Source: an uncultured Turicimonas sp.
GTDB lineage: Bacteria > Pseudomonadota > Gammaproteobacteria > Burkholderiales > Burkholderiaceae_F
Length of the DNA stretch: 53,960 nucleotides
Direction of reading: 5' to 3'
Assembly (NCBI GenBank): GCA_947854175.1
Contig: CANTYJ010000055.1
Coordinates: 1 to 53,960 of the forward strand
Part shown: positions 1-53,960 of the stretch, in pieces
Position numbering within the stretch: the first letter of the stretch is position 1
How the letters are laid out: the number at the start of each line of letters is the position of its first letter
Notes under the pieces: generated by a model
Seen by the model: the letters and a program-made list of their open reading frames with translations, nothing else
Databases searched by the model: none
Told to the model about the DNA's origin: nothing
Translations under genes and position numbers: made by a program

Positions 1-190
1 TTTGAATCCAAATAATCGAGAAATCGAGAGATTGGTGCGCCCAAAACATAAAAAGTCAACAAAAATGCCTAGAAGGACAAGGCTTTTAAAGAATTTAACT
101 ATACTAATCACAACATTGCTGGAGTTTCTGAGTTAGGTTCTAAAATTTTTTGAATTTATAGAACGCCCCTTAATAAAATCGGGGCACAAT

Positions 191-219
191 GAAAAAAGGA
201 CCGCGTTTGGCGGTCCTTT
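191..219 (-). terminator. Intrinsic terminator of the secreted-protein gene
   Basis: Perfect 10-bp arms AAAGGACCGC (195-204) and GCGGTCCTTT (210-219) enclose a 5-nt loop. Read on the minus strand the stem is followed by a run of six T. It lies 18 nt beyond the stop codon of the minus-strand gene and fits a Rho-independent terminator for it. Confidence 0.9.
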
Positions 220-236
220 GCTATCTCTATAAGTCT

Positions 237-1298
237 TTAAAACTTAGAGCCAATTTCATTTGAAACAGCTAAAGCTGCAACCTTATTGAATAAGAAGTTT
301 TGACCTTCTAACTTGGAACCTTTAGCGTAGTAGCGTCCTGGTCTGAAGACATGATCGCCTTTACCCGGAGCAATAAATGCAACTTTGGCCACGCCGTTTT
401 CATGAGTCTTGATTCCGAAATCTCTTGGATCGACGTTAGATGGAATTGTTAATACAACAGCGGTGTTACGGGCTGTCTTAACTAGATTCCATGTACCATT
501 GGCAACGGCTGGTTCTCCGGATGGTTTGCAGAAAATGGTGTCCCTTCTGACCGGAAGAATCGTGTATTTGCCGGAAGTTGCTTTGGACTCAGCTTTGTTA
601 AAAGTAATACCGTAAGCATTGGAACCGACTCTTGGTTCATAACTTAAACAGTAGGGAACAGAACTAAAGTTTTCGACAATATCTTTAGGAGCCTTGGCAT
701 TTGTAAAGGACTCTCTTACCGGTAATACCATCTCGCCATTCACGAATTTTGTCACGGCTTTATAAGCAATTGAGCCCTTCGGGAAAGTTGCAGAACCGGC
801 TTTTTCAGCATCGGCACTTTCTTTTCCGTCTTTAGTCTTTAAATAGTTGGCGATTTTTTGTCCGCTGACATCGAAAGCTTTAAGTTCCATGTCAATAACA
901 ACCGGGGCTTTTTTCAAGCCGTAGGAAAGTTGTACATCACCATTTTTCAGAAAAGTCACTCCAATGGGCTTTTCTAGCTTGACTTTACCTGTTGATGTGA
1001 CAACACTTCCGGCATCGATTTGAGTGCTAGGAAGGCTTTCTTTACCCATTACCTGAACAAATTGATAGGAAGTCTTTCTTTTTGTCTTAACTTCTTTGAC
1101 TTCCCAGGCAGAAATCTTCTTGCCGTCTACAGCATAAACTTCGTCCTGAAGAATTTGAGCCGTGCTTAAAGGTAATACAACGGGTTCTTTAGAGGCAGAA
1201 CCAAAAAGATCTGAAAGAAAATCGGCATGGCTGACTGGAGCAAATGCAACGAGAGCTGCAGTCATGCAAGCCTGACAGGAAACAACTTTAAAATTCAT
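237..1298 (-). CDS. Secreted protein of unknown function
   Basis: A 353-residue protein that I do not recognise. The ATG at 1298 is preferred over an upstream in-frame start at 1364 because AAAGGA sits just before it and because it places a Sec-type signal peptide at the N terminus: basic start, hydrophobic core at residues 12-22, probable cleavage after Ser-His-Ala at 25. The mature part is rich in Lys, Val and Gly, has no predicted membrane segment and looks like a soluble, beta-rich periplasmic or outer-surface protein. Cysteines are few, two of them in the signal region. The gene diverges from the phosphate transporter across about 210 bp, so the two could share regulation, and it ends at a strong terminator. 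No catalytic motif was seen. The gene itself is likely real; its role is unknown. Confidence 0.8.
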   Translation of the reverse strand: MNFKVVSCQACMTAALVAFAPVSHADFLSDLFGSASKEPVVLPLSTAQILQDEVYAVDGKKISAWEVKEVKTKRKTSYQFVQVMGKESLPSTQIDAGSVVTSTGKVKLEKPIGVTFLKNGDVQLSYGLKKAPVVIDMELKAFDVSGQKIANYLKTKDGKESADAEKAGSATFPKGSIAYKAVTKFVNGEMVLPVRESFTNAKAPKDIVENFSSVPYCLSYEPRVGSNAYGITFNKAESKATSGKYTILPVRRDTIFCKPSGEPAVANGTWNLVKTARNTAVVLTIPSNVDPRDFGIKTHENGVAKVAFIAPGKGDHVFRPGRYYAKGSKLEGQNFLFNKVAALAVSNEIGSKF

Positions 1299-1443
1299 GA
1301 ACTTTTCCTTTACAACTAAATTACGCGATTGATTCAACCGTAACTCCGCAAATAATACTCCCAAGGAATGGTATTTCTGGAAAAGGCTTAAGTGAAAATT
1401 ACCTCCTGGTACTAAAGTGGGCGTAATGTGGGTAAAATGCTTT

Positions 1444-1461
1444 ATGTCACCAACTTGTCAT
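1444..1461 (+). promoter_or_regulatory. Candidate Pho box
   Basis: Two heptamers, ATGTCAC (1444-1450) and TTGTCAT (1455-1461), are separated by 4 nt. This resembles the PhoB-box layout of two CTGTCAT-like direct repeats 4 nt apart, with five and six of seven matches. A GATAAT at 1480-1485 could be the -10 element. The placement, 48 bp before a phosphate transporter, supports PhoB control, but short imperfect repeats arise by chance and the spacing to the -10 is longer than usual. Confidence 0.4.
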
Positions 1462-1508
1462 AATTGGTGAGTACCATTGGATAATAGCTATAACTTTAAA
1501 GATTTTAT

Positions 1509-3800
1509 ATGGACACGTTCTTAACCGCAGTAATGTTATTTTTAATGTTACTGGCAACTTTTAATTTGTTTGTGGGTGTAAGTAACGATGCAGTAAACTT
1601 CTTAGGTTCTGCATTGGGCTCAAGGGCAGCAAGCTTTAACCGTTGTATGTTTGTTGCAGCAGCCGGCGTTCTTTTAGGCTGTACCTTCTCCAGCGGAATG
1701 ATGGAGATAGCTCGTAGCGGTATCTTTAACCCATCTTTATTTACGTTCTACGACGTCATGATTGTTTTCTTTGCAGTCATGATGACTGACGTTCTCCTCC
1801 TCGATACCTTTAATTCATTAGGTCTTCCAACTTCTACAACAGTTTCGATTGTTTTCGAATTGTTGGGTGGGGCTGTTATCACTGCCTGCTATAAACTGTG
1901 GACAACCACCGGAACACTCGCAGGTTTGGGAGACTACATTAATAATGAGAAAGCTCTCAGTATTATTTTCGGTATTCTTTCCTCTGTGATTATCGCCTTC
2001 ACCTGCGGTTTAATCATTCAGTGGATTATCCGCATGATTTTCTCCTTCAAGTTCCAGAAGATGTATAAATACATCGGTGGACTTTATTCCGGATTCTGCC
2101 TGACAGCTATTTTCTACTTCTTAGTAGTTAAAGGAGCCAAAGGCGCTTCTTTTATGACTCCGGAACTGCTCGCTTGGATTAACACCAATACAACCGAGAT
2201 CCTTTTAACCTGCTTCATTGGAAGTACGGTAGTCATTCAGTTGCTGATTTGGTTCTTTAACTACAACGCACTTCGCTTGGTTATTTTGTCAGGTACTTTC
2301 TCCCTGGCTTTTGCCTTTGCAGGAAATGACTTGGTCAACTTCGTCGGTGTACCTTTAGCAGCTCTTCAAAGTGTCCAGATAGCAGATGCTGCCCACGCAA
2401 TGAACTCCGCTCTTAACCCGACAAACTTCTACATGGCGGGGCTGAAAGAAAGTGTCCAGACACCGACTATTTATTTAGTCGTTTCAGGTTTAATTATGGT
2501 CGCAACCCTATGGTTCAGCCCCAAAGCCAGGCGTGTTGTACAGACAGCGATTAATCTTTCTGCAAGTGAACGCAATGATAAGGAACAATTCGGTTCAACC
2601 GTTACAGGCCGGGTACTGGTTCGTTCTGCCTTGAATGCAAACAGAGTTGTTAATCAGATTCTTCCTAAATCCGTTTTGCAGGCAATCGATAGCAGAATGG
2701 AAAAACCACGTCTCCAAAAAGGCGAAATTCCTTTGCCTTTCGACCAGGTTCGTGCCTCTGTCAATCTGGTTTTGGCAAGTATCCTTATTGCGATGGCGAC
2801 CTCAATGAAGTTGCCGCTGTCAACAACTTATGTAACCTTTATGGTTGCAATGGGTAGCTCGTTAGCGGATGGTGCCTGGGATAGAGAAACGGCGGTTTAC
2901 CGTATTTCCGGTGTACTCGCGGTTATTAGCGGTTGGTTCCTCACTGCCTTTACAGCATTTTTTGCTTGTGGAATCTTTGCAGTCTTCTGTTTGTGGTTAG
3001 GCGCCTGGTTTATGGTCCCCGCCGGTTTGGTTGTTGTTACACTCCTGATTAAATCCAATTTCTTTGATGCTAAGAAGAAAGAAGAGCAGGCTGAGCTCGA
3101 AATTTCTCCTCAGATTAGTCGTGAAGAACTTAGAAAGAAGCTTAATAATGCAATTGGTCTGAATCTTGAAAAGACCGTTGTTATTTTCTCTAATTCTGTC
3201 AAGGCTCTCTTAGACGAAGACCTTAGCGCTCTGAGAAATAATAGAAATAAAGCCCAGGCTTTATTAGACAAGATCTCCTTGATGAGAAGCCGCTATTACA
3301 TGATGATTGTTCATGGTAAGGAAGGTGATTACGATGCACGTAATTACTACTATCGAACATTCTCTAATATGAAAGACGTTGCAGCTTTGCTGACTAAAGT
3401 TGTGACATTGATGGATGATCATATTGCCAATTCTCACTCCGTATTCAAGGGAGTTCTAAGACAGAATCTCTTGAAGTCCATCGGGGATTTAATGAGTCTG
3501 CAGAAAACATTGGATAGTTATGTCCGCTCCGGTTCTATGAGCGATGATGTTCTGTTAAGACTTTCCAATACCAACCTTGAAGAAGTCAATATGTATCAGT
3601 TGGAGTTAATGAAGCAGATTGAACAGACACAGATGCCGTTGCATCGTTCTGAACTCTATTTATCTTTACTTCAGTTCTACAGAGAAGTAGTTAACCGTTA
3701 TACAGTAATTGTTCTTCTTCAGCGTGAACTCAATCATATGTTGCAGGAACCAATCCAATCGGCAACTCCGGTCAATGACAGTCCTGTAGCGAAGTCATAA
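1509..3800 (+). CDS. Pit/PHO4-family inorganic phosphate transporter with PhoU-like tail
   Basis: A 763-residue inner-membrane phosphate transporter, probably cation-coupled. The two inverted-repeat signatures of the PHO4 family are visible: GVSNDAVNFLGSALG at residues 23-37 and AGNDLVNFVG at 271-280. About eleven hydrophobic segments span residues 5-515. Residues 520-763 are a charged helical region resembling a PhoU-type domain, where separate Pit systems have a pit accessory protein. At 763 residues it is much longer than E. coli PitA (about 500), and its wording recalls the long transporters common in Bacteroidetes, from memory. The start has only a weak Shine-Dalgarno (TTTAAAG). It stands alone between a divergent secreted protein and a terminator. 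A possible Pho box lies upstream. Confidence 0.9.
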   Translation: MDTFLTAVMLFLMLLATFNLFVGVSNDAVNFLGSALGSRAASFNRCMFVAAAGVLLGCTFSSGMMEIARSGIFNPSLFTFYDVMIVFFAVMMTDVLLLDTFNSLGLPTSTTVSIVFELLGGAVITACYKLWTTTGTLAGLGDYINNEKALSIIFGILSSVIIAFTCGLIIQWIIRMIFSFKFQKMYKYIGGLYSGFCLTAIFYFLVVKGAKGASFMTPELLAWINTNTTEILLTCFIGSTVVIQLLIWFFNYNALRLVILSGTFSLAFAFAGNDLVNFVGVPLAALQSVQIADAAHAMNSALNPTNFYMAGLKESVQTPTIYLVVSGLIMVATLWFSPKARRVVQTAINLSASERNDKEQFGSTVTGRVLVRSALNANRVVNQILPKSVLQAIDSRMEKPRLQKGEIPLPFDQVRASVNLVLASILIAMATSMKLPLSTTYVTFMVAMGSSLADGAWDRETAVYRISGVLAVISGWFLTAFTAFFACGIFAVFCLWLGAWFMVPAGLVVVTLLIKSNFFDAKKKEEQAELEISPQISREELRKKLNNAIGLNLEKTVVIFSNSVKALLDEDLSALRNNRNKAQALLDKISLMRSRYYMMIVHGKEGDYDARNYYYRTFSNMKDVAALLTKVVTLMDDHIANSHSVFKGVLRQNLLKSIGDLMSLQKTLDSYVRSGSMSDDVLLRLSNTNLEEVNMYQLELMKQIEQTQMPLHRSELYLSLLQFYREVVNRYTVIVLLQRELNHMLQEPIQSATPVNDSPVAKS

Positions 3801-3822
3801 AAGATTAGGTTCTTTCTTTTAC

Positions 3823-3854
3823 AAAACCGCCTGGAAAAAACAGGCGGTTTTAAT
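3823..3854 (+). terminator. Intrinsic terminator after the phosphate transporter
   Basis: Perfect 11-bp arms AAAACCGCCTG (3823-3833) and CAGGCGGTTTT (3841-3851) around a 7-nt A-rich loop, with a short T-rich tail. It starts 22 nt after the transporter stop codon. Confidence 0.9.
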
Positions 3855-4122
3855 TTGTCCTGAGACCAATAGTTAAACTTAAATAGCTATTTTTTCTCCG
3901 GCAGAAATTTTGCCTGAGTGCTGAAAGATGAATATTTTTCCGTTTTGCTCCGGAACAACGCTCAATTGCACTTCAAATTTTTCAGAGCGTTTCCATAATT
4001 TGCATCGACTGAGCAAATTGCATTAACAATTAACTTCAAAAATTTGACCATTTCGGTACAGAGTAGAAGTTGACTTCCTTGGATCCTTCTATATTGCTCG
4101 GGATGATAATAAGGAGGATAGA
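3855..4122. other. Leader/promoter region of the DXS-like gene, no gene seen
   Basis: No plausible coding frame. Two inverted repeats are visible: AACGCTC and GAGCGTT about 21 nt apart near 3959-3993, and perfect 7-bp arms AATTTGC and GCAAATT near 3997-4019. They may be regulator sites or leader structures. TTGACT near 4070 could be a -35 element, but no convincing -10 follows at standard spacing. A very strong Shine-Dalgarno (AAGGAGG) precedes the next gene. Confidence 0.4.
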
Positions 4123-5883
4123 ATGGATCTAAAGGAAATTAAATCACCAAAAGATTTAAAAAACATGCAGATATCAGAATTCCGCCGTTTAGCGGATCAA
4201 ATTCGTTTTGGTGTTTTAAACCGGACCAGTAAAATCGGTGGCCACGTTGGCCCAAACTTAGGTGACGTAGAAGCTATCATCGCAATGCATTACGTTTTTG
4301 ATGCACCGAAAGATAAAATCGTCATTGACGTCTCTCACGAGGCTTTTCCGCATAAAATGCTCACCGGCCGGGCTTACGGCTATTTTACTGAAGAAGGATT
4401 TAAAGAAATCGGAGAGTTTTCCAGTCCTAAAGAAAGCCCTGAATATGACCTGTTTTACGCCGGCCATACATCTCCTTCTATCGGATTGGCATTTGGCTTA
4501 GCCAAGGCCAGGGACCTCAAAAAAGAAAAATATAACGTTATCGCATTTATTGGTGACGGTTCTTTAAGCGGCGGTGTTGCTTTTGAAGGTTTGGATGCCG
4601 CAGCGGAACTTAATTCAAATTTCATTGTGATTGTCAATGACAATCAAATGGCTATCGCAGAAAATCACGGTGGTCTCTATAAAAACCTGGAAGAGCTTAG
4701 AGAAACAAACGGTACCAGCGAAAATAATATTTTCAAAGCACTTGGATATGACTACATCTATGTCCGGGATGCCAATGAAATTAAAAATGTGATTGACGCA
4801 TTCAAGGCAGTCAAAGATTACGATAAACCGGTGGTGGTTCATCTCAATACCATGAAAGGTCTTGGATTTATACCGGCAGAGGAATACCGGGAAGAATTCC
4901 ATTCACGTGAGCCATACTCTTTAGGAAACGGAGCGCTTCTACATCCTCAGACCTCTCCGGATTACATGTCAATTACCAGAGACTATCTCTTAAAGAAAGC
5001 AAAAGAAAATCCTGAGTTGCTTGTCATTTCATCGGCTACTCCTGAAGCTTTTGATTTCATGGAAGAGCAACGTAAACAGTTAGGAAATCAATATGTGGAT
5101 GTCGCAATTGCCGAACAGCTTGGCGTAAGTACGATGGCCGGGGCTGCAAGAGGAGGTATCAAAGTTGTCTACCCGGTTGTTGCAACCTTCCTTCAAAGAG
5201 CATTTGATCAACATGAACAGGACTGGGCAATGAATAACAGTCCTGCAACCATGTTGGTTCTTCACTCAGGCATTCGTGCCATGAATGACCTGACTCATTT
5301 GGGCTTTTGGGATATTCCGATGCTCACTGCGATTCCTGACATCGTCTATCTTGCTCCGACTAATGTTGAAGAATATTTGGCCATGGTGGATTGGAGTATT
5401 TTGCAGAACCGGTACAAAGTGGCTATCCGTGTTCCGACTTATTCTTTGGAGCACGCCACGGAACCGGTTGATACTGATTACAGCGATTTAAATAAATTCA
5501 AAGTGGTTAAGAAAGGCAAAGATGTTGCCGTCATTGCAGCAGGAGACTTCTTCGTTAAAGGACAACAAGTTGTTGAATTGCTATCCAAAGAAGGAATTGA
5601 TGCAACGTTGATTAATCCGAGATTCATTTCAGGAGTTGATGAAGATTTACTTCAATCTCTTAAGGCAGACCATAAATTGGTGGTGACGTTGGAGGACGGT
5701 TCTCTGGAAGGAGGATTCGGAAGCAGGGTGGCTATGGAAGTGGCTAAGTCCGGTATGAAGTGTTTAACCTTCGGATTAGAGAAGAAGTTTGTAGACAGAT
5801 ACGATGCGGATGCCTTAGAAAAAGCCAACAACCTTCAGCCGGAACAAATTGTTGCTGAGGTACTTTCCGGATTACATTCTTAA
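4123..5883 (+). CDS. DXS-like thiamine-diphosphate transketolase-family enzyme
   Basis: A 586-residue cytosolic enzyme of the 1-deoxy-D-xylulose-5-phosphate synthase/transketolase superfamily, somewhat shorter than bacterial DXS (about 620). The thiamine-diphosphate motif runs from GDGSLSGG (144-151) to NDN (172-174). The catalytic Glu of the pyrimidine domain is in AIAEQ (E331), and FLQRA-DQ follows. It departs from true DXS where glyceraldehyde-3-phosphate is held: aligned by eye with E. coli DXS, R420 becomes His381, D427 becomes Asn388 and R478 becomes Thr439, while H431 is kept (His392). The N-terminal DVGHQ becomes DVSHE. It may therefore be a paralogue acting on another aldehyde acceptor, not the isoprenoid-pathway enzyme. 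Its AAGGAGG ribosome site is unusually good. It is monocistronic, convergent with rne. Fold certain; substrate open. Confidence 0.85.
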   Translation: MDLKEIKSPKDLKNMQISEFRRLADQIRFGVLNRTSKIGGHVGPNLGDVEAIIAMHYVFDAPKDKIVIDVSHEAFPHKMLTGRAYGYFTEEGFKEIGEFSSPKESPEYDLFYAGHTSPSIGLAFGLAKARDLKKEKYNVIAFIGDGSLSGGVAFEGLDAAAELNSNFIVIVNDNQMAIAENHGGLYKNLEELRETNGTSENNIFKALGYDYIYVRDANEIKNVIDAFKAVKDYDKPVVVHLNTMKGLGFIPAEEYREEFHSREPYSLGNGALLHPQTSPDYMSITRDYLLKKAKENPELLVISSATPEAFDFMEEQRKQLGNQYVDVAIAEQLGVSTMAGAARGGIKVVYPVVATFLQRAFDQHEQDWAMNNSPATMLVLHSGIRAMNDLTHLGFWDIPMLTAIPDIVYLAPTNVEEYLAMVDWSILQNRYKVAIRVPTYSLEHATEPVDTDYSDLNKFKVVKKGKDVAVIAAGDFFVKGQQVVELLSKEGIDATLINPRFISGVDEDLLQSLKADHKLVVTLEDGSLEGGFGSRVAMEVAKSGMKCLTFGLEKKFVDRYDADALEKANNLQPEQIVAEVLSGLHS

Positions 5884-5923
5884 ACTTTCGAAGTTTAGAG
5901 TTTCTTTGTTAAGGAACTCGGTC

Positions 5924-5960
5924 AAAAAAAAGCCGCTCTACGAAATGTACAGCGGCTTTT
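5924..5960. terminator. Bidirectional terminator between the DXS-like gene and rne
   Basis: Perfect 10-bp arms AAAAGCCGCT (5928-5937) and AGCGGCTTTT (5951-5960). T runs follow the stem on both strands, so it can serve the convergent genes on either side. Confidence 0.9.
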
Positions 5961-5974
5961 GCAATGGTCAGACG

Positions 5975-8900
5975 TTATTCAGTTTTAGTCTGAATTTGTT
6001 CCATTACCATCGCTTCTTCAGAGACAGGCTTACGGACTCTCTTACGGCCAAGTTTTGGCTTCGGTGCTTCGTAGGCAGGTTCGTCAGAAGCTTTTGTAGA
6101 AACGAGCTCCAATGCCGGTTCTTCAGAACGGGTTGCCTTGAATTTTTCTGTTTTAGCCGGAGAGGCTTCTACAGGTTGGGACTCAGAGCTTTCGTGATGG
6201 CCCGAGAATTCAGCTTTGAAGGAAATACCGTCATCTGCTTTTTGAGGAACAGCTTTAACCGGTTCTATCTGTTTAGGAGCCGTTTCTGCAACGGTTGTAG
6301 CTTCAACTTTTCCGGTAGCTGACGGACTCTCTTTGATTTCAGCAGGTTCAGAAGTTGCTGATGCTTCTGCTGTCTTTACCTGTGAATTCTCTACGTTTCT
6401 CCGGTCGGGTCTGCCTCGGCGTGTTCTGTATGGATTGTGCCTGAACTGCTTGCTTCCCTTTTCAGAAAGTCTCAAGGACTCAGTTTTAACCTCGGGAGTT
6501 TCAACGGTTATTCCGGTCAAATCAGAGGCTTCCTGATGAGGAATGAAGGCCCTGACTTCATCGAGCACAGCTTCTTCAACAGCTGCTGTTACAGGTGCAA
6601 CGGCAACAGGAGGTGTTTCCGGAATGATTTTTTCAATCATTTCAGTCTGTTCAGAACGTTCTTTTCTCTGGCGGCGAGGCTTTTTACTGTTAAAGTCGCC
6701 TTTAACGTTCTCTTCCTTGGCAGCAGGGACATTGTCTTCTGTAGCCTGAACATTATTCTCTTCTTTGCGAGAAATAGTTTCTGTAACGGCTGGAACAACG
6801 ACCTGCAAGGCTTTGGAGGTTTCAGCCTCTTTAACCTCTGTTACTGTTTTTACGGCTACCGGAGCAGCTTTAGATTCTGCCTTTTCTACAACCGGTGTTT
6901 TTGCCGGTTTTGGTTCAGCTTTTTGCTCGGCTGTGTCTGTAGCAGTAGCTACTGCCGCGGCTGCTGCAGCTTCAGCTCTTCTCTGTTTTCTCGCTTCAGC
7001 TCTTTCACGTCGGGCTTCTTCGCGGCTGGCGGATAACTTCTGGTTTTTGTTATCTGTCTTTTCAGTGCGTTCGGCTCTGGAATTGTCTTTTGTTTCCTTA
7101 GTCTTTGAAGAGTTTCTTCTATCCTGCTTGTCGTTCTTGGCAGACTGCTTACTGCGTTTGCTGTCCTGCTTTCTGGAAGACTTAGAATCTCTCGTGTTCT
7201 TAGTCTTTTCTTTCTTTACTTCCTCTTCTTTCTTGTCTCCGCCGAAGAAGAAATTAAAGATCTTAGAAAGGAAAGATGCTTCTTCTTTCTTTACTTCAGG
7301 TTTCGCTTTTTTCTGCTCAACATGCTTAGGAGCTTCTTCTCTGGCAGGTAAGCCTTTAATGACAGGAACCTGTTTAGGTCTTTCACTGTTGTGGGGCTTC
7401 TGAGCTAAAGAGTAGGGATCCTTTGCTTCCGTATCAAGTTCTTCGACACGTTCATAGCTGGGAAGAACGGAATCGAGTCTTTCATCGTCCGGTCTTAATC
7501 TTTCAATCCTGTAATGAGGAGTTTCCAGAGACTTGTTCGGAATCAGGAACACCTTAATCTTATGACGGTGTTCAATCTTGGCAATGTCATCACGCTTTTC
7601 ATTCAAAAGGAAGGTACCGACATCGACAGGAACTTGAGCCTGCATGGCTGCCGTACCGTCTTTAAGAGCTTCTTCCTGAAGAATACGGAGAACCTGAATA
7701 GCGCTGGACTCTGTATCACGGATAACACCGACGCCATTGCAACGCGGGCAGGTAATGTGGCTGCCTTCGTAAAGGGTTGGTCTAAGTCTCTGGCGGGAAA
7801 CTTCCATCAGACCGAATCTGGAAATTTTGGCAGCTTGGACTCTGGCTCTGTCATTCTTGAGCTCTTCTTTCATTTTGAGCTCAAGTTCTCTCTGATTGTT
7901 TGGATTTTCCATATCAATAAAATCGATAACAATCAGACCGCCAAGGTCACGAAGTCTCATCTGACGGGCAACTTCTTCAGCTGCTTCCATATTGGTTTTG
8001 AAGGCAGTTTCTTCAATGTCAGCACCGCGGGTAGACTTGGCTGAGTTAACGTCAATAGCAACCAAAGCTTCAGTATGGTCAATAACAATAGCACCACCTG
8101 ATGGCAGAGGAACTGTTCTGGAGTAGGCGGTCTCAATCTGCTTTTCAATCAGGAAGCGGGTGAACAATGGGATGTCGTCGCGGTATCTCTTAACTCTGTC
8201 AACCATGTCCGGCATGACGTGGGCCATGAACTGCTTTGCCTGTTCATAAATTTCATCTGTATCAACAAGAATTTCGCTGATTTCCGGATGGAAATAGTCA
8301 CGGATGGCACGAATAACCAGATTGCTTTCTTCAACGATGAGAAAAGGTGCGGGATTAATGCGCTTTAAAGGTTTACCGTTGATTGTCGGTGTGTCGACAA
8401 TATTGCCTTTGGAATCTTCATATTGCGGTTTGGCTGCATCGTCAATGGCTGTCCAAAGCTTTAAGAGGTAGTCAAGGTCCCACTGGAGTTCTTCCACACT
8501 ACGGCCGATACCGGCTGTACGGGCAATTAAACTCATTCCTTTCGGATATTTAAGCTTGGAGAGGTTCTCTTTGAGTTCTTCTCTCTCTTCACCTTCGATT
8601 CGTCTGCTGACGCCACCGCCTCTCGGATTATTCGGCATCAACACAAGATAACGTCCGGCCAACGAAATGAAAGTGGTTAAGGCTGCGCCCTTATTGCCTC
8701 TTTCTTCTTTTTCAACCTGGACGATAAGTTCCATGCCTTCGCTCACAGCTTCCTTAATGGTTGCTGTTCTGTAATCAACATCTTTGTTGAAATAAGCTCG
8801 GGAAATCTCTTTGAATGGAAGGAACCCGTGTCTTTCCTCGCCATAATCGACGAAACAGGCCTCCAGAGAAGGTTCGACTTTGGTGATAATTCCTTTGTAG

Positions 8901-9022
8901 ATATTGGATTTTCGTTGTTCACGACCGGCTGATTCCAAATCCATATCGATCAGTTGTTGGCCGTCAACAATACTGACACGCAACTCTTCAGGATGCGTGG
9001 CATTAAATAACATACGTTTCAT
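5975..9022 (-). CDS. rne: Ribonuclease E
   Basis: A 1015-residue endoribonuclease central to mRNA decay and rRNA/tRNA maturation, and the scaffold of the degradosome. The N terminus closely follows E. coli RNase E, with the S1 RNA-binding domain at about residues 36-120. The two metal-binding aspartates are in AIDVNSAK and IVIDFIDM, and the zinc-link CPRCNGVG follows. The catalytic half ends near residue 530; the remaining half is a disordered Lys/Glu/Ala/Pro-rich scaffold with Arg-rich patches ([10 protein letters not shown]), as expected for RNA and partner binding. The ATG at 9022 is chosen over an adjacent TTG because GGAG stands before it and it matches the family start. Its 616-bp upstream gap fits a long autoregulatory leader. 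It diverges from rluC, the usual betaproteobacterial arrangement. Confidence 0.98.
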
Positions 9023-9638
9023 CAAGCACTCCGTGATCTCTTACGCGGATCGTAGGCGTGCTGAAAAAAACTGCCGGATGAAGCAGAAAAAATGGGCAAA
9101 AAAGTGGTGAACCGTACTCATGACGGTCATTGTTCAACAGCCGTCTGGGCCGGTTCTGCATTCGGATATGCTGTCTTTCTTTTTAAAGAAGAAAGTTACA
9201 CAGCCTCTTCCATGACTAGAAACAAACAAAACAACCTACCTTTTTAATTAAACCAATTAATAATGACTTCTTCTTTGGTCTGCAGTCTCAACCGGATCCT
9301 GCACAACCATAACAACAAAATTCTTTTCAGCAAGACGCTTTACAAACGAAAACGTCACCGAAGAACTTAGTGAGTTCTCTCGGATTTATGTTCAATTCAA
9401 AGCGACCGGTTGGCAGTTCAGGAGCCCAATTTCATAGCAGGTGAAAAAATGGCAGTCCGGAAAGGCTACAATCGACGCTACAAGAGAGAATGTATTAGGG
9501 ACAATGTCTATTTCTGCAATTACGTTGTGGCCTAAGCATAAAACTTTTAAGTTAATGCGGCACCTTCAAACACCTAGTAATTCTTCTCGGAGATGAATTT
9601 TAAATCAAATGGGCTTTACGCGCCATTCATAAACCGAA
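9023..9638. other. Divergent leader region between rne and rluC
   Basis: No credible gene in 616 bp. In E. coli a long rne 5' leader mediates RNase E autoregulation, so much of this may be the rne leader. Candidate hairpins: ACCGT (9111-9115) with ACGGT (9123-9127), and CTTTCTT (9175-9181) with AAGAAAG (9189-9195). An AGAACT/AGTTCT pair 5 nt apart lies nearer rluC, around 9363-9379. Promoter positions could not be fixed. Confidence 0.45.
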
Positions 9639-10733
9639 ATGGATAAAAAAGTGGTTACTAATGGAAAGAAAGGGTCTAGACCTAGTAAAACAAGAAAAGG
9701 AAGTGAGGTCTTAGCCCGGATTAGACAGAAACCGGAAACAAAAAGGGTGGAAAAATCGTCAGCTGTCAGTTCTGAGGGACTCTCAAAAGTACAGAAAGTA
9801 TCAATAACAGATAAGAATGATGGTCAACGGCTTGATAACTTTCTAATCTCCTTCCTCAAAGGTGTACCTAAATCTCATATTTACCGGATTGTCCGCGCCG
9901 GAGAGGTTCGAATCAACAAAGGAAGAGCCAAAGTTGATACGAAGCTAAGTCTGGGGGATGAAGTCAGAATACCGCCTATCCGCTTAGGAGAAGAACCTAA
10001 ACATTATGTACCTCCTATAACACCTTCAGCGATGCCCAATATTCTTTACGAAGATGACCACCTTTTGATTGTGGATAAGCCTGCAGGGATGGCTTGTCAT
10101 GGAGGAAGCGGGATTTCCTACGGATTGATTGAAAGAATGAGAATCTCTCTGGGTGAAGATAAGTTTCTTGAGTTGGCTCATCGCTTGGATCGTGATACCT
10201 CCGGTGCGATTATTTTAGCCAAGACAAGAAAAGCCTTAGTCAGACTTCACGAAATGATGAGAGAAGGCGAAGTTAAAAAATTCTACCTGACATTGGTCAA
10301 AGGGGATTGGGTCAATGATCGGCAACATGTGAAGCTTCCCTTGCATAAATTTCTTACATCATCCGGAGAACGAAGAGTCAGAGTTGATGAGGAAGAAGGG
10401 CTCCCAAGCCATAGCATCTTTACTTTAATAGAAAGATTCGGGTTAGTTTCTTTTCTTGAAGTAGAACTCAAGACAGGTAGGACTCATCAAATCAGAGTGC
10501 ATGCTCAGGCCAACGGCTTCCCACTGGTCGGAGATGATAAGTATGGAGACTTCGACTTTAATGAGCAAGTAGAAAAAGGACTCTTGGGAATACCTTTCAA
10601 AAGGATGTTTTTACATTCACACAAAATTGAATTTAATCATCCCGTCAACGGAAACAAAATGATCATTGAATGTCCTTTGCCGAAAGAGTGTTCCCAATTA
10701 ATCCAAACGCTAAGAAAAAATGAAAACAGGTAA
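9639..10733 (+). CDS. rluC: 23S rRNA pseudouridine synthase RluC
   Basis: A 364-residue pseudouridine synthase of the RluA family; RluC modifies three uridines of 23S rRNA. An S4 RNA-binding domain occupies about residues 55-115 (DGQRLDNFL, IYRIVRAGEVRIN). The catalytic core contains HRLDRDTSG (181-189) with catalytic Asp184, and GRTHQIRVH near residue 275. The first 50 residues are a Lys/Arg-rich extension longer than in E. coli RluC and may help bind rRNA; a later start cannot be excluded because no strong Shine-Dalgarno precedes 9639. The next gene overlaps its end by 14 nt, so they are probably co-transcribed and translationally coupled. Assignment to RluC over RluA/RluD rests on the motif and on the divergent rne neighbour. 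Confidence 0.93.
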   Translation: MDKKVVTNGKKGSRPSKTRKGSEVLARIRQKPETKRVEKSSAVSSEGLSKVQKVSITDKNDGQRLDNFLISFLKGVPKSHIYRIVRAGEVRINKGRAKVDTKLSLGDEVRIPPIRLGEEPKHYVPPITPSAMPNILYEDDHLLIVDKPAGMACHGGSGISYGLIERMRISLGEDKFLELAHRLDRDTSGAIILAKTRKALVRLHEMMREGEVKKFYLTLVKGDWVNDRQHVKLPLHKFLTSSGERRVRVDEEEGLPSHSIFTLIERFGLVSFLEVELKTGRTHQIRVHAQANGFPLVGDDKYGDFDFNEQVEKGLLGIPFKRMFLHSHKIEFNHPVNGNKMIIECPLPKECSQLIQTLRKNENR

Positions 10734-11373
10734 AAAAATATTAATGTTTGACTTTGATGGAACACTATTTGATTCCATCCGAGGATTGTCAGAAGCAGAA
10801 GTTAACGCGGTCAAAGAAATGGGATGGAAGCCGATCACTCTGGACTATGCCAAAGGCACGATTGGTTTGAGCTTAAGCACGATATATGAAAATCTCACTG
10901 GTGATAAAACCCATTCCAAGCTGGATGAATTTACTGCCAGGTTCAACAACTATTTCTTCAAAAAAGTTCCTGAAATCGGTTTTTTCTCTGGTATAGAAGA
11001 AATGTTGTTAAAACTCAAGGACCATGGTTTTATTCTGACAATAGCTACTGGCAAAGGACGTCAAAGTCTGGATCGTTTAGATTCCATGTTGAAGTTTGAA
11101 AGGTTTTTTGCAGCTAACATTGGACCGAATGAGTCAGCACCAAAACCGGACCCGCTCATGGTTTACAAGCTACTTGAAAAGTTCGGAATGAAACCTGAAG
11201 AGGCCGTTGTCATTGGCGACTCTGAACACGATATGAGAATGGCTGCAAACGCCGGTGTTGATGCAATAGCTGTAACTTACGGAGCTTCCGGCGAAGAAGA
11301 ACTTAAGCGGTTTAACCCAATAGCGATTGCTCATTCTGTAAAGGAGCTAGAGCAGATTCTTCTCAAAATGTAG
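10720..11373 (+). CDS. HAD-family phosphatase (Gph-like)
   Basis: A 217-residue cytosolic haloacid-dehalogenase-type phosphatase, subfamily IA. Motif I is DFDGT (11-15) with nucleophile Asp11 and acid/base Asp13, motif II is the Thr in IATGK (about 108-112), motif III is Lys142 in PKPDP and motif IV is GDSEHD (166-171). The region between motifs I and II is a helical cap domain. In betaproteobacteria a phosphoglycolate-phosphatase-like HAD gene regularly follows rluC, and here it overlaps rluC by 14 nt. The substrate cannot be read from the sequence; small sugar phosphates or phosphoglycolate are typical. The Rieske-protein and sppA genes often found next in related genomes are not present. 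Confidence 0.9.
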   Translation: MKTGKKILMFDFDGTLFDSIRGLSEAEVNAVKEMGWKPITLDYAKGTIGLSLSTIYENLTGDKTHSKLDEFTARFNNYFFKKVPEIGFFSGIEEMLLKLKDHGFILTIATGKGRQSLDRLDSMLKFERFFAANIGPNESAPKPDPLMVYKLLEKFGMKPEEAVVIGDSEHDMRMAANAGVDAIAVTYGASGEEELKRFNPIAIAHSVKELEQILLKM

Positions 11374-11426
11374 TTCATCGAAATACAACTATCTCAAAAT
11401 AGAGGTTGTCTTACCCAATAAGTAAG

Positions 11427-11458
11427 AAAAAGTCCGGGATAAAAATACCATCCCGGAC
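11427..11458 (-). terminator. Intrinsic terminator, minus strand
   Basis: Perfect 9-bp arms GTCCGGGAT (11432-11440) and ATCCCGGAC (11450-11458). Only on the minus strand is the stem followed by a T run (complement of 11427-11431), so it should end a leftward transcript. It lies 10 nt beyond the stop of the small leftward frame at 11468-11683. Confidence 0.75.
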
Positions 11459-11467
11459 CGGTCTGTC

Positions 11468-11683
11468 CTAGCGCTTAATAGTCCGAAGAACTATCGCTGC
11501 CATTAACAAGGTGACCGGAAAAGTTCCTTCAAAATTGACAAAATAGTCGTTATTGTCTGACAATTCGATCAACACGATAAGGAGCAGTAATGTCGTGTAG
11601 GGTGAATTTTCACGACTATCTCCTTGTTTCTGAGGCTCATTTCCTTCCCCAAGGATTTGGGCCTGGTGTTTATCAGCCTTCAA
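11468..11683 (-). CDS. Possible small membrane protein
   Basis: A 71-codon frame ending 10 nt before a good minus-strand terminator. Its first 28 residues are polar and charged. Two hydrophobic stretches follow (about residues 30-40 and 53-66), joined by an acidic linker, and it ends in a basic tail, the layout of a small two-helix inner-membrane protein. The only upstream start is a TTG at 11683 with no clear Shine-Dalgarno, directly after an in-frame stop. The terminator is the main reason to take it seriously; it may instead be the remnant of a larger gene. I recognise no family. Confidence 0.35.
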   Translation of the reverse strand: MKADKHQAQILGEGNEPQKQGDSRENSPYTTLLLLIVLIELSDNNDYFVNFEGTFPVTLLMAAIVLRTIKR

Positions 11684-12035
11684 ATTTCATGGAGATTAAA
11701 ATCGAAGGAGTTTCTGCCGGAATTTGTTCCGACATTCCCAATAAACTTTTCCTTCCTCCACTGAGAAAGTTGGCGGATTTTACTTGACTATCTAACAGTA
11801 CTAATTCAGAAATGTACCTCTTGTTTTTAGCAAAGATGGTTAATGTAAACGAGTAGCGTTTCACTCAATAGATTTTGGTCCGACTTGCTAATTAAAAATT
11901 TGGCTTTGATTTTGATACCTAATGCGGTGTGGGCTTTTTTCTGAAGATAATCTTATGATTCCGGGCAGTTAAACAGAATCGAAGAAACACTGATACGAAC
12001 CGAACCCGCTGGTTACCCGGAATTGAAAAATCAGT
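11684..12035. other. Intergenic, nothing identified
   Basis: About 350 bp between the small leftward frame and the methyltransferase gene. One 63-codon leftward frame (11673-11864) lacks a ribosome binding site and composition typical of a gene. Together with 11374-11683 this fills the place where related genomes often carry other genes after the HAD phosphatase, so it could be decayed sequence. Confidence 0.4.
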
Positions 12036-12806
12036 CTAACGAGGCTTCCTGGTGCTATTTTTCATGAAAATACTCTTAGTTTCCTGCCGAAATTTCTTTT
12101 GACCCAATAGCCCAAAAATGGTCGGAAGTTTGGGAAGCTCTCCATGACAAGATTTCCATTCTGCGACTGTCTTCGTTTTTATGGATTCATCTTTGCCGGT
12201 GATGTCGGTTGCAATAAGAATAAGAGTATCCGGCTGACAATTTAAAACCAGATCTTTTAGAAGCTGATTGTTACGGTAAGGTGTTTCAATAAAAAGTTGG
12301 GTTTCTCCTTCTCCATTACTGCTTTTTCTTTCAAGCTCTTTGATGGTTTTTGAGCGTTCCGGTTCTTTAACCGGAATATAGCCACAGAAACTAAAATGTT
12401 GACCGTCCAGACCGGAGGCCATCAAAGCTAAAATCATGGAGCACGGACCGATTAAGGGTTTGACTCTGTAATTTAAAAATTGGGCTCTCCTTACGACCTG
12501 AGCTCCGGGATCAGCGATTCCCGGACACCCTGCTTCACTCAATATTCCAATGTCATGCCCTGCTTTAATTGGCTCTAACCATCTATCAACCAACAAAATA
12601 TCTGGCCGATGACCAATTTCTACAATAGAAAGTTCTGAAATAGGTTTCGGGTGTCCTGCTTTTTTTAGAAATGCCCGTGCTGACTTTGCGTTTTCGGCCA
12701 GAAAATACTCCAGCCGGCAAGCCGCATCAATAGTCGATTGAGGAAGGCTGTCTTGTAAATCTGATTCCGAAATCGGAACCGGGAGCATGATGATTGAACC
12801 GGTCAC
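12036..12806 (-). CDS. SAM-dependent methyltransferase of the RsmI/tetrapyrrole-methylase fold
   Basis: A 256-residue methyltransferase of the RsmI (YraL) type. The family signatures are recognisable: the acidic-Gly stretch LSEAGCPGIADPG at about residues 89-101, LIGPCSMILALMASG, FCGYIPV, and the FIETPYRNNQLL segment. Canonical RsmI 2'-O-methylates C1402 of 16S rRNA and is about 285 residues; this shorter version, beside maf, is a separate clade common in betaproteobacteria, so its target is uncertain. The start is a GTG at 12806 with AGGA 9 nt upstream; an ATG six codons later (12788) is the alternative. A strong hairpin separates it from maf upstream on the same strand. Confidence 0.85.
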   Translation of the reverse strand: MTGSIIMLPVPISESDLQDSLPQSTIDAACRLEYFLAENAKSARAFLKKAGHPKPISELSIVEIGHRPDILLVDRWLEPIKAGHDIGILSEAGCPGIADPGAQVVRRAQFLNYRVKPLIGPCSMILALMASGLDGQHFSFCGYIPVKEPERSKTIKELERKSSNGEGETQLFIETPYRNNQLLKDLVLNCQPDTLILIATDITGKDESIKTKTVAEWKSCHGELPKLPTIFGLLGQKKFRQETKSIFMKNSTRKPR

Positions 12807-12846
12807 AACAATAAATCCTGCTGATAATAGAAATATTTCTCAAGGC

Positions 12847-12870
12847 GCCCGCCGGGTAAAGCCGGCAGGC
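12847..12870 (-). terminator. Strong hairpin between maf and the methyltransferase gene
   Basis: Arms GCCCGCCGG (12847-12855) and CCGGCAGGC (12862-12870) pair over 9 bp on the minus-strand RNA with one G-U pair and a 6-nt loop. No uridine run follows, so it is either a weak or Rho-assisted terminator or a processing/stability element separating maf from the downstream methyltransferase gene. Confidence 0.4.
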
Positions 12871-12886
12871 TTAATCTAACTAGATC

Positions 12887-13480
12887 TTAAAGCCCCGGTA
12901 AAACTTGAACACCTGCTTTTGATAGCATGGATGTTAGTTCAATCAGCGGAAGACCAATAATGGCGGTCGGATCGTCAGATTGAAATTTGGAAATTAAGGC
13001 AATACCCATTTTTTCCAGTTTGGCCGAGCCGGCACAGTTAAACGGTTTTTCCAGATCGGCATAAGCCTCAATGGTTTCTTTCTCTAATTCACGCATATGA
13101 ATGACGGTGTCAACGACAACGGATTGTTCGTTGCCATTGATATCAATAACAGTCACCGCCGTGTGGAATACCAGCTTTTTCCCTGACATTTCAGTCAACT
13201 GCTTGATGCAGTTTTCACGGTTTCCCGGTTTTCCAAGACATTTGCCGTCAAGGTTTAAAACTTGATCAGAACCGATAACAACGGCACCCGGATGCTTCAA
13301 AGCAACTGCTCTGGCTTTTAATTTGGATAGACGAAGAGAAAGATCAAACGGTGTCTCCTCTTTGAGCGCACTTTCATCCACACTAGGAGAGTCAGTGATA
13401 AAGTCCACATGAAGTCTTTCGAGAAGCTCCTTTCTATAAGGAGAGCTCGAACCAAGAATTAGGGTAGGTTTGGAATTCAT
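12887..13480 (-). CDS. yceF: Maf/YceF nucleotide pyrophosphatase
   Basis: A 197-residue Maf-family nucleoside triphosphate pyrophosphatase. The N-terminal SSSPYRKELL is the substrate loop typical of the YceF subfamily, which prefers 7-methyl-GTP; VIGSDQVL carries the catalytic Asp. The neighbouring yceD-rpmF pair supports the YceF assignment, since yceF lies there in E. coli too. The ATG at 13480 is chosen because the family starts at this point; a frame open up to 13546 would add 22 unrelated residues and collide with the yceD start. No strong Shine-Dalgarno is visible. It diverges from yceD with 65 bp between, leaving room for overlapping promoters. Confidence 0.93.
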   Translation of the reverse strand: MNSKPTLILGSSSPYRKELLERLHVDFITDSPSVDESALKEETPFDLSLRLSKLKARAVALKHPGAVVIGSDQVLNLDGKCLGKPGNRENCIKQLTEMSGKKLVFHTAVTVIDINGNEQSVVVDTVIHMRELEKETIEAYADLEKPFNCAGSAKLEKMGIALISKFQSDDPTAIIGLPLIELTSMLSKAGVQVLPGL

Positions 13481-13545
13481 TTTCAATACCGAAAAAATGT
13501 TTGGTGTATTGTAAGACTCACCGATAATTAAATGAAGGAAAAACA

Positions 13546-14073
13546 ATGACTGAGTTGCTCAAGTCGACAGATTACGTGGATGTATACCGTCTTTCCAGAG
13601 ATAAAAAAGTTATTTCAGGCTCAGTTCGTCTCGCAGATATGAAGCGATTGGCCGAGATGGCTCTGAATCCTGATGAAGTATTTGATTACAAAATTACCGG
13701 GATGACCGGTAAATTGGGATGGCCCGGAGCTGTAGTTGCAATCGGCGGGATGGTGCAGGTTCCCTGCAATCGTTGTAATAAGCCCGTTGATGTAAAAATC
13801 GAACGTAATGTAATCTTTCGTTTCGCTAAAAATGAGGAAGAGGCAGATGCTATTCCTATAGAGGAAGACGATGATACAGAGGTCATTGTCGGTAGCGAAA
13901 AGCTCAATATCATGAACTGGCTGGAAGAGGAAATTATTCTTTCTATCCCTCTGGTTCCGGCTCATGACTATGCCTGCTTGGCCGGAACTAAAACGGAAAC
14001 TGCCGAGGAAGAAATTGAAAAACCGAACCCCTTTGCAAAACTCAAAGGAATGACCGGTTTGCGTAAAGGCTAA
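13546..14073 (+). CDS. yceD: YceD (DUF177) large-subunit rRNA accumulation protein
   Basis: A 175-residue DUF177 protein. In E. coli and plants this family is needed for normal 23S rRNA accumulation. The diagnostic CNRC pair lies at about residues 76-79 in a PCNRCNKPVDV context, followed by the acidic stretch EEDDD and the DYACLAG element near residue 144. A good Shine-Dalgarno (GAAGGA) precedes the ATG. It is followed by rpmF, its constant genomic partner, with 90 bp between. A separate rpmF promoter seems to lie across its last codons. The two genes probably form one unit ending at the terminator at 14424. Confidence 0.93.
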   Translation: MTELLKSTDYVDVYRLSRDKKVISGSVRLADMKRLAEMALNPDEVFDYKITGMTGKLGWPGAVVAIGGMVQVPCNRCNKPVDVKIERNVIFRFAKNEEEADAIPIEEDDDTEVIVGSEKLNIMNWLEEEIILSIPLVPAHDYACLAGTKTETAEEEIEKPNPFAKLKGMTGLRKG

Positions 14074-14087
14074 ATTTAGTATAAAAT
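14059..14087 (+). promoter_or_regulatory. Candidate sigma-70 promoter for rpmF
   Basis: TTGCGT (14059-14064) and TAAAAT (14082-14087) are spaced by exactly 17 nt at the 3' end of yceD. This would let rpmF be transcribed at ribosomal-protein levels independently of yceD. Confidence 0.55.
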
Positions 14088-14102
14088 CCGCAACTTTCGT
14101 AA

Positions 14103-14131
14103 AAGCGAGAAGTGTTTAGGACAACTCGCTT
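14103..14131 (+). other. Hairpin in the rpmF leader
   Basis: Perfect 7-bp arms AAGCGAG (14103-14109) and CTCGCTT (14125-14131) with a 15-nt loop fall inside the predicted rpmF leader, 32 nt before the start codon. Ribosomal-protein leaders often carry regulatory structures, but nothing here identifies a known class. Confidence 0.4.
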
Positions 14132-14163
14132 AAAGTTTATTTATTAATTCGTGGGGTTTAACC

Positions 14164-14352
14164 ATGGCTGTTCAGCAAAATAAAAAGTCTACTAACAAAC
14201 GCGGAAATCACCGTGCACATGATTTCCTGACAAATCCTCCGCTTGCTGTCGAACCGACAACAGGTGAAGTTCATCGTCGTCACCACATTTCCTCTACCGG
14301 TTTCTACCGTGGTAAGAAAGTTGTTGCTACTAAGGCAGGCGACGAAGAATAA
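14164..14352 (+). CDS. rpmF: 50S ribosomal protein L32
   Basis: A 62-residue basic protein matching L32: [10 protein letters not shown] at the N terminus, then [10 protein letters not shown], the central [15 protein letters not shown] and GFYRGKKV. It lacks the Cys pairs of zinc-binding L32 versions, as in the usual proteobacterial form. It follows yceD as in most proteobacteria and has its own likely promoter. The terminator 70 nt downstream ends the unit, whereas in many relatives the transcript continues into plsX and fabH. Confidence 0.97.
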
Positions 14353-14423
14353 GTTTCCTTGATTCATTCACCTCTCTCATTCGAGACCCACGTCGGACGA
14401 TGCGGAGGCGGGAAAAAAGAGAC

Positions 14424-14455
14424 AGGCAGGTTGTTTAGGCGATCTGCCTTTTTTG
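14424..14455 (+). terminator. Intrinsic terminator after rpmF
   Basis: An 8-bp stem of AGGCAGGT (14424-14431) with ATCTGCCT (14442-14449), including one G-U pair, is followed by six T. It separates yceD-rpmF from the fab operon. Confidence 0.85.
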
Positions 14456-14685
14456 TTACAAAATTACTAACTAAAAATTGCTTACAACAGACGTTGTCGG
14501 ATTGTTGTTGAAATTTGAAGAGTTCTGAAGTTAACTGACGGTAACTTCATCCTTTTTCCTTCAATTTGTTGTATCTGGTCTCTTAGCTCAAAGTCACGTG
14601 ACCGCAATGGGCCTTTTTAGACTCTTCATAGGACCTTGTATTGCGGTAATCTTACGCAAAAGTTTAATTTAAGGTACTTAAGAAA
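14456..14685 (+). other. Upstream region of the fab operon
   Basis: About 230 bp with no gene. It contains ACAAC/GTTGT-type inverted repeats around 14484-14512 that could be regulator sites. No clear -35/-10 pair was found. plsX, which normally lies between rpmF and fabH, is absent, and no trace of it is visible here. Confidence 0.4.
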
Positions 14686-15672
14686 TTGGAAAACAAAATC
14701 TACTCACGGATCCTCTCCACGGGTTCGGCTTTGCCTAAAAACTGTGTATCCAATTCAGATTTGGCAGAGAAATTAAGCCGGGAGGGAGTCGAAACTAGTA
14801 ATGAATGGATATTGACCCGCACCGGAATTGAACAGCGTTATCTTGCTGATGAAACAGAAACTACGGTGTCTTTAGCAGCTCAAGCCGGTCAGCAGGCTCT
14901 TGAAAGAGCTAATCTGGCTCCTTCCGAAATCGATTTAATCATCATTGCAACAACAACTCCGGATAATATTTTCCCTAGTTGCGCCTGTCAGGTTCAGGCC
15001 CAACTTGGTTGTACCAACGCAGCAGCCTTCGATTTGCAGGCAGTCTGCTCCGGTTTTGCTTATTCCATGTGCACGGCAGATGCCATGATTAAAAGTGGCA
15101 ATTTTAAAAAAGTAATGGTTATTGGAGCAGAAGTACTTTCCAGAATTCTTGACTGGAAGGATCGGACCACTTGTGTGCTGTTTGGAGACGGGGCAGGCGC
15201 TGTGATTCTTTCTGCGTCTGATGAGCCCGGTATTCTCTCTTATAAAATGAGTGCTGACGGCGTAATCGGCGGAAAAGTACTGAGAACAGATGCACGAATC
15301 GATCAGGGCAAAATCGTCGGTAATCCGTACATATACATGGACGGAAAAGCTGTTTTTAAAGCGGCAATCGAAAAAATGACAGAAAGCGGTAAGGAAGCGA
15401 TGGAAAAAGCCGGGATCAGCCCGAATCAAATCAGCCTCTTCGTACCGCATCAGGCGAACCTGAGAATCATGAACGTGGTGACAGAAAAACTTGGTATTAA
15501 CAAAGAAAACATGATGATCAGTGTTAATACACACGGTAATACCTCCGCTGCCAGTATTCCTCTGGCACTTGATAAAGCAGTAACTTCAGGACGCCTCAAG
15601 CGCGGTGATTTGGCTCTTTTACAAGGCGTTGGCGGTGGTTTTACCTGGGCCAGTGTTCTACTCAAATACTAG
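14686..15672 (+). CDS. fabH: Beta-ketoacyl-ACP synthase III FabH
   Basis: A 328-residue condensing enzyme that starts type II fatty-acid synthesis by joining acetyl-CoA with malonyl-ACP. The catalytic triad is visible: Cys121 in QAVCSGFAY, His255 in VPHQANLRIM and Asn285 in VNTHGNTSA. The C-terminal Gly-rich GVGGGFTW is also typical. The start is a TTG at 14686 with AAGG about 12 nt upstream; no ATG or GTG lies between it and the first conserved residues (RILSTGSALP), so TTG is well supported. It is the first gene of fabH-fabD-fabG-acpP-fabF, 9 bp before fabD. A TTG start on the first, rate-setting enzyme may limit its translation. Confidence 0.97.
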   Translation: MENKIYSRILSTGSALPKNCVSNSDLAEKLSREGVETSNEWILTRTGIEQRYLADETETTVSLAAQAGQQALERANLAPSEIDLIIIATTTPDNIFPSCACQVQAQLGCTNAAAFDLQAVCSGFAYSMCTADAMIKSGNFKKVMVIGAEVLSRILDWKDRTTCVLFGDGAGAVILSASDEPGILSYKMSADGVIGGKVLRTDARIDQGKIVGNPYIYMDGKAVFKAAIEKMTESGKEAMEKAGISPNQISLFVPHQANLRIMNVVTEKLGINKENMMISVNTHGNTSAASIPLALDKAVTSGRLKRGDLALLQGVGGGFTWASVLLKY

Positions 15673-15681
15673 GAGAATTTA

Positions 15682-16626
15682 ATGACAGCAAATTTTGCGT
15701 TCGTTTTTCCGGGGCAGGGAAGTCAATCGGTCGGAATGCTTGACTCTTTCTCTGATATTCCGGTCGTCCGTCAGACAATTGAAGAAGCAAATGAAGCTCT
15801 TGGATTTGATCTGGGAAAATTAATTGCAGAAGGACCGGCCGAAGAACTTAATCTGACGGTTAATACACAGCCGGCTTTGTTAACAGGCTCGGTGGCCATG
15901 TACCGTTATTATCTTTCTCTTGGCGGTAAGGTTCCTTCCCTGATGGCCGGCCATAGCCTCGGCGAATACTCTGCTCTGGTGGCCGCAGGTGCATTAGATT
16001 TCAAAGATGCTGTCAGACTTGTTCGTTTCAGAGCAGAACAGATGCAAAAAGCAGTGCCCGTCGGAGAAGGCTCCATGTCTGCTATCCTCGGCCTTGAAGA
16101 TGACAAAGTCCGTGAAGTGTGCCTTCAGGCTTCTGCCGGAGGGGTCGTCGAACCGGTTAATTTCAACACACCCGGCCAGGTCGTTATCGCAGGGCAGGTG
16201 GAGCCTTTGAAAAAAGCAATGGAACTTGCTCTTGAAGCCGGCGCACGACGTGCGCTGCCTTTAAAAGTATCCGGGCCTTTCCATTCAAGTCTGATGAAGC
16301 CGGCTGCAGATGCTCTCAAGATAAGACTTGAAGAAGTAACTGTAAAAGAACCGCAGATTCCGGTGCTTCATAATGTTGATGTTAAGACCAGGGAGCAAGA
16401 GGCCGATATTAAAGATGCGCTCGCAAGACAGGTTGCCAGTGCCGTCCTCTGGGCCGATACCGTCCGTGAAATGGAAAAACTGGGAATCGCCACATTATAT
16501 GAATGCGGTCCCGGAGCAGCTTTAACAGGAATGGTCAAACGTATTACTCCGAACATCAAGGCTTTCTCTCTAAATAATAAGGAAGCGGTTGAAAAGGCCG
16601 CTCAACAAACGAAGGAACTTAATTAA
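15682..16626 (+). CDS. fabD: Malonyl-CoA:ACP transacylase FabD
   Basis: A 314-residue transacylase that loads malonyl groups from CoA onto acyl carrier protein for fatty-acid elongation. The nucleophile is Ser92 in GHSLGEYSALV, and the partner His201 lies in SGPFHSSLM. The N-terminal FVFPGQGSQSVGM is the conserved oxyanion loop. The length is standard. AGGAGA sits 6 nt before the ATG. It lies 9 bp after fabH and 3 bp before fabG, so the three are surely one transcript. Confidence 0.98.
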   Translation: MTANFAFVFPGQGSQSVGMLDSFSDIPVVRQTIEEANEALGFDLGKLIAEGPAEELNLTVNTQPALLTGSVAMYRYYLSLGGKVPSLMAGHSLGEYSALVAAGALDFKDAVRLVRFRAEQMQKAVPVGEGSMSAILGLEDDKVREVCLQASAGGVVEPVNFNTPGQVVIAGQVEPLKKAMELALEAGARRALPLKVSGPFHSSLMKPAADALKIRLEEVTVKEPQIPVLHNVDVKTREQEADIKDALARQVASAVLWADTVREMEKLGIATLYECGPGAALTGMVKRITPNIKAFSLNNKEAVEKAAQQTKELN

Positions 16627-16629
16627 ATT

Positions 16630-17394
16630 ATGACAACAACTATCTTTACTCCGGAGGCTTTAGCCGGGGAAACTGTCGTAGTAACCGGTGCTTCTAGAGG
16701 AATCGGTGCAGCAATTTTTGAGGCATGCCTTAAGGCCGGCGCAACGGTTATCGGAACAGCAACATCTGAATCGGGTGCTGAAAAAATTTCTGCTCATGCC
16801 AAAGAACTTGGTCTTAAAGGTTATGGCAAAGTTCTTAATATCGCAGACAGAGCAGCAACAGATGCTTTTGCTGCTGAGGTAGAAAAAGAATTCGGTGCAG
16901 TCTCCGTTCTCATCAATAACGCCGGAATTACTAGAGATACACTGGCTTTGAGAATGAAAGACGAACAGTGGGATGCTGTTATCGAAACTAACCTCACCGG
17001 AACGTTCCGCCTGACCCGTTGCTTCTTAAAGTCAATGATGAAAGCACGAAGAGGCAAAATTATTAACCTTTCCTCTATTGTCGGAATGATGGGTAATGCC
17101 GGCCAAGCTAATTATGCTGCTACTAAGGCCGGTGTAATTGCCATGAGCAAATCAATTGCCAGAGAGCTTGGTGCAAGAGGTATTACTGTTAACTGTATCG
17201 CCCCCGGATTCATCGCCACTGACATGACAGACGCTTTGTCTGAAGATCAGAAAAAAGCATTGTCTTCCCAGATTCCTCTCGGACGACTTGGCTCTGTGAA
17301 TGATATCGCTAACGTAGCGGTATTTCTTGCTTCAGATGCCGCCTCCTACATTACAGGACAAGTTCTGGAAGTAAACGGTGGTATGAGAATGTAG
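16630..17394 (+). CDS. fabG: 3-oxoacyl-ACP reductase FabG
   Basis: A 254-residue short-chain dehydrogenase that reduces 3-oxoacyl-ACP with NADPH. The cofactor loop TGASRGIG is at residues 19-26, NNAG at 96-99, and the catalytic Ser149, Tyr162 and Lys166 lie in LSSIVG and YAATKAG. The C-terminal GQVLEVNGGMRM is typical of FabG. About ten N-terminal residues precede the core strand, slightly more than in E. coli FabG. It is tightly linked to fabD; the 167 bp gap to acpP contains a hairpin and a likely separate acpP promoter. Confidence 0.97.
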   Translation: MTTTIFTPEALAGETVVVTGASRGIGAAIFEACLKAGATVIGTATSESGAEKISAHAKELGLKGYGKVLNIADRAATDAFAAEVEKEFGAVSVLINNAGITRDTLALRMKDEQWDAVIETNLTGTFRLTRCFLKSMMKARRGKIINLSSIVGMMGNAGQANYAATKAGVIAMSKSIARELGARGITVNCIAPGFIATDMTDALSEDQKKALSSQIPLGRLGSVNDIANVAVFLASDAASYITGQVLEVNGGMRM

Positions 17395-17401
17395 TTCAGA
17401 A

Positions 17402-17430
17402 TGCAACCGCCAATGTTGAAATTGGTTGCA
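17402..17430 (+). other. Hairpin after fabG
   Basis: Perfect 7-bp arms TGCAACC (17402-17408) and GGTTGCA (17424-17430), with a possible alternative CCAAT/ATTGG pairing inside. A T6 run lies only 30 nt further on (17461), so this is not a canonical terminator. It may partly uncouple acpP from the upstream genes. Confidence 0.35.
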
Positions 17431-17490
17431 ACTGAAATGACTTTGAGCTGAAAGTGGACCTTTTTTAGTGCTCCATAGAATAATCGGCTC

Positions 17491-17499
17491 TGTTAAAAT
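17491..17499 (+). promoter_or_regulatory. Candidate extended -10 promoter for acpP
   Basis: TGTTAAAAT is an extended -10 element (TGN then TAAAAT) 62 bp before acpP, without a good -35. A private promoter would fit the high demand for acyl carrier protein. Confidence 0.35.
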
Positions 17500-17561
17500 A
17501 ATCGAATTGGCTTGAGAAAGGCCTAAAGAATTTTTTTAGTTAACTTAAAAAAGGATAAAAA

Positions 17562-17801
17562 ATGGACAATATCGAACAACAAGTCAAGAAAGTCGTTGCT
17601 GAACAGTTGAGCATCAATGAAGCTGACATCAAAAACGACAGCGCTTTCATCGCTGACCTTGGTGCTGATTCACTTGACACAGTTGAACTTGTAATGGCTT
17701 TGGAAGATAAATTCGGTATCGAAATTCCTGATGACCAGCAGGAAAAAATCCAGACCGTTCAGGACGCTATCAACTTCATCGAGGCTAACAAGAAGGCCTA
17801 A
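17562..17801 (+). CDS. acpP: Acyl carrier protein
   Basis: A 79-residue acidic four-helix carrier of fatty-acyl intermediates. The 4'-phosphopantetheine attachment site is Ser37 in [12 protein letters not shown]; the downstream AcpS encoded at 24712 would add the group. Length and sequence are standard. AAAAGGA precedes the ATG. It lies between fabG and fabF, the usual place, with a possible promoter of its own. Confidence 0.99.
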
Positions 17802-17826
17802 TTAACAGTCGCCCAAGGAGAGACGA

Positions 17827-19053
17827 ATGCGTAGAGTCGTAATTACCGGCCTCGGTATGGTTAGTCCGTTGGGAAATGATGTACAGACCAGTTGGAACAA
17901 CGCCTTAGCCGGTAAATCCGGTGTGTCCAAAATCACACAGTTTGATGCTTCTGCTTTCGGCTCTCAGATTGCCGGTGAAGTTAAAGGCTTTGAGGTAGAA
18001 AAATTTCTTCCTGCAAAAGAAGCTCGTCGTTTCGACCGTTTTATTCATTTCGGTGTAGCTGCCGGACTGATGGCATTGGATGACAGTGGTCTTGTAATCG
18101 ATGATTCCTTTGCTGATCGTGTCGGTTGTGCTGTCGGTAGTGGTATTGGCGGACTTCCGGAAATCTGCAGAAACTATCAGTTGTATATCGACCGTGGTGC
18201 CCGCAGAATTTCTCCGTTCCTGATCACCGGCTGTATCGGAAATATGGTTTCCGGACAACTTTCCATCATGCGTAACCTGAAAGGACCGAGCGTTGCTTAT
18301 GCAACCGCTTGTTCTACAGGCCTTCACAGTATTGGTGAAGCAATGTGGATGATTAAGCGCGGAGATGCCGATGTGATGCTTGCCGGCGGTGCTGAATCAA
18401 CTGTCTGCCCTTTGGGTATCGGCGGTTTTGATTCCATGCATGCTTTATCAAGACGCAATGACAGTCCAGAGACCGCATCACGTCCTTTCGATAAGGACAG
18501 AGACGGTTTCGTTCTCGGTGAAGGTGCCGGTGTCATGGTACTTGAAGAGTATGAATCGGCTGTCAAGCGCGGCGCCAAAATCTATGCCGAGGTTCTCGGT
18601 TATGGATTGACCGCTGATGCTCATCACATCACAACTCCGAGTACCGATGGCCCGAGACGTTGTATGGAAAACGCCTTACGTCAGGCAGGGATCAATCCTG
18701 ATGAAGTCGATTACCTCAACGCTCACGGCACAAGTACCGTAGTAGGCGACGTAAACGAAACCAAGGCAATTAAAGAAGCATTCGGAGAACACGCCAAACA
18801 AATGGTCGTGAACTCGACTAAATCGATGACCGGTCACTTACTTGGTGGTGCCGGTGGAATCGAAGCCATTTTTACTGCATTGGCTTTGAAAAACCAGGTA
18901 TCTCCTCCGACCATCAATATTTTTGAACAGGACCCGGAATGTGATTTGGATTATTGTGCAAATACGGCTCGTGATATGAAGATCCGTTATGCCATGAAGA
19001 ATTCTTTCGGATTCGGAGGAACTAATAGCTCTATCGTGCTCGGTTCAGTTTAA
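17827..19053 (+). CDS. fabF: Beta-ketoacyl-ACP synthase II FabF
   Basis: A 408-residue elongation condensing enzyme of fatty-acid synthesis. The catalytic residues are Cys162 in ATACSTGLHS, His300 in NAHGTSTVVGD and His337 in KSMTGHLLGGAGG; the Gly-rich NSFGFGGTNSS ends the protein. AAGGAG stands before the ATG at good spacing. It is the last gene of the fab operon, 25 bp after acpP and followed by a strong terminator. The sequence fits FabF better than FabB by length and by position next to acpP. Confidence 0.97.
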   Translation: MRRVVITGLGMVSPLGNDVQTSWNNALAGKSGVSKITQFDASAFGSQIAGEVKGFEVEKFLPAKEARRFDRFIHFGVAAGLMALDDSGLVIDDSFADRVGCAVGSGIGGLPEICRNYQLYIDRGARRISPFLITGCIGNMVSGQLSIMRNLKGPSVAYATACSTGLHSIGEAMWMIKRGDADVMLAGGAESTVCPLGIGGFDSMHALSRRNDSPETASRPFDKDRDGFVLGEGAGVMVLEEYESAVKRGAKIYAEVLGYGLTADAHHITTPSTDGPRRCMENALRQAGINPDEVDYLNAHGTSTVVGDVNETKAIKEAFGEHAKQMVVNSTKSMTGHLLGGAGGIEAIFTALALKNQVSPPTINIFEQDPECDLDYCANTARDMKIRYAMKNSFGFGGTNSSIVLGSV

Positions 19054-19079
19054 CTTCCGTGTCTAATAGACTATTTTTT

Positions 19080-19117
19080 GGGTACGTTCTCGAAGCGTAC
19101 CCTTTCGCATTTTTTTA
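19080..19117 (+). terminator. Intrinsic terminator of the fab operon
   Basis: Arms GGGTACG (19080-19086) and CGTACCC (19096-19102), then a T-rich tail with seven T at 19111-19117. It begins 26 nt after fabF. Confidence 0.85.
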
Positions 19118-19177
19118 GAACAACTTGTCCATATTGATTAAGACTTGATCCTGAGCAACATGGACAGGTAGCTCAAC

Positions 19178-20983
19178 GTGAATACGAACATGCAAAATAT
19201 TAGAAATTTTTCCATCATCGCTCACATCGATCACGGAAAATCCACCTTAGCCGACCGCTTGATTCAGCGGTGTGGCGGCCTCTCTGACAGAGAAATGGAA
19301 TCCCAGGTTTTGGACTCCATGGATCTTGAAAAAGAAAGAGGAATTACGATTAAGGCTCAGACCGCTTCCTTGAATTACAAAGCCAAGGACGGCAAAACCT
19401 ATCAGTTAAATTTGATTGATACTCCGGGACACGTTGACTTTAGCTACGAAGTCAGCCGGTCTTTATCTGCTTGTGAAGGCGCTCTTCTGGTCGTGGATGC
19501 CACCCAGGGCGTGGAAGCACAGACAGTGGCCAACTGCTATACCGCCATTGAGCTTGGTGTCGAAGTTCTTCCTATTCTCAACAAGATGGACTTACAAAGC
19601 GCCAACCCCGATGAAGCAAAAGAAGAAATCGAGGAGGTTATCGGCCTGGATGCAACGGACGCGGTTGAAGCTTCCGCTAAAACCGGTCTTGGAATCGACG
19701 AAATCCTGGAAAGAATTGTTGAAAGAGTTCCGGCTCCGAGCGGTGATCCGAAAGCTCCTTTGCAAGCTTTGATTATCGATTCCTGGTATGACAGCTACGT
19801 CGGTGTCGTCATGCTCGTTAGAGTGGTCAACGGAACAATTAAACCGAAAGACAAAATTACACTGATGGCAACTAATGCCAACCACCTTGTAGAACAGGTT
19901 GGAGTCTTTACGCCTAAGTCACAGACTAAACCCGAACTGACTGCCGGACAGGTTGGTTTTGTGATTGCAGGAATTAAAGAATTAAAAGATGCCAGAGTCG
20001 GTGACACGGTTACCTTATCTCAGAAACCGGCTTCAGAACCGCTTCCCGGCTTCAAGGAAGTTAAAAGCCAGGTTTTTGCCGGTTTGTATCCGGTTGAATC
20101 CAACCAGTATGAAGCTTTAAGAGATGCTCTAACCAAGCTCCAGCTCAACGATGCCGCATTACATTTTGAACCTGAAGTCTCTCAGGCATTAGGTTTCGGC
20201 TTTAGAGCAGGTTTTCTGGGTCTGCTTCACATGGATATTGTGCAGGAACGTCTCGAACGTGAATACAACATGGATCTCATTACAACGGCTCCGAGCGTTG
20301 TCTATGAAGTTCTGCTCCGTAACGGAGAGGTCATCCATGTAGAAAATCCGTCGAAGCTTCCGCCGGTTGAAAAAATTGCTGAAATCAGAGAACCCATTGA
20401 TTCGGTCACTATCTTCGTACCTGATGAGTACGTCGGTCCGGTGATGACATTGTGCAACCAGAAACGAGGTGTACAAATCGACTTAGCCTATCATGGCAGA
20501 CAGGTCCATCTGCATTACGACTTGCCGTTGGCAGAAATTGTTCTGGACTTCTTCGACAAGCTTAAGTCTCTGACCAGAGGCTACGCTTCAATGGATTATG
20601 AATTCAAGGAATACAGAGCAGCCGATGTCGTCAAAATTGATATTTTGATTAACGGCGATAAGGTTGATGCTCTTTCCAGCATTGTCCACCGGGCCAACTC
20701 CGTTGCACGCGGCCGCGAAATCGTCTCTAAGATGAGAAGCATTATTCCGCGCCAGATGTATGACGTAGCCATTCAGGCGGTTATCGGTGTCAATGTAATT
20801 GCCCGTGAAAACGTGAAGGCTCTGAGAAAGAACGTATTGGCTAAATGTTATGGGGGTGACATTACACGTAAACGCAAACTGCTTGAAAAACAGAAAGCAG
20901 GTAAGAAACGAATGAAACAGGTCGGTACTGTCGAGATTCCGCAGGAGGCATTCCTTGCAATTCTTCAGCAGGACGATAAATAG
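19178..20983 (+). CDS. lepA: Elongation factor 4 (LepA)
   Basis: A 601-residue translational GTPase that acts on stalled or mistranslocated ribosomes and peripherally at the membrane. G1 is [11 protein letters not shown]2 includes GITIKAQT, G3 is DTPGHVDF and G4 is NKMDL; the C-terminal LepA domain ends with [16 protein letters not shown]. The start is uncertain: GTG at 19178 has AGGT about 8 nt upstream, while the ATG at 19190 has none but matches the family start better ([11 protein letters not shown]). A TGTCCAT/ATGGACA inverted repeat covers the leader just before the start. The lepA-lepB pairing is widespread in proteobacteria. Confidence 0.97.
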
Positions 20984-21000
20984 AACATTAGGAATACAAC

Positions 21001-21891
21001 ATGAACTTTGCATTAATTTTGTTTATTTTGACGGTCGTAACCGGCTGTTTTTGGATTTTGGACGTCTTTGTCCTGGCTCCTTCCAGACGCAGACAGGCAC
21101 AGGATGAACTCAAAGCATTTGATGCCAACAATGCTGACGCCTTGAGACGAGGGGAAAAGACGGTAGAAGCTGCCCGTAATGCGATTGTGGTCCGAGCAAA
21201 AGAACGTCCGAAGTGGTTGGAATACACCGCCGGTTTTTTCCCGGTTATCTTCTTTATTTTCATTCTCCGTTCATTCTTGTTTGAACCGTTCAGAATTCCG
21301 AGCGGCTCCATGATGCCTACTCTTGAAACCGGTGACATGATTCTGGTTAATAAATACAACTACGGTTTGAGACTGCCGGTTGTTAACACTAAGATTTTAG
21401 ATATCGGTGAACCACAACGCGGTGACGTTGTTGTTTTCCGTTATCCGCCTAATCCGGATATTGACTACATCAAACGTGTTGTGGGGCTGCCGGGAGATAA
21501 GATTTCCTATATCAATAAGAAGCTCGAAGTGAACGGCGTCCCTGTTCCTATCAAAGATGCAGGTAAATATTTTGATGAGCACAAAATGCAGGAGCTCAAT
21601 CAGAGCGTCGAAAAACTTGGTGATAAAGAACACAAAATTCTGACGGATAAATACACTCCGTCCGGTGCTTTTGCACTTGCTAACCACACTGACCCGGATG
21701 CATGTAAATATGTCCCCGGCGGCCTAGTATGCACTGTTCCGAAAGATAAATACTTTGTATTGGGTGACAACAGAGACAATTCTGAAGACAGCAGATACTG
21801 GGGATTTGTTCCTGAGAAAAATCTGGTCGGTCGTGCATTCATGGTTTGGCTCAATTTGAGCAAGCCGAGCCGAATCGGTTTCTTTGATTAA
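21001..21891 (+). CDS. lepB: Signal peptidase I
   Basis: A 296-residue inner-membrane protease that removes signal peptides of Sec and Tat exported proteins. Two transmembrane segments are visible, at residues 3-25 and about 78-95. Catalytic Ser103 is in FRIPSGSMMPTL, and general base Lys158 is in DYIKRVVGLPGD. The later boxes LGDNRDNSEDSRYWG and VGRAFMVW complete the family pattern. It is 17 bp after lepA and 10 bp before the rnc start chosen here, consistent with an operon running lepA to nagZ. Confidence 0.97.
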   Translation: MNFALILFILTVVTGCFWILDVFVLAPSRRRQAQDELKAFDANNADALRRGEKTVEAARNAIVVRAKERPKWLEYTAGFFPVIFFIFILRSFLFEPFRIPSGSMMPTLETGDMILVNKYNYGLRLPVVNTKILDIGEPQRGDVVVFRYPPNPDIDYIKRVVGLPGDKISYINKKLEVNGVPVPIKDAGKYFDEHKMQELNQSVEKLGDKEHKILTDKYTPSGAFALANHTDPDACKYVPGGLVCTVPKDKYFVLGDNRDNSEDSRYWGFVPEKNLVGRAFMVWLNLSKPSRIGFFD

Positions 21892-21901
21892 GAGGACGAT
21901 G

Positions 21902-22582
21902 ATGGTTAATTTAGGTGAATTGGAAAAGATAATCGGCTATACATTTAAGAACAAAAAGCTTCTTAAAAGAGCCGTAACTCACCGCTCCTATTGTGCCGAA
22001 CACAATGAACGTTTGGAGTTTTTAGGAGACTCCGTTCTTGGTTGTGTAATCGGTTACGCATTGTTTTTAAAGGAAGATCATTTCAACGAAGGCAGTCTCT
22101 CCAGAGTAAGAGCCAATCTTGTACGGATGGAGACCTTGGCTGAGATCGGCGAGAGAATTGGAATTTACGATTTCTTGCGTGTCGGTGAAGGTGAATTACA
22201 TCAGGGAGGAAATCGCCGGCCGTCAACCATGTCGGATGCAGTTGAGGCCATATTTGGGGCGGTTTTCATCGATGGCGGCTTCGAACAGGCGCAAACTATC
22301 ATCATTCGATTGTACGAGCCGATGCTTAATCAACTCACAGCTGACACTTTAAGCAAGGATCCGAAGACGATGCTCCAGGAAAGACTGCAAAGTAAACATC
22401 TTGGTTTACCGCAGTATGAAGTCGTCGACGTTAGAGGAGCGGCGCACGAACAGGAGTTCGTTGTTGAAGCGGTCATCCCAAAGCTTGGAATTGTGACAAC
22501 CGGTGTTGGAAAATCCAGACGCCGGGCTGAACAGGAGGCGGCACAAAAGGCTCTTACAAGCGACGCAATTAAGAATTTGTAA
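21902..22582 (+). CDS. rnc: Ribonuclease III
   Basis: A 226-residue double-strand-specific endoribonuclease that processes pre-rRNA and mRNAs. The signature HNERLEFLGDSVLG (34-47) carries metal ligands Glu39 and Asp43; a second acidic pair lies in SDAVEAIFGAVFIDGG. A dsRNA-binding domain covers about residues 156-226, with the basic GVGKSRRRAEQEAAQKAL. The ATG at 21902 is preferred over 21899 because AGAGGA is then 5 nt away. A longer frame starting with TTG inside lepB is not supported. It lies between lepB and era, the classic order. Confidence 0.96.
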   Translation: MVNLGELEKIIGYTFKNKKLLKRAVTHRSYCAEHNERLEFLGDSVLGCVIGYALFLKEDHFNEGSLSRVRANLVRMETLAEIGERIGIYDFLRVGEGELHQGGNRRPSTMSDAVEAIFGAVFIDGGFEQAQTIIIRLYEPMLNQLTADTLSKDPKTMLQERLQSKHLGLPQYEVVDVRGAAHEQEFVVEAVIPKLGIVTTGVGKSRRRAEQEAAQKALTSDAIKNL

Positions 22583-22593
22583 GGGCAATAGAT

Positions 22594-23493
22594 ATGACAG
22601 AAAAAATTGAAGACTTTCGCAGTGGATATGTCGCCGTTATCGGACGTCCAAACGTCGGCAAGAGCACTTTAATCAACGCTCTTGTTGGCGAGAAGGTCAG
22701 CATCACAAGTAAGAAACCTCAGACCACCAGAGACCGTATCATGGGGGTTCTGACAACTGAAGATGCCCAGTATATTTTTGTGGATACTCCCGGATTCCAG
22801 ACTAAACATTCTTCTGAACTTCTTCAGAGAATGAATAAGTCTGTTAAAAACAGCCTCGAAGATGTCGATGCCATTGTGATGGTTATTGAGTCCACAGGCT
22901 GGAAACCGGAAGACGAAGAAGTTCTCAAACTGCTCCATAAAGACGCAAAGAACGTTATTTTAGCGATCAACAAAACTGACGAAGTCAAAGAAAGTGAAGC
23001 CATCCTGCCTTTGATTCAGCAGTCCATGGAAAAATTCCCGTTTGCTGAAGTCGTTCCTGTCAGTGCAGAAAAATCAAGACAGCTTGACGTTCTTTTGAAG
23101 GTAATTAGAAAGTTCCTTCCTGAAGGCGATAAACTGTTTGAAGATGATATCTACACAGACAAGTCTCCACGCTTCCTGGCTGCAGAAATTATCCGTGAAA
23201 AAGCTTTCCGTCTGTTAGGCGACGAGCTGCCTTACGGTGTTGCAGTCATGATCGACAAGTGGGAAGAAAATGACGAAGGTGCCAGAATTTTTGCAACACT
23301 CATTGTTAACAGAGAAAGCCATAAAGGCATTGTTATCGGTGAAAAAGGCGCAAAACTTCGGGAAATTTCTAGATTAGCCCGTGAAGATATTGCCGCCATG
23401 TTAGGCAAAAAGGTGTATCTTGAAGTATGGGTTCGCGTCCGTAAAGGTTGGGGTGATGACGCAGCCGTACTTAAATCTTTAGGATATGATTAA
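22594..23493 (+). CDS. era: GTPase Era
   Basis: A 299-residue GTPase needed for 16S rRNA maturation and 30S assembly. G1 is GRPNVGKST (17-25), G2 lies in TTRDRIMG, G3 is DTPGF and G4 is NKTDE. The C-terminal KH domain carries the RNA-binding VIGEKGAKLREI and ends in VWVRVRKGW. It is 11 bp after rnc and its end overlaps recO by 8 nt, so translation is likely coupled. The length is standard. Confidence 0.98.
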   Translation: MTEKIEDFRSGYVAVIGRPNVGKSTLINALVGEKVSITSKKPQTTRDRIMGVLTTEDAQYIFVDTPGFQTKHSSELLQRMNKSVKNSLEDVDAIVMVIESTGWKPEDEEVLKLLHKDAKNVILAINKTDEVKESEAILPLIQQSMEKFPFAEVVPVSAEKSRQLDVLLKVIRKFLPEGDKLFEDDIYTDKSPRFLAAEIIREKAFRLLGDELPYGVAVMIDKWEENDEGARIFATLIVNRESHKGIVIGEKGAKLREISRLAREDIAAMLGKKVYLEVWVRVRKGWGDDAAVLKSLGYD

Positions 23494-24184
23494 CGGGAAA
23501 GAAACTGATTATAAAGTCAGCTTACAACCTGCATTTGTACTACATACCTATCCCTGGAAAGAGACCAGCTTAATAGTTGAGGCTTTTACCAGGGATTATG
23601 GTAGGTTGGCACTCGTCGCAAGAGGTGCAAAAAGGCCGATGTCCCAATACCGGGGAATGTTAAATCCTTTTTGTCCGCTTGCGGTTTCATTCTCCGGCAA
23701 AGGAGAAACAAAAAATCTGACTAAATGTGAATGGCACGGGACAATTCTTTTACCGGATACTGCCATCATGTCAGCGTTTTATATGAATGAACTGCTGGTC
23801 AGATTAATTACTAAACGGGATCCGGTTCCGGGTCTTTTTTCTTCCTATTTTTCAACACTTAGAAAGTTATCCGAAGGATTTGAACAGCATTTGGCTTTGA
23901 GATATTTCGAGCTGGATTTGTTGGATACGATTGGCTACGGACTGCCTGATCCTAGGGAAGGCACCAACTATCTTTTTAAAAACGGTGACTGGCTTGATAT
24001 CGGTCCGAACCCTGTCTCTCAGTCGGTTTCTTTTGAAACTCTAAAGGCGATGAAACAAAGGTGTGTTCAAAGAGGTCCGCAGGAAAAACTGGTTCGCGGT
24101 ATTATTCGTGACCTTATTACTTACTATCTGGATGACAGACCTGTTAATACCAGAAATATTTTGAGTGAACTTAGAAAGATATAA
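23486..24184 (+). CDS. recO: DNA repair protein RecO
   Basis: A 232-residue RecF-pathway mediator that helps load RecA on SSB-coated DNA. The N-terminal OB-fold region carries the family pattern AFVLHTYPWKETSLIVEAFT and LALVARGAKRP, followed by a helical domain with an LRYFELDLLDTIGYG segment. It has no zinc-type Cys cluster, as in other proteobacterial RecO. It overlaps era by 8 nt, and is followed 3 bp later by a DUF805 membrane gene where relatives carry pdxJ. Confidence 0.95.
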   Translation: MINGKETDYKVSLQPAFVLHTYPWKETSLIVEAFTRDYGRLALVARGAKRPMSQYRGMLNPFCPLAVSFSGKGETKNLTKCEWHGTILLPDTAIMSAFYMNELLVRLITKRDPVPGLFSSYFSTLRKLSEGFEQHLALRYFELDLLDTIGYGLPDPREGTNYLFKNGDWLDIGPNPVSQSVSFETLKAMKQRCVQRGPQEKLVRGIIRDLITYYLDDRPVNTRNILSELRKI

Positions 24185-24187
24185 AAG

Positions 24188-24700
24188 ATGAGAAATCCCA
24201 CGCCAGGAAAAAATCCCTTTGAGCTTGCTTCGTACATTGACAGATTTCCTCTGTTTTGTCAGTGGCTCTATGTTGATCTAAATACTGCTTTTTTGAAGCT
24301 GACCGGCAGATCGTCGGTTAAACGGTTCTGGACTCTTTATATCTTTTCTTTCATTTTTCTTGCTCTCTTATATTGGTTGTGTGAGAAACTGATTACGACG
24401 GTTCTGGTTTATTTCTGTCTGATGCTTCTGGGGTGGCTTTATGTCGCCGTTCCATGCGTGACTTGCGGTGTCAGAAGATTACATGACATGGGCAAAAAAG
24501 GATTTTTAGCAATATTCCCCCAGTTCGGAACTTTCTTTATTACTGTCTGTGTAGCATTTCAGAATATCCCTCCATTGCCTGTAGTGCTTTGTATTGCAGC
24601 AATGACTGTTGTTCCGTTGGTTTTCATGTCGTTGCCGGGACAAAAAACGGCCAATCAATACGGTCCTGTTCCTAATGACAATGAGCCTCTAAAAGGTTAA
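24188..24700 (+). CDS. DUF805-family inner-membrane protein
   Basis: A 170-residue membrane protein of the DUF805 (YhaH-like) family, function unknown. The family pattern is clear: GRSSVKRFW near residue 40, GVRRLHDMGKKGF at about 97-109, and a C-terminal proline-glycine-rich tail with NQYGPVPN. Four hydrophobic segments lie at about residues 47-65, 69-92, 109-129 and 132-152. It sits 3 bp after recO and 11 bp before acpS, so it is surely co-transcribed. In most betaproteobacteria that slot holds pdxJ. Nothing connects DUF805 with vitamin B6; it is more likely an unrelated insertion. Confidence 0.85.
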   Translation: MRNPTPGKNPFELASYIDRFPLFCQWLYVDLNTAFLKLTGRSSVKRFWTLYIFSFIFLALLYWLCEKLITTVLVYFCLMLLGWLYVAVPCVTCGVRRLHDMGKKGFLAIFPQFGTFFITVCVAFQNIPPLPVVLCIAAMTVVPLVFMSLPGQKTANQYGPVPNDNEPLKG

Positions 24701-24711
24701 AAGGTGTCGTC

Positions 24712-25113
24712 GTGATTACGGGAATCGGCTGTGACGTTGTTGAACTCAACCGCATTGAGTCGGTTTTGGCTAAACACGGGCAGGCTTTCATCGAGAAAGT
24801 TTTATCTCCTTCGGAGATTATCACTTATTACAGGCGCTCTGCCGCAAATTCAAAAAGAGGAGTGATGTATTTGGCCTCCCGGTGGGCCGCCAAAGAGGCT
24901 TTCTCCAAAGCCTTGGGAACAGGGTTAAGAAATGAGGTGACACTAACCGATATCTCTGTAGAGAATAATGAGTTGGGTGCTCCTTATCTTGTGTTCACAG
25001 GTAAATTAAGTAATTTGGTACAAAATTTAAAAATCAATTGCTTTATTTCAATCAGTGATACTGATACAGTTTGCATGGCAATGGCTGTTTGTGAAAGGAA
25101 TAGTAATGGATAA
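24712..25113 (+). CDS. acpS: Holo-[acyl-carrier-protein] synthase
   Basis: A 133-residue phosphopantetheinyl transferase that converts apo-ACP to holo-ACP, working on the product of acpP in this window. The N-terminal GIGCDVVEL holds a metal-binding Asp, and SRWAAKEAFSKALGTG carries the metal-binding Glu and the CoA-contacting Lys. The start is GTG at 24712, preceded by AAGGTG; the next residues are the conserved core, so no later start fits. Its end overlaps nagZ by 8 nt. The recO-(pdxJ)-acpS-nagZ order is normal apart from the missing pdxJ. Confidence 0.96.
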   Translation: MITGIGCDVVELNRIESVLAKHGQAFIEKVLSPSEIITYYRRSAANSKRGVMYLASRWAAKEAFSKALGTGLRNEVTLTDISVENNELGAPYLVFTGKLSNLVQNLKINCFISISDTDTVCMAMAVCERNSNG

Positions 25114-26176
25114 AGTTGAAAGACCTTTGGGCCCGCTGGTCGTTGATATTGCCGGCACAAGCTTAACTAACGAAGAAATTGAGGTTTTACAGCATCCTCT
25201 GGTCGGCATGGTCATTTTGTTTACCAGAAACTTCGAAAACCTGGAGCAGTTAAGAAACTTGACCCATGATATTCATGCACTTAGAAATCCTCCTTTATTG
25301 ATTGGAGTTGATCATGAAGGTGGAAGAATACAGCGTTTCAGACAAGGATTCACAAAGATTCCGTCAATGAGATCTCTTGGAGAGCTCTATGACAAGGATC
25401 CGAAAAAAGCTCATCCATTGACAGCGGCCTGCGGTTTTGTAATGGCAGGTGAATTAAGGGCAAGCCAGGTTGATTTCACTTTTGCCCCATGTCTTGATTT
25501 GGATTACGGACAAAGCTCAGTTATCGGCAACAGATCCTTTCACCGCAATCCTAGAACGGTTGCTATTCTTTCAACAGCTCTTATCGGAGGAATGGCTCAA
25601 GCCGGAATGGCCAATTGTGGTAAACATTTCCCTGGTCATGGATATGCTAAAGCCGACTCACACCTTGAGTTGCCTGAGGATGAACGTCCGTTAGGTGACA
25701 TTCGTACAAATGATGAAGTTCCCTATGATGCACTGGGTTGTCTGCTGACATCTGTGATGCCTGCACATGTTGTTTATCCTCAAATAGATTCTTCACCTGC
25801 CGGATTTTCTAAAAAATGGTTACAGGAAGAATTACGTGGAAAGATTGGCTTCACCGGTCTAATTTTCAGTGATGACTTGTCCATGAGAGGCGCGGCTGAG
25901 GTTGGTGATATTACGGCAAGAACTGATGCTGCTTTAGCAGCCGGTTGTGACATGGTTCTGATTTGTAATGATCCGGACGGGGTTAAGAAAGTTCTGGAAA
26001 ATCTTAGATGGATTCGTACAAAATTCTTTGATGAACGCCTTTCCAGACTTCAACCGAAAGGTAAATTCCCAAGCTGGGAAGCTCTGTCTTTGAGCTCAAA
26101 TTACAAAGCTTGCGTGAAACTCATCAATGACTTTAATGAAGAAATAGCATCCCAGGAACAGACAAAAGCAATCTAA
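25106..26176 (+). CDS. nagZ: Beta-N-acetylhexosaminidase NagZ
   Basis: A 356-residue family-GH3 glycosidase that removes N-acetylglucosamine from anhydro-muropeptides during cytosolic peptidoglycan recycling. Motifs: VDHEGGRIQRF (68-78), GNRSFHRNP, the loop KHFPGHG (173-179) carrying the catalytic His, and FSDDLSM (254-260) with nucleophile Asp256. The ATG at 25106 has AAGGA 8 nt before it; an open frame reaching back to 25055 lies inside acpS and is not used. It has no signal peptide. It is the last gene of the lepA-to-nagZ unit and faces a PIN-domain gene. Confidence 0.96.
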   Translation: MDKVERPLGPLVVDIAGTSLTNEEIEVLQHPLVGMVILFTRNFENLEQLRNLTHDIHALRNPPLLIGVDHEGGRIQRFRQGFTKIPSMRSLGELYDKDPKKAHPLTAACGFVMAGELRASQVDFTFAPCLDLDYGQSSVIGNRSFHRNPRTVAILSTALIGGMAQAGMANCGKHFPGHGYAKADSHLELPEDERPLGDIRTNDEVPYDALGCLLTSVMPAHVVYPQIDSSPAGFSKKWLQEELRGKIGFTGLIFSDDLSMRGAAEVGDITARTDAALAAGCDMVLICNDPDGVKKVLENLRWIRTKFFDERLSRLQPKGKFPSWEALSLSSNYKACVKLINDFNEEIASQEQTKAI

Positions 26177-26180
26177 TTGT

Positions 26181-26606
26181 TCAATTGCTTTTTAGGAGCC
26201 TGAGCAGATGCTCGGGCTCAATAATATTCACGCCGGTTTTACCGGCTTTGCTTTTGACCTTGAGAAGATCTTTGTCTTTTGTAATCAGAAAAGACGGAGT
26301 CAACGACAAGGCCAGATTTAGAAATTTCTGGTCATGAATATCCCGGCATTTCACAGAGCATTCAGCGACAGTCTTTAATTCCTGGCTGTTATTAGTCCAT
26401 TGACAAAGAATGCTGTTAATTTGATTTTCAGACAATTGGAATTGAGGTCTTCTTAAGACATCTTCTAACTCTGCAAGAGTTTCTTCTGTCCGGTAAAAAA
26501 TAAAGTTTTCATCCTTCAAAAGCTCAAAGAGTTCTGAAGAGATCGGATTATTAAATATAAAAATATCCAGAAGAAAATTTGTATCTGCGACGATGTTGGA
26601 AATCAT
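26181..26606 (-). CDS. PIN-domain putative ribonuclease, orphan toxin-like
   Basis: A 141-residue PIN-domain protein of the 'putative toxin component, PIN family' (COG1569-like) group. Acidic metal-ligand candidates are Asp8 in VADTNFLLD, Glu41/Glu45 in ETLAELED, and the CRDIHDQKFLNLA and ITKDKDLL segments. PIN toxins cut RNA, and most have an antitoxin gene next to them; here no antitoxin frame is present on either side. The mdh terminator ends 8 nt before its start codon and no good Shine-Dalgarno is visible, so expression may be low or depend on read-through. It ends 4 bp from the convergent nagZ stop. A domesticated, non-toxin role is possible. Confidence 0.8.
   Translation of the reverse strand: MISNIVADTNFLLDIFIFNNPISSELFELLKDENFIFYRTEETLAELEDVLRRPQFQLSENQINSILCQWTNNSQELKTVAECSVKCRDIHDQKFLNLALSLTPSFLITKDKDLLKVKSKAGKTGVNIIEPEHLLRLLKSN
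26196..26219. other. Strong hairpin at the nagZ/PIN convergence
   Basis: Arms GAGCCTGAGC (26196-26205) and GCTCGGGCTC (26210-26219) pair over 10 bp with one G-U and a 4-nt loop. It lies inside the last codons of the PIN gene, 20 nt after the nagZ stop. No T run follows on either strand, so it may slow or stabilise nagZ transcripts more than terminate them. Confidence 0.4.
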
Positions 26607-26613
26607 AAGTCTG

Positions 26614-26643
26614 AAAACGAAAAGACGCTCAAATTAGAGCGTC
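26614..26643 (-). terminator. Intrinsic terminator of mdh
   Basis: Perfect 7-bp arms GACGCTC (26624-26630) and GAGCGTC (26637-26643). On the minus strand the stem is followed by TTTTCGTTTT. It begins 20 nt after the mdh stop and ends just 8 nt before the PIN start codon. Confidence 0.85.
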
Positions 26644-26662
26644 CGTTTAAGCAAAAGATTAA

Positions 26663-27652
26663 TTAAGAATTGGCGATGATTTCATCAACAACTTTTCTTT
26701 CTGTTTCAAGAGCTTCAACATTTTTCTTGATGAATTCTTTTTGGAATTCTGTGAGCTCAAGGCTTTTGACAACTTCGTAATCACCGTTATTGCAGGTAAC
26801 CGGCATACCAAAACAAAGACCTTCAGGAATACCATATTCACCGTTTGATGGAACAGCCATTGTCTGCCATTTGTCTCCTGAACCCAAACACCAGTCACGG
26901 ATGTGGTCGATGGCAGCGTTAGCTGCTGAAGCGGCTGAAGAGTGCCCTCTGGCTTCAATAATAGCGCTTCCTCTTGTGGCAACTGTTGGTACGAAATAAT
27001 CTAAATACCATTGTTGATCGAAGAGGGTATCAGCCTGTTTTCCACAGATTAATGTATTGGTGACATCAGGGAACATGGTGTTACCATGGTTACCCCAAAC
27101 ACAGAATTTTTCAATATCAGTAACTCTGCAGTCAGTTTTTTGAGCCAATTGAGTCAGTGAGCGGTTGTGGTCAAGTCTCATCATGGCTGTGAAATTTTTC
27201 GGATTAATATCCGGAGCGCACTTTCTGGCGATATAGGCATTAGTGTTAGCCGGGTTACCGACAACAAGAACTTTGACGTTTCTGTCAGCGACTTCATTAA
27301 TAGCACGGCCCTGTTGAATGAAAATTTGTGCATTTGCATTCAGAAGGTCTGAACGGTTCATGTCTTTTGTACGTGGACGGGCACCGACCAAAAGTGCGAT
27401 ATTGGCATCGCGGAATGCTTCAGTTAAGTCAGGGGTTGAATAGACACTGTTTAGAAGAGGAAAAGCGCAGTCGTCGAGTTCCATCTTGACGCCTTTGGCA
27501 GCTTTCATGGAACTTTCCGCGTTTCTTTCAAGCATGACCAAATCAATCGGTTGATCTGCACCAAGCATATCACCGGCTCCGATTCTGAAAAGAAGAGAGT
27601 AGCCAATCTGACCTGCGGCTCCGGTAACAACGACTTTAACTGGTTTTTTCAT
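26663..27652 (-). CDS. mdh: Malate dehydrogenase
   Basis: A 329-residue NAD-dependent malate dehydrogenase of the type usual in betaproteobacteria (homologous to cytosolic eukaryotic MDH). The nucleotide loop is [17 protein letters not shown] (residues 8-24), substrate-binding arginines are in [15 protein letters not shown] and MRLDHNRS, and the catalytic His is in [12 protein letters not shown]. The ATG at 27652 is chosen because the family begins there and AGGAG lies 10 nt upstream; the frame runs open another 47 codons without meaning. It works in the TCA cycle with the 2-oxoglutarate dehydrogenase encoded nearby, or in reverse toward fumarate under anaerobic conditions. It diverges from the flavoprotein reductase, so the FNR dyad between them could affect both. 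Confidence 0.97.
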
Positions 27653-27809
27653 CTTTCTAATTCTCCTGAGTTTTTCACTAAACAAACCTAAATAACCATA
27701 AATGATAATTCGGTTTTGATGAAGAATCAAAAATATAAATTTCGAACGATGAAGTCCACAATTTATGTTTAACCATAATGGATTAAATTGCATAAAAAAT
27801 CACTATTTC

Positions 27810-27823
27810 TTGATATTGATCAA
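27810..27823. promoter_or_regulatory. Perfect FNR/ANR/CRP-type dyad
   Basis: TTGATATTGATCAA matches the FNR consensus TTGAT-N4-ATCAA without a mismatch. It lies 67 bp before the reductase start and about 158 bp before the divergent mdh start, inside a 237-bp promoter gap. Regulation by an oxygen-sensing FNR homologue is the natural reading. Confidence 0.8.
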
Positions 27824-27838
27824 CCTACTTGAGTAGGT
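27823..27838. promoter_or_regulatory. Perfect palindrome next to the FNR dyad, candidate response-regulator site
   Basis: ACCTACTTGAGTAGGT has 7-bp perfect arms and a 2-nt centre and touches the end of the FNR dyad. If the -10 is the TAAATA-like stretch around 27859-27864, the palindrome centre would be near -40, a usual activator position. The FixJ/TtrR-like regulator encoded downstream is the obvious candidate to bind it; this is inference. Confidence 0.55.
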
Positions 27839-27889
27839 AAGCCTTTAACCTTTTCACATAAATAAAACATTTTCCTAGGGAGTTCAATA

Positions 27890-29686
27890 ATGAAATTCAA
27901 AAAGATTTCTTTAGCAATTGCGTTTGCTTCTGTTAGTACTTTGGCCATTGGGTATGTTCCTGGAACATATGAAGCCAGTTATCCCGGCATTAGTGGAAAG
28001 GTTCCTGTAAAAGTAACTTTTTCTAAAGACAAAATTGAAAAAATCGAAGTTGGAGCAAACAAAGAAACTGTTGGCATCGGTCAGAATGCCATTAAATCAA
28101 TTCCAATGGAAGTTTTAAAGAATCAGTCTTTGGGTGTGGACAATGTTTCTGGTGCAACATTGACCTCTAAAGCTTTATTAGCAGGTATTGAAGATTGCGC
28201 TAAACAAGCCAAAGCTGATATGACTTTACTCAAGAAAAAAGCAAAAGAGCAAAAAATGATGAATAAGGTTGAAAAATTAGATACAGACCTTGTCATCGTT
28301 GGTGGAGGCGCAGCTGGAATGATTGCTGCAATCAATGCAGCAGAACAAGGTATCAAGGTTACTTTAGTTGAAAAAATGAATTTCCTCGGAGGCGCATCTG
28401 CTATTTGTGGAGGTTCTGTCGTGACGGAAGGCTCACAATTACAAAAGGACCTCGGTGTTAAAGATGACTCTCCCGCTAAGTTGGCTTATGACTTATTGGA
28501 CAACGGACATCAAAAAAATGATATGAACGCATTGTTGTTCTATGTTAATAATGTCGGAAAAAGTATCGACTGGATCATGTCTAAAGGGGTTAAATTCGAG
28601 AATGACTTCAGTTTCAGAGCAGAATGGAGAACTCCTCGCATGGTGCCTTTAAAAGGTGGTTGTCCTGCCTTTGCTCAAACTTTAAGAGAGTTGGTAGCAA
28701 AAGATGGCGTCAATGTACTTCTTTCAACCAAAGCTGAGAATATAACCATGAAAGATGCTAAAGTGGTTGGAATCACAGCCGTCAACTCTCAGGGTGTGAA
28801 ATATGAAATTAGTGCGAAGTCTGTTCTTTTGGCTACCGGCGGATACGGCTATAACAAAGACATGCTCAAAGGTATGTTAAAAGATGCTCTTTATTATGGT
28901 CCTGTATCATCAACGGGGGACGGACATAAGATGGCTGAAAAAGTAGGTGCGGCAATGCAACTAATGGATTATGGCAAGCTCTATCCTCAAGGCATTGAAG
29001 TGGCTCCAGGAATTGCTAAATCAACTTTACAAGGAAATATCGGTGCTTATAACCAGGCAGGAATTTTGATCGATAAAAAAGGTAATCGAGTTATCAATGA
29101 AAAAGGTTCAGGTAAAGACATGGTTGCTATACAACTTAAACAGCCTAAATCAACACTTTACTTAGCTTTAGATCAAAAGAGTTTTGATGGTTTTAAAGAT
29201 TACGCACGTAAGAATGGAATTTCTTCTGTTGATATAGATAAATGGCTGATGAATGATGGAAAAGTACCTCCGTACTTTGTTAAAGGCGATACAATCGAAG
29301 AGGCCGCAGCTAAGTTAGGTATTGACGGACAAAATTTAAGAAAAACTGTAGATCGTTATAACTCCTTTGTTGTTAATAAAGATGATAAAGATTTTCACAG
29401 ACAGCTGAAATTTATGACTAAGACCATTGATACGAAAGGGCCTTTCTATATCATTGAACAAAAGCCAAGATTCGCTACAACACTTGGTGGTGTTAAAGTC
29501 ACAACAAAAATGGAGGTGATTGATCAGAATGGTAAAACGATTCCTAATCTTTACGCCGCCGGAGAATTAGCTAACTCTGTGCATGGTGATGATTCAGCCC
29601 CGGGTGCAAACGTTGCGTGGTGTATCACTACCGGAAAAACTGTATCTGATGAAATCGCTTTAAAACTTAAAAAGAATAGGCGTTAA
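27890..29686 (+). CDS. Exported FMN/FAD flavoprotein reductase, electron acceptor unknown
   Basis: A 598-residue exported flavoprotein of the fumarate/urocanate-reductase-like family. Signal peptide at residues 1-21; FMN_bind domain at about 24-105 with the ApbE flavinylation motif DNVSGAT (84-90, Thr90 modified in relatives); FAD-binding core from 132 (VIVGGGAAG, 135-143) to the end. There is no CxxCH haem motif, so electrons must come from a separate cytochrome or quinol dehydrogenase not in this window. Residues that bind fumarate in Shewanella Fcc3 appear changed, by eye: the catalytic Arg of the E..xRD loop is Lys409, the active-site His before TMGG is Thr530, and the Arg in HGANRLGG is missing (HGDDSAPGA, 565-573). 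The substrate is thus probably not fumarate. Good Shine-Dalgarno (AGGGAG). Upstream: FNR dyad and palindrome. Downstream: its likely sensor and regulator. Confidence 0.9.
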   Translation: MKFKKISLAIAFASVSTLAIGYVPGTYEASYPGISGKVPVKVTFSKDKIEKIEVGANKETVGIGQNAIKSIPMEVLKNQSLGVDNVSGATLTSKALLAGIEDCAKQAKADMTLLKKKAKEQKMMNKVEKLDTDLVIVGGGAAGMIAAINAAEQGIKVTLVEKMNFLGGASAICGGSVVTEGSQLQKDLGVKDDSPAKLAYDLLDNGHQKNDMNALLFYVNNVGKSIDWIMSKGVKFENDFSFRAEWRTPRMVPLKGGCPAFAQTLRELVAKDGVNVLLSTKAENITMKDAKVVGITAVNSQGVKYEISAKSVLLATGGYGYNKDMLKGMLKDALYYGPVSSTGDGHKMAEKVGAAMQLMDYGKLYPQGIEVAPGIAKSTLQGNIGAYNQAGILIDKKGNRVINEKGSGKDMVAIQLKQPKSTLYLALDQKSFDGFKDYARKNGISSVDIDKWLMNDGKVPPYFVKGDTIEEAAAKLGIDGQNLRKTVDRYNSFVVNKDDKDFHRQLKFMTKTIDTKGPFYIIEQKPRFATTLGGVKVTTKMEVIDQNGKTIPNLYAAGELANSVHGDDSAPGANVAWCITTGKTVSDEIALKLKKNRR

Positions 29687-29719
29687 ACCGAATTTTTAAA
29701 CTAATATGCCTTGGATAAG

Positions 29720-29754
29720 ATACCTTCTGTTGGGAAACCGTCAGAAGGTATTTT
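29720..29754 (+). other. Hairpin that covers the sensor-kinase ribosome site
   Basis: Perfect 10-bp arms ATACCTTCTG (29720-29729) and CAGAAGGTAT (29742-29751) with a 12-nt loop, then TTTT. The 3' arm contains AGAAGG, the only Shine-Dalgarno for the ATG at 29757. The element could act as a partial terminator after the reductase and also hide the ribosome site of the kinase gene. Confidence 0.7.
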
Positions 29755-29756
29755 CC

Positions 29757-31529
29757 ATGAGCGTTAAACAAATATTCCTTCGATTTAATTTGGGATTTTT
29801 GATCCTACTTTTGTCATCAATTTCATCAGCAAATGAAAAAATTCCTCTTAAGCTGGGAATTATGAGCTTTACCCAAGGTTCTTCATTTACTACTCACGTC
29901 GCAGAAGAAGATCGAATATTGTCTGAAATTCCGCAAATTCTCCAGTCTCATCTTCCCGATTACCATATTGAAACTCGCTTTCTTCGGATGAATGAGTTAA
30001 TCGATGCGATACGAGATAAAAAAGTAGATATATTTTTAGGAAGTAGCGGTTTGTATTGGCAAATGAAAAAGTACGGAGTCAGAGACATAGCGACTCTTAT
30101 TTCTGCCAGTGCTCCTAATCCTAATAAAGGAGTTGCAGGAATAATTTTTGCCAGAAAAGATGATAAATCAATCAATTCTCTCAAAGATGCAAAAGGAAAA
30201 ATTGCTTCAACCGGTTTGGAAAATATGTTTTTGGCTAGTCAATTGTCATTTGCTGAAATAGCTAAAAATGGATTTGATGTCGATCATTTTTTCACTCATG
30301 TTTTTAGACACGACTTACCTGTGAAAAATACAATAAATATGGTAAAAGACGGAAAGGCAGATGTAGGAATACTACGTTCATGTGTTTTAGAGTCCGAGTT
30401 GCCGGACTGGCAAAAGTATTTCAAAGTAATTGGTGAGAAAAAAAGTCCTGATTTTAGTTGCGCTAGAAGTACTGATTTATATCCCAACTGGACAATTGCT
30501 GCCACGGCAGGTGCAAAACCCGAAGTTATTAAGAAAATCTCTTTAGCTCTACTTTCACAACCTCCCTTGGGAATAAATAAATTGTCGTGGAGTCTTGCAA
30601 CAGATTTGGACAAAGTCGACAACGTATCAAAACTTCTTAAAACCGGTGCATATGGGCTTCTGAAAGAGTGGACTTTTAAGAGGATATGGGATGAATATAG
30701 AACAATCTTGATGATTATCGTCATTTTAATTGGCGCTTTTTTATTTCATGTTTATCGGGTTGAGAGGTTAGTGACTAAGCGGACTCAAGAGTTATCGGAT
30801 GAAGTCAATTCCAGGAAAAAGATAGAAATAGAAATGAGAAAGGTAGAAGAGAGGTTGTGTGCCTTGCACAAACTTAGTGTGGTGAGTCAATTGTCTACCT
30901 TATTCGCTCATGAACTAAAACAACCTTTAGCCGTTATTCAATATTTAACCGATGCAATGAAACTGCTTCTAGTGAAAGATGAACCAGATAAAGAAAAGTT
31001 GCTTGTTTGTCGAGAAAAAATAGAAAGTCAAGTTCACAAAATAGTTGCAGTAATCGATCAGGTAAGAAGTTATGCCAAATCTAAGCAAGATAGAACAGAG
31101 AAGATTGTTTTAGATGAAATGCTTAAAAAGCTTATTGAAAGAAATAGTCTTTCAGCTTCTTTTCATCTGAATATATCAGGAAAGAATTTTGTAATTACAG
31201 GAAATAATCTCGAAATAGAACTCCTTTTAGAGAACCTCTTTAAAAATGCAATTCAAGCTTCACCGGATTCGGAGTTCATAAACGTTTCTCTTAGTCAGGA
31301 AGAAAAGGAACATAACATAATCCTTGCAGTTTCTAACAAAGGTAAAAAAATATCAGAGTCAGAATTGTCCGAAATAATCACGCCCTTGAAAACTTCAAGA
31401 AAAGGAGGCTTGGGACTCGGTGTTACGATAATCCAGTCTATTGCCAAGGCTCATGGTGCACAACTTTCATTTAAACCTAATGAAGAGGGAGGATTATCTA
31501 TCATTATCAAATTTAAGGAAAGAAAATGA
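29757..31529 (+). CDS. TtrS-like sensor histidine kinase with PhnD-type periplasmic domain
   Basis: A 590-residue inner-membrane sensor kinase. The N-terminal signal/anchor segment is residues 9-22. A periplasmic phosphonate-binding-protein-like domain (about 28-300, LKLGIMSF, DIFLGSSGLYW, KDGKADVGILRSCV) resembles the sensor half of tetrathionate kinase TtrS. One transmembrane helix (317-331) leads to a dimerisation domain with phosphoacceptor His385 in FAHELKQPL, then an ATPase domain with LLENLFKNAIQ (Asn497) and GGLGLGVTII (550-559). The ATG at 29757 is preferred over 29706, because the earlier start would translate the hairpin and spoil the signal segment. It overlaps the regulator gene by 4 nt. 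It probably senses the acceptor of the reductase or a related compound. Visibly AT-rich compared with the flanking housekeeping genes. Confidence 0.88.
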   Translation: MSVKQIFLRFNLGFLILLLSSISSANEKIPLKLGIMSFTQGSSFTTHVAEEDRILSEIPQILQSHLPDYHIETRFLRMNELIDAIRDKKVDIFLGSSGLYWQMKKYGVRDIATLISASAPNPNKGVAGIIFARKDDKSINSLKDAKGKIASTGLENMFLASQLSFAEIAKNGFDVDHFFTHVFRHDLPVKNTINMVKDGKADVGILRSCVLESELPDWQKYFKVIGEKKSPDFSCARSTDLYPNWTIAATAGAKPEVIKKISLALLSQPPLGINKLSWSLATDLDKVDNVSKLLKTGAYGLLKEWTFKRIWDEYRTILMIIVILIGAFLFHVYRVERLVTKRTQELSDEVNSRKKIEIEMRKVEERLCALHKLSVVSQLSTLFAHELKQPLAVIQYLTDAMKLLLVKDEPDKEKLLVCREKIESQVHKIVAVIDQVRSYAKSKQDRTEKIVLDEMLKKLIERNSLSASFHLNISGKNFVITGNNLEIELLLENLFKNAIQASPDSEFINVSLSQEEKEHNIILAVSNKGKKISESELSEIITPLKTSRKGGLGLGVTIIQSIAKAHGAQLSFKPNEEGGLSIIIKFKERK

Positions 31530-32131
31530 ACGACAAAGAACAATTTGTAATTCGTATTATTGATGATGAAGAACCAATTCTTTTTTCTTTGAATCTGTTA
31601 TTGGAAATTGACGGTTGGAAAACTGAATGTTATTCGAATCCTCTGGATTTTTTAAAAAATGTTGCCCCCTCAGTTCCAGGTTGTGTTCTAAGTGATATAA
31701 AAATGCCAAGAATGTCCGGTCTTGATTTGTTTGAAACCATGAAAGAAAGAGAAATCAATTTGCCCGTTATTTTTATTTCAGGTCATGGCGACATCGAAAT
31801 GGCTGTGGATGCAATGAAAGAAGGAGCTTCTGATTTTCTAATCAAACCGGTTAAGGAAGCAAAATTATTTTCTGCTATTAATAAGGCGGTAAACCGTTAT
31901 CGCAAAAGCGGTAACGAAATTGAGTTTAAAAGAAGAATAAAGACATTGAGTTCAAGAGAATTAGCTGTTCTAAGATTAATGTTGGACGGTGTAGACACTA
32001 AAAATATCAGTAGAAGACTTAGTATTGGCGAGAGAACTGTCCAGGGACACAGGTGGAGGATCTACCAAAAACTAGAGTTAAATAGTGTGGAACAAGTTAT
32101 AGAAATTATCAAACCGGAGTGGTTGCCTTAA
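31526..32131 (+). CDS. FixJ/TtrR-like response regulator
   Basis: A 201-residue two-domain response regulator. The receiver domain holds acidic pocket residues DDEE (13-16), phosphoacceptor Asp57 in LSDIKMP, the signalling Ser in FISGHGD and the conserved Lys in IKPV. The LuxR-type helix-turn-helix spans about residues 137-195 (LSSRELAVLRLMLDGVDTKNI, GERTVQGHRWRIYQKL). This is the layout of FixJ, TtrR and NarL-like regulators, which bind inverted repeats. ATGA overlap with the kinase gene shows coupled translation. Its likely target is the palindrome at 27823-27838 before the reductase gene. Confidence 0.92.
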   Translation: MNDKEQFVIRIIDDEEPILFSLNLLLEIDGWKTECYSNPLDFLKNVAPSVPGCVLSDIKMPRMSGLDLFETMKEREINLPVIFISGHGDIEMAVDAMKEGASDFLIKPVKEAKLFSAINKAVNRYRKSGNEIEFKRRIKTLSSRELAVLRLMLDGVDTKNISRRLSIGERTVQGHRWRIYQKLELNSVEQVIEIIKPEWLP

Positions 32132-32311
32132 TTTTAGAGGTATAACACTCAACTTAATCGTGTTGAAAGAAGTTTAAATAGCGAACGACTATAAAAATTT
32201 TATCTGGAGTAATTTTGAAATAAGACTTAGCTACAAGTTGATCAAAAATTAATATCTTCTTTAAGCGGCGAAACTCAGTCATAAGAGATTTGCGAGAATA
32301 TCGGATAAAAA

Positions 32312-33214
32312 TTAACCTAAAACCTGTTCTAAAAGCATCATTAAACAAAAGCCGGATATGAGTCCTAAAGTAGCGGTCATTTGTTGACCTTCTCGGTGAG
32401 TCTCCGGGATAACTTCATGTGAAACCACAAAAATCATAGCCCCTGCTGATAAAGCTAGCCCCAACGGATAAATATAGCCAAGCTGGGATGTCAGACTGAT
32501 CCCTAAAAGAGCTCCGATAGGTTCCATCAACCCCGACAGGACACCAATTCCTACTGCTTTTGCGCGTGCTATCCCTGTCCTGGAAAGAGCCAATACAACT
32601 GCCAATCCTTCGGGCATGTCCTGTAAGGCAATTGCTGCTGTAAAGGGTATACCGATACTCGTGTCTCCGGCAGCAAATGAAATGCCGAGTGCGAGCCCTT
32701 CAGGAAAGTTGTGAATAATAATGGCCAGTACAAACAACCAGATTCCCCAATGAACTTCAATTTCGGGGCCTTCGCGTCCGGTTTGTAAATGCTCGTGCGG
32801 CGTCATCGCATGGATCCCAAGAAGTAGTGCTACGCCCAGAAACATCCCGAAAATGACCCATAAAAGTCCCAAGAGGTCATTATGAAAAAGGGCTTTACTG
32901 GCTTCAATACTTGGTTCTAATAAGGAGAAGAACGCCGCTGCTAACATCATACCGGCCGAGGTTCCGAGCATAATGTTTTCGATTCTGCCGCTGAGCCTGT
33001 GAAGGAAGAATCCCGGTAAAGAACCTATAGACGTGGCAATAAAACCTGTCATACCGGCAATAAAGGCATACAGGGCACTTTTTGAGCCTAGAAAGATCAT
33101 TTGGTAAAGCGCCTGGAGACAGAAAATCACACAGAAAATTGAAAAACAAACAACACAGAACGCCCAGATTTTGTGTTCTTTTGCATAATTTGTCAGTGAA
33201 ATTCTTTGTGCCAT
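32312..33214 (-). CDS. ZIP-family divalent metal transporter (GufA/ZupT-type)
   Basis: A 300-residue inner-membrane protein with about eight hydrophobic segments. The two metal-site helices are clear: HNFPEGLALG near residue 168 and QDMPEGLAVVLAL near 197, followed by MEPIGALLG. A His-containing loop (HAMTPHEHL) precedes them. These are the marks of ZIP importers of zinc or other divalent metals; the GufA branch has unclear direction and specificity. AAAGGAG stands 6 nt before the ATG. It is alone on the minus strand, facing away from the odh operon. The 180 bp between its stop and the response regulator hold no clear terminator. Confidence 0.92.
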   Translation of the reverse strand: MAQRISLTNYAKEHKIWAFCVVCFSIFCVIFCLQALYQMIFLGSKSALYAFIAGMTGFIATSIGSLPGFFLHRLSGRIENIMLGTSAGMMLAAAFFSLLEPSIEASKALFHNDLLGLLWVIFGMFLGVALLLGIHAMTPHEHLQTGREGPEIEVHWGIWLFVLAIIIHNFPEGLALGISFAAGDTSIGIPFTAAIALQDMPEGLAVVLALSRTGIARAKAVGIGVLSGLMEPIGALLGISLTSQLGYIYPLGLALSAGAMIFVVSHEVIPETHREGQQMTATLGLISGFCLMMLLEQVLG

Positions 33215-33345
33215 AAAAGTCTCCTTTCCGCTTCAAATACTACTTCCCGTTGTTTCTTAAATGAATCAATATTTGGTATTTCGGGTAATTAAACAGAAAT
33301 GAAACATCGAGTGAAAATTCTGTCCATTAGTACAGAGGCACCGAC

Positions 33346-33382
33346 TATAATTTCGGTTTGACCCGGAGAGTTAGTCACTCTC
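33346..33382 (+). promoter_or_regulatory. Candidate promoter -10 and leader hairpin of the odh operon
   Basis: A consensus -10 TATAAT lies at 33346-33351; the -35 region is poor, suggesting an activator-dependent promoter. A small perfect hairpin, GAGAGT (33366-33371) with ACTCTC (33377-33382), would be near the 5' end of the transcript. Confidence 0.5.
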
Positions 33383-33423
33383 TGACCGAACAGGATTCTG
33401 CTTGAAGCCAAACAGGTGACAAA

Positions 33424-36273
33424 TTGATTAAAGACTTACAGGAAACCTCTTATTTATTCGGAAGTAATGCTCCTTACGTGGAGGAACTTTACGAAAACTA
33501 CCTGACAGACCCTTCTTCTGTAGATGAAAAATGGCGTTTGTTCTTCGATAAATTACAAAATACCCCTGCAACAGACGGTAATATCGGCACGCATGATGTA
33601 GCCCATACACCAATTATTGCAGCTCTTTCTCAAAGGAAGCCTTCGACCGCTGCAGGTCACTCCGATGGTGAACTTGAGATCGCGAGAAAACAGGTGGCTG
33701 TACAGTCCTTGATCAGTGCATACCGCTTCCTCGGTTCCAGACGTGCCACATTGGATCCGTTACGCAGAAAAGATTTACCGAAGGTTCCTGAATTGGAACC
33801 CTCTTTTTACGGTTTGACAGAAGGTGATATGAACGTCACGTTTTCAGCCGCCAATACATATTTCGGTGCTGAAAAAATGACTTTGCGTGAAATTCTCGAT
33901 GCCCTCAGACAGACATATTGCGGAACACTCGGTTATGAGTTCATGTACATCTCCGATCCTGCAATCCGTCAGTGGTGGGAAGAAAGAATCGAAAGTATTC
34001 GTTCAACACCGAATTACATGGCTGCTCAAAAGCAACGGATTCTTGATAAGCTGACAGCTGCAGAAGGTTTGGAAAAGTATTTGCACACCAAGTATGTCGG
34101 TCAAAAACGTTTCTCATTGGAAGGTGGTGAAAGCTTTATCGTTTCAATGGATGTGGTCGTTGAAATGGCCGCTGAATACGGCATTGAAGAGATGGTAATC
34201 GGTATGGCTCACCGCGGTCGTCTCAACGTTCTGGTCAATACATTAGGAAAATCTCCCAAAGAGCTTTTCTCTGAATTCGAAGGGAAATACAAGAGCTCTG
34301 ATTTAACAGCCGGTGACGTTAAATACCATAACGGCTTCTCCAGTGATATCGTCACCGCTCATGGCCCAATCCATTTGGCCTTGGCTTTTAACCCGTCTCA
34401 CCTGGAAATTGTCGATCCGGTTGCCACAGGAAGTGTCCGTGCGCGTCAGGACCGTTTAAATGACACGAAAGGCCAAAAAGTAATGGGTGTGCTGGTTCAT
34501 GGGGATGCAGCCTTCGCCGGCCAGGGTGTCGTAATGGAAACCCTCAACTTGGCCGATACCCGCGGTTACGGAACCGGCGGGACAATGCATATTGTCATTA
34601 ACAACCAGATCGGCTTCACGACTTCAGATCCGCGCGATAAAGGCTCGATGACATACTGCACGGATCCTGCAAAACTTATCGAAGCTCCGGTAATCCACGT
34701 CAACGGTGATGATCCTGAAGCCGTCGTCCTGGCAACCACACTGGCCATGGAATTTAGAAATACATTCCATAAGGATGTCTTTGTTGATATCGTCTGCTTC
34801 AGAAGACTTGGACATAACGAACAGGATACACCGTCCCTGACTCAGCCTCTGATGTACGGCAAAGTGGCTATGCATCCGGGGACCAGAGCCGTTTATGCAG
34901 AAAAATTAGTCTCTCAGGGTGTAATGACTGAAGAGGAGGTCAAAGCAGCTGTTGCCGGTTATAGAAAACAACTTGAGAACGGAACCATCCAGCAGTTTGC
35001 CCCTTCTGTTTCTGCCAAACTCCATCAGGTTGTCGATTGGTCAAGATATAACGGTAGCCTAAAGGAAAGAGTCAATACCGCTGTTCCGATTCAGGAGTTG
35101 AGAAGACTGACTGAAATCATTACGACAGAACCGGAAAACTTTAAAGTTCACCCGTTGCTTGAAAAAGTTTTAAATGACCGTCGTTCAATGGGACAGGGAA
35201 CTCTCAATGTGGACTGGGGTTTGGCTGAGCATCTTGCTTTTGCTACGTTGCTCACAGGAGGCTACTCCGTAAGAATTTCAGGCGAAGATGCCGGCAGAAG
35301 TACCTTTATGCACCGCCATGCTGTCTGGCATGACCAGAACCGCGGAACCTGGGATACCGGTATCTGGATTCCGTTAGAACATCTCGCCCCGAATCAGGCC
35401 AGGTTTACTGTAATTGACTCGATTCTTTCTGAAGAAGCCGTTTTAGGTTTTGAGTATGGTTATTCAGGAACAGCACCGGAATGTCTGACTATCTGGGAAG
35501 CACAGTTCGGAGATTTTGCTAACGGTGCACAGGTCGTTGTAGACCAGTTTATTAGCTCGGGCGAAGCCAAGTGGGGAAGAAAATCAGGCTTGACCATGTT
35601 ATTGCCTCATGGCTATGAAGGACAAGGACCTGAACATTCTTCTGCACGTGTTGAAAGATATTTGCAGCTGGCTGCCGATGACAATATGGTCATTGCCCAG
35701 CCGACGACGGCAGCCCAGATTTTCCATCTGTTAAGACGCCAGATGGTCGGACGCGTTAGAAAACCGCTTATCGTCTTCTCCCCGAAGAGTCTGTTAAGAA
35801 ATAAAGCTGCAACCTCCGGAATGGAAGAATTGGCCCAAGGCAAATTCAGAGAAATTATCGGAGAAATTGAAGATCTGGATAAGCAGTCAGTCAATAGATT
35901 GTTGATTTGCACAGGCAAGATTTACTACGAATTAATGAAGCACCGGGCAGAAACAGGCGCTTATAACATTGCCATTATCCGCGTCGAACAACTTTACCCG
36001 TTTAATCAGGAAGAGCTTAACCGTCAGTTCGAACTCTTCCCGAATGTACAGGAAGTTCTCTGGGTGCAGGATGAACCGCAGAATCAAGGGGCTTGGAATT
36101 TCATGCAGCAAAGAATTCTCGCCGCCATGAATGTCGGATGTCGCCTTGGTTATGCAGGTCGTCCTTCTTCATCCTCACCGGCTGTCGGTTATGCCAGTAA
36201 GCATCTTGAACAGTTGAAGACTTTGATTGCCGATGCCTTCGGACCTCTCAAAGGGCTGATTCAGATTAAGTAA
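33424..36273 (+). CDS. sucA: 2-oxoglutarate dehydrogenase E1 component
   Basis: A 949-residue thiamine-diphosphate decarboxylase, first component of the 2-oxoglutarate dehydrogenase complex (2-oxoglutarate to succinyl-CoA). The N-terminal E2-interaction segment (SSYLFGSNAPYVEELYENY-like), GMAHRGRLNVLVN, HGDAAFAGQGVVMETLN and NNQIGFTTSDP are all present, and the length is typical. The start is TTG at 33424 with CAGG about 7 nt upstream; the family begins at this point and no ATG fits nearby. It is followed at 37 bp by sucB, then lpd. A complete complex suggests either respiratory growth or succinyl-CoA supply. Confidence 0.97.
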   Translation: MIKDLQETSYLFGSNAPYVEELYENYLTDPSSVDEKWRLFFDKLQNTPATDGNIGTHDVAHTPIIAALSQRKPSTAAGHSDGELEIARKQVAVQSLISAYRFLGSRRATLDPLRRKDLPKVPELEPSFYGLTEGDMNVTFSAANTYFGAEKMTLREILDALRQTYCGTLGYEFMYISDPAIRQWWEERIESIRSTPNYMAAQKQRILDKLTAAEGLEKYLHTKYVGQKRFSLEGGESFIVSMDVVVEMAAEYGIEEMVIGMAHRGRLNVLVNTLGKSPKELFSEFEGKYKSSDLTAGDVKYHNGFSSDIVTAHGPIHLALAFNPSHLEIVDPVATGSVRARQDRLNDTKGQKVMGVLVHGDAAFAGQGVVMETLNLADTRGYGTGGTMHIVINNQIGFTTSDPRDKGSMTYCTDPAKLIEAPVIHVNGDDPEAVVLATTLAMEFRNTFHKDVFVDIVCFRRLGHNEQDTPSLTQPLMYGKVAMHPGTRAVYAEKLVSQGVMTEEEVKAAVAGYRKQLENGTIQQFAPSVSAKLHQVVDWSRYNGSLKERVNTAVPIQELRRLTEIITTEPENFKVHPLLEKVLNDRRSMGQGTLNVDWGLAEHLAFATLLTGGYSVRISGEDAGRSTFMHRHAVWHDQNRGTWDTGIWIPLEHLAPNQARFTVIDSILSEEAVLGFEYGYSGTAPECLTIWEAQFGDFANGAQVVVDQFISSGEAKWGRKSGLTMLLPHGYEGQGPEHSSARVERYLQLAADDNMVIAQPTTAAQIFHLLRRQMVGRVRKPLIVFSPKSLLRNKAATSGMEELAQGKFREIIGEIEDLDKQSVNRLLICTGKIYYELMKHRAETGAYNIAIIRVEQLYPFNQEELNRQFELFPNVQEVLWVQDEPQNQGAWNFMQQRILAAMNVGCRLGYAGRPSSSSPAVGYASKHLEQLKTLIADAFGPLKGLIQIK

Positions 36274-36310
36274 GTAACAGTTAAAGAATTCCAGAGTTGG
36301 AGAAAAGTTT

Positions 36311-37573
36311 ATGTCAATTATCGAAGTAGTCGTACCGGAACTGTCTGAGTCAGTCTCTGAAGCCAGCTTGATCGAGTGGAAAAAGAAAGTTGGAGATAAG
36401 GTCTCGGCCGATGATGTTCTCATTGAGATTGAAACCGATAAAATCGTGATGGAAGTGCCTGCTCCTGTTGACGGAGTCATTGTTTCTATTCAGGAAGGTA
36501 ACGGAGCCTCAGTTCAAAGCGGCCAATTGTTAGCAACCATCGATACAGATGCAGTTGCACAGACACCTTCAACTGAGACAAAAGTAGCTGAACCGGCAGA
36601 CGCCCCGGCAGCGGTTGCAGCTGCACCTCAACCGGTACAGCCTCAGGAGTCTCGTGCACAGTCTCTGTCAGTCGCCTCCAATGTAAAAGTAATGCCATCC
36701 GCTGCTAAATTGATGGCCAATCAGGGTCTTTCTCCTAATGATATGTCGGGGACAGGAAAAGGTGGAAGAATTACGAAGGCTGATGTCATGTCAGCTGCAC
36801 AGAAGACGCCTGTGCGTGCACCGGAACTTAAGATGCCGCAAATTGCAGTGCCGGTCCCTGAAGTAGCCGGTGCAAGAGAAGAAAAACGTGTGCCGATGTC
36901 CCGTTTGAGAGCAAGAGTTGCTGAACGCTTGGTTCAGTCACAGGCTGACGCGGCCATTCTGACAACATTCAACGAAGTTAACCTGGGCCCGGTTATTGAA
37001 CTTCGCTCCAAATACAAAGAAAGTTTCGAGAAGAAATACGGTATCAAGCTTGGATTTATGAGCTTCTTTGTGAAGGCTGCTGTCTATGCTCTGCAGCAAT
37101 ATCCGATTATTAATGCATCGGTCGAAGGTAATGACATCATTTACCACAATTACATTGATATAGGTGTTGCAGTAGGATCTCCACGCGGTTTGGTTGTGCC
37201 GGTCCTTAGAAATGCAGATCAGCTGACATTTGCTGAAATCGAACGCAAGATTGCTGATTTTGCTCATCGCGCCGGAAACGGAAAGCTAGAATTAAATGAA
37301 CTGACGGGCGGTACTTTTACAATTTCCAACGGCGGCGTCTTCGGTTCACTCTTTTCAACACCGATCATTAATCCGCCTCAGTCCGCAATTCTCGGTATCC
37401 ATGCAACTAAACAGAGACCCGTGGTAGAAAATGGTGAAATCGTGATTCGTCCGATGAACTATTTTGCTTTGTCTTATGACCACCGCATTATTGATGGTCG
37501 GGAAGCTGTTCTCGCGCTGGTCGCAATGAAAAATGCCCTGGAAGATCCGGCCCGTTTGCTCTTAGAGATTTAG
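36311..37573 (+). CDS. sucB: Dihydrolipoyl succinyltransferase E2 component
   Basis: A 420-residue E2 core of the 2-oxoglutarate dehydrogenase complex. The lipoyl domain (1-75) has Lys44 in [10 protein letters not shown], followed by an Ala/Pro-rich linker. The E1/E3-binding domain lies at about 129-160 ([26 protein letters not shown]). The catalytic domain ends with [11 protein letters not shown], where the His is catalytic. GGAG precedes the ATG. It stands between sucA and lpd in the order typical of betaproteobacteria. Confidence 0.97.
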
Positions 37574-37582
37574 GAGAGTTAA

Positions 37583-39013
37583 ATGTCAGAACAAAAAGTT
37601 TTTGATGTCGCTGTCATCGGAGCCGGCCCCGGCGGATATATAGCGGCGATTAAGTGTGCTCAGCTTGGCCTGAAGGTCTGCTGTATCGATGAATGGAAAA
37701 CTGATGACAAAGCTGCTCCCGGAGGAACTTGTACCAACGTTGGCTGCATTCCTTCCAAGGCTTTGCTTGTCAGCAGCGGTCTGTATGAACAAATTACGAC
37801 ATCCGCTTCAAAACATGGAATCTCTGTCGGAGAAGTCCGCCTAGACGTCCCGGTCATGATGGCTAGAAAAAACAAAGTTGTCCGTCAGACCAATGATGGC
37901 ATTCTCTATTTGTTTAAGAAAAATAAAGTAGAGTTTTTTAATGCCAGAGGCTCTTTTGTCATGACAACAGACAATGGTTATGTGCTTAACATTGGCGAAC
38001 CTGTCAATGAAAAGATAGTTGCCCGTAATGTCATTATCGCTACCGGTAGCGTCCCAAGAGCTCTTCCGGGTGTTCCTTTTGATGAAAAATTCATTCTGTC
38101 CAATACCGGTGCATTGTCATTAAGCGAGATTCCCAAAAATCTTGGAATTATCGGTGCCGGTGTCATCGGACTGGAAATGGGAAGTGTCTGGAGTCGTCTT
38201 GGCTCAAAAGTCAGAATCCTCGAAGTTGCTCCGTCATTATTAGGGATGGCCGATACAGCTGTATCCAAAGAAGCTCTGAAAATCTTTACCAAACAGGGAC
38301 TGGCAATGAAGTTTGGCGTTAAAGTCGAAAATATTGAAGTCTCTGATGGCAGGGTCAGTGTCACTTATAAGGATTCAGACGGTTCCAATCAGGAAATGTG
38401 GGTCGAAAAACTGATTGTATCCATCGGACGTGTTCCTAATAGTGCAACCTTAGATGCAGCCAACGTCGGTTTAAAACTTGATGACCGCGGTTTCGTTGAA
38501 GTCGATGATGAATGCCGGACCAATCTTCCGGGTGTCTGGGCAATCGGCGATGTCGTCAGAGGCCCGATGCTTGCTCATAAAGCTGAAGAAGAAGGTGTGG
38601 CTGTCGCTGAAAGAATCATTGGAAGAAAAGTTCCGGTAGATTTAAATCTGATTCCGTCGGTTATTTATACTGAACCTGAAATTGCATGGATCGGAAAAAA
38701 TGAACAGCAGTTGAAGGCTGAAGGAATCGCCTACAAATGCGGTCAAGTTCCCTTTGCAGCAAACGGAAGAGCTAGAGCGGCAGATGAAACAGAAGGATTT
38801 GTTAAGATTCTTGCTGACGCAGCAACCGATGAGCTTCTCGGGGTTCATATCGTCGGAGCCTGTGCTGGTGAGCTCATTGCCCAGGCGTGTCAGGCTTTGG
38901 CTTTTAGAGCTACAGCCGAAGACCTGGCTTTAATCTGCCAGGCTCATCCGTCCTTTAGTGAAGCCGTTAAAGAAGCTGCACTGGCAGTCAATAAGGAAGC
39001 CTTGAATATCTAA
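37583..39013 (+). CDS. lpd: Dihydrolipoamide dehydrogenase E3 component
   Basis: A 476-residue FAD-dependent disulfide oxidoreductase that reoxidises lipoamide. The FAD loop is VIGAGPGGYIAA, the redox disulfide is Cys50/Cys55 in GGTCTNVGCIPSKALL, the NAD loop is IIGAGVIGLEMGSVW, and the C-terminal catalytic His is in HPSFSEAV. TAGGAG precedes the ATG. It lies 9 bp after sucB, so this copy belongs to the 2-oxoglutarate complex and may also serve other complexes. Confidence 0.97.
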   Translation: MSEQKVFDVAVIGAGPGGYIAAIKCAQLGLKVCCIDEWKTDDKAAPGGTCTNVGCIPSKALLVSSGLYEQITTSASKHGISVGEVRLDVPVMMARKNKVVRQTNDGILYLFKKNKVEFFNARGSFVMTTDNGYVLNIGEPVNEKIVARNVIIATGSVPRALPGVPFDEKFILSNTGALSLSEIPKNLGIIGAGVIGLEMGSVWSRLGSKVRILEVAPSLLGMADTAVSKEALKIFTKQGLAMKFGVKVENIEVSDGRVSVTYKDSDGSNQEMWVEKLIVSIGRVPNSATLDAANVGLKLDDRGFVEVDDECRTNLPGVWAIGDVVRGPMLAHKAEEEGVAVAERIIGRKVPVDLNLIPSVIYTEPEIAWIGKNEQQLKAEGIAYKCGQVPFAANGRARAADETEGFVKILADAATDELLGVHIVGACAGELIAQACQALAFRATAEDLALICQAHPSFSEAVKEAALAVNKEALNI

Positions 39014-39019
39014 GTTGTT

Positions 39020-39841
39020 ATGAGACAGAAATTATTTTTATTAACTTTTATTGCCGGAATGTGTTCCTCTGCGGTTGCTCAGGTTCAGTTGGATCCTGTT
39101 CCATTTAGTAAAAGATTTCCTTCGGAGTCTATCAAGTCGGAACAGAGAGCCGACGAAGTGATAGCCGCCTATGAAAAGGAAATTAAGACCCTGGAACAAT
39201 GGAAAAAACAGGAAGACAGACTCTGCTTTAAAAAGTTTTTTGTTAATTCCTGTCTCATTGATAACAGTCGCCTGGTTAGAGAAAAAAAGGCGGATGCTAA
39301 GGCCGTATGGTTGCATGCCCGTGACTTTGTCCGTCAGAAAAAATCCTCAGAGGCCAGAAAAAACAGACTGGCCAAAGAGGAAGAAAGAAAAGAATGGGTT
39401 AACCGTCAGGAACAAATCATCAAGAATCCTCAGGCCGCACGTAAGATATCTGATGAACCTGATGCCGATATTGATTTGTCAGGAGTCCAGACGGTTGATT
39501 CCCGTACACCTCGTCCGGGAGCACCTAAAAAGCAGTCCTCAGGATTATCGCTCTCAAAGCCAAGAGAAATAACACCGGAACAACAGGCTGAAAACCAGAA
39601 AAATTACGAGGAAAAGCAGATTAAGAGAGAAGAAAGAATCGCCGACCGCGAGGCAAATCCTCCTTCCCCTCCTTCTGAGGATCTCGCCCAGAGAGAGGCT
39701 CAAAGAGAAGAAAGACGAAAACTGGCTGCGCAGCGTAAACTGGAAAACGCTAAAAAACGTGCAGCCAAAGCCGCCGAATATGAAAAACAGGTCAGGATGC
39801 GTGAAGAACAGCAGGGCTTGGTCAAAGATTTGAAACCTTAA
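39020..39841 (+). CDS. Secreted coiled-coil protein of unknown function
   Basis: A 273-residue protein with a signal peptide at residues 1-20 (cleavage after AVA). A short helix-rich part holds a Cys pair, CFKKFFVNSC (69-78), that could form a disulfide; I recall similar CxxxFxVNxC elements in uncharacterised Burkholderiales proteins. The remaining two thirds are extremely charged, with Lys/Arg/Glu/Gln helices broken by Pro/Ser-rich linkers (about residues 155-190 and 212-220). This suggests long coiled coils in the periplasm. It begins 6 bp after lpd without its own Shine-Dalgarno, so it depends on the odh transcript. No enzymatic motif is visible. Confidence 0.8.
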   Translation: MRQKLFLLTFIAGMCSSAVAQVQLDPVPFSKRFPSESIKSEQRADEVIAAYEKEIKTLEQWKKQEDRLCFKKFFVNSCLIDNSRLVREKKADAKAVWLHARDFVRQKKSSEARKNRLAKEEERKEWVNRQEQIIKNPQAARKISDEPDADIDLSGVQTVDSRTPRPGAPKKQSSGLSLSKPREITPEQQAENQKNYEEKQIKREERIADREANPPSPPSEDLAQREAQREERRKLAAQRKLENAKKRAAKAAEYEKQVRMREEQQGLVKDLKP

Positions 39842-39979
39842 GTCCGGCTTTTATGGGACCAATGGTGTTCAGCTAAGAGATAACCTGGAGTTCGGACCTT
39901 AAAGAGTTTCAAATTTTGATATCTGTGCGTCAGAAAAAATACTTTGCCGTAAAATGAGAAAAAGTTTGAGAATAAGTAC

Positions 39980-42001
39980 ATGGCCAAATCATTAGAAGAA
40001 CAGGTTGAAAAAGTATTTTCTGCGGGCGGTAATCTGTCCAAAGTCACAACTGGGTACGTTCCCAGACAATCCCAGATAGCCTTTGCTAAGGCAGTCGCTA
40101 ACTCTATTGAGACCGGTACCAGCTTAATCGTTGAAGCAGGAACCGGTACGGGGAAAACCTTTGCTTATCTTGTTCCGGCGCTCATTCATGGCGGTCGGGT
40201 TGTTGTTTCAACGGCTGGTAAGACCCTTCAGGATCAGCTCTATGAAAAAGACGTTCCGGCTGTATTAAAGGCATTGGGAGTGGGCGCAAAAATCGCGGTT
40301 CTCAAAGGACGAAATAATTACATCTGCCGAGCCCGTTTTGATAATGCAATGGCTGAAAATGTTTCAACTTCCAGAGAAGAAGTTGCTCATCTTCAGGAAA
40401 TCAAAAAATTTCTCAATGTCACCAAAACCGGTGAAAAAAGTGATGTCACCACGGTTCCTGAAAACTCAGGAATCTGGCGCTGGGTCACAAGCACCTCGGA
40501 CAATTGCATCGGCAGAAATTGTCCCGATTACGATAACTGTTTTGTGATGAGAGCCAGAGAAAAGGCCCGTGAAGCGGATGTCCTGATTATCAATCATCAT
40601 CTGTTTTTGGCAGACATGGAACTCAGCGGTAATGACTATGCTGATTTTCTTCCCGATTTTGATATGGTGATCTTTGATGAAGCTCATCAGATCCCGTCCG
40701 TTGCTTCATCTTTTTTTGCAGATTCATTGTCACTATTTGAAGTGAAGAATTTTGCACAAGAAGCTTACGTTACAGCAGCAAGATTGGCTCCCAGAGCGGA
40801 GAAATGGAAAGACTATCAGACAAGGATCTATAACAGAGCTGATGATGTCCGTCTTAAGTGTGTAGTACTCGGCACAAAAGAAGATTCAAAGCTCTCGTTG
40901 GAAGATTTTAAAGATGCTTTTTTGTTGAGTGAACCGGTACGGAATCTTTCGGTTGCAGTCAAAAATGTGGTCGAAGCCATAGAAAAAGTCGCTGAAGGAA
41001 ACGAAGAGCTCCAGCTCGTGGTTAAGCTGGGAAATACTATCATCGATAAACTCAATTATTGGGATAAAACCTTATCGGATTCGGTCCAAAATAAAAAAGC
41101 CGCAGACGATTTTTCTATCAAATGGTTGAATGTTACCCCTAAAAACGTGACATTCTCGAATACGAAATTATCGTATGCCGATAAGTTTAAGAGTTACCGT
41201 CTCGAAGCCGGAAAACCTTGGGTATTGACCTCGGCGACTTTGTCCGTTCAAGGTGACTTTAAACATTTTGTTAGTGAAATGGGGCTTGAGGACGCCCGGT
41301 CTTTTAGCTGGGAGAGCCCGTTCCATTATGCATCCCAGGGCCTAATGTATATTCCCCGGGATATGTGCGATCCGAAGACACCTGATTTTCCTGAACAGGT
41401 GGTGGATAAAACCTGGCCGTTAATTAAGAAAAATCAGGGAAGGGCTTTCATCTTATGTACCACTCACCGGGCCGTCTCAAGAATTTCGGAGTATTTGCGC
41501 CTGAAAATCGAACGTGATAATGGACATATTCCGGTTCTGGTCCAGAATGAAGCGCCTAAAAATGAATTAATCCGGCTGTTCAGAGAGCATGGAAACGCCG
41601 TGTTAGTCGGATCTATGAGCTTCTGGGAAGGAGTTGACATTAAAGGTGATTCCTTGTCGATGGTCATTATTGACAAAATACCCTTTGCTCCGCCTGATGA
41701 TCCGGTTTATCGAGGAAAAGCCAATTACCTTGAGTCTCAAAATTTGAGTTCATTCAGAGAACTTTCCTTACCTGAAGCGATAATGACTCTAAAACAGGGA
41801 GCGGGACGATTGATCCGGGACCATCATGACAGAGGAATGCTTGTGATTTGTGATGTACGGATTTTGACCAAAAACTATGGCGGAAAGATTTGGAACAGTC
41901 TTCCTGACTTTGCCCGAACAGCCAATTTTGAAACGGCTTTAAGTTTCCTGGAGGAAATGAATGAGTCTTCCTCGGATAAAATCAAGGACGTAAAGCTTTA
42001 A
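39980..42001 (+). CDS. DinG/YoaA-family ATP-dependent helicase
   Basis: A 673-residue XPD/DinG-like superfamily-2 helicase. Walker A is AGTGTGKT (53-60), the DEAH box is in VIFDEAHQIPS, and motif VI is QGAGRLIRDHHDRG. Between motifs I and II lie four cysteines (NYICRARF and CIGRNCPDYDNC) spaced as in 4Fe-4S helicases of this family. These enzymes unwind DNA 5' to 3' and help resolve R-loops, G-quadruplexes or stalled replication. YoaA and DinG cannot be told apart safely; the length is closer to YoaA (636) than DinG (716). It converges with a lipoprotein gene, 3 bp apart, with no visible terminator. Confidence 0.92.
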   Translation: MAKSLEEQVEKVFSAGGNLSKVTTGYVPRQSQIAFAKAVANSIETGTSLIVEAGTGTGKTFAYLVPALIHGGRVVVSTAGKTLQDQLYEKDVPAVLKALGVGAKIAVLKGRNNYICRARFDNAMAENVSTSREEVAHLQEIKKFLNVTKTGEKSDVTTVPENSGIWRWVTSTSDNCIGRNCPDYDNCFVMRAREKAREADVLIINHHLFLADMELSGNDYADFLPDFDMVIFDEAHQIPSVASSFFADSLSLFEVKNFAQEAYVTAARLAPRAEKWKDYQTRIYNRADDVRLKCVVLGTKEDSKLSLEDFKDAFLLSEPVRNLSVAVKNVVEAIEKVAEGNEELQLVVKLGNTIIDKLNYWDKTLSDSVQNKKAADDFSIKWLNVTPKNVTFSNTKLSYADKFKSYRLEAGKPWVLTSATLSVQGDFKHFVSEMGLEDARSFSWESPFHYASQGLMYIPRDMCDPKTPDFPEQVVDKTWPLIKKNQGRAFILCTTHRAVSRISEYLRLKIERDNGHIPVLVQNEAPKNELIRLFREHGNAVLVGSMSFWEGVDIKGDSLSMVIIDKIPFAPPDDPVYRGKANYLESQNLSSFRELSLPEAIMTLKQGAGRLIRDHHDRGMLVICDVRILTKNYGGKIWNSLPDFARTANFETALSFLEEMNESSSDKIKDVKL

Positions 42002-42004
42002 TGG

Positions 42005-42577
42005 TTATTTTTTGGCCGGTGCACTTTGACACTGTTTCCATTTCTGGGCCATGGTGTCATATTTGCTCTTGTCAGGATAGTTTTCATAGCCACAGAGAAT
42101 TCTGGCAACCCGATCTTCGGGATTTTTACCGTTAAGTTTGGCTTTAACAGTAACATCCCTCGAATTGGACTCCCGTGGGAATTCAGAATAAATCAAATCA
42201 ATTTCTTTATTTTTCGGTGGATTAGTACACTGGGAAACTAAAGCTCGGACTTTATAGGTGTCCTGGACTTTGGTTTTCTTGTCATATTTTAGAGTGGTGA
42301 TTTCACCCCAGTCTTTTTTGGCGAGAAGGACGCGCCGGCGGCTGTTATTCTGTACCCACTCTATAAAGTTTTCTGTATCGGAGCAGTTTCTCCAGTCCGC
42401 AGGATAAACAACTTGAGTAATAAAAAAAGGAACTAGAGAGGAATTGAGTGACTCTTCCGCCAGACTATTCAAGTCGTCACAAGTCATGGCAGAAGGATCT
42501 TCCGGAATTGTTCTACAGCCGGTCAGAACAACGGATATAAAAAATAATAACGATACTACTTTTGTTTTATTTCTCAT
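42005..42577 (-). CDS. Lipoprotein of unknown function
   Basis: A 190-residue lipoprotein. The lipobox VLTGC places the lipidated Cys at residue 21, after a hydrophobic signal segment. The mature part is polar with several additional cysteines and a basic C terminus; I recognise no family. The ATG at 42577 is preferred over a TTG two codons upstream. It starts 23 bp after the bamD stop and is probably its operon partner, so an envelope-assembly role is possible but not shown. Confidence 0.8.
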   Translation of the reverse strand: MRNKTKVVSLLFFISVVLTGCRTIPEDPSAMTCDDLNSLAEESLNSSLVPFFITQVVYPADWRNCSDTENFIEWVQNNSRRRVLLAKKDWGEITTLKYDKKTKVQDTYKVRALVSQCTNPPKNKEIDLIYSEFPRESNSRDVTVKAKLNGKNPEDRVARILCGYENYPDKSKYDTMAQKWKQCQSAPAKK

Positions 42578-42600
42578 GAACAATCCGGATACTTACAGAA

Positions 42601-43422
42601 TCATTGCGGGGCCGGAACAGGGAACGGTTCAATGACGCGTTGGACGTTCTTTTTGTTCGGCCGGTTTTTATTGGCCTCAATAATACGTTCAATATCGGCT
42701 TCTTTGTCTTTCATGCCCAGAGCTTTGTAACTATCTCTCATAATTACTAAGGCTTCCTCGGCCTGATCCGTACTCTGGAAATCATTTAATACAATTTGGG
42801 CACGGTTAATGGCTGCAATATAAGCATCTCGTTCGAAATAATACTTGGCAGTATTAATTTCATACTGGGCCTGAGCATAAATCAGCTCATACATTCTTTC
42901 ACGAGCATCGTTGGCATAGCGGCTATGAGGGAATCGTTCAATCAGTTCCTTGAAAATATCAAATGCATCACGTGCAGCTTGGGCGTCCCGTCTGGACAAA
43001 TCCTGCTTGGTCAACCAGTTCATCCATCCGTCATCTTCATCAAGAGTAGCTACCCCTTTTATATAAAGAGCATACGGGGACAAAGGATGTTCAGGATATT
43101 GTCTGAGGAAACGGTCACAGACGATAATGGCCTGCTGCATTTCTCTTTCGCGGAAATAAGAGTAAGCTGTCTCAATCTGGGCCTGTTGGGCATAGCGGCC
43201 GAACGGATAACGGGCTTCCAGCTTCTGATAGTAATCGCGGGCTGTCTCCCAGTTTCCTTCATTCAAATTGTCCCGGCCTTCAACATAAAGTTTGTCAGCT
43301 GACCAGCCTTCAGTCGGATCTTCAATGGAACTGAGCCAACTGCATGATGCAGTCGTTAAAATAGCTGAACCAAGTGCAATGGAAACGAGTGCACGTTGAA
43401 TAGTTGTTTTTAAGGATGACAT
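42601..43422 (-). CDS. bamD: Outer-membrane assembly lipoprotein BamD
   Basis: A 273-residue lipoprotein of the BAM complex, essential for folding beta-barrel proteins into the outer membrane. The lipobox ends at Cys27 (TTASC). Five TPR-like helical repeats follow, including AYSYFREREMQQAIIVCDRFLRQYP-type signatures and FIKELIERFPHSRYANDA-like segments. Length is normal. Its ATG abuts the ATG of the divergent rluD gene with no base between, so its promoter and ribosome site must lie in the 5' codons of rluD. Divergence from rluD is common in betaproteobacteria. Confidence 0.96.
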   Translation of the reverse strand: MSSLKTTIQRALVSIALGSAILTTASCSWLSSIEDPTEGWSADKLYVEGRDNLNEGNWETARDYYQKLEARYPFGRYAQQAQIETAYSYFREREMQQAIIVCDRFLRQYPEHPLSPYALYIKGVATLDEDDGWMNWLTKQDLSRRDAQAARDAFDIFKELIERFPHSRYANDARERMYELIYAQAQYEINTAKYYFERDAYIAAINRAQIVLNDFQSTDQAEEALVIMRDSYKALGMKDKEADIERIIEANKNRPNKKNVQRVIEPFPVPAPQ

Positions 43423-44631
43423 ATGTCAGAACCACAAAATAATTTTAGTTCCTTGGATTATAGCCAGTACGAGGAAGATGTCGAAGAGCTCGCACAAGAA
43501 TCAGAGAAAAAAATTGAGTTTGACGTGACTTTAGAAGAGGATGGAGAAAGGGTTGATAAGGTTTTAAGCATCCGCAATCCCGATATTTCCCGTTCGCGCA
43601 TTAAAAGTTTGATCGAAGACGGAGAAGTCTCAGCCGACGGTGAAGTCATTACCAAGCCGAAACAAAAACTCGTTCTGGGTCAAAAAATTGTTCTAACTAT
43701 CAAATCGAGGCCGGAAGATAATCCCTTTACGCCGACGCCGATGCCGCTCGATATCGTCTACGAAGATGATTCTATTCTGGTGATTAATAAACCGGCAGGT
43801 TTAGTGGTCCATCCGGCCACAGGTCATTGGGATGACACTCTCGTAAACGGATTGCTCGCCTATGATCCGGTGTTTTCAAAGTTACCGAGGGCAGGTGTTG
43901 TCCATCGTTTGGATAGAGAGACCTCTGGTTTAATGGTGGTCGCAAAAACAGAGCAGGCTCAATTGTCTCTGGTTCGTCAGTTACAGGAAAGAACCGTTAA
44001 ACGGGAGTACTGGGCTTTGACAAGAGGAAAAGCTCCGCAGGATAAAATTATTGAGGCTTCGATCGAGAGAGACCCGAGAAATCCTATTAAGTTTGTTACC
44101 GGTAACTCCTCGCGGGCTAAACATGCTTTGACCCGGATAAAACTAATCCAAACGACAGAACAAAATGGAAAAACTTATTCTTGGGTTGCAGCCAGATTAC
44201 AGACGGGCAGAACTCATCAAATTAGAGTCCACATGGAATCAATAGGATTTCCTTTGATAGGCGATCCGGTTTACAGAAACCGTTTACCGGTCCCTAAACC
44301 TGATGGAACTAAAGTTTCAGAGTTTAAACGGCAGGCTTTGCATGCAAGCCGCCTTGGCCTGGTTCATCCTGTAAGCGGTGAAGTGATGGAATGGTTTGCC
44401 GAGCCTCCGGAGGATTTCAGAGATCTGATGGATGAATTAGGATTCGGTCCCTGGGACGTGCCGTCCGAAGTTTTCGGCGACCCGGTTGTTGTCCTTGGTG
44501 ATGATTCGGATGAATTTTCCGTCAACGAAGAACAGGTCGGTCGAATTTCTTCTTGGGATGATTTTGACTTCGGCGATGATGAGGATTCCACCGATTATTC
44601 TGTCTGGAAAATTGAAAAAAGAAAGGACTAA
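43423..44631 (+). CDS. rluD: 23S rRNA pseudouridine synthase RluD
   Basis: A 402-residue pseudouridine synthase that modifies uridines 1911, 1915 and 1917 of 23S rRNA helix 69. The S4 domain spans about 38-98 (GERVDKVLS, SRSRIKSLIEDGEV). Catalytic Asp164 lies in HRLDRETSGLMV and the GRTHQIRVHM motif follows. The N-terminal 30 residues and the C-terminal 45 are strongly acidic, making it longer than E. coli RluD (326). The Shine-Dalgarno AAGGA lies inside the first codons of the divergent bamD. It heads a run of rightward genes: pgeF, a membrane protein, a rhodanese and rimO. Confidence 0.95.
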   Translation: MSEPQNNFSSLDYSQYEEDVEELAQESEKKIEFDVTLEEDGERVDKVLSIRNPDISRSRIKSLIEDGEVSADGEVITKPKQKLVLGQKIVLTIKSRPEDNPFTPTPMPLDIVYEDDSILVINKPAGLVVHPATGHWDDTLVNGLLAYDPVFSKLPRAGVVHRLDRETSGLMVVAKTEQAQLSLVRQLQERTVKREYWALTRGKAPQDKIIEASIERDPRNPIKFVTGNSSRAKHALTRIKLIQTTEQNGKTYSWVAARLQTGRTHQIRVHMESIGFPLIGDPVYRNRLPVPKPDGTKVSEFKRQALHASRLGLVHPVSGEVMEWFAEPPEDFRDLMDELGFGPWDVPSEVFGDPVVVLGDDSDEFSVNEEQVGRISSWDDFDFGDDEDSTDYSVWKIEKRKD

Positions 44632-44640
44632 GTAAACATC

Positions 44641-45432
44641 ATGAATATGACTAAACCTTCTTTAGAAGTGATTAGACCGGATTGCGAGCTTCCTTCCAAC
44701 GTTGAGGCATTCTTTACACTGCGTACCGGCGGAGTCTCAGCCGGACCCTATGGCTCGGTTGACGGCTTTAACGGTTTGAACCTCGGCAATCACGTCGGAG
44801 ACAGCCCTTATTGCGTCAGAAAAAACAGAGAAATAGTTGATACTCTGGGATGCCGGGATCTAAGGTTTTTAAATCAGACCCATACCCGGACGGTTGTGCA
44901 CGCAGATGAAATTCAAAGTGATACCATGGAAGCCGACGGCTCCTGGAGTGAGTCTGAGGATATCGGTTGCGTGGTAATGGTTGCTGATTGTCTTCCTGTT
45001 CTTTTGTGGTCAGATAACGGTGAAATTGTTGCAGCCTGCCATGCCGGCTGGAAAGGGCTCGGACGGGGTATTATTTCAGAGACGGTCAAGACAATGAAGA
45101 CTCAGTTAAAGGATTCGTCTTCTGGTATCAATGCCTGGTTGGGGCCGCGACTCGGCCATGAGAACTTCAAAGTAAAGCAGGATGTTAAAGACTTTTTCCT
45201 GAATTCCGAACTAGCACAGGCGGTCAATGAAGAAATCTTTACGCCTTCAGGCGATGGCTTTTTATTTAATTTTGCTAAGCTTGCCGAGTATGCCCTTAGA
45301 CTGGTAGGCGTAAATCAAATCTACGATTGTCAGCTGGATACTTTTGCTGATCCAAATCGTTTTTATAGCTATAGAAGAGACAAGATAACAGGTAGACATG
45401 GAGCAGTTATTTATAAGAAACCACAGGCCTAG
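44641..45432 (+). CDS. pgeF: Polyphenol oxidase/purine nucleoside phosphorylase PgeF (YfiH)
   Basis: A 263-residue YfiH/LACC1-family protein. Metal-ligand His and Cys residues are visible in LNQTHTRTV, ADCLPVLLW and CHAGWKGLGRG, and the FYSYRRD and GRHGAV elements close the protein. Family members have been described as copper-stimulated polyphenol oxidases, purine nucleoside phosphorylases/adenosine deaminases, and peptidoglycan editors in E. coli, so the exact role is debated. The start could be the ATG at 44641 or 44647; the Shine-Dalgarno is distant from both. It follows rluD by 9 bp, the usual pairing. Confidence 0.93.
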   Translation: MNMTKPSLEVIRPDCELPSNVEAFFTLRTGGVSAGPYGSVDGFNGLNLGNHVGDSPYCVRKNREIVDTLGCRDLRFLNQTHTRTVVHADEIQSDTMEADGSWSESEDIGCVVMVADCLPVLLWSDNGEIVAACHAGWKGLGRGIISETVKTMKTQLKDSSSGINAWLGPRLGHENFKVKQDVKDFFLNSELAQAVNEEIFTPSGDGFLFNFAKLAEYALRLVGVNQIYDCQLDTFADPNRFYSYRRDKITGRHGAVIYKKPQA

Positions 45433-45991
45433 CGGTGTAGTAGAAAATGAAGAACTTACCTGGTATTACATTCAGCCGGCATTCAAGCAGCTGACCATCT
45501 ATGACTGGTTGCTGGGTATCTTTATTTTTGCCTTTATCGTATTCATTCTGGCTTACATTGAACCTGTTTTGGTGTTGGAGAGTCCATGGGCAATTTTGAT
45601 ACTTCCGTTAATCTGTGCTGTTATCGCCTGGTTTATCTTGTTGCTTAAACCGCATCGGCAGATTTTTTACAGAATTGATAAGTTCGGTATTTACAGCGAA
45701 TTTCGGCAGTCTACCAGCCCTTTTTTAAATGAAATTGAAATCATTATTTCACTGTTTCTTTCATTATTCGGAGTCAGAGATTCTTTCTATATCAACAAAC
45801 ACTCATCAAAATCAAGAGAATTTGAATGGAAAGATATAGTGAGTATGCAGGAAAGCGCAGGACTAAATAAAATAGTACTTCAGGCCGGCCTTAAAGGAAA
45901 ACTTTATTTATTTACTTCCCCCGAACAATTTCGGCAGGTACTCATGTTAGTGACAGAATACGTTAACCAAAGCAGGAAATCCTATGATTAA
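45398..45991 (+). CDS. Small inner-membrane protein of unknown function
   Basis: A 197-residue protein with two strong hydrophobic segments (about residues 37-57 and 63-82) and a cytosolic C-terminal domain containing alternating strands and a FEWKDIVSMQES segment. The overall shape, two helices followed by a PH-like strand-rich domain, is that of many uncharacterised DUF membrane proteins; I recognise no specific family. It overlaps pgeF by 35 nt and the rhodanese gene by 8 nt, strongly indicating a real co-translated gene. Confidence 0.75.
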   Translation: MEQLFIRNHRPSGVVENEELTWYYIQPAFKQLTIYDWLLGIFIFAFIVFILAYIEPVLVLESPWAILILPLICAVIAWFILLLKPHRQIFYRIDKFGIYSEFRQSTSPFLNEIEIIISLFLSLFGVRDSFYINKHSSKSREFEWKDIVSMQESAGLNKIVLQAGLKGKLYLFTSPEQFRQVLMLVTEYVNQSRKSYD

Positions 45992-46322
45992 AAAGATTTT
46001 AATGATGACTCTAATTAGTGGGTTCGCAATGACAGTACAAGCAAAACAATACGTTGTCGATGTTCGTACAGCTCCCGAAGTAATGGAAACAGGTAAAGTC
46101 CAAGGAGCACTGGTCGACGATGTCAGATCGCCCGACTTTTTAAAAGATTTCCAAAGTTTTGGCATTAAACCGGATGAAGATGAAGTTCTTGTTTACTGCC
46201 GCTCAGGTAAACGTGCTGAGGCAGCTAAGGAAATGCTGAAAAATGCAGGATATAAAAACGTTAAAAATTTAGGTGGCTACGAGGATGCCGCTAAAACTTT
46301 AAACAAACCTCTTGTTAGATAA
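45984..46322 (+). CDS. Periplasmic single-domain rhodanese
   Basis: A 112-residue exported rhodanese-like protein, similar in plan to PspE. The signal peptide covers residues 1-20 (cleavage after VQA). The active-site loop is Cys72 in [12 protein letters not shown], the 5-residue loop of sulfur transferases, and the [10 protein letters not shown] and NLGGYEDA elements frame the fold. It would carry persulfide sulfur in the periplasm. Its start overlaps the preceding membrane-protein gene by 8 nt and its stop is 10 bp before rimO, so it shares the transcript. Confidence 0.9.
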
Positions 46323-46332
46323 GAACTTGAAT

Positions 46333-47673
46333 ATGGTACGTAGAAAAATTCCGCGGGTTGGTTTTGTTTCATTGGGATGCCCCAAAAACCTGGTCGACAG
46401 TCAGAGAATCGTGACGATCCTCAGGGCAGAAGGGTACGCTATCAGTGGAACATATCAGGATTCCGACTTGGTTATTGTGAACACCTGCGGATTTATTGAT
46501 GCTGCAGTGGCGGAGTCCCTCGAAGCAATTCAGGAAGCTCTCAATGAAAATGGTAAAGTCATCGTCACCGGATGTCTCGGTAGTAAGAAAGAAGAAGGCC
46601 ATAACTTCGTAGCCAGACGCTTTCCGAAACTGTTAGGAGTAACCGGACCAGAAGAAACCGATAAAGTGTTGAAACTGGTTCATGAAAATCTGCCTCCTCC
46701 TCATGAAGCATTCGATAATCTGGTCCCCGGCGGCGGTATTCTTCTAACTCCTCCGCATTATGCGTATTTGAAGATTTCAGAGGGGTGCAACCACCATTGT
46801 TCTTTCTGTATTATCCCTTCTCTTCGCGGTAAGTTAGTTTCACGGCCGATCGGTTCTATTATCACAGAGGCCGAAAACCTGGTTAAAGACGGCGTTAAAG
46901 AATTGATCGTCATCGCGCAGGATACAGCGGCTTATGGAGTCGATGTCAAGTACAAACTTGATTTTATTAACGGTCGACCGGTTAAGACAAAAATCAACGT
47001 GTTATTTGAAGAACTTTCAAAACTTGGCGTCTGGATTAGACCTCATTATGTTTATCCTTATCCTTCGGTTGATGAATGGGTCCATTTAATGGCTGAGGGA
47101 AAGATTCTTCCTTATCTGGATGTTCCGTTCCAGCATTCAAATCCGCGCGTTCTCAAAGCAATGAAACGCCCGGGAAGCGAAAATAATTTAGAAAGAATTG
47201 AAGCCTGGAGAAAGATCTGTCCGGAAATAACGATCCGTTCCACGTTCATTACAGGCTTCCCCGGTGAAACAGAAAAGGAGTTTGAAGACCTGTTGAACTT
47301 CCTCAAAGTGGCTAAACTCGATTGCGTCGGTGCTTTTGCCTATTCGCCGATTGAGGGTGCAGCTGCTAATGAACTGCCGGGCGCTCTTCCTGAAGAAATT
47401 AGAAATGAAAGAAGAGAACGTCTTATGGAAGTGCAGGCGGATATCTCCCGCGAGTTACTGAAGAAGAAAGTCGGTAAGACCATGAAAGTCATCGTTGATG
47501 ATTACGATGAAGAAAATGGTGTTGCAATAGCCAGATCGCAGGCTCAAGCCCCTGAGATTGACGGTGTGACTTACATTGAAGATCAGCCGGATGTCAAAGT
47601 TGGTGACATGGTAAATGTCGAAATTACCGATTCAGATGATTTCGATCTATATGCAACGTTGAAAGACAAGTAA
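46333..47673 (+). CDS. rimO: Ribosomal protein S12 methylthiotransferase RimO
   Basis: A 446-residue radical-SAM enzyme that methylthiolates an aspartate of ribosomal protein S12. The N-terminal MTTase domain has three cluster cysteines: Cys16 (SLGCPKN), Cys52 (NTCGFID) and Cys81 (TGCLGSK). The radical-SAM site is CNHHCSFC (Cys152, 156, 159). A TRAM domain closes the protein. An internal loop near residue 205 is slightly longer than in E. coli RimO. The ATG at 46333 is chosen over in-frame TTG codons at 46312 and 46327; none has a clear Shine-Dalgarno. Confidence 0.97.
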
Positions 47674-47681
47674 TCTATTTG

Positions 47682-47746
47682 AGAATAAGAGGAACAGAAA
47701 CGTCAGCCAAAAAACTAACTGACGGGAAGTTCCTCTTTCTTATTCT
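47682..47746. terminator. Nested double hairpin between rimO and the ABC operon
   Basis: Outer arms AAGAGGAAC (47687-47695) and GTTCCTCTT (47729-47737), extended by AGAAT/ATTCT, enclose an inner stem CGTCAG (47701-47706) with CTGACG (47719-47724). On the minus strand the inner stem is followed by TTTCTGTT; on the plus strand the outer arm is followed by a T-rich stretch. The right arm is also the 3' coding end of the ABC permease gene. It probably terminates both convergent units. Confidence 0.65.
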
Positions 47747-48935
47747 TATTGAGCGAATATTCGCTATGAACCACCTCATAATCCTTGCGGTAACTTCTCG
47801 CGATTAAATAAGCAATGAACAAATAAAATCCGGCCAGCCCTAAAAGATGAAGCAGATGTGGCATGATTTCACCAATTGATGCTCCTGCCTGCGAGGCTCG
47901 CAGCATGGCGTGGACCCCAGGTGTAGACGGAAGCATATAAGAAAACATCCGCATGTAATCAGGAATGTTCTGGAGTGGAAAAAGATCACCGGTGATAAAC
48001 ACACAAGGTAATGAAGTTATAACAGCAGACTGCACAACATAATTGGCTTTTTTAAATGCAAAGCCGACTGCTAGTGCCAAAGCGATTACCGCCAGGGACA
48101 GGCAGATACAGGTAGCAAACGTTGCTGCGACATTCTGGAATGAATTAATCCCATGCCAGGCAAAAGATGCTCCTTCGATAAACAATGTCCAGAATAAAAG
48201 ATTGACCACAAAGGGCAGATAAAGATAGAAAAAATAAACAGGGTTTTCAATTGCTCTGACCAACGGGAAAGGATATTTCTCTGCACAGAACCATTCGTTA
48301 AGAAGAGTGCCGACCCCTGCGACCATGACGGTCTGGAAAATAATGCAAAAGACAATCGGAACGGCAAAGTTCAAATAACCTGTCACAGTGTTGTACATCG
48401 GCTGAAATATAACGGCCGGAGGGGCGGAGGCAGTGGCGGCTATGTTACTTAATGGAACACCCTGTTTTACTAATTGAGCCGCAATCGCTTCCGTGGCAAT
48501 CTGTTTAAGAGGACCGGCGATACCCCCGAAAGAGCTTTTGGCTTTAACAATAAAAGCGCCGTTGGTCACTAACTCGATTCCTGTCGGGACACCTGCTATG
48601 GAATCCTTCATGAACCCATCAGGAATGGTGATCATGGTTGAATATTTACCGTTTTTTAGATCAGTAACGGCTGTCGGACGATCTTTTGAGACCCCTTTGA
48701 CATTGATCTGAGGAATCGATTGCAGAGATCGGGTAAAAGAACGGGAGACTGGGCTGTCATCCAAGTCCACTACCACTGCAGTGATGTGCTCCGGCAACTG
48801 TGCCATATAAGGCCACGCGTAATAAAACGAGTAGAAGAAAATGGCAACCAGAAAAAATGAAAAGCAGGAAAGATTGGTTAACATCTGCTTGGTTGTTTCT
48901 GTGAAGCTACTCCACCATCCGCATTGTTCTTTCAT
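47715..48935 (-). CDS. ABC-2-type permease, second of a pair
   Basis: A 406-residue inner-membrane protein of the ABC2_membrane_3 (YhhJ/YbhR-like) type. A first helix at about residues 22-44 is followed by a periplasmic domain of some 140 residues, and then by five C-terminal helices (about 190-385) with the family's FITGDLFPLQNIPDYM segment. It starts by a 4-nt ATGA overlap with the preceding permease and has a GAGGA ribosome site. It would form a heterodimer with that permease and act with HlyD and TolC to export a small hydrophobic compound. No ATP-binding domain is fused or encoded nearby. Confidence 0.9.
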   Translation of the reverse strand: MKEQCGWWSSFTETTKQMLTNLSCFSFFLVAIFFYSFYYAWPYMAQLPEHITAVVVDLDDSPVSRSFTRSLQSIPQINVKGVSKDRPTAVTDLKNGKYSTMITIPDGFMKDSIAGVPTGIELVTNGAFIVKAKSSFGGIAGPLKQIATEAIAAQLVKQGVPLSNIAATASAPPAVIFQPMYNTVTGYLNFAVPIVFCIIFQTVMVAGVGTLLNEWFCAEKYPFPLVRAIENPVYFFYLYLPFVVNLLFWTLFIEGASFAWHGINSFQNVAATFATCICLSLAVIALALAVGFAFKKANYVVQSAVITSLPCVFITGDLFPLQNIPDYMRMFSYMLPSTPGVHAMLRASQAGASIGEIMPHLLHLLGLAGFYLFIAYLIARSYRKDYEVVHSEYSLNKNKKEELPVS

Positions 48936-50161
48936 AGCTTCCTCACTTTTCTGGCGATTTGAATGAGACTTGTCGGAGACTTCTCACCCAGTTCTTTTTT
49001 GTTGTATTTCTTTTTAAGAAGAGGTAGTCCGATTGCCGCCGGAACAATGATAAGCAAACCCAGACAAATGAAAACTTCTCCCATGTCTCTGACATTGGCT
49101 CCCATAACCCACTGAAGAGATTGTCCTTCGATATACCAGGTCAGAGGAAGAAATTTTGCGAAAATCTGTACATATTGTCCCATTGAATCCAGTGGGATAG
49201 AAAAGCCGGTAAAGGGCAGAGAAGGTGCAGCATAGCCTGAAGTAACGACTAAAGCAAAGCGCCAGGTCGGGGCAATGGAGCAAATCAGAATAGAGGCTGC
49301 AGCAAAAGCTGCCAGACACATAATCCCGGTAACAAACCACACAAATAATGACCCAGACGGAGCCCACCCGCCTTGGCCTGCAAACAAAGCCAGATACCAG
49401 ACAAAGATAAGTGAATAAAGAAGAAAGTGTGGGAATAATTTACCGATGACGGCGGCTGTAATACTGTTTTCCGCTGTATCAAACCAGTCTTTGATCTGGT
49501 TTCTGTAATCTTCACGGATAATAGAGGTGGTAAAACAAAAAATGGCTCCGAGCATCAGGAGACCGGGAATAAGATTGCTTCCGAGAAAAGCATTAAAGTT
49601 CATTGCCATATTGCCCAAGGCGTACATATCGGAATGAATGACCTCAGTGACCCTTTTTGCACCGGCCGGTCCGATTCCTGTTGCTAAAGAACTTTGGGCA
49701 ATTTTTTGTGTACTAAGGGCGGAAACCAAAGCTGTTATATCGCCCTGGAGACCACCGGCTACGGCATAGCGGTTCTCATCAAGATAGACAGAGACGGAAG
49801 ACCCTCTGCCCGATAGCGTCTCTTTGGTGTAACCAAATGGAATCGAAATAATTCCGTAGACATCACCTTTTCGTAATTCAGTAAGAGCTTCCTCCTGGGT
49901 ATTGAATGAGACGGGCTTGATAGTTCTCAGTGAAGAAATAGCCATTGAGACTTGACGGGACAATGACGTATTGTCATTATCTACCAGAGCAACGGGGACC
50001 TGCTCTATAATCCCGCGCCCGAGAAGTCCCCATACCACAAGCATCCACAGTAAAGGAAAAACGAAGCAGACCATTACTTCTCCGGGATTTTGGCAAAGCC
50101 GCTTAATTTCTCTGAAGCTAGTAGCCGCAACAGCGTTAAACCATGTGATAGGTGACAGCAT
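48932..50161 (-). CDS. ABC-2-type permease, first of a pair
   Basis: A 409-residue permease with the same plan as its neighbour: helix at about 28-50, periplasmic domain, then C-terminal helices beginning near residue 215 with the SLPFTGFSIPLDSM element. The ATG at 50161 is used because it leaves 7 bp after hlyD; a GTG at 50188 would overlap hlyD and has no Shine-Dalgarno. The order TolC-HlyD-permease-permease resembles the YbhG-YbhF-YbhS-YbhR export system without its ATPase. Confidence 0.9.
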   Translation of the reverse strand: MLSPITWFNAVAATSFREIKRLCQNPGEVMVCFVFPLLWMLVVWGLLGRGIIEQVPVALVDNDNTSLSRQVSMAISSLRTIKPVSFNTQEEALTELRKGDVYGIISIPFGYTKETLSGRGSSVSVYLDENRYAVAGGLQGDITALVSALSTQKIAQSSLATGIGPAGAKRVTEVIHSDMYALGNMAMNFNAFLGSNLIPGLLMLGAIFCFTTSIIREDYRNQIKDWFDTAENSITAAVIGKLFPHFLLYSLIFVWYLALFAGQGGWAPSGSLFVWFVTGIMCLAAFAAASILICSIAPTWRFALVVTSGYAAPSLPFTGFSIPLDSMGQYVQIFAKFLPLTWYIEGQSLQWVMGANVRDMGEVFICLGLLIIVPAAIGLPLLKKKYNKKELGEKSPTSLIQIARKVRKL

Positions 50162-50168
50162 GACGTTT

Positions 50169-51233
50169 TTATCTTTCAACAAGAACACTCATGCCGGGTC
50201 TAAGAGCTTCAACTTTTGTAACCGGCCGGGCTCTAACTTCAAAAGTTTTCATATCATAGCCGGCGTCCTGGCGGGTACTCCTCCAGGTTGCATAATTGGC
50301 TCTCGGACTGATGTAATAAATTTCGTATTCAACAGTTTTATTGCCGATTGCGGGGACCGTCGCTTTGAGCTTTTTGCCGATTTCAATACCCGGCATATCA
50401 GGTTCACGGATATTAAAGGTGGCCCACTGATCATTGAGATTGACAAGTGTAATGATTGGATAGCCCGCGGCAGCCAGTTCACCTTCGACAAAGATAATTT
50501 TTTCAACCTGTGCATTTAATGGTGCGTAAAGAGTTTTGCTTTCAGTCAGGGACTTGACTTCTTCCACACCTGCCTGAGCCTGGGAGCTTAAATCCGCCAC
50601 GGCTTTCTTTTCCTGTTCTCTGGCTCCGATTTCTGCAATTTCATATTGCTGTTTTGCGGCTTGCGCTAATTTTGTAGCAGAGATCAGGTTCGTTTGAACT
50701 TCATCGTATTTTTGGGTTGAAACAAGACCGTCTTTGTATAAAGCAGCAATACGATTAAATGTTTTCTGAGCAAGATCTCTGGCAGCTTCTGCTCTTTGCC
50801 ACTGCGCTTTAGCGGCTTCTTTTTCTTGAGGACGGGCGCCTTCATCGACAAGATCTTGTTTAGCCTTTGCAGCTCTTTCCTGAGCCTGAACTTGGGCAAG
50901 TTTTGCTTCTAGCTCCGGAAGGTGCATTTCAACAACAGGCTGCTCTTTTACAACAAAGTCTCCTTCTTTCACCAGTATTTGCTGAATTCTTCCGGGAACT
51001 TTCGATGAGACTGAAATTGTTCTGGATTCCATTTGTCCTTGAAGCGGAGGTGAGGGAGGGAACGCCGCCTGATAAATACCCCAAATAATGAAGACCACGA
51101 GCCCAATGAGAAGAACAAGGAGAATAATTGTCCCAAGCCTTAAGGATTTTTTCTCTTCGTTTTCTATCTGGATTTCTTTCTGAGATAACGATTGTTGTTC
51201 TTTTTGATTTGTATTTTCCGTTTCAGTAGTCAT
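50169..51233 (-). CDS. HlyD-family periplasmic adaptor
   Basis: A 354-residue membrane-fusion protein. The cytosolic start is charged; one transmembrane helix lies at about residues 33-53. The split lipoyl/barrel-sandwich domain flanks a long helical hairpin (about 95-215, Ala/Glu/Gln/Lys-rich) that would contact TolC. The C-terminal beta-barrel has NLNDQWATFNIRE. AGGA lies before the ATG within the 3' end of the tolC gene, 7 bp away. The plan matches YbhG/EmrA-type adaptors. Confidence 0.93.
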   Translation of the reverse strand: MTTETENTNQKEQQSLSQKEIQIENEEKKSLRLGTIILLVLLIGLVVFIIWGIYQAAFPPSPPLQGQMESRTISVSSKVPGRIQQILVKEGDFVVKEQPVVEMHLPELEAKLAQVQAQERAAKAKQDLVDEGARPQEKEAAKAQWQRAEAARDLAQKTFNRIAALYKDGLVSTQKYDEVQTNLISATKLAQAAKQQYEIAEIGAREQEKKAVADLSSQAQAGVEEVKSLTESKTLYAPLNAQVEKIIFVEGELAAAGYPIITLVNLNDQWATFNIREPDMPGIEIGKKLKATVPAIGNKTVEYEIYYISPRANYATWRSTRQDAGYDMKTFEVRARPVTKVEALRPGMSVLVER

Positions 51234-51240
51234 AACAGTC

Positions 51241-52629
51241 CTATTTTTCTACTATCACGTTTTTATCGTTGAAGGCGTTCATAAAATCTGACATCTTCCC
51301 GGCCATTGCGTGGAGAATGGCGTAATTGGAAACAAACTCATAAGCCGCCAGTCTTCTTCCGACTTCGGCTTTTAAAAGTTGGCTTCTTGCTTCGGTAACA
51401 TCTAGAGCCGTGTAAAGGCCTTCTCCGAAGCCTTTTGATTTGAGTTTCAGGTTTTCAGAAGCTAGAGTGACAGTCGAAGCACTTAATTTGTATTGATCGA
51501 TTGAATTCTGTGTTTTTAGCCAGGCAACTTCAACCGCAGTTCTGACAGCATTGGTTGCTTCAGCTTTTCCGGCTTCAACCTGCTCTAAAGTTGCTTCTGC
51601 ACTTCGGACACTGGCTCTCCTGTCTTTTGCGTTCCAGATAGTAAAGTTAACACCAACGCCTGCAATCCAGTTGGGTTCTACCAATGTTTGGTAGTGCTTT
51701 ATAAAATTGTATTGGCCAAAAGCAAAAACCTGAGGAGCCCACTCTGACTTAGCCGCCTTTATCCCGGCATCGGCTTGGGAGGCTTTTGCCTGAATGACCG
51801 CAAGTTGCGGGTTAAAAACAAGAGCGGTATCAACCCAATACTTCAAGGGTTGAAGCGGTCTATTCAGAATAAATAATGGTGTTGATAGATTGCCAAAGTC
51901 CTCTTCTCTTAAAAGTCTGGCCAGTTGAAGTTTTGCAACTTTGACGTTATCTCGAGCTTTTAAATAATCTCTTTTCGTGTTATCTCTGGCCACTTGAACC
52001 GACATTCGTTCGACTTTGCTAATCATGCCTTGTTTTTCAAACTTTACGGCACGTTGGAGCTCTTTGTTCTGTTGATCAAGCATCGATTTTTGCAACTTCT
52101 CTATGGAAACAGCCAGTTGCAATCCAAAATAATATCCTGCCAACTGAGCATCAAGCTCTTCAGCCGTTTGTCTTTTGCTGGATAAAGCTTCGTCAACAGC
52201 ATATTTACCTGCTTCCTGGACAGCGCTAATTTTTCCGCCCGTATAAATAGGCCAGGTAGCAGTTGCAGAAGCTCTCGGCCCATTTAAGGAAAGTTTTTCA
52301 TTCAAACCAATTGGAAAAGGACCAAGGACAGGCAGAGAAATATCTTTATGGATATCTATCTTTTTTTGTCCGGCGATTTGTACTGCCTGTACAGAAACTG
52401 TGGGTCCTCCCAGCGTTTCTAAGGACTCACTGGCTTCCTGTTTGCTTCTGACATTTGCTTCACTGGCTTTAAGCTTATCGCTTCGGCCATACAGCCATGT
52501 TCTGGCAACAGAAAAACTCAACGGCATCTTTTTTTCAGCGTAGTTGCCGGCAGTTATCGTGACAGGTTTTGGAGAACAAAAAGCTTGAGTACCTGCAAAA
52601 ATTAATACTGACAATAAGATGTAACGCAT
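51241..52629 (-). CDS. TolC-family outer-membrane efflux protein
   Basis: A 462-residue outer-membrane channel. The signal peptide covers residues 1-19 (MRYILLSVLIFAGTQAFCS). Two internally similar halves of long helices and strands follow, with the late TALDVTEARSQLLKAE element typical of OEP repeats. The ATG at 52629 is preferred over a TTG at 52641. It is the first gene of the four-gene leftward operon. A 22-bp palindrome lies 38 bp upstream, in the expected promoter zone. Confidence 0.92.
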   Translation of the reverse strand: MRYILLSVLIFAGTQAFCSPKPVTITAGNYAEKKMPLSFSVARTWLYGRSDKLKASEANVRSKQEASESLETLGGPTVSVQAVQIAGQKKIDIHKDISLPVLGPFPIGLNEKLSLNGPRASATATWPIYTGGKISAVQEAGKYAVDEALSSKRQTAEELDAQLAGYYFGLQLAVSIEKLQKSMLDQQNKELQRAVKFEKQGMISKVERMSVQVARDNTKRDYLKARDNVKVAKLQLARLLREEDFGNLSTPLFILNRPLQPLKYWVDTALVFNPQLAVIQAKASQADAGIKAAKSEWAPQVFAFGQYNFIKHYQTLVEPNWIAGVGVNFTIWNAKDRRASVRSAEATLEQVEAGKAEATNAVRTAVEVAWLKTQNSIDQYKLSASTVTLASENLKLKSKGFGEGLYTALDVTEARSQLLKAEVGRRLAAYEFVSNYAILHAMAGKMSDFMNAFNDKNVIVEK

Positions 52630-52666
52630 ACCGTGAATCAAAAGGGAACCATGTCGCTGGAGATAA

Positions 52667-52688
52667 TAACAAATTTTTCAATTTGTTA
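52667..52688. promoter_or_regulatory. Candidate operator of the TolC-HlyD-ABC operon
   Basis: Arms TAACAAATT (52667-52675) and AATTTGTTA (52680-52688) are perfect 9-bp inverted repeats 4 nt apart, directly before the operon. A TATTAT that could be the -10 lies at its leftward edge. The size and symmetry fit a TetR- or MarR-type repressor site. No regulator gene is nearby. Confidence 0.5.
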
Positions 52689-53240
52689 ACTGAATAGGCC
52701 GTCTACACTGATATTCCATCAGAAAAAGGCAGTGGATTTGAATTGAGTTGACCCATGCAGGTATTCACTAGAACAAAGTATTCATCGTCAGAAATAGAAT
52801 GAAAAAACTATGAGTTCCAACTCAGAAAACAGCAAAAATAGTTGGGGCGATGACCTTCAAATCAGGTTCCGTAAGCGGGCAGGTGAACTAAAAATCTTGG
52901 TTCTTCAAACTGAAGCAGAAAATAATATGCTTCATGGAAAGGATGGGAAAATGTCGAATAAAAGGTCGTCAGGTCAAATGGCCCGGCCCATTTTTCTCCA
53001 TTAGTTGCTCCTAAAAATGACAGGACTGAAGACAGCTATGAATGGTTGCCACTCAACCTTTCGGGACCGGTGTTCAGAAAATAGGATAAACGATACTGTA
53101 GCTAAGAAGTGTCTTATGCTCGTTACAGGAAACATTGTTGTACAGATCTACTAAACTACTTAAGAATCGACTTGCTAGAACAAAAACAAGAGGTTATGAA
53201 AAGAGTGGGTTGATACCGTTTTTGAAAAATTGTTAGACAA
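52689..53240. other. Non-coding stretch, no gene supported
   Basis: About 550 bp with scattered stops in all frames. The longest frame (52810-53004, 64 codons, rightward) has no convincing Shine-Dalgarno and no recognisable motif. The irregular composition suggests decayed sequence. Confidence 0.4.
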
Positions 53241-53270
53241 TTGCTTTTTTTCTTGCAATTTACTTAAAAT
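53241..53270 (+). promoter_or_regulatory. Candidate sigma-70 promoter before the NYN remnant
   Basis: TTGCTT (53241-53246) and TAAAAT (53265-53270), 18 nt apart, in AT-rich surroundings about 105 bp before the NYN remnant. It may be the relic promoter of that gene. Confidence 0.35.
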
Positions 53271-53376
53271 TCGACTCACATACCAGTGGTGAGTGAGTCG
53301 CCCGGGGACATGTTACAGGAAGCTTTGACTTTTGAACGGCGCAGCGCCCCAGTCTTATTCCTTGTTCCCAATAACC

Positions 53377-53622
53377 ATGCTTTACGCCATATTAATAGAT
53401 GGTAGTTTTGCCAGACGAATGTTAGGAAGTTCGGGAATGCGCGCCGAGTCTGAAGATATTTAAGCTCTGGTCCAATGTATCCGGAGGTCTCCTTATTTAG
53501 AAGAACCTGTATTACATCGTATTAACCAGGAATTCAACAACTCAGAGGATTTGAAAAAATACCTCTACTCAAGAAGCAACGCTCGAGAGAACTATTCAGG
53601 AATTCAAAACGAAGCAAAATAG
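53377..53622 (+). pseudogene. Remnant of a NYN-domain (LabA-like) nuclease gene
   Basis: The frame from the ATG at 53377 begins MLYAILIDGSFARRMLG, the start of NYN-domain proteins with their first metal-binding Asp, and stops at a TAA (53461). The same frame goes on beyond the stop with ALVQCIRRSPYLEEPVLHRI, the next NYN segment, before losing similarity and ending at 53620. The downstream catalytic aspartates are not visible. This is best read as a decayed copy with an in-frame stop and a lost 3' part. The family identification is from pattern memory. Confidence 0.55.
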
Positions 53623-53901
53623 AGCTGCATTTGCTATGGCTCAGCGTCGCATAGATGAGTCTGATAGCTGAAACGACATTAACATAACGCACCAGCAACT
53701 ATCCTAAATTGAGAGAAATCTCAAATCCAAAGCCGATCGAAAGCGTAATGGAGTCCTCTCTTTTGAAGGCAGATATCGGGACACTTTTGAAATAAGTACG
53801 CAACCTAATAAATTCTGAGATGAAAAACCCAAATGACAGAGTGGTGTTTTCGTGGATATTTTGAGATAACTCTTTTATAGCTATTGGGTATCAATGGGTT
53901 T
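53623..53901. other. Decayed region next to the tRNA gene
   Basis: No intact gene. A short open stretch with FAMAQRRIDES-like wording just after the NYN remnant may be further decayed coding sequence. No repeat matching the tRNA 3' end that would show an integrated element was found. Confidence 0.35.
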
Positions 53902-53960
53902 TGGCCTCCCCAACAGGAATCGAACCTGTACTTCAGTCTTAGGAGGACCGCGTTGTATCC
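53902..53960 (-). tRNA. tRNA-Arg (CCT), 5' part outside the window
   Basis: The minus strand carries the last 59 nt of a tRNA. A 5-bp anticodon stem surrounds the loop CTCCTAA (anticodon CCT, arginine AGG). The T arm is ACAGG-TTCGATT-CCTGT, and the acceptor 3' strand TGGGGAG is followed by G and an encoded CCA at 53902-53904. The D arm is partly present; about 17 nt of the 5' end lie beyond the window edge. The pattern agrees with E. coli argW. Confidence 0.9.

Follow-up and report, generated by a model that had tools for sequence, protein, structure and literature searches.

An FNR site abutting an inverted repeat at fixed spacing before flavin reductase and two-component genes of an uncultured Turicimonas and its relatives

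We analyzed a stretch of DNA of 53,960 nucleotides from an uncultured Turicimonas sp. (hereafter the window), in which genes for a flavin reductase, a sensor kinase and a response regulator follow one another, with mdh as the divergent neighbor (Table 1). The regulator carries the PF00072 and PF00196 domains of a FixJ-type (GerE) response regulator, and its best PDB matches were 1yio and FixJ 5xso. In the window's own genome (G000, 2.45 Mb), FixJ-type two-component systems next to flavin reductases are very numerous: 24 FixJ-type regulators lie in the stretches fetched from it, and 20 of these have a reductase-type gene within 5 kb. A motif scan for the FNR protein, limited to the fetched genome stretches, found no FNR gene.

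Table 1. Features of the locus, in coordinates of the window.
Feature	Position	Strand	Remarks
mdh, divergent neighbor	26663..27652	-	outside the composite promoter as conserved elsewhere
FNR/CRP-family site TTGATATTGATCAA	27810..27823	+	center 27816.5; predicted near -42; motif match and G050 ortholog
Dyad ACCTACT-TG-AGTAGGT	27823..27838	+	center 27830.5, 14 bp from FNR center; proposed operator of the FixJ-type regulator; predicted near -28
Weak -10 position	27847..27852	+	columns 38-43; window AACCTT a poor match; alternative TTTAAC at 27844-27849
Predicted transcription start	27858..27859	+	columns 49-50; predicted from the alignment
Shine-Dalgarno-like AGGGAG	27877..27882	+	sequence
Flavin reductase, FMN_bind + FAD_binding_2	27890..29686	+	flavocytochrome c-like; below TIGR01813 cut-off
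Sensor kinase, phosphonate-type periplasmic binding domain	29706..31529	+	nearest NCBIfam model TtrS, far below cut-off
FixJ/TtrR-like response regulator, receiver + GerE HTH	31526..32131	+	recognition helix ERTVQGHR

The first-pass annotation of this DNA had described a perfect FNR site sharing its last base with a perfect 16-bp palindrome. The FNR site showed 0 mismatches to TTGATN4ATCAA and was the sole perfect match in the window, where 7 matches were found with up to one mismatch allowed (4.27 expected). Its last base, 27823, is indeed the first base of the second element, ACCTACTTGAGTAGGT. The description of that element as a perfect palindrome was wrong, because 2 of its 16 bases differ from its own reverse complement; it is an inverted repeat with 7-bp arms (ACCTACT and AGTAGGT) around TG, the 7-2-7 form of NarL/NarP-type operators, in which inverted heptamers stand two bases apart. 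The exact dyad core, CCTACTTGAGTAGG, is found at a single place in the genome. By a rough estimate, a gap of ~240 bp could contain a lone dyad of such quality by chance in a few cases out of a hundred. We rated the window dyad above chance because it is conserved in an ortholog and recurs with constant spacing ahead of paralogous genes.

Among 67 family genomes, one close ortholog of the window reductase was found (79% identical), in G050. This genome belongs to another genus, has an unrelated upstream gene, and is the sole one in which the ortholog comes with the whole reductase-kinase-regulator cluster, in the gene order of the window (kinase 56% and regulator 62–63% identical). The search for the palindrome before the orthologous reductase gene, as the first-pass annotation had suggested, found the element kept: the G050 promoter combines TTGATTAATATCAA, the FNR site as conserved there, with CCTACTTAAGAAGG in a register identical to that of the window. 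No kinase or regulator adjoins the reductases of G017, G045 and G048 (58–60% identical), and none of these lies at a place matched by the composite pattern. Across 399 order-level genomes, only the window's own genome and G017 passed a reductase search at E 1e-190. When the 67 family genomes were searched for the composite pattern, allowing 3 mismatches at most, 7 places in 4 genomes matched: the window, the G050 ortholog, one place in G045, and four (G000, G050, and G001 twice) upstream of a Tat-type flavin reductase, which in one case is only a short remnant. At G001 C16 ~8430 (L124/L237), the composite promoter is retained before a truncated frame, apparently what is left of a Tat-type reductase. 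A scan of genome contigs with poor patterns returned only remote flavoproteins and short matches, and a scan of viral contigs found no relative.

Recurrence of the layout was measured in the module regions fetched from G000, G001, G050 and G051. We called a site FNR-like at no more than 1 mismatch to TTGAYN4RTCAA, required 6 of the 8 pairs as the minimum for a dyad, and defined reductase-type genes by blastp similarity to the window reductase (E up to 1e-5); duplicates and FNR-like sites inside another called ORF were discarded from the offset count. Results showed 84 FNR-like sites near gene starts, 29 of them before flavin-reductase-type genes. A dyad at a center offset of +14 accompanied 16 of these 29 sites and 0 of the 55 other FNR-like sites (Fisher p 1e-9), whereas the other offsets between 9 and 49 gave the 29 sites a mean of 0.225 dyads and a maximum of 2. 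These 16 composites, orthologs included, carry 13 distinct dyads. Dyads at offset -14 (10 of the 84 sites) look like the same sites seen from the opposite strand. We concluded that the pairing of FNR site and dyad is not due to chance; the spacing common to the paralogous modules may have been inherited through duplication.

When 1088 upstream regions were scanned with a matrix plus the dyad, 63 regions and 11 controls reached at least the 99% point of the reversed controls, and 24 composite promoters were recognized, all before reductase-type genes. The matrix was trained on 18 aligned sites, and thus the high scores of those 18 arise by construction. The scan recovered three composites that the ORF discard had lost (L139, L158, L127), flagged as lying inside an ORF; these flags are probably due to over-long ORF calls. 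Two of the 24 promoters, both in G051, have weak FNR halves. Regulators with a composite promoter numbered 6 of 24 in G000, 6 of 20 in G001, 10 of 26 in G050 and 2 of 19 in G051 (24/89 in the four genomes), and a single true ortholog of the window cluster was found. Several of the paralogous dyads are unbroken palindromes, not 7-2-7 repeats. Strong dyads with no clear FNR site were also seen before module reductases, at L148 (G050), L142 (G001) and L171 (G051).

We also looked outside the training set with a covariance model built from 20 sites, which matched 36 places in 8 of the 67 genomes (E up to 0.05). Eleven of the 36 were inspected by eye. Four of them (G052 C86, C111 and C25; G001 C16) showed an FNR site with a dyad at 14; one in G061 had a perfect dyad at 14 and a degenerate FNR half, one (G052 C62) had a perfect dyad at a spacing of 16, and the remaining five of the 11 had no such dyad. 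Strong matches to the model came from two genera only in the 67 genomes, and as far as this sequence search reached the composite layout is a feature of the clade. The G061 place (L221, C38 ~80605) carries the dyad TTACGCGCGTAA before a Tat-type flavin reductase, and the adjoining regulator is 45% identical to that of the window. Judged by its sequence, this place makes it possible that the layout extends to a third genus.

Each promoter was then paired with its neighboring regulator (for L130, the regulator downstream of the reductase instead of the nearest one), and 5 of the 24 pairs were dropped because the DNA-binding domain (DBD) of the regulator was at least 70% identical to that of an earlier item. 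In the 19 non-redundant pairs, similarity of the recognition helices was correlated with similarity of the dyads (Mantel r 0.704, p 0.0002), and the correlation with dyad similarity was r 0.549 for the whole DBD and r 0.33 for the receiver domain. The same helix comparison gave -0.02 for the upstream segment, -0.23 for the FNR site, -0.02 for the FNR spacer and -0.02 for the downstream segment. Similarity of the downstream flank did rise weakly with that of the DBD (0.17, p 0.047) and with that of the receiver (0.28, p 0.003), which points to common ancestry. All 5 QG helices (RTVQGHR/RTIQGYR), which come from two different reductase modules, were paired with dyads of the YTACTYRAG type, RTIEAHR/RTIEVHR helices go with GGTACTTAAGTAC dyads, and LKTVESHC/LKTVEAHC helices with CACCYTAAGG dyads. 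Sister modules carry different dyads, for example of the GGTACTTAAGTACC type, and the window dyad fits CCTACTTRAG. The orthologous promoter keeps the dyad, and across modules the dyad covaries with the helix while the flanks do not. The regulator of the cluster therefore very probably has the window dyad as its operator, as the first-pass annotation had proposed in naming a LuxR-type regulator.

Promoters aligned on the FNR site (18, later 19) were compared with 2000 random-shift nulls. Columns 38–43 held 3.05 bits, against a maximum of 1.80 in the nulls, with A39 in 16 of 19 promoters and T43 in 14 of 19; column 48 was a pyrimidine in all 19. Taken as the -10 element, this block would place the FNR site at -41.5/-42.5 and center the dyad near -28 (-36 to -21), so that it spans the -35 region. 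The class II position of FNR near -41.5 is thus a prediction from the -10 of 19 promoters, the window's own -10 being poor. Two promoters have Shine-Dalgarno sites at columns 57 and 62, which excludes the start near column 63 that a class II dyad would need. A second conserved block lies upstream of FNR (A at -12, TGAA at -9 to -6), and the window matches it poorly. An A-rich run and then TGAA occupy columns -16 to -6 (window ~27793-27803), roughly a helical turn before the FNR half site; blocks of 6 columns there reach 4.2 bits, and the stretch may be an alpha-CTD contact.

The grouping of kinase, FixJ-type regulator and reductase resembles the TtrSR/FNR systems of Salmonella, Shewanella baltica and Vibrio. 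According to the excerpted text of PMC5408782, both FNR and TtrSR are needed for Salmonella tetrathionate reductase, a precedent for joint need of FNR and a FixJ-type regulator, and induction of S. baltica PttrB, which has FixJ-like inverted repeats, falls when its near-consensus FNR site is lost. In contrast to the published ttrR box, GTGG-N4-CCAC just upstream of -35 (excerpt of PMC11293645), the window dyad abuts FNR. We rejected TtrSR membership, the window dyad (core CCTACTTGAGTAGG) differing from that box, and the window kinase and regulator fell far below the TtrS and TtrR equivalog cut-offs (165.5 vs 750 and 140.4 vs 290 bits). An FNR site followed within 20 bp by GTGG-N4-CCAC was matched 3 times in 369 class genomes, and the one match checked lay inside a transketolase gene. 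Another likeness is E. coli napF, where FNR and the 7-2-7 dyad of a GerE-type regulator, NarP/NarL, also occupy the upstream side. There the FNR site is further upstream, at -64.5, with a center spacing of 20 bp, whereas the window, with its 7-2-7 dyad, has a spacing of 14 bp and the dyad more downstream. A napF-like architecture would put the regulator site downstream of FNR at about -44.5; the window has this order, but its dyad is predicted at about -28, and the class was rejected. A third likeness is BvgA, a GerE-type regulator activating from the -35 region of the Bordetella fim promoters, which have several BvgA dimers and are not known to involve FNR, whereas the window has one dyad adjoining FNR. 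At Pfim2, Pfim3 and PfimX the BvgA site is co-centric with the -35 region and sigma region 4 still localizes (excerpt of PMC7250471), a precedent for activation from a site overlapping -35. A literature search for the dyad strings TACCTAGGTA, TACTTAAGTA and CTACTTGAGTAG returned no paper carrying them, matching only CCTAGG and general terms; among the titles listed in a search for the FNR-dyad layout, nothing was recognized as describing it.

The best reading of these data, which we consider probable, is co-dependent activation of the composite promoter by FNR and the phosphorylated cognate regulator. Dimers of FNR and of the FixJ-type regulator would lie side by side, 14 bp from center to center, with FNR at the class II position (~-42) and the regulator at ~-28, on the usual -35 site. 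The -10 is weak and a -35 hexamer is missing, and RNA polymerase would be recruited only when both proteins are bound. FNR would report anoxia, and the regulator would be phosphorylated upon binding of a ligand sensed by the adjoining kinase; the reductase would be made only without oxygen and with the signal, probably its substrate. The composite, its fixed spacing, its recurrence, the covariation of dyad and helix and the -10 position come from computation. Binding, activation over repression, the AND logic and signal identity we infer; the first-pass proposal that both anoxia and signal are required is the best reading and likewise an extrapolation. Several observations count against co-dependent activation: footprints centered 14 bp apart would be expected to touch, so that the two proteins may compete; the window's -10 is poor; no more than 24 of the 89 regulators have such a promoter; the window cluster has a single true ortholog; and the dyad of G052 C62 stands at a spacing of 16.

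The same arrangement could instead serve repression or competition. FNR alone would activate from -42, and the regulator dimer at -28 would block RNA polymerase or displace FNR, yielding an 'anoxia and not regulator' logic; we think this unlikely. In its favor, the predicted dyad position overlaps the -35/spacer region. Phosphorylated NarL moreover represses frdA, an FNR-activated E. coli fumarate reductase promoter, from a near-start 7-2-7 site, presumably by excluding RNA polymerase and FNR; the excerpt of PMC4549865 gives no fixed FNR-dyad spacing there. Strict spacing to both FNR and the -10 would, however, be needless for repression, and a weak -10 without -35 suggests dependence on an activator. 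FixJ relatives such as TtrR also activate their reductase operons (excerpt of PMC11293645), and BvgA activates promoters where its site is co-centric with -35 (excerpt of PMC7250471). Our initial idea, a napF-like geometry, was dropped after the FNR-aligned analysis and now appears improbable: a start at ~27869 would make the dyad a class II activator site at ~-38.5, with FNR helping from ~-52.5. It drew on CATAAA (window) and CATTAT (G050), read by eye 18 bp downstream of the dyad, and on the NarL 7-2-7 site that activates napF from -40 to -49 (excerpt of PMC4549865), but columns 49–59 are little conserved compared with the 3.05 bits at 38–43, and the G050 Shine-Dalgarno begins at column 62, about where this model sets the transcript start.

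Two further explanations were considered. The first-pass annotation had suggested that the FNR site may also act on mdh, whose start is ~165 bp away on the opposite strand. Our survey gave 63 mdh matches in 59 of 67 genomes, and 30 loci were examined, one of which (L194, at a contig end) was out of register and counts for nothing. Among the 29 readable family mdh genes, an FNR site with no more than 1 mismatch occurs within 300 bp upstream of the window gene alone, and the G050 ortholog keeps the composite with no mdh adjoining; the suggestion is unsupported, and that the FNR site serves mdh is very unlikely. Short dyads are common, and this one might be the operator of another factor or an inverted repeat that lies next to the FNR site by chance, to which we give hardly any credence in view of the offset-specific enrichment (16/29 vs 0/55) and the helix-dyad covariation (r 0.70).

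Returning to co-dependent activation, we lean slightly towards a standard chassis used across the clade, with FNR at -42, an exchangeable dyad replacing -35, a weak -10 and a large paralogous set of reductase/two-component modules. Each copy would keep the same contact of the regulator with FNR, sigma or both, and only dyad and helix would change. One chassis with differing dyads would keep the signals of many paralogous modules insulated, and bacteria with dozens of reductases of unknown substrate must separate many look-alike two-component systems. If the chassis is real, it would hold a readable DNA-recognition code of FixJ-type regulators, from which the regulator driving each reductase could be predicted. 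With the FNR-regulator layout fixed and the operator swappable, orphan regulators would be tied to reductases from sequence, GerE-domain specificity could be learned from a natural collection of cases, and the promoters would show whether a regulator can activate from the -35 position next to a class II FNR. A doubled form of the layout was seen in G050 (L181 9095-9165, C81), where two tandem FNR-dyad composites, 43 bp apart, precede one reductase gene.
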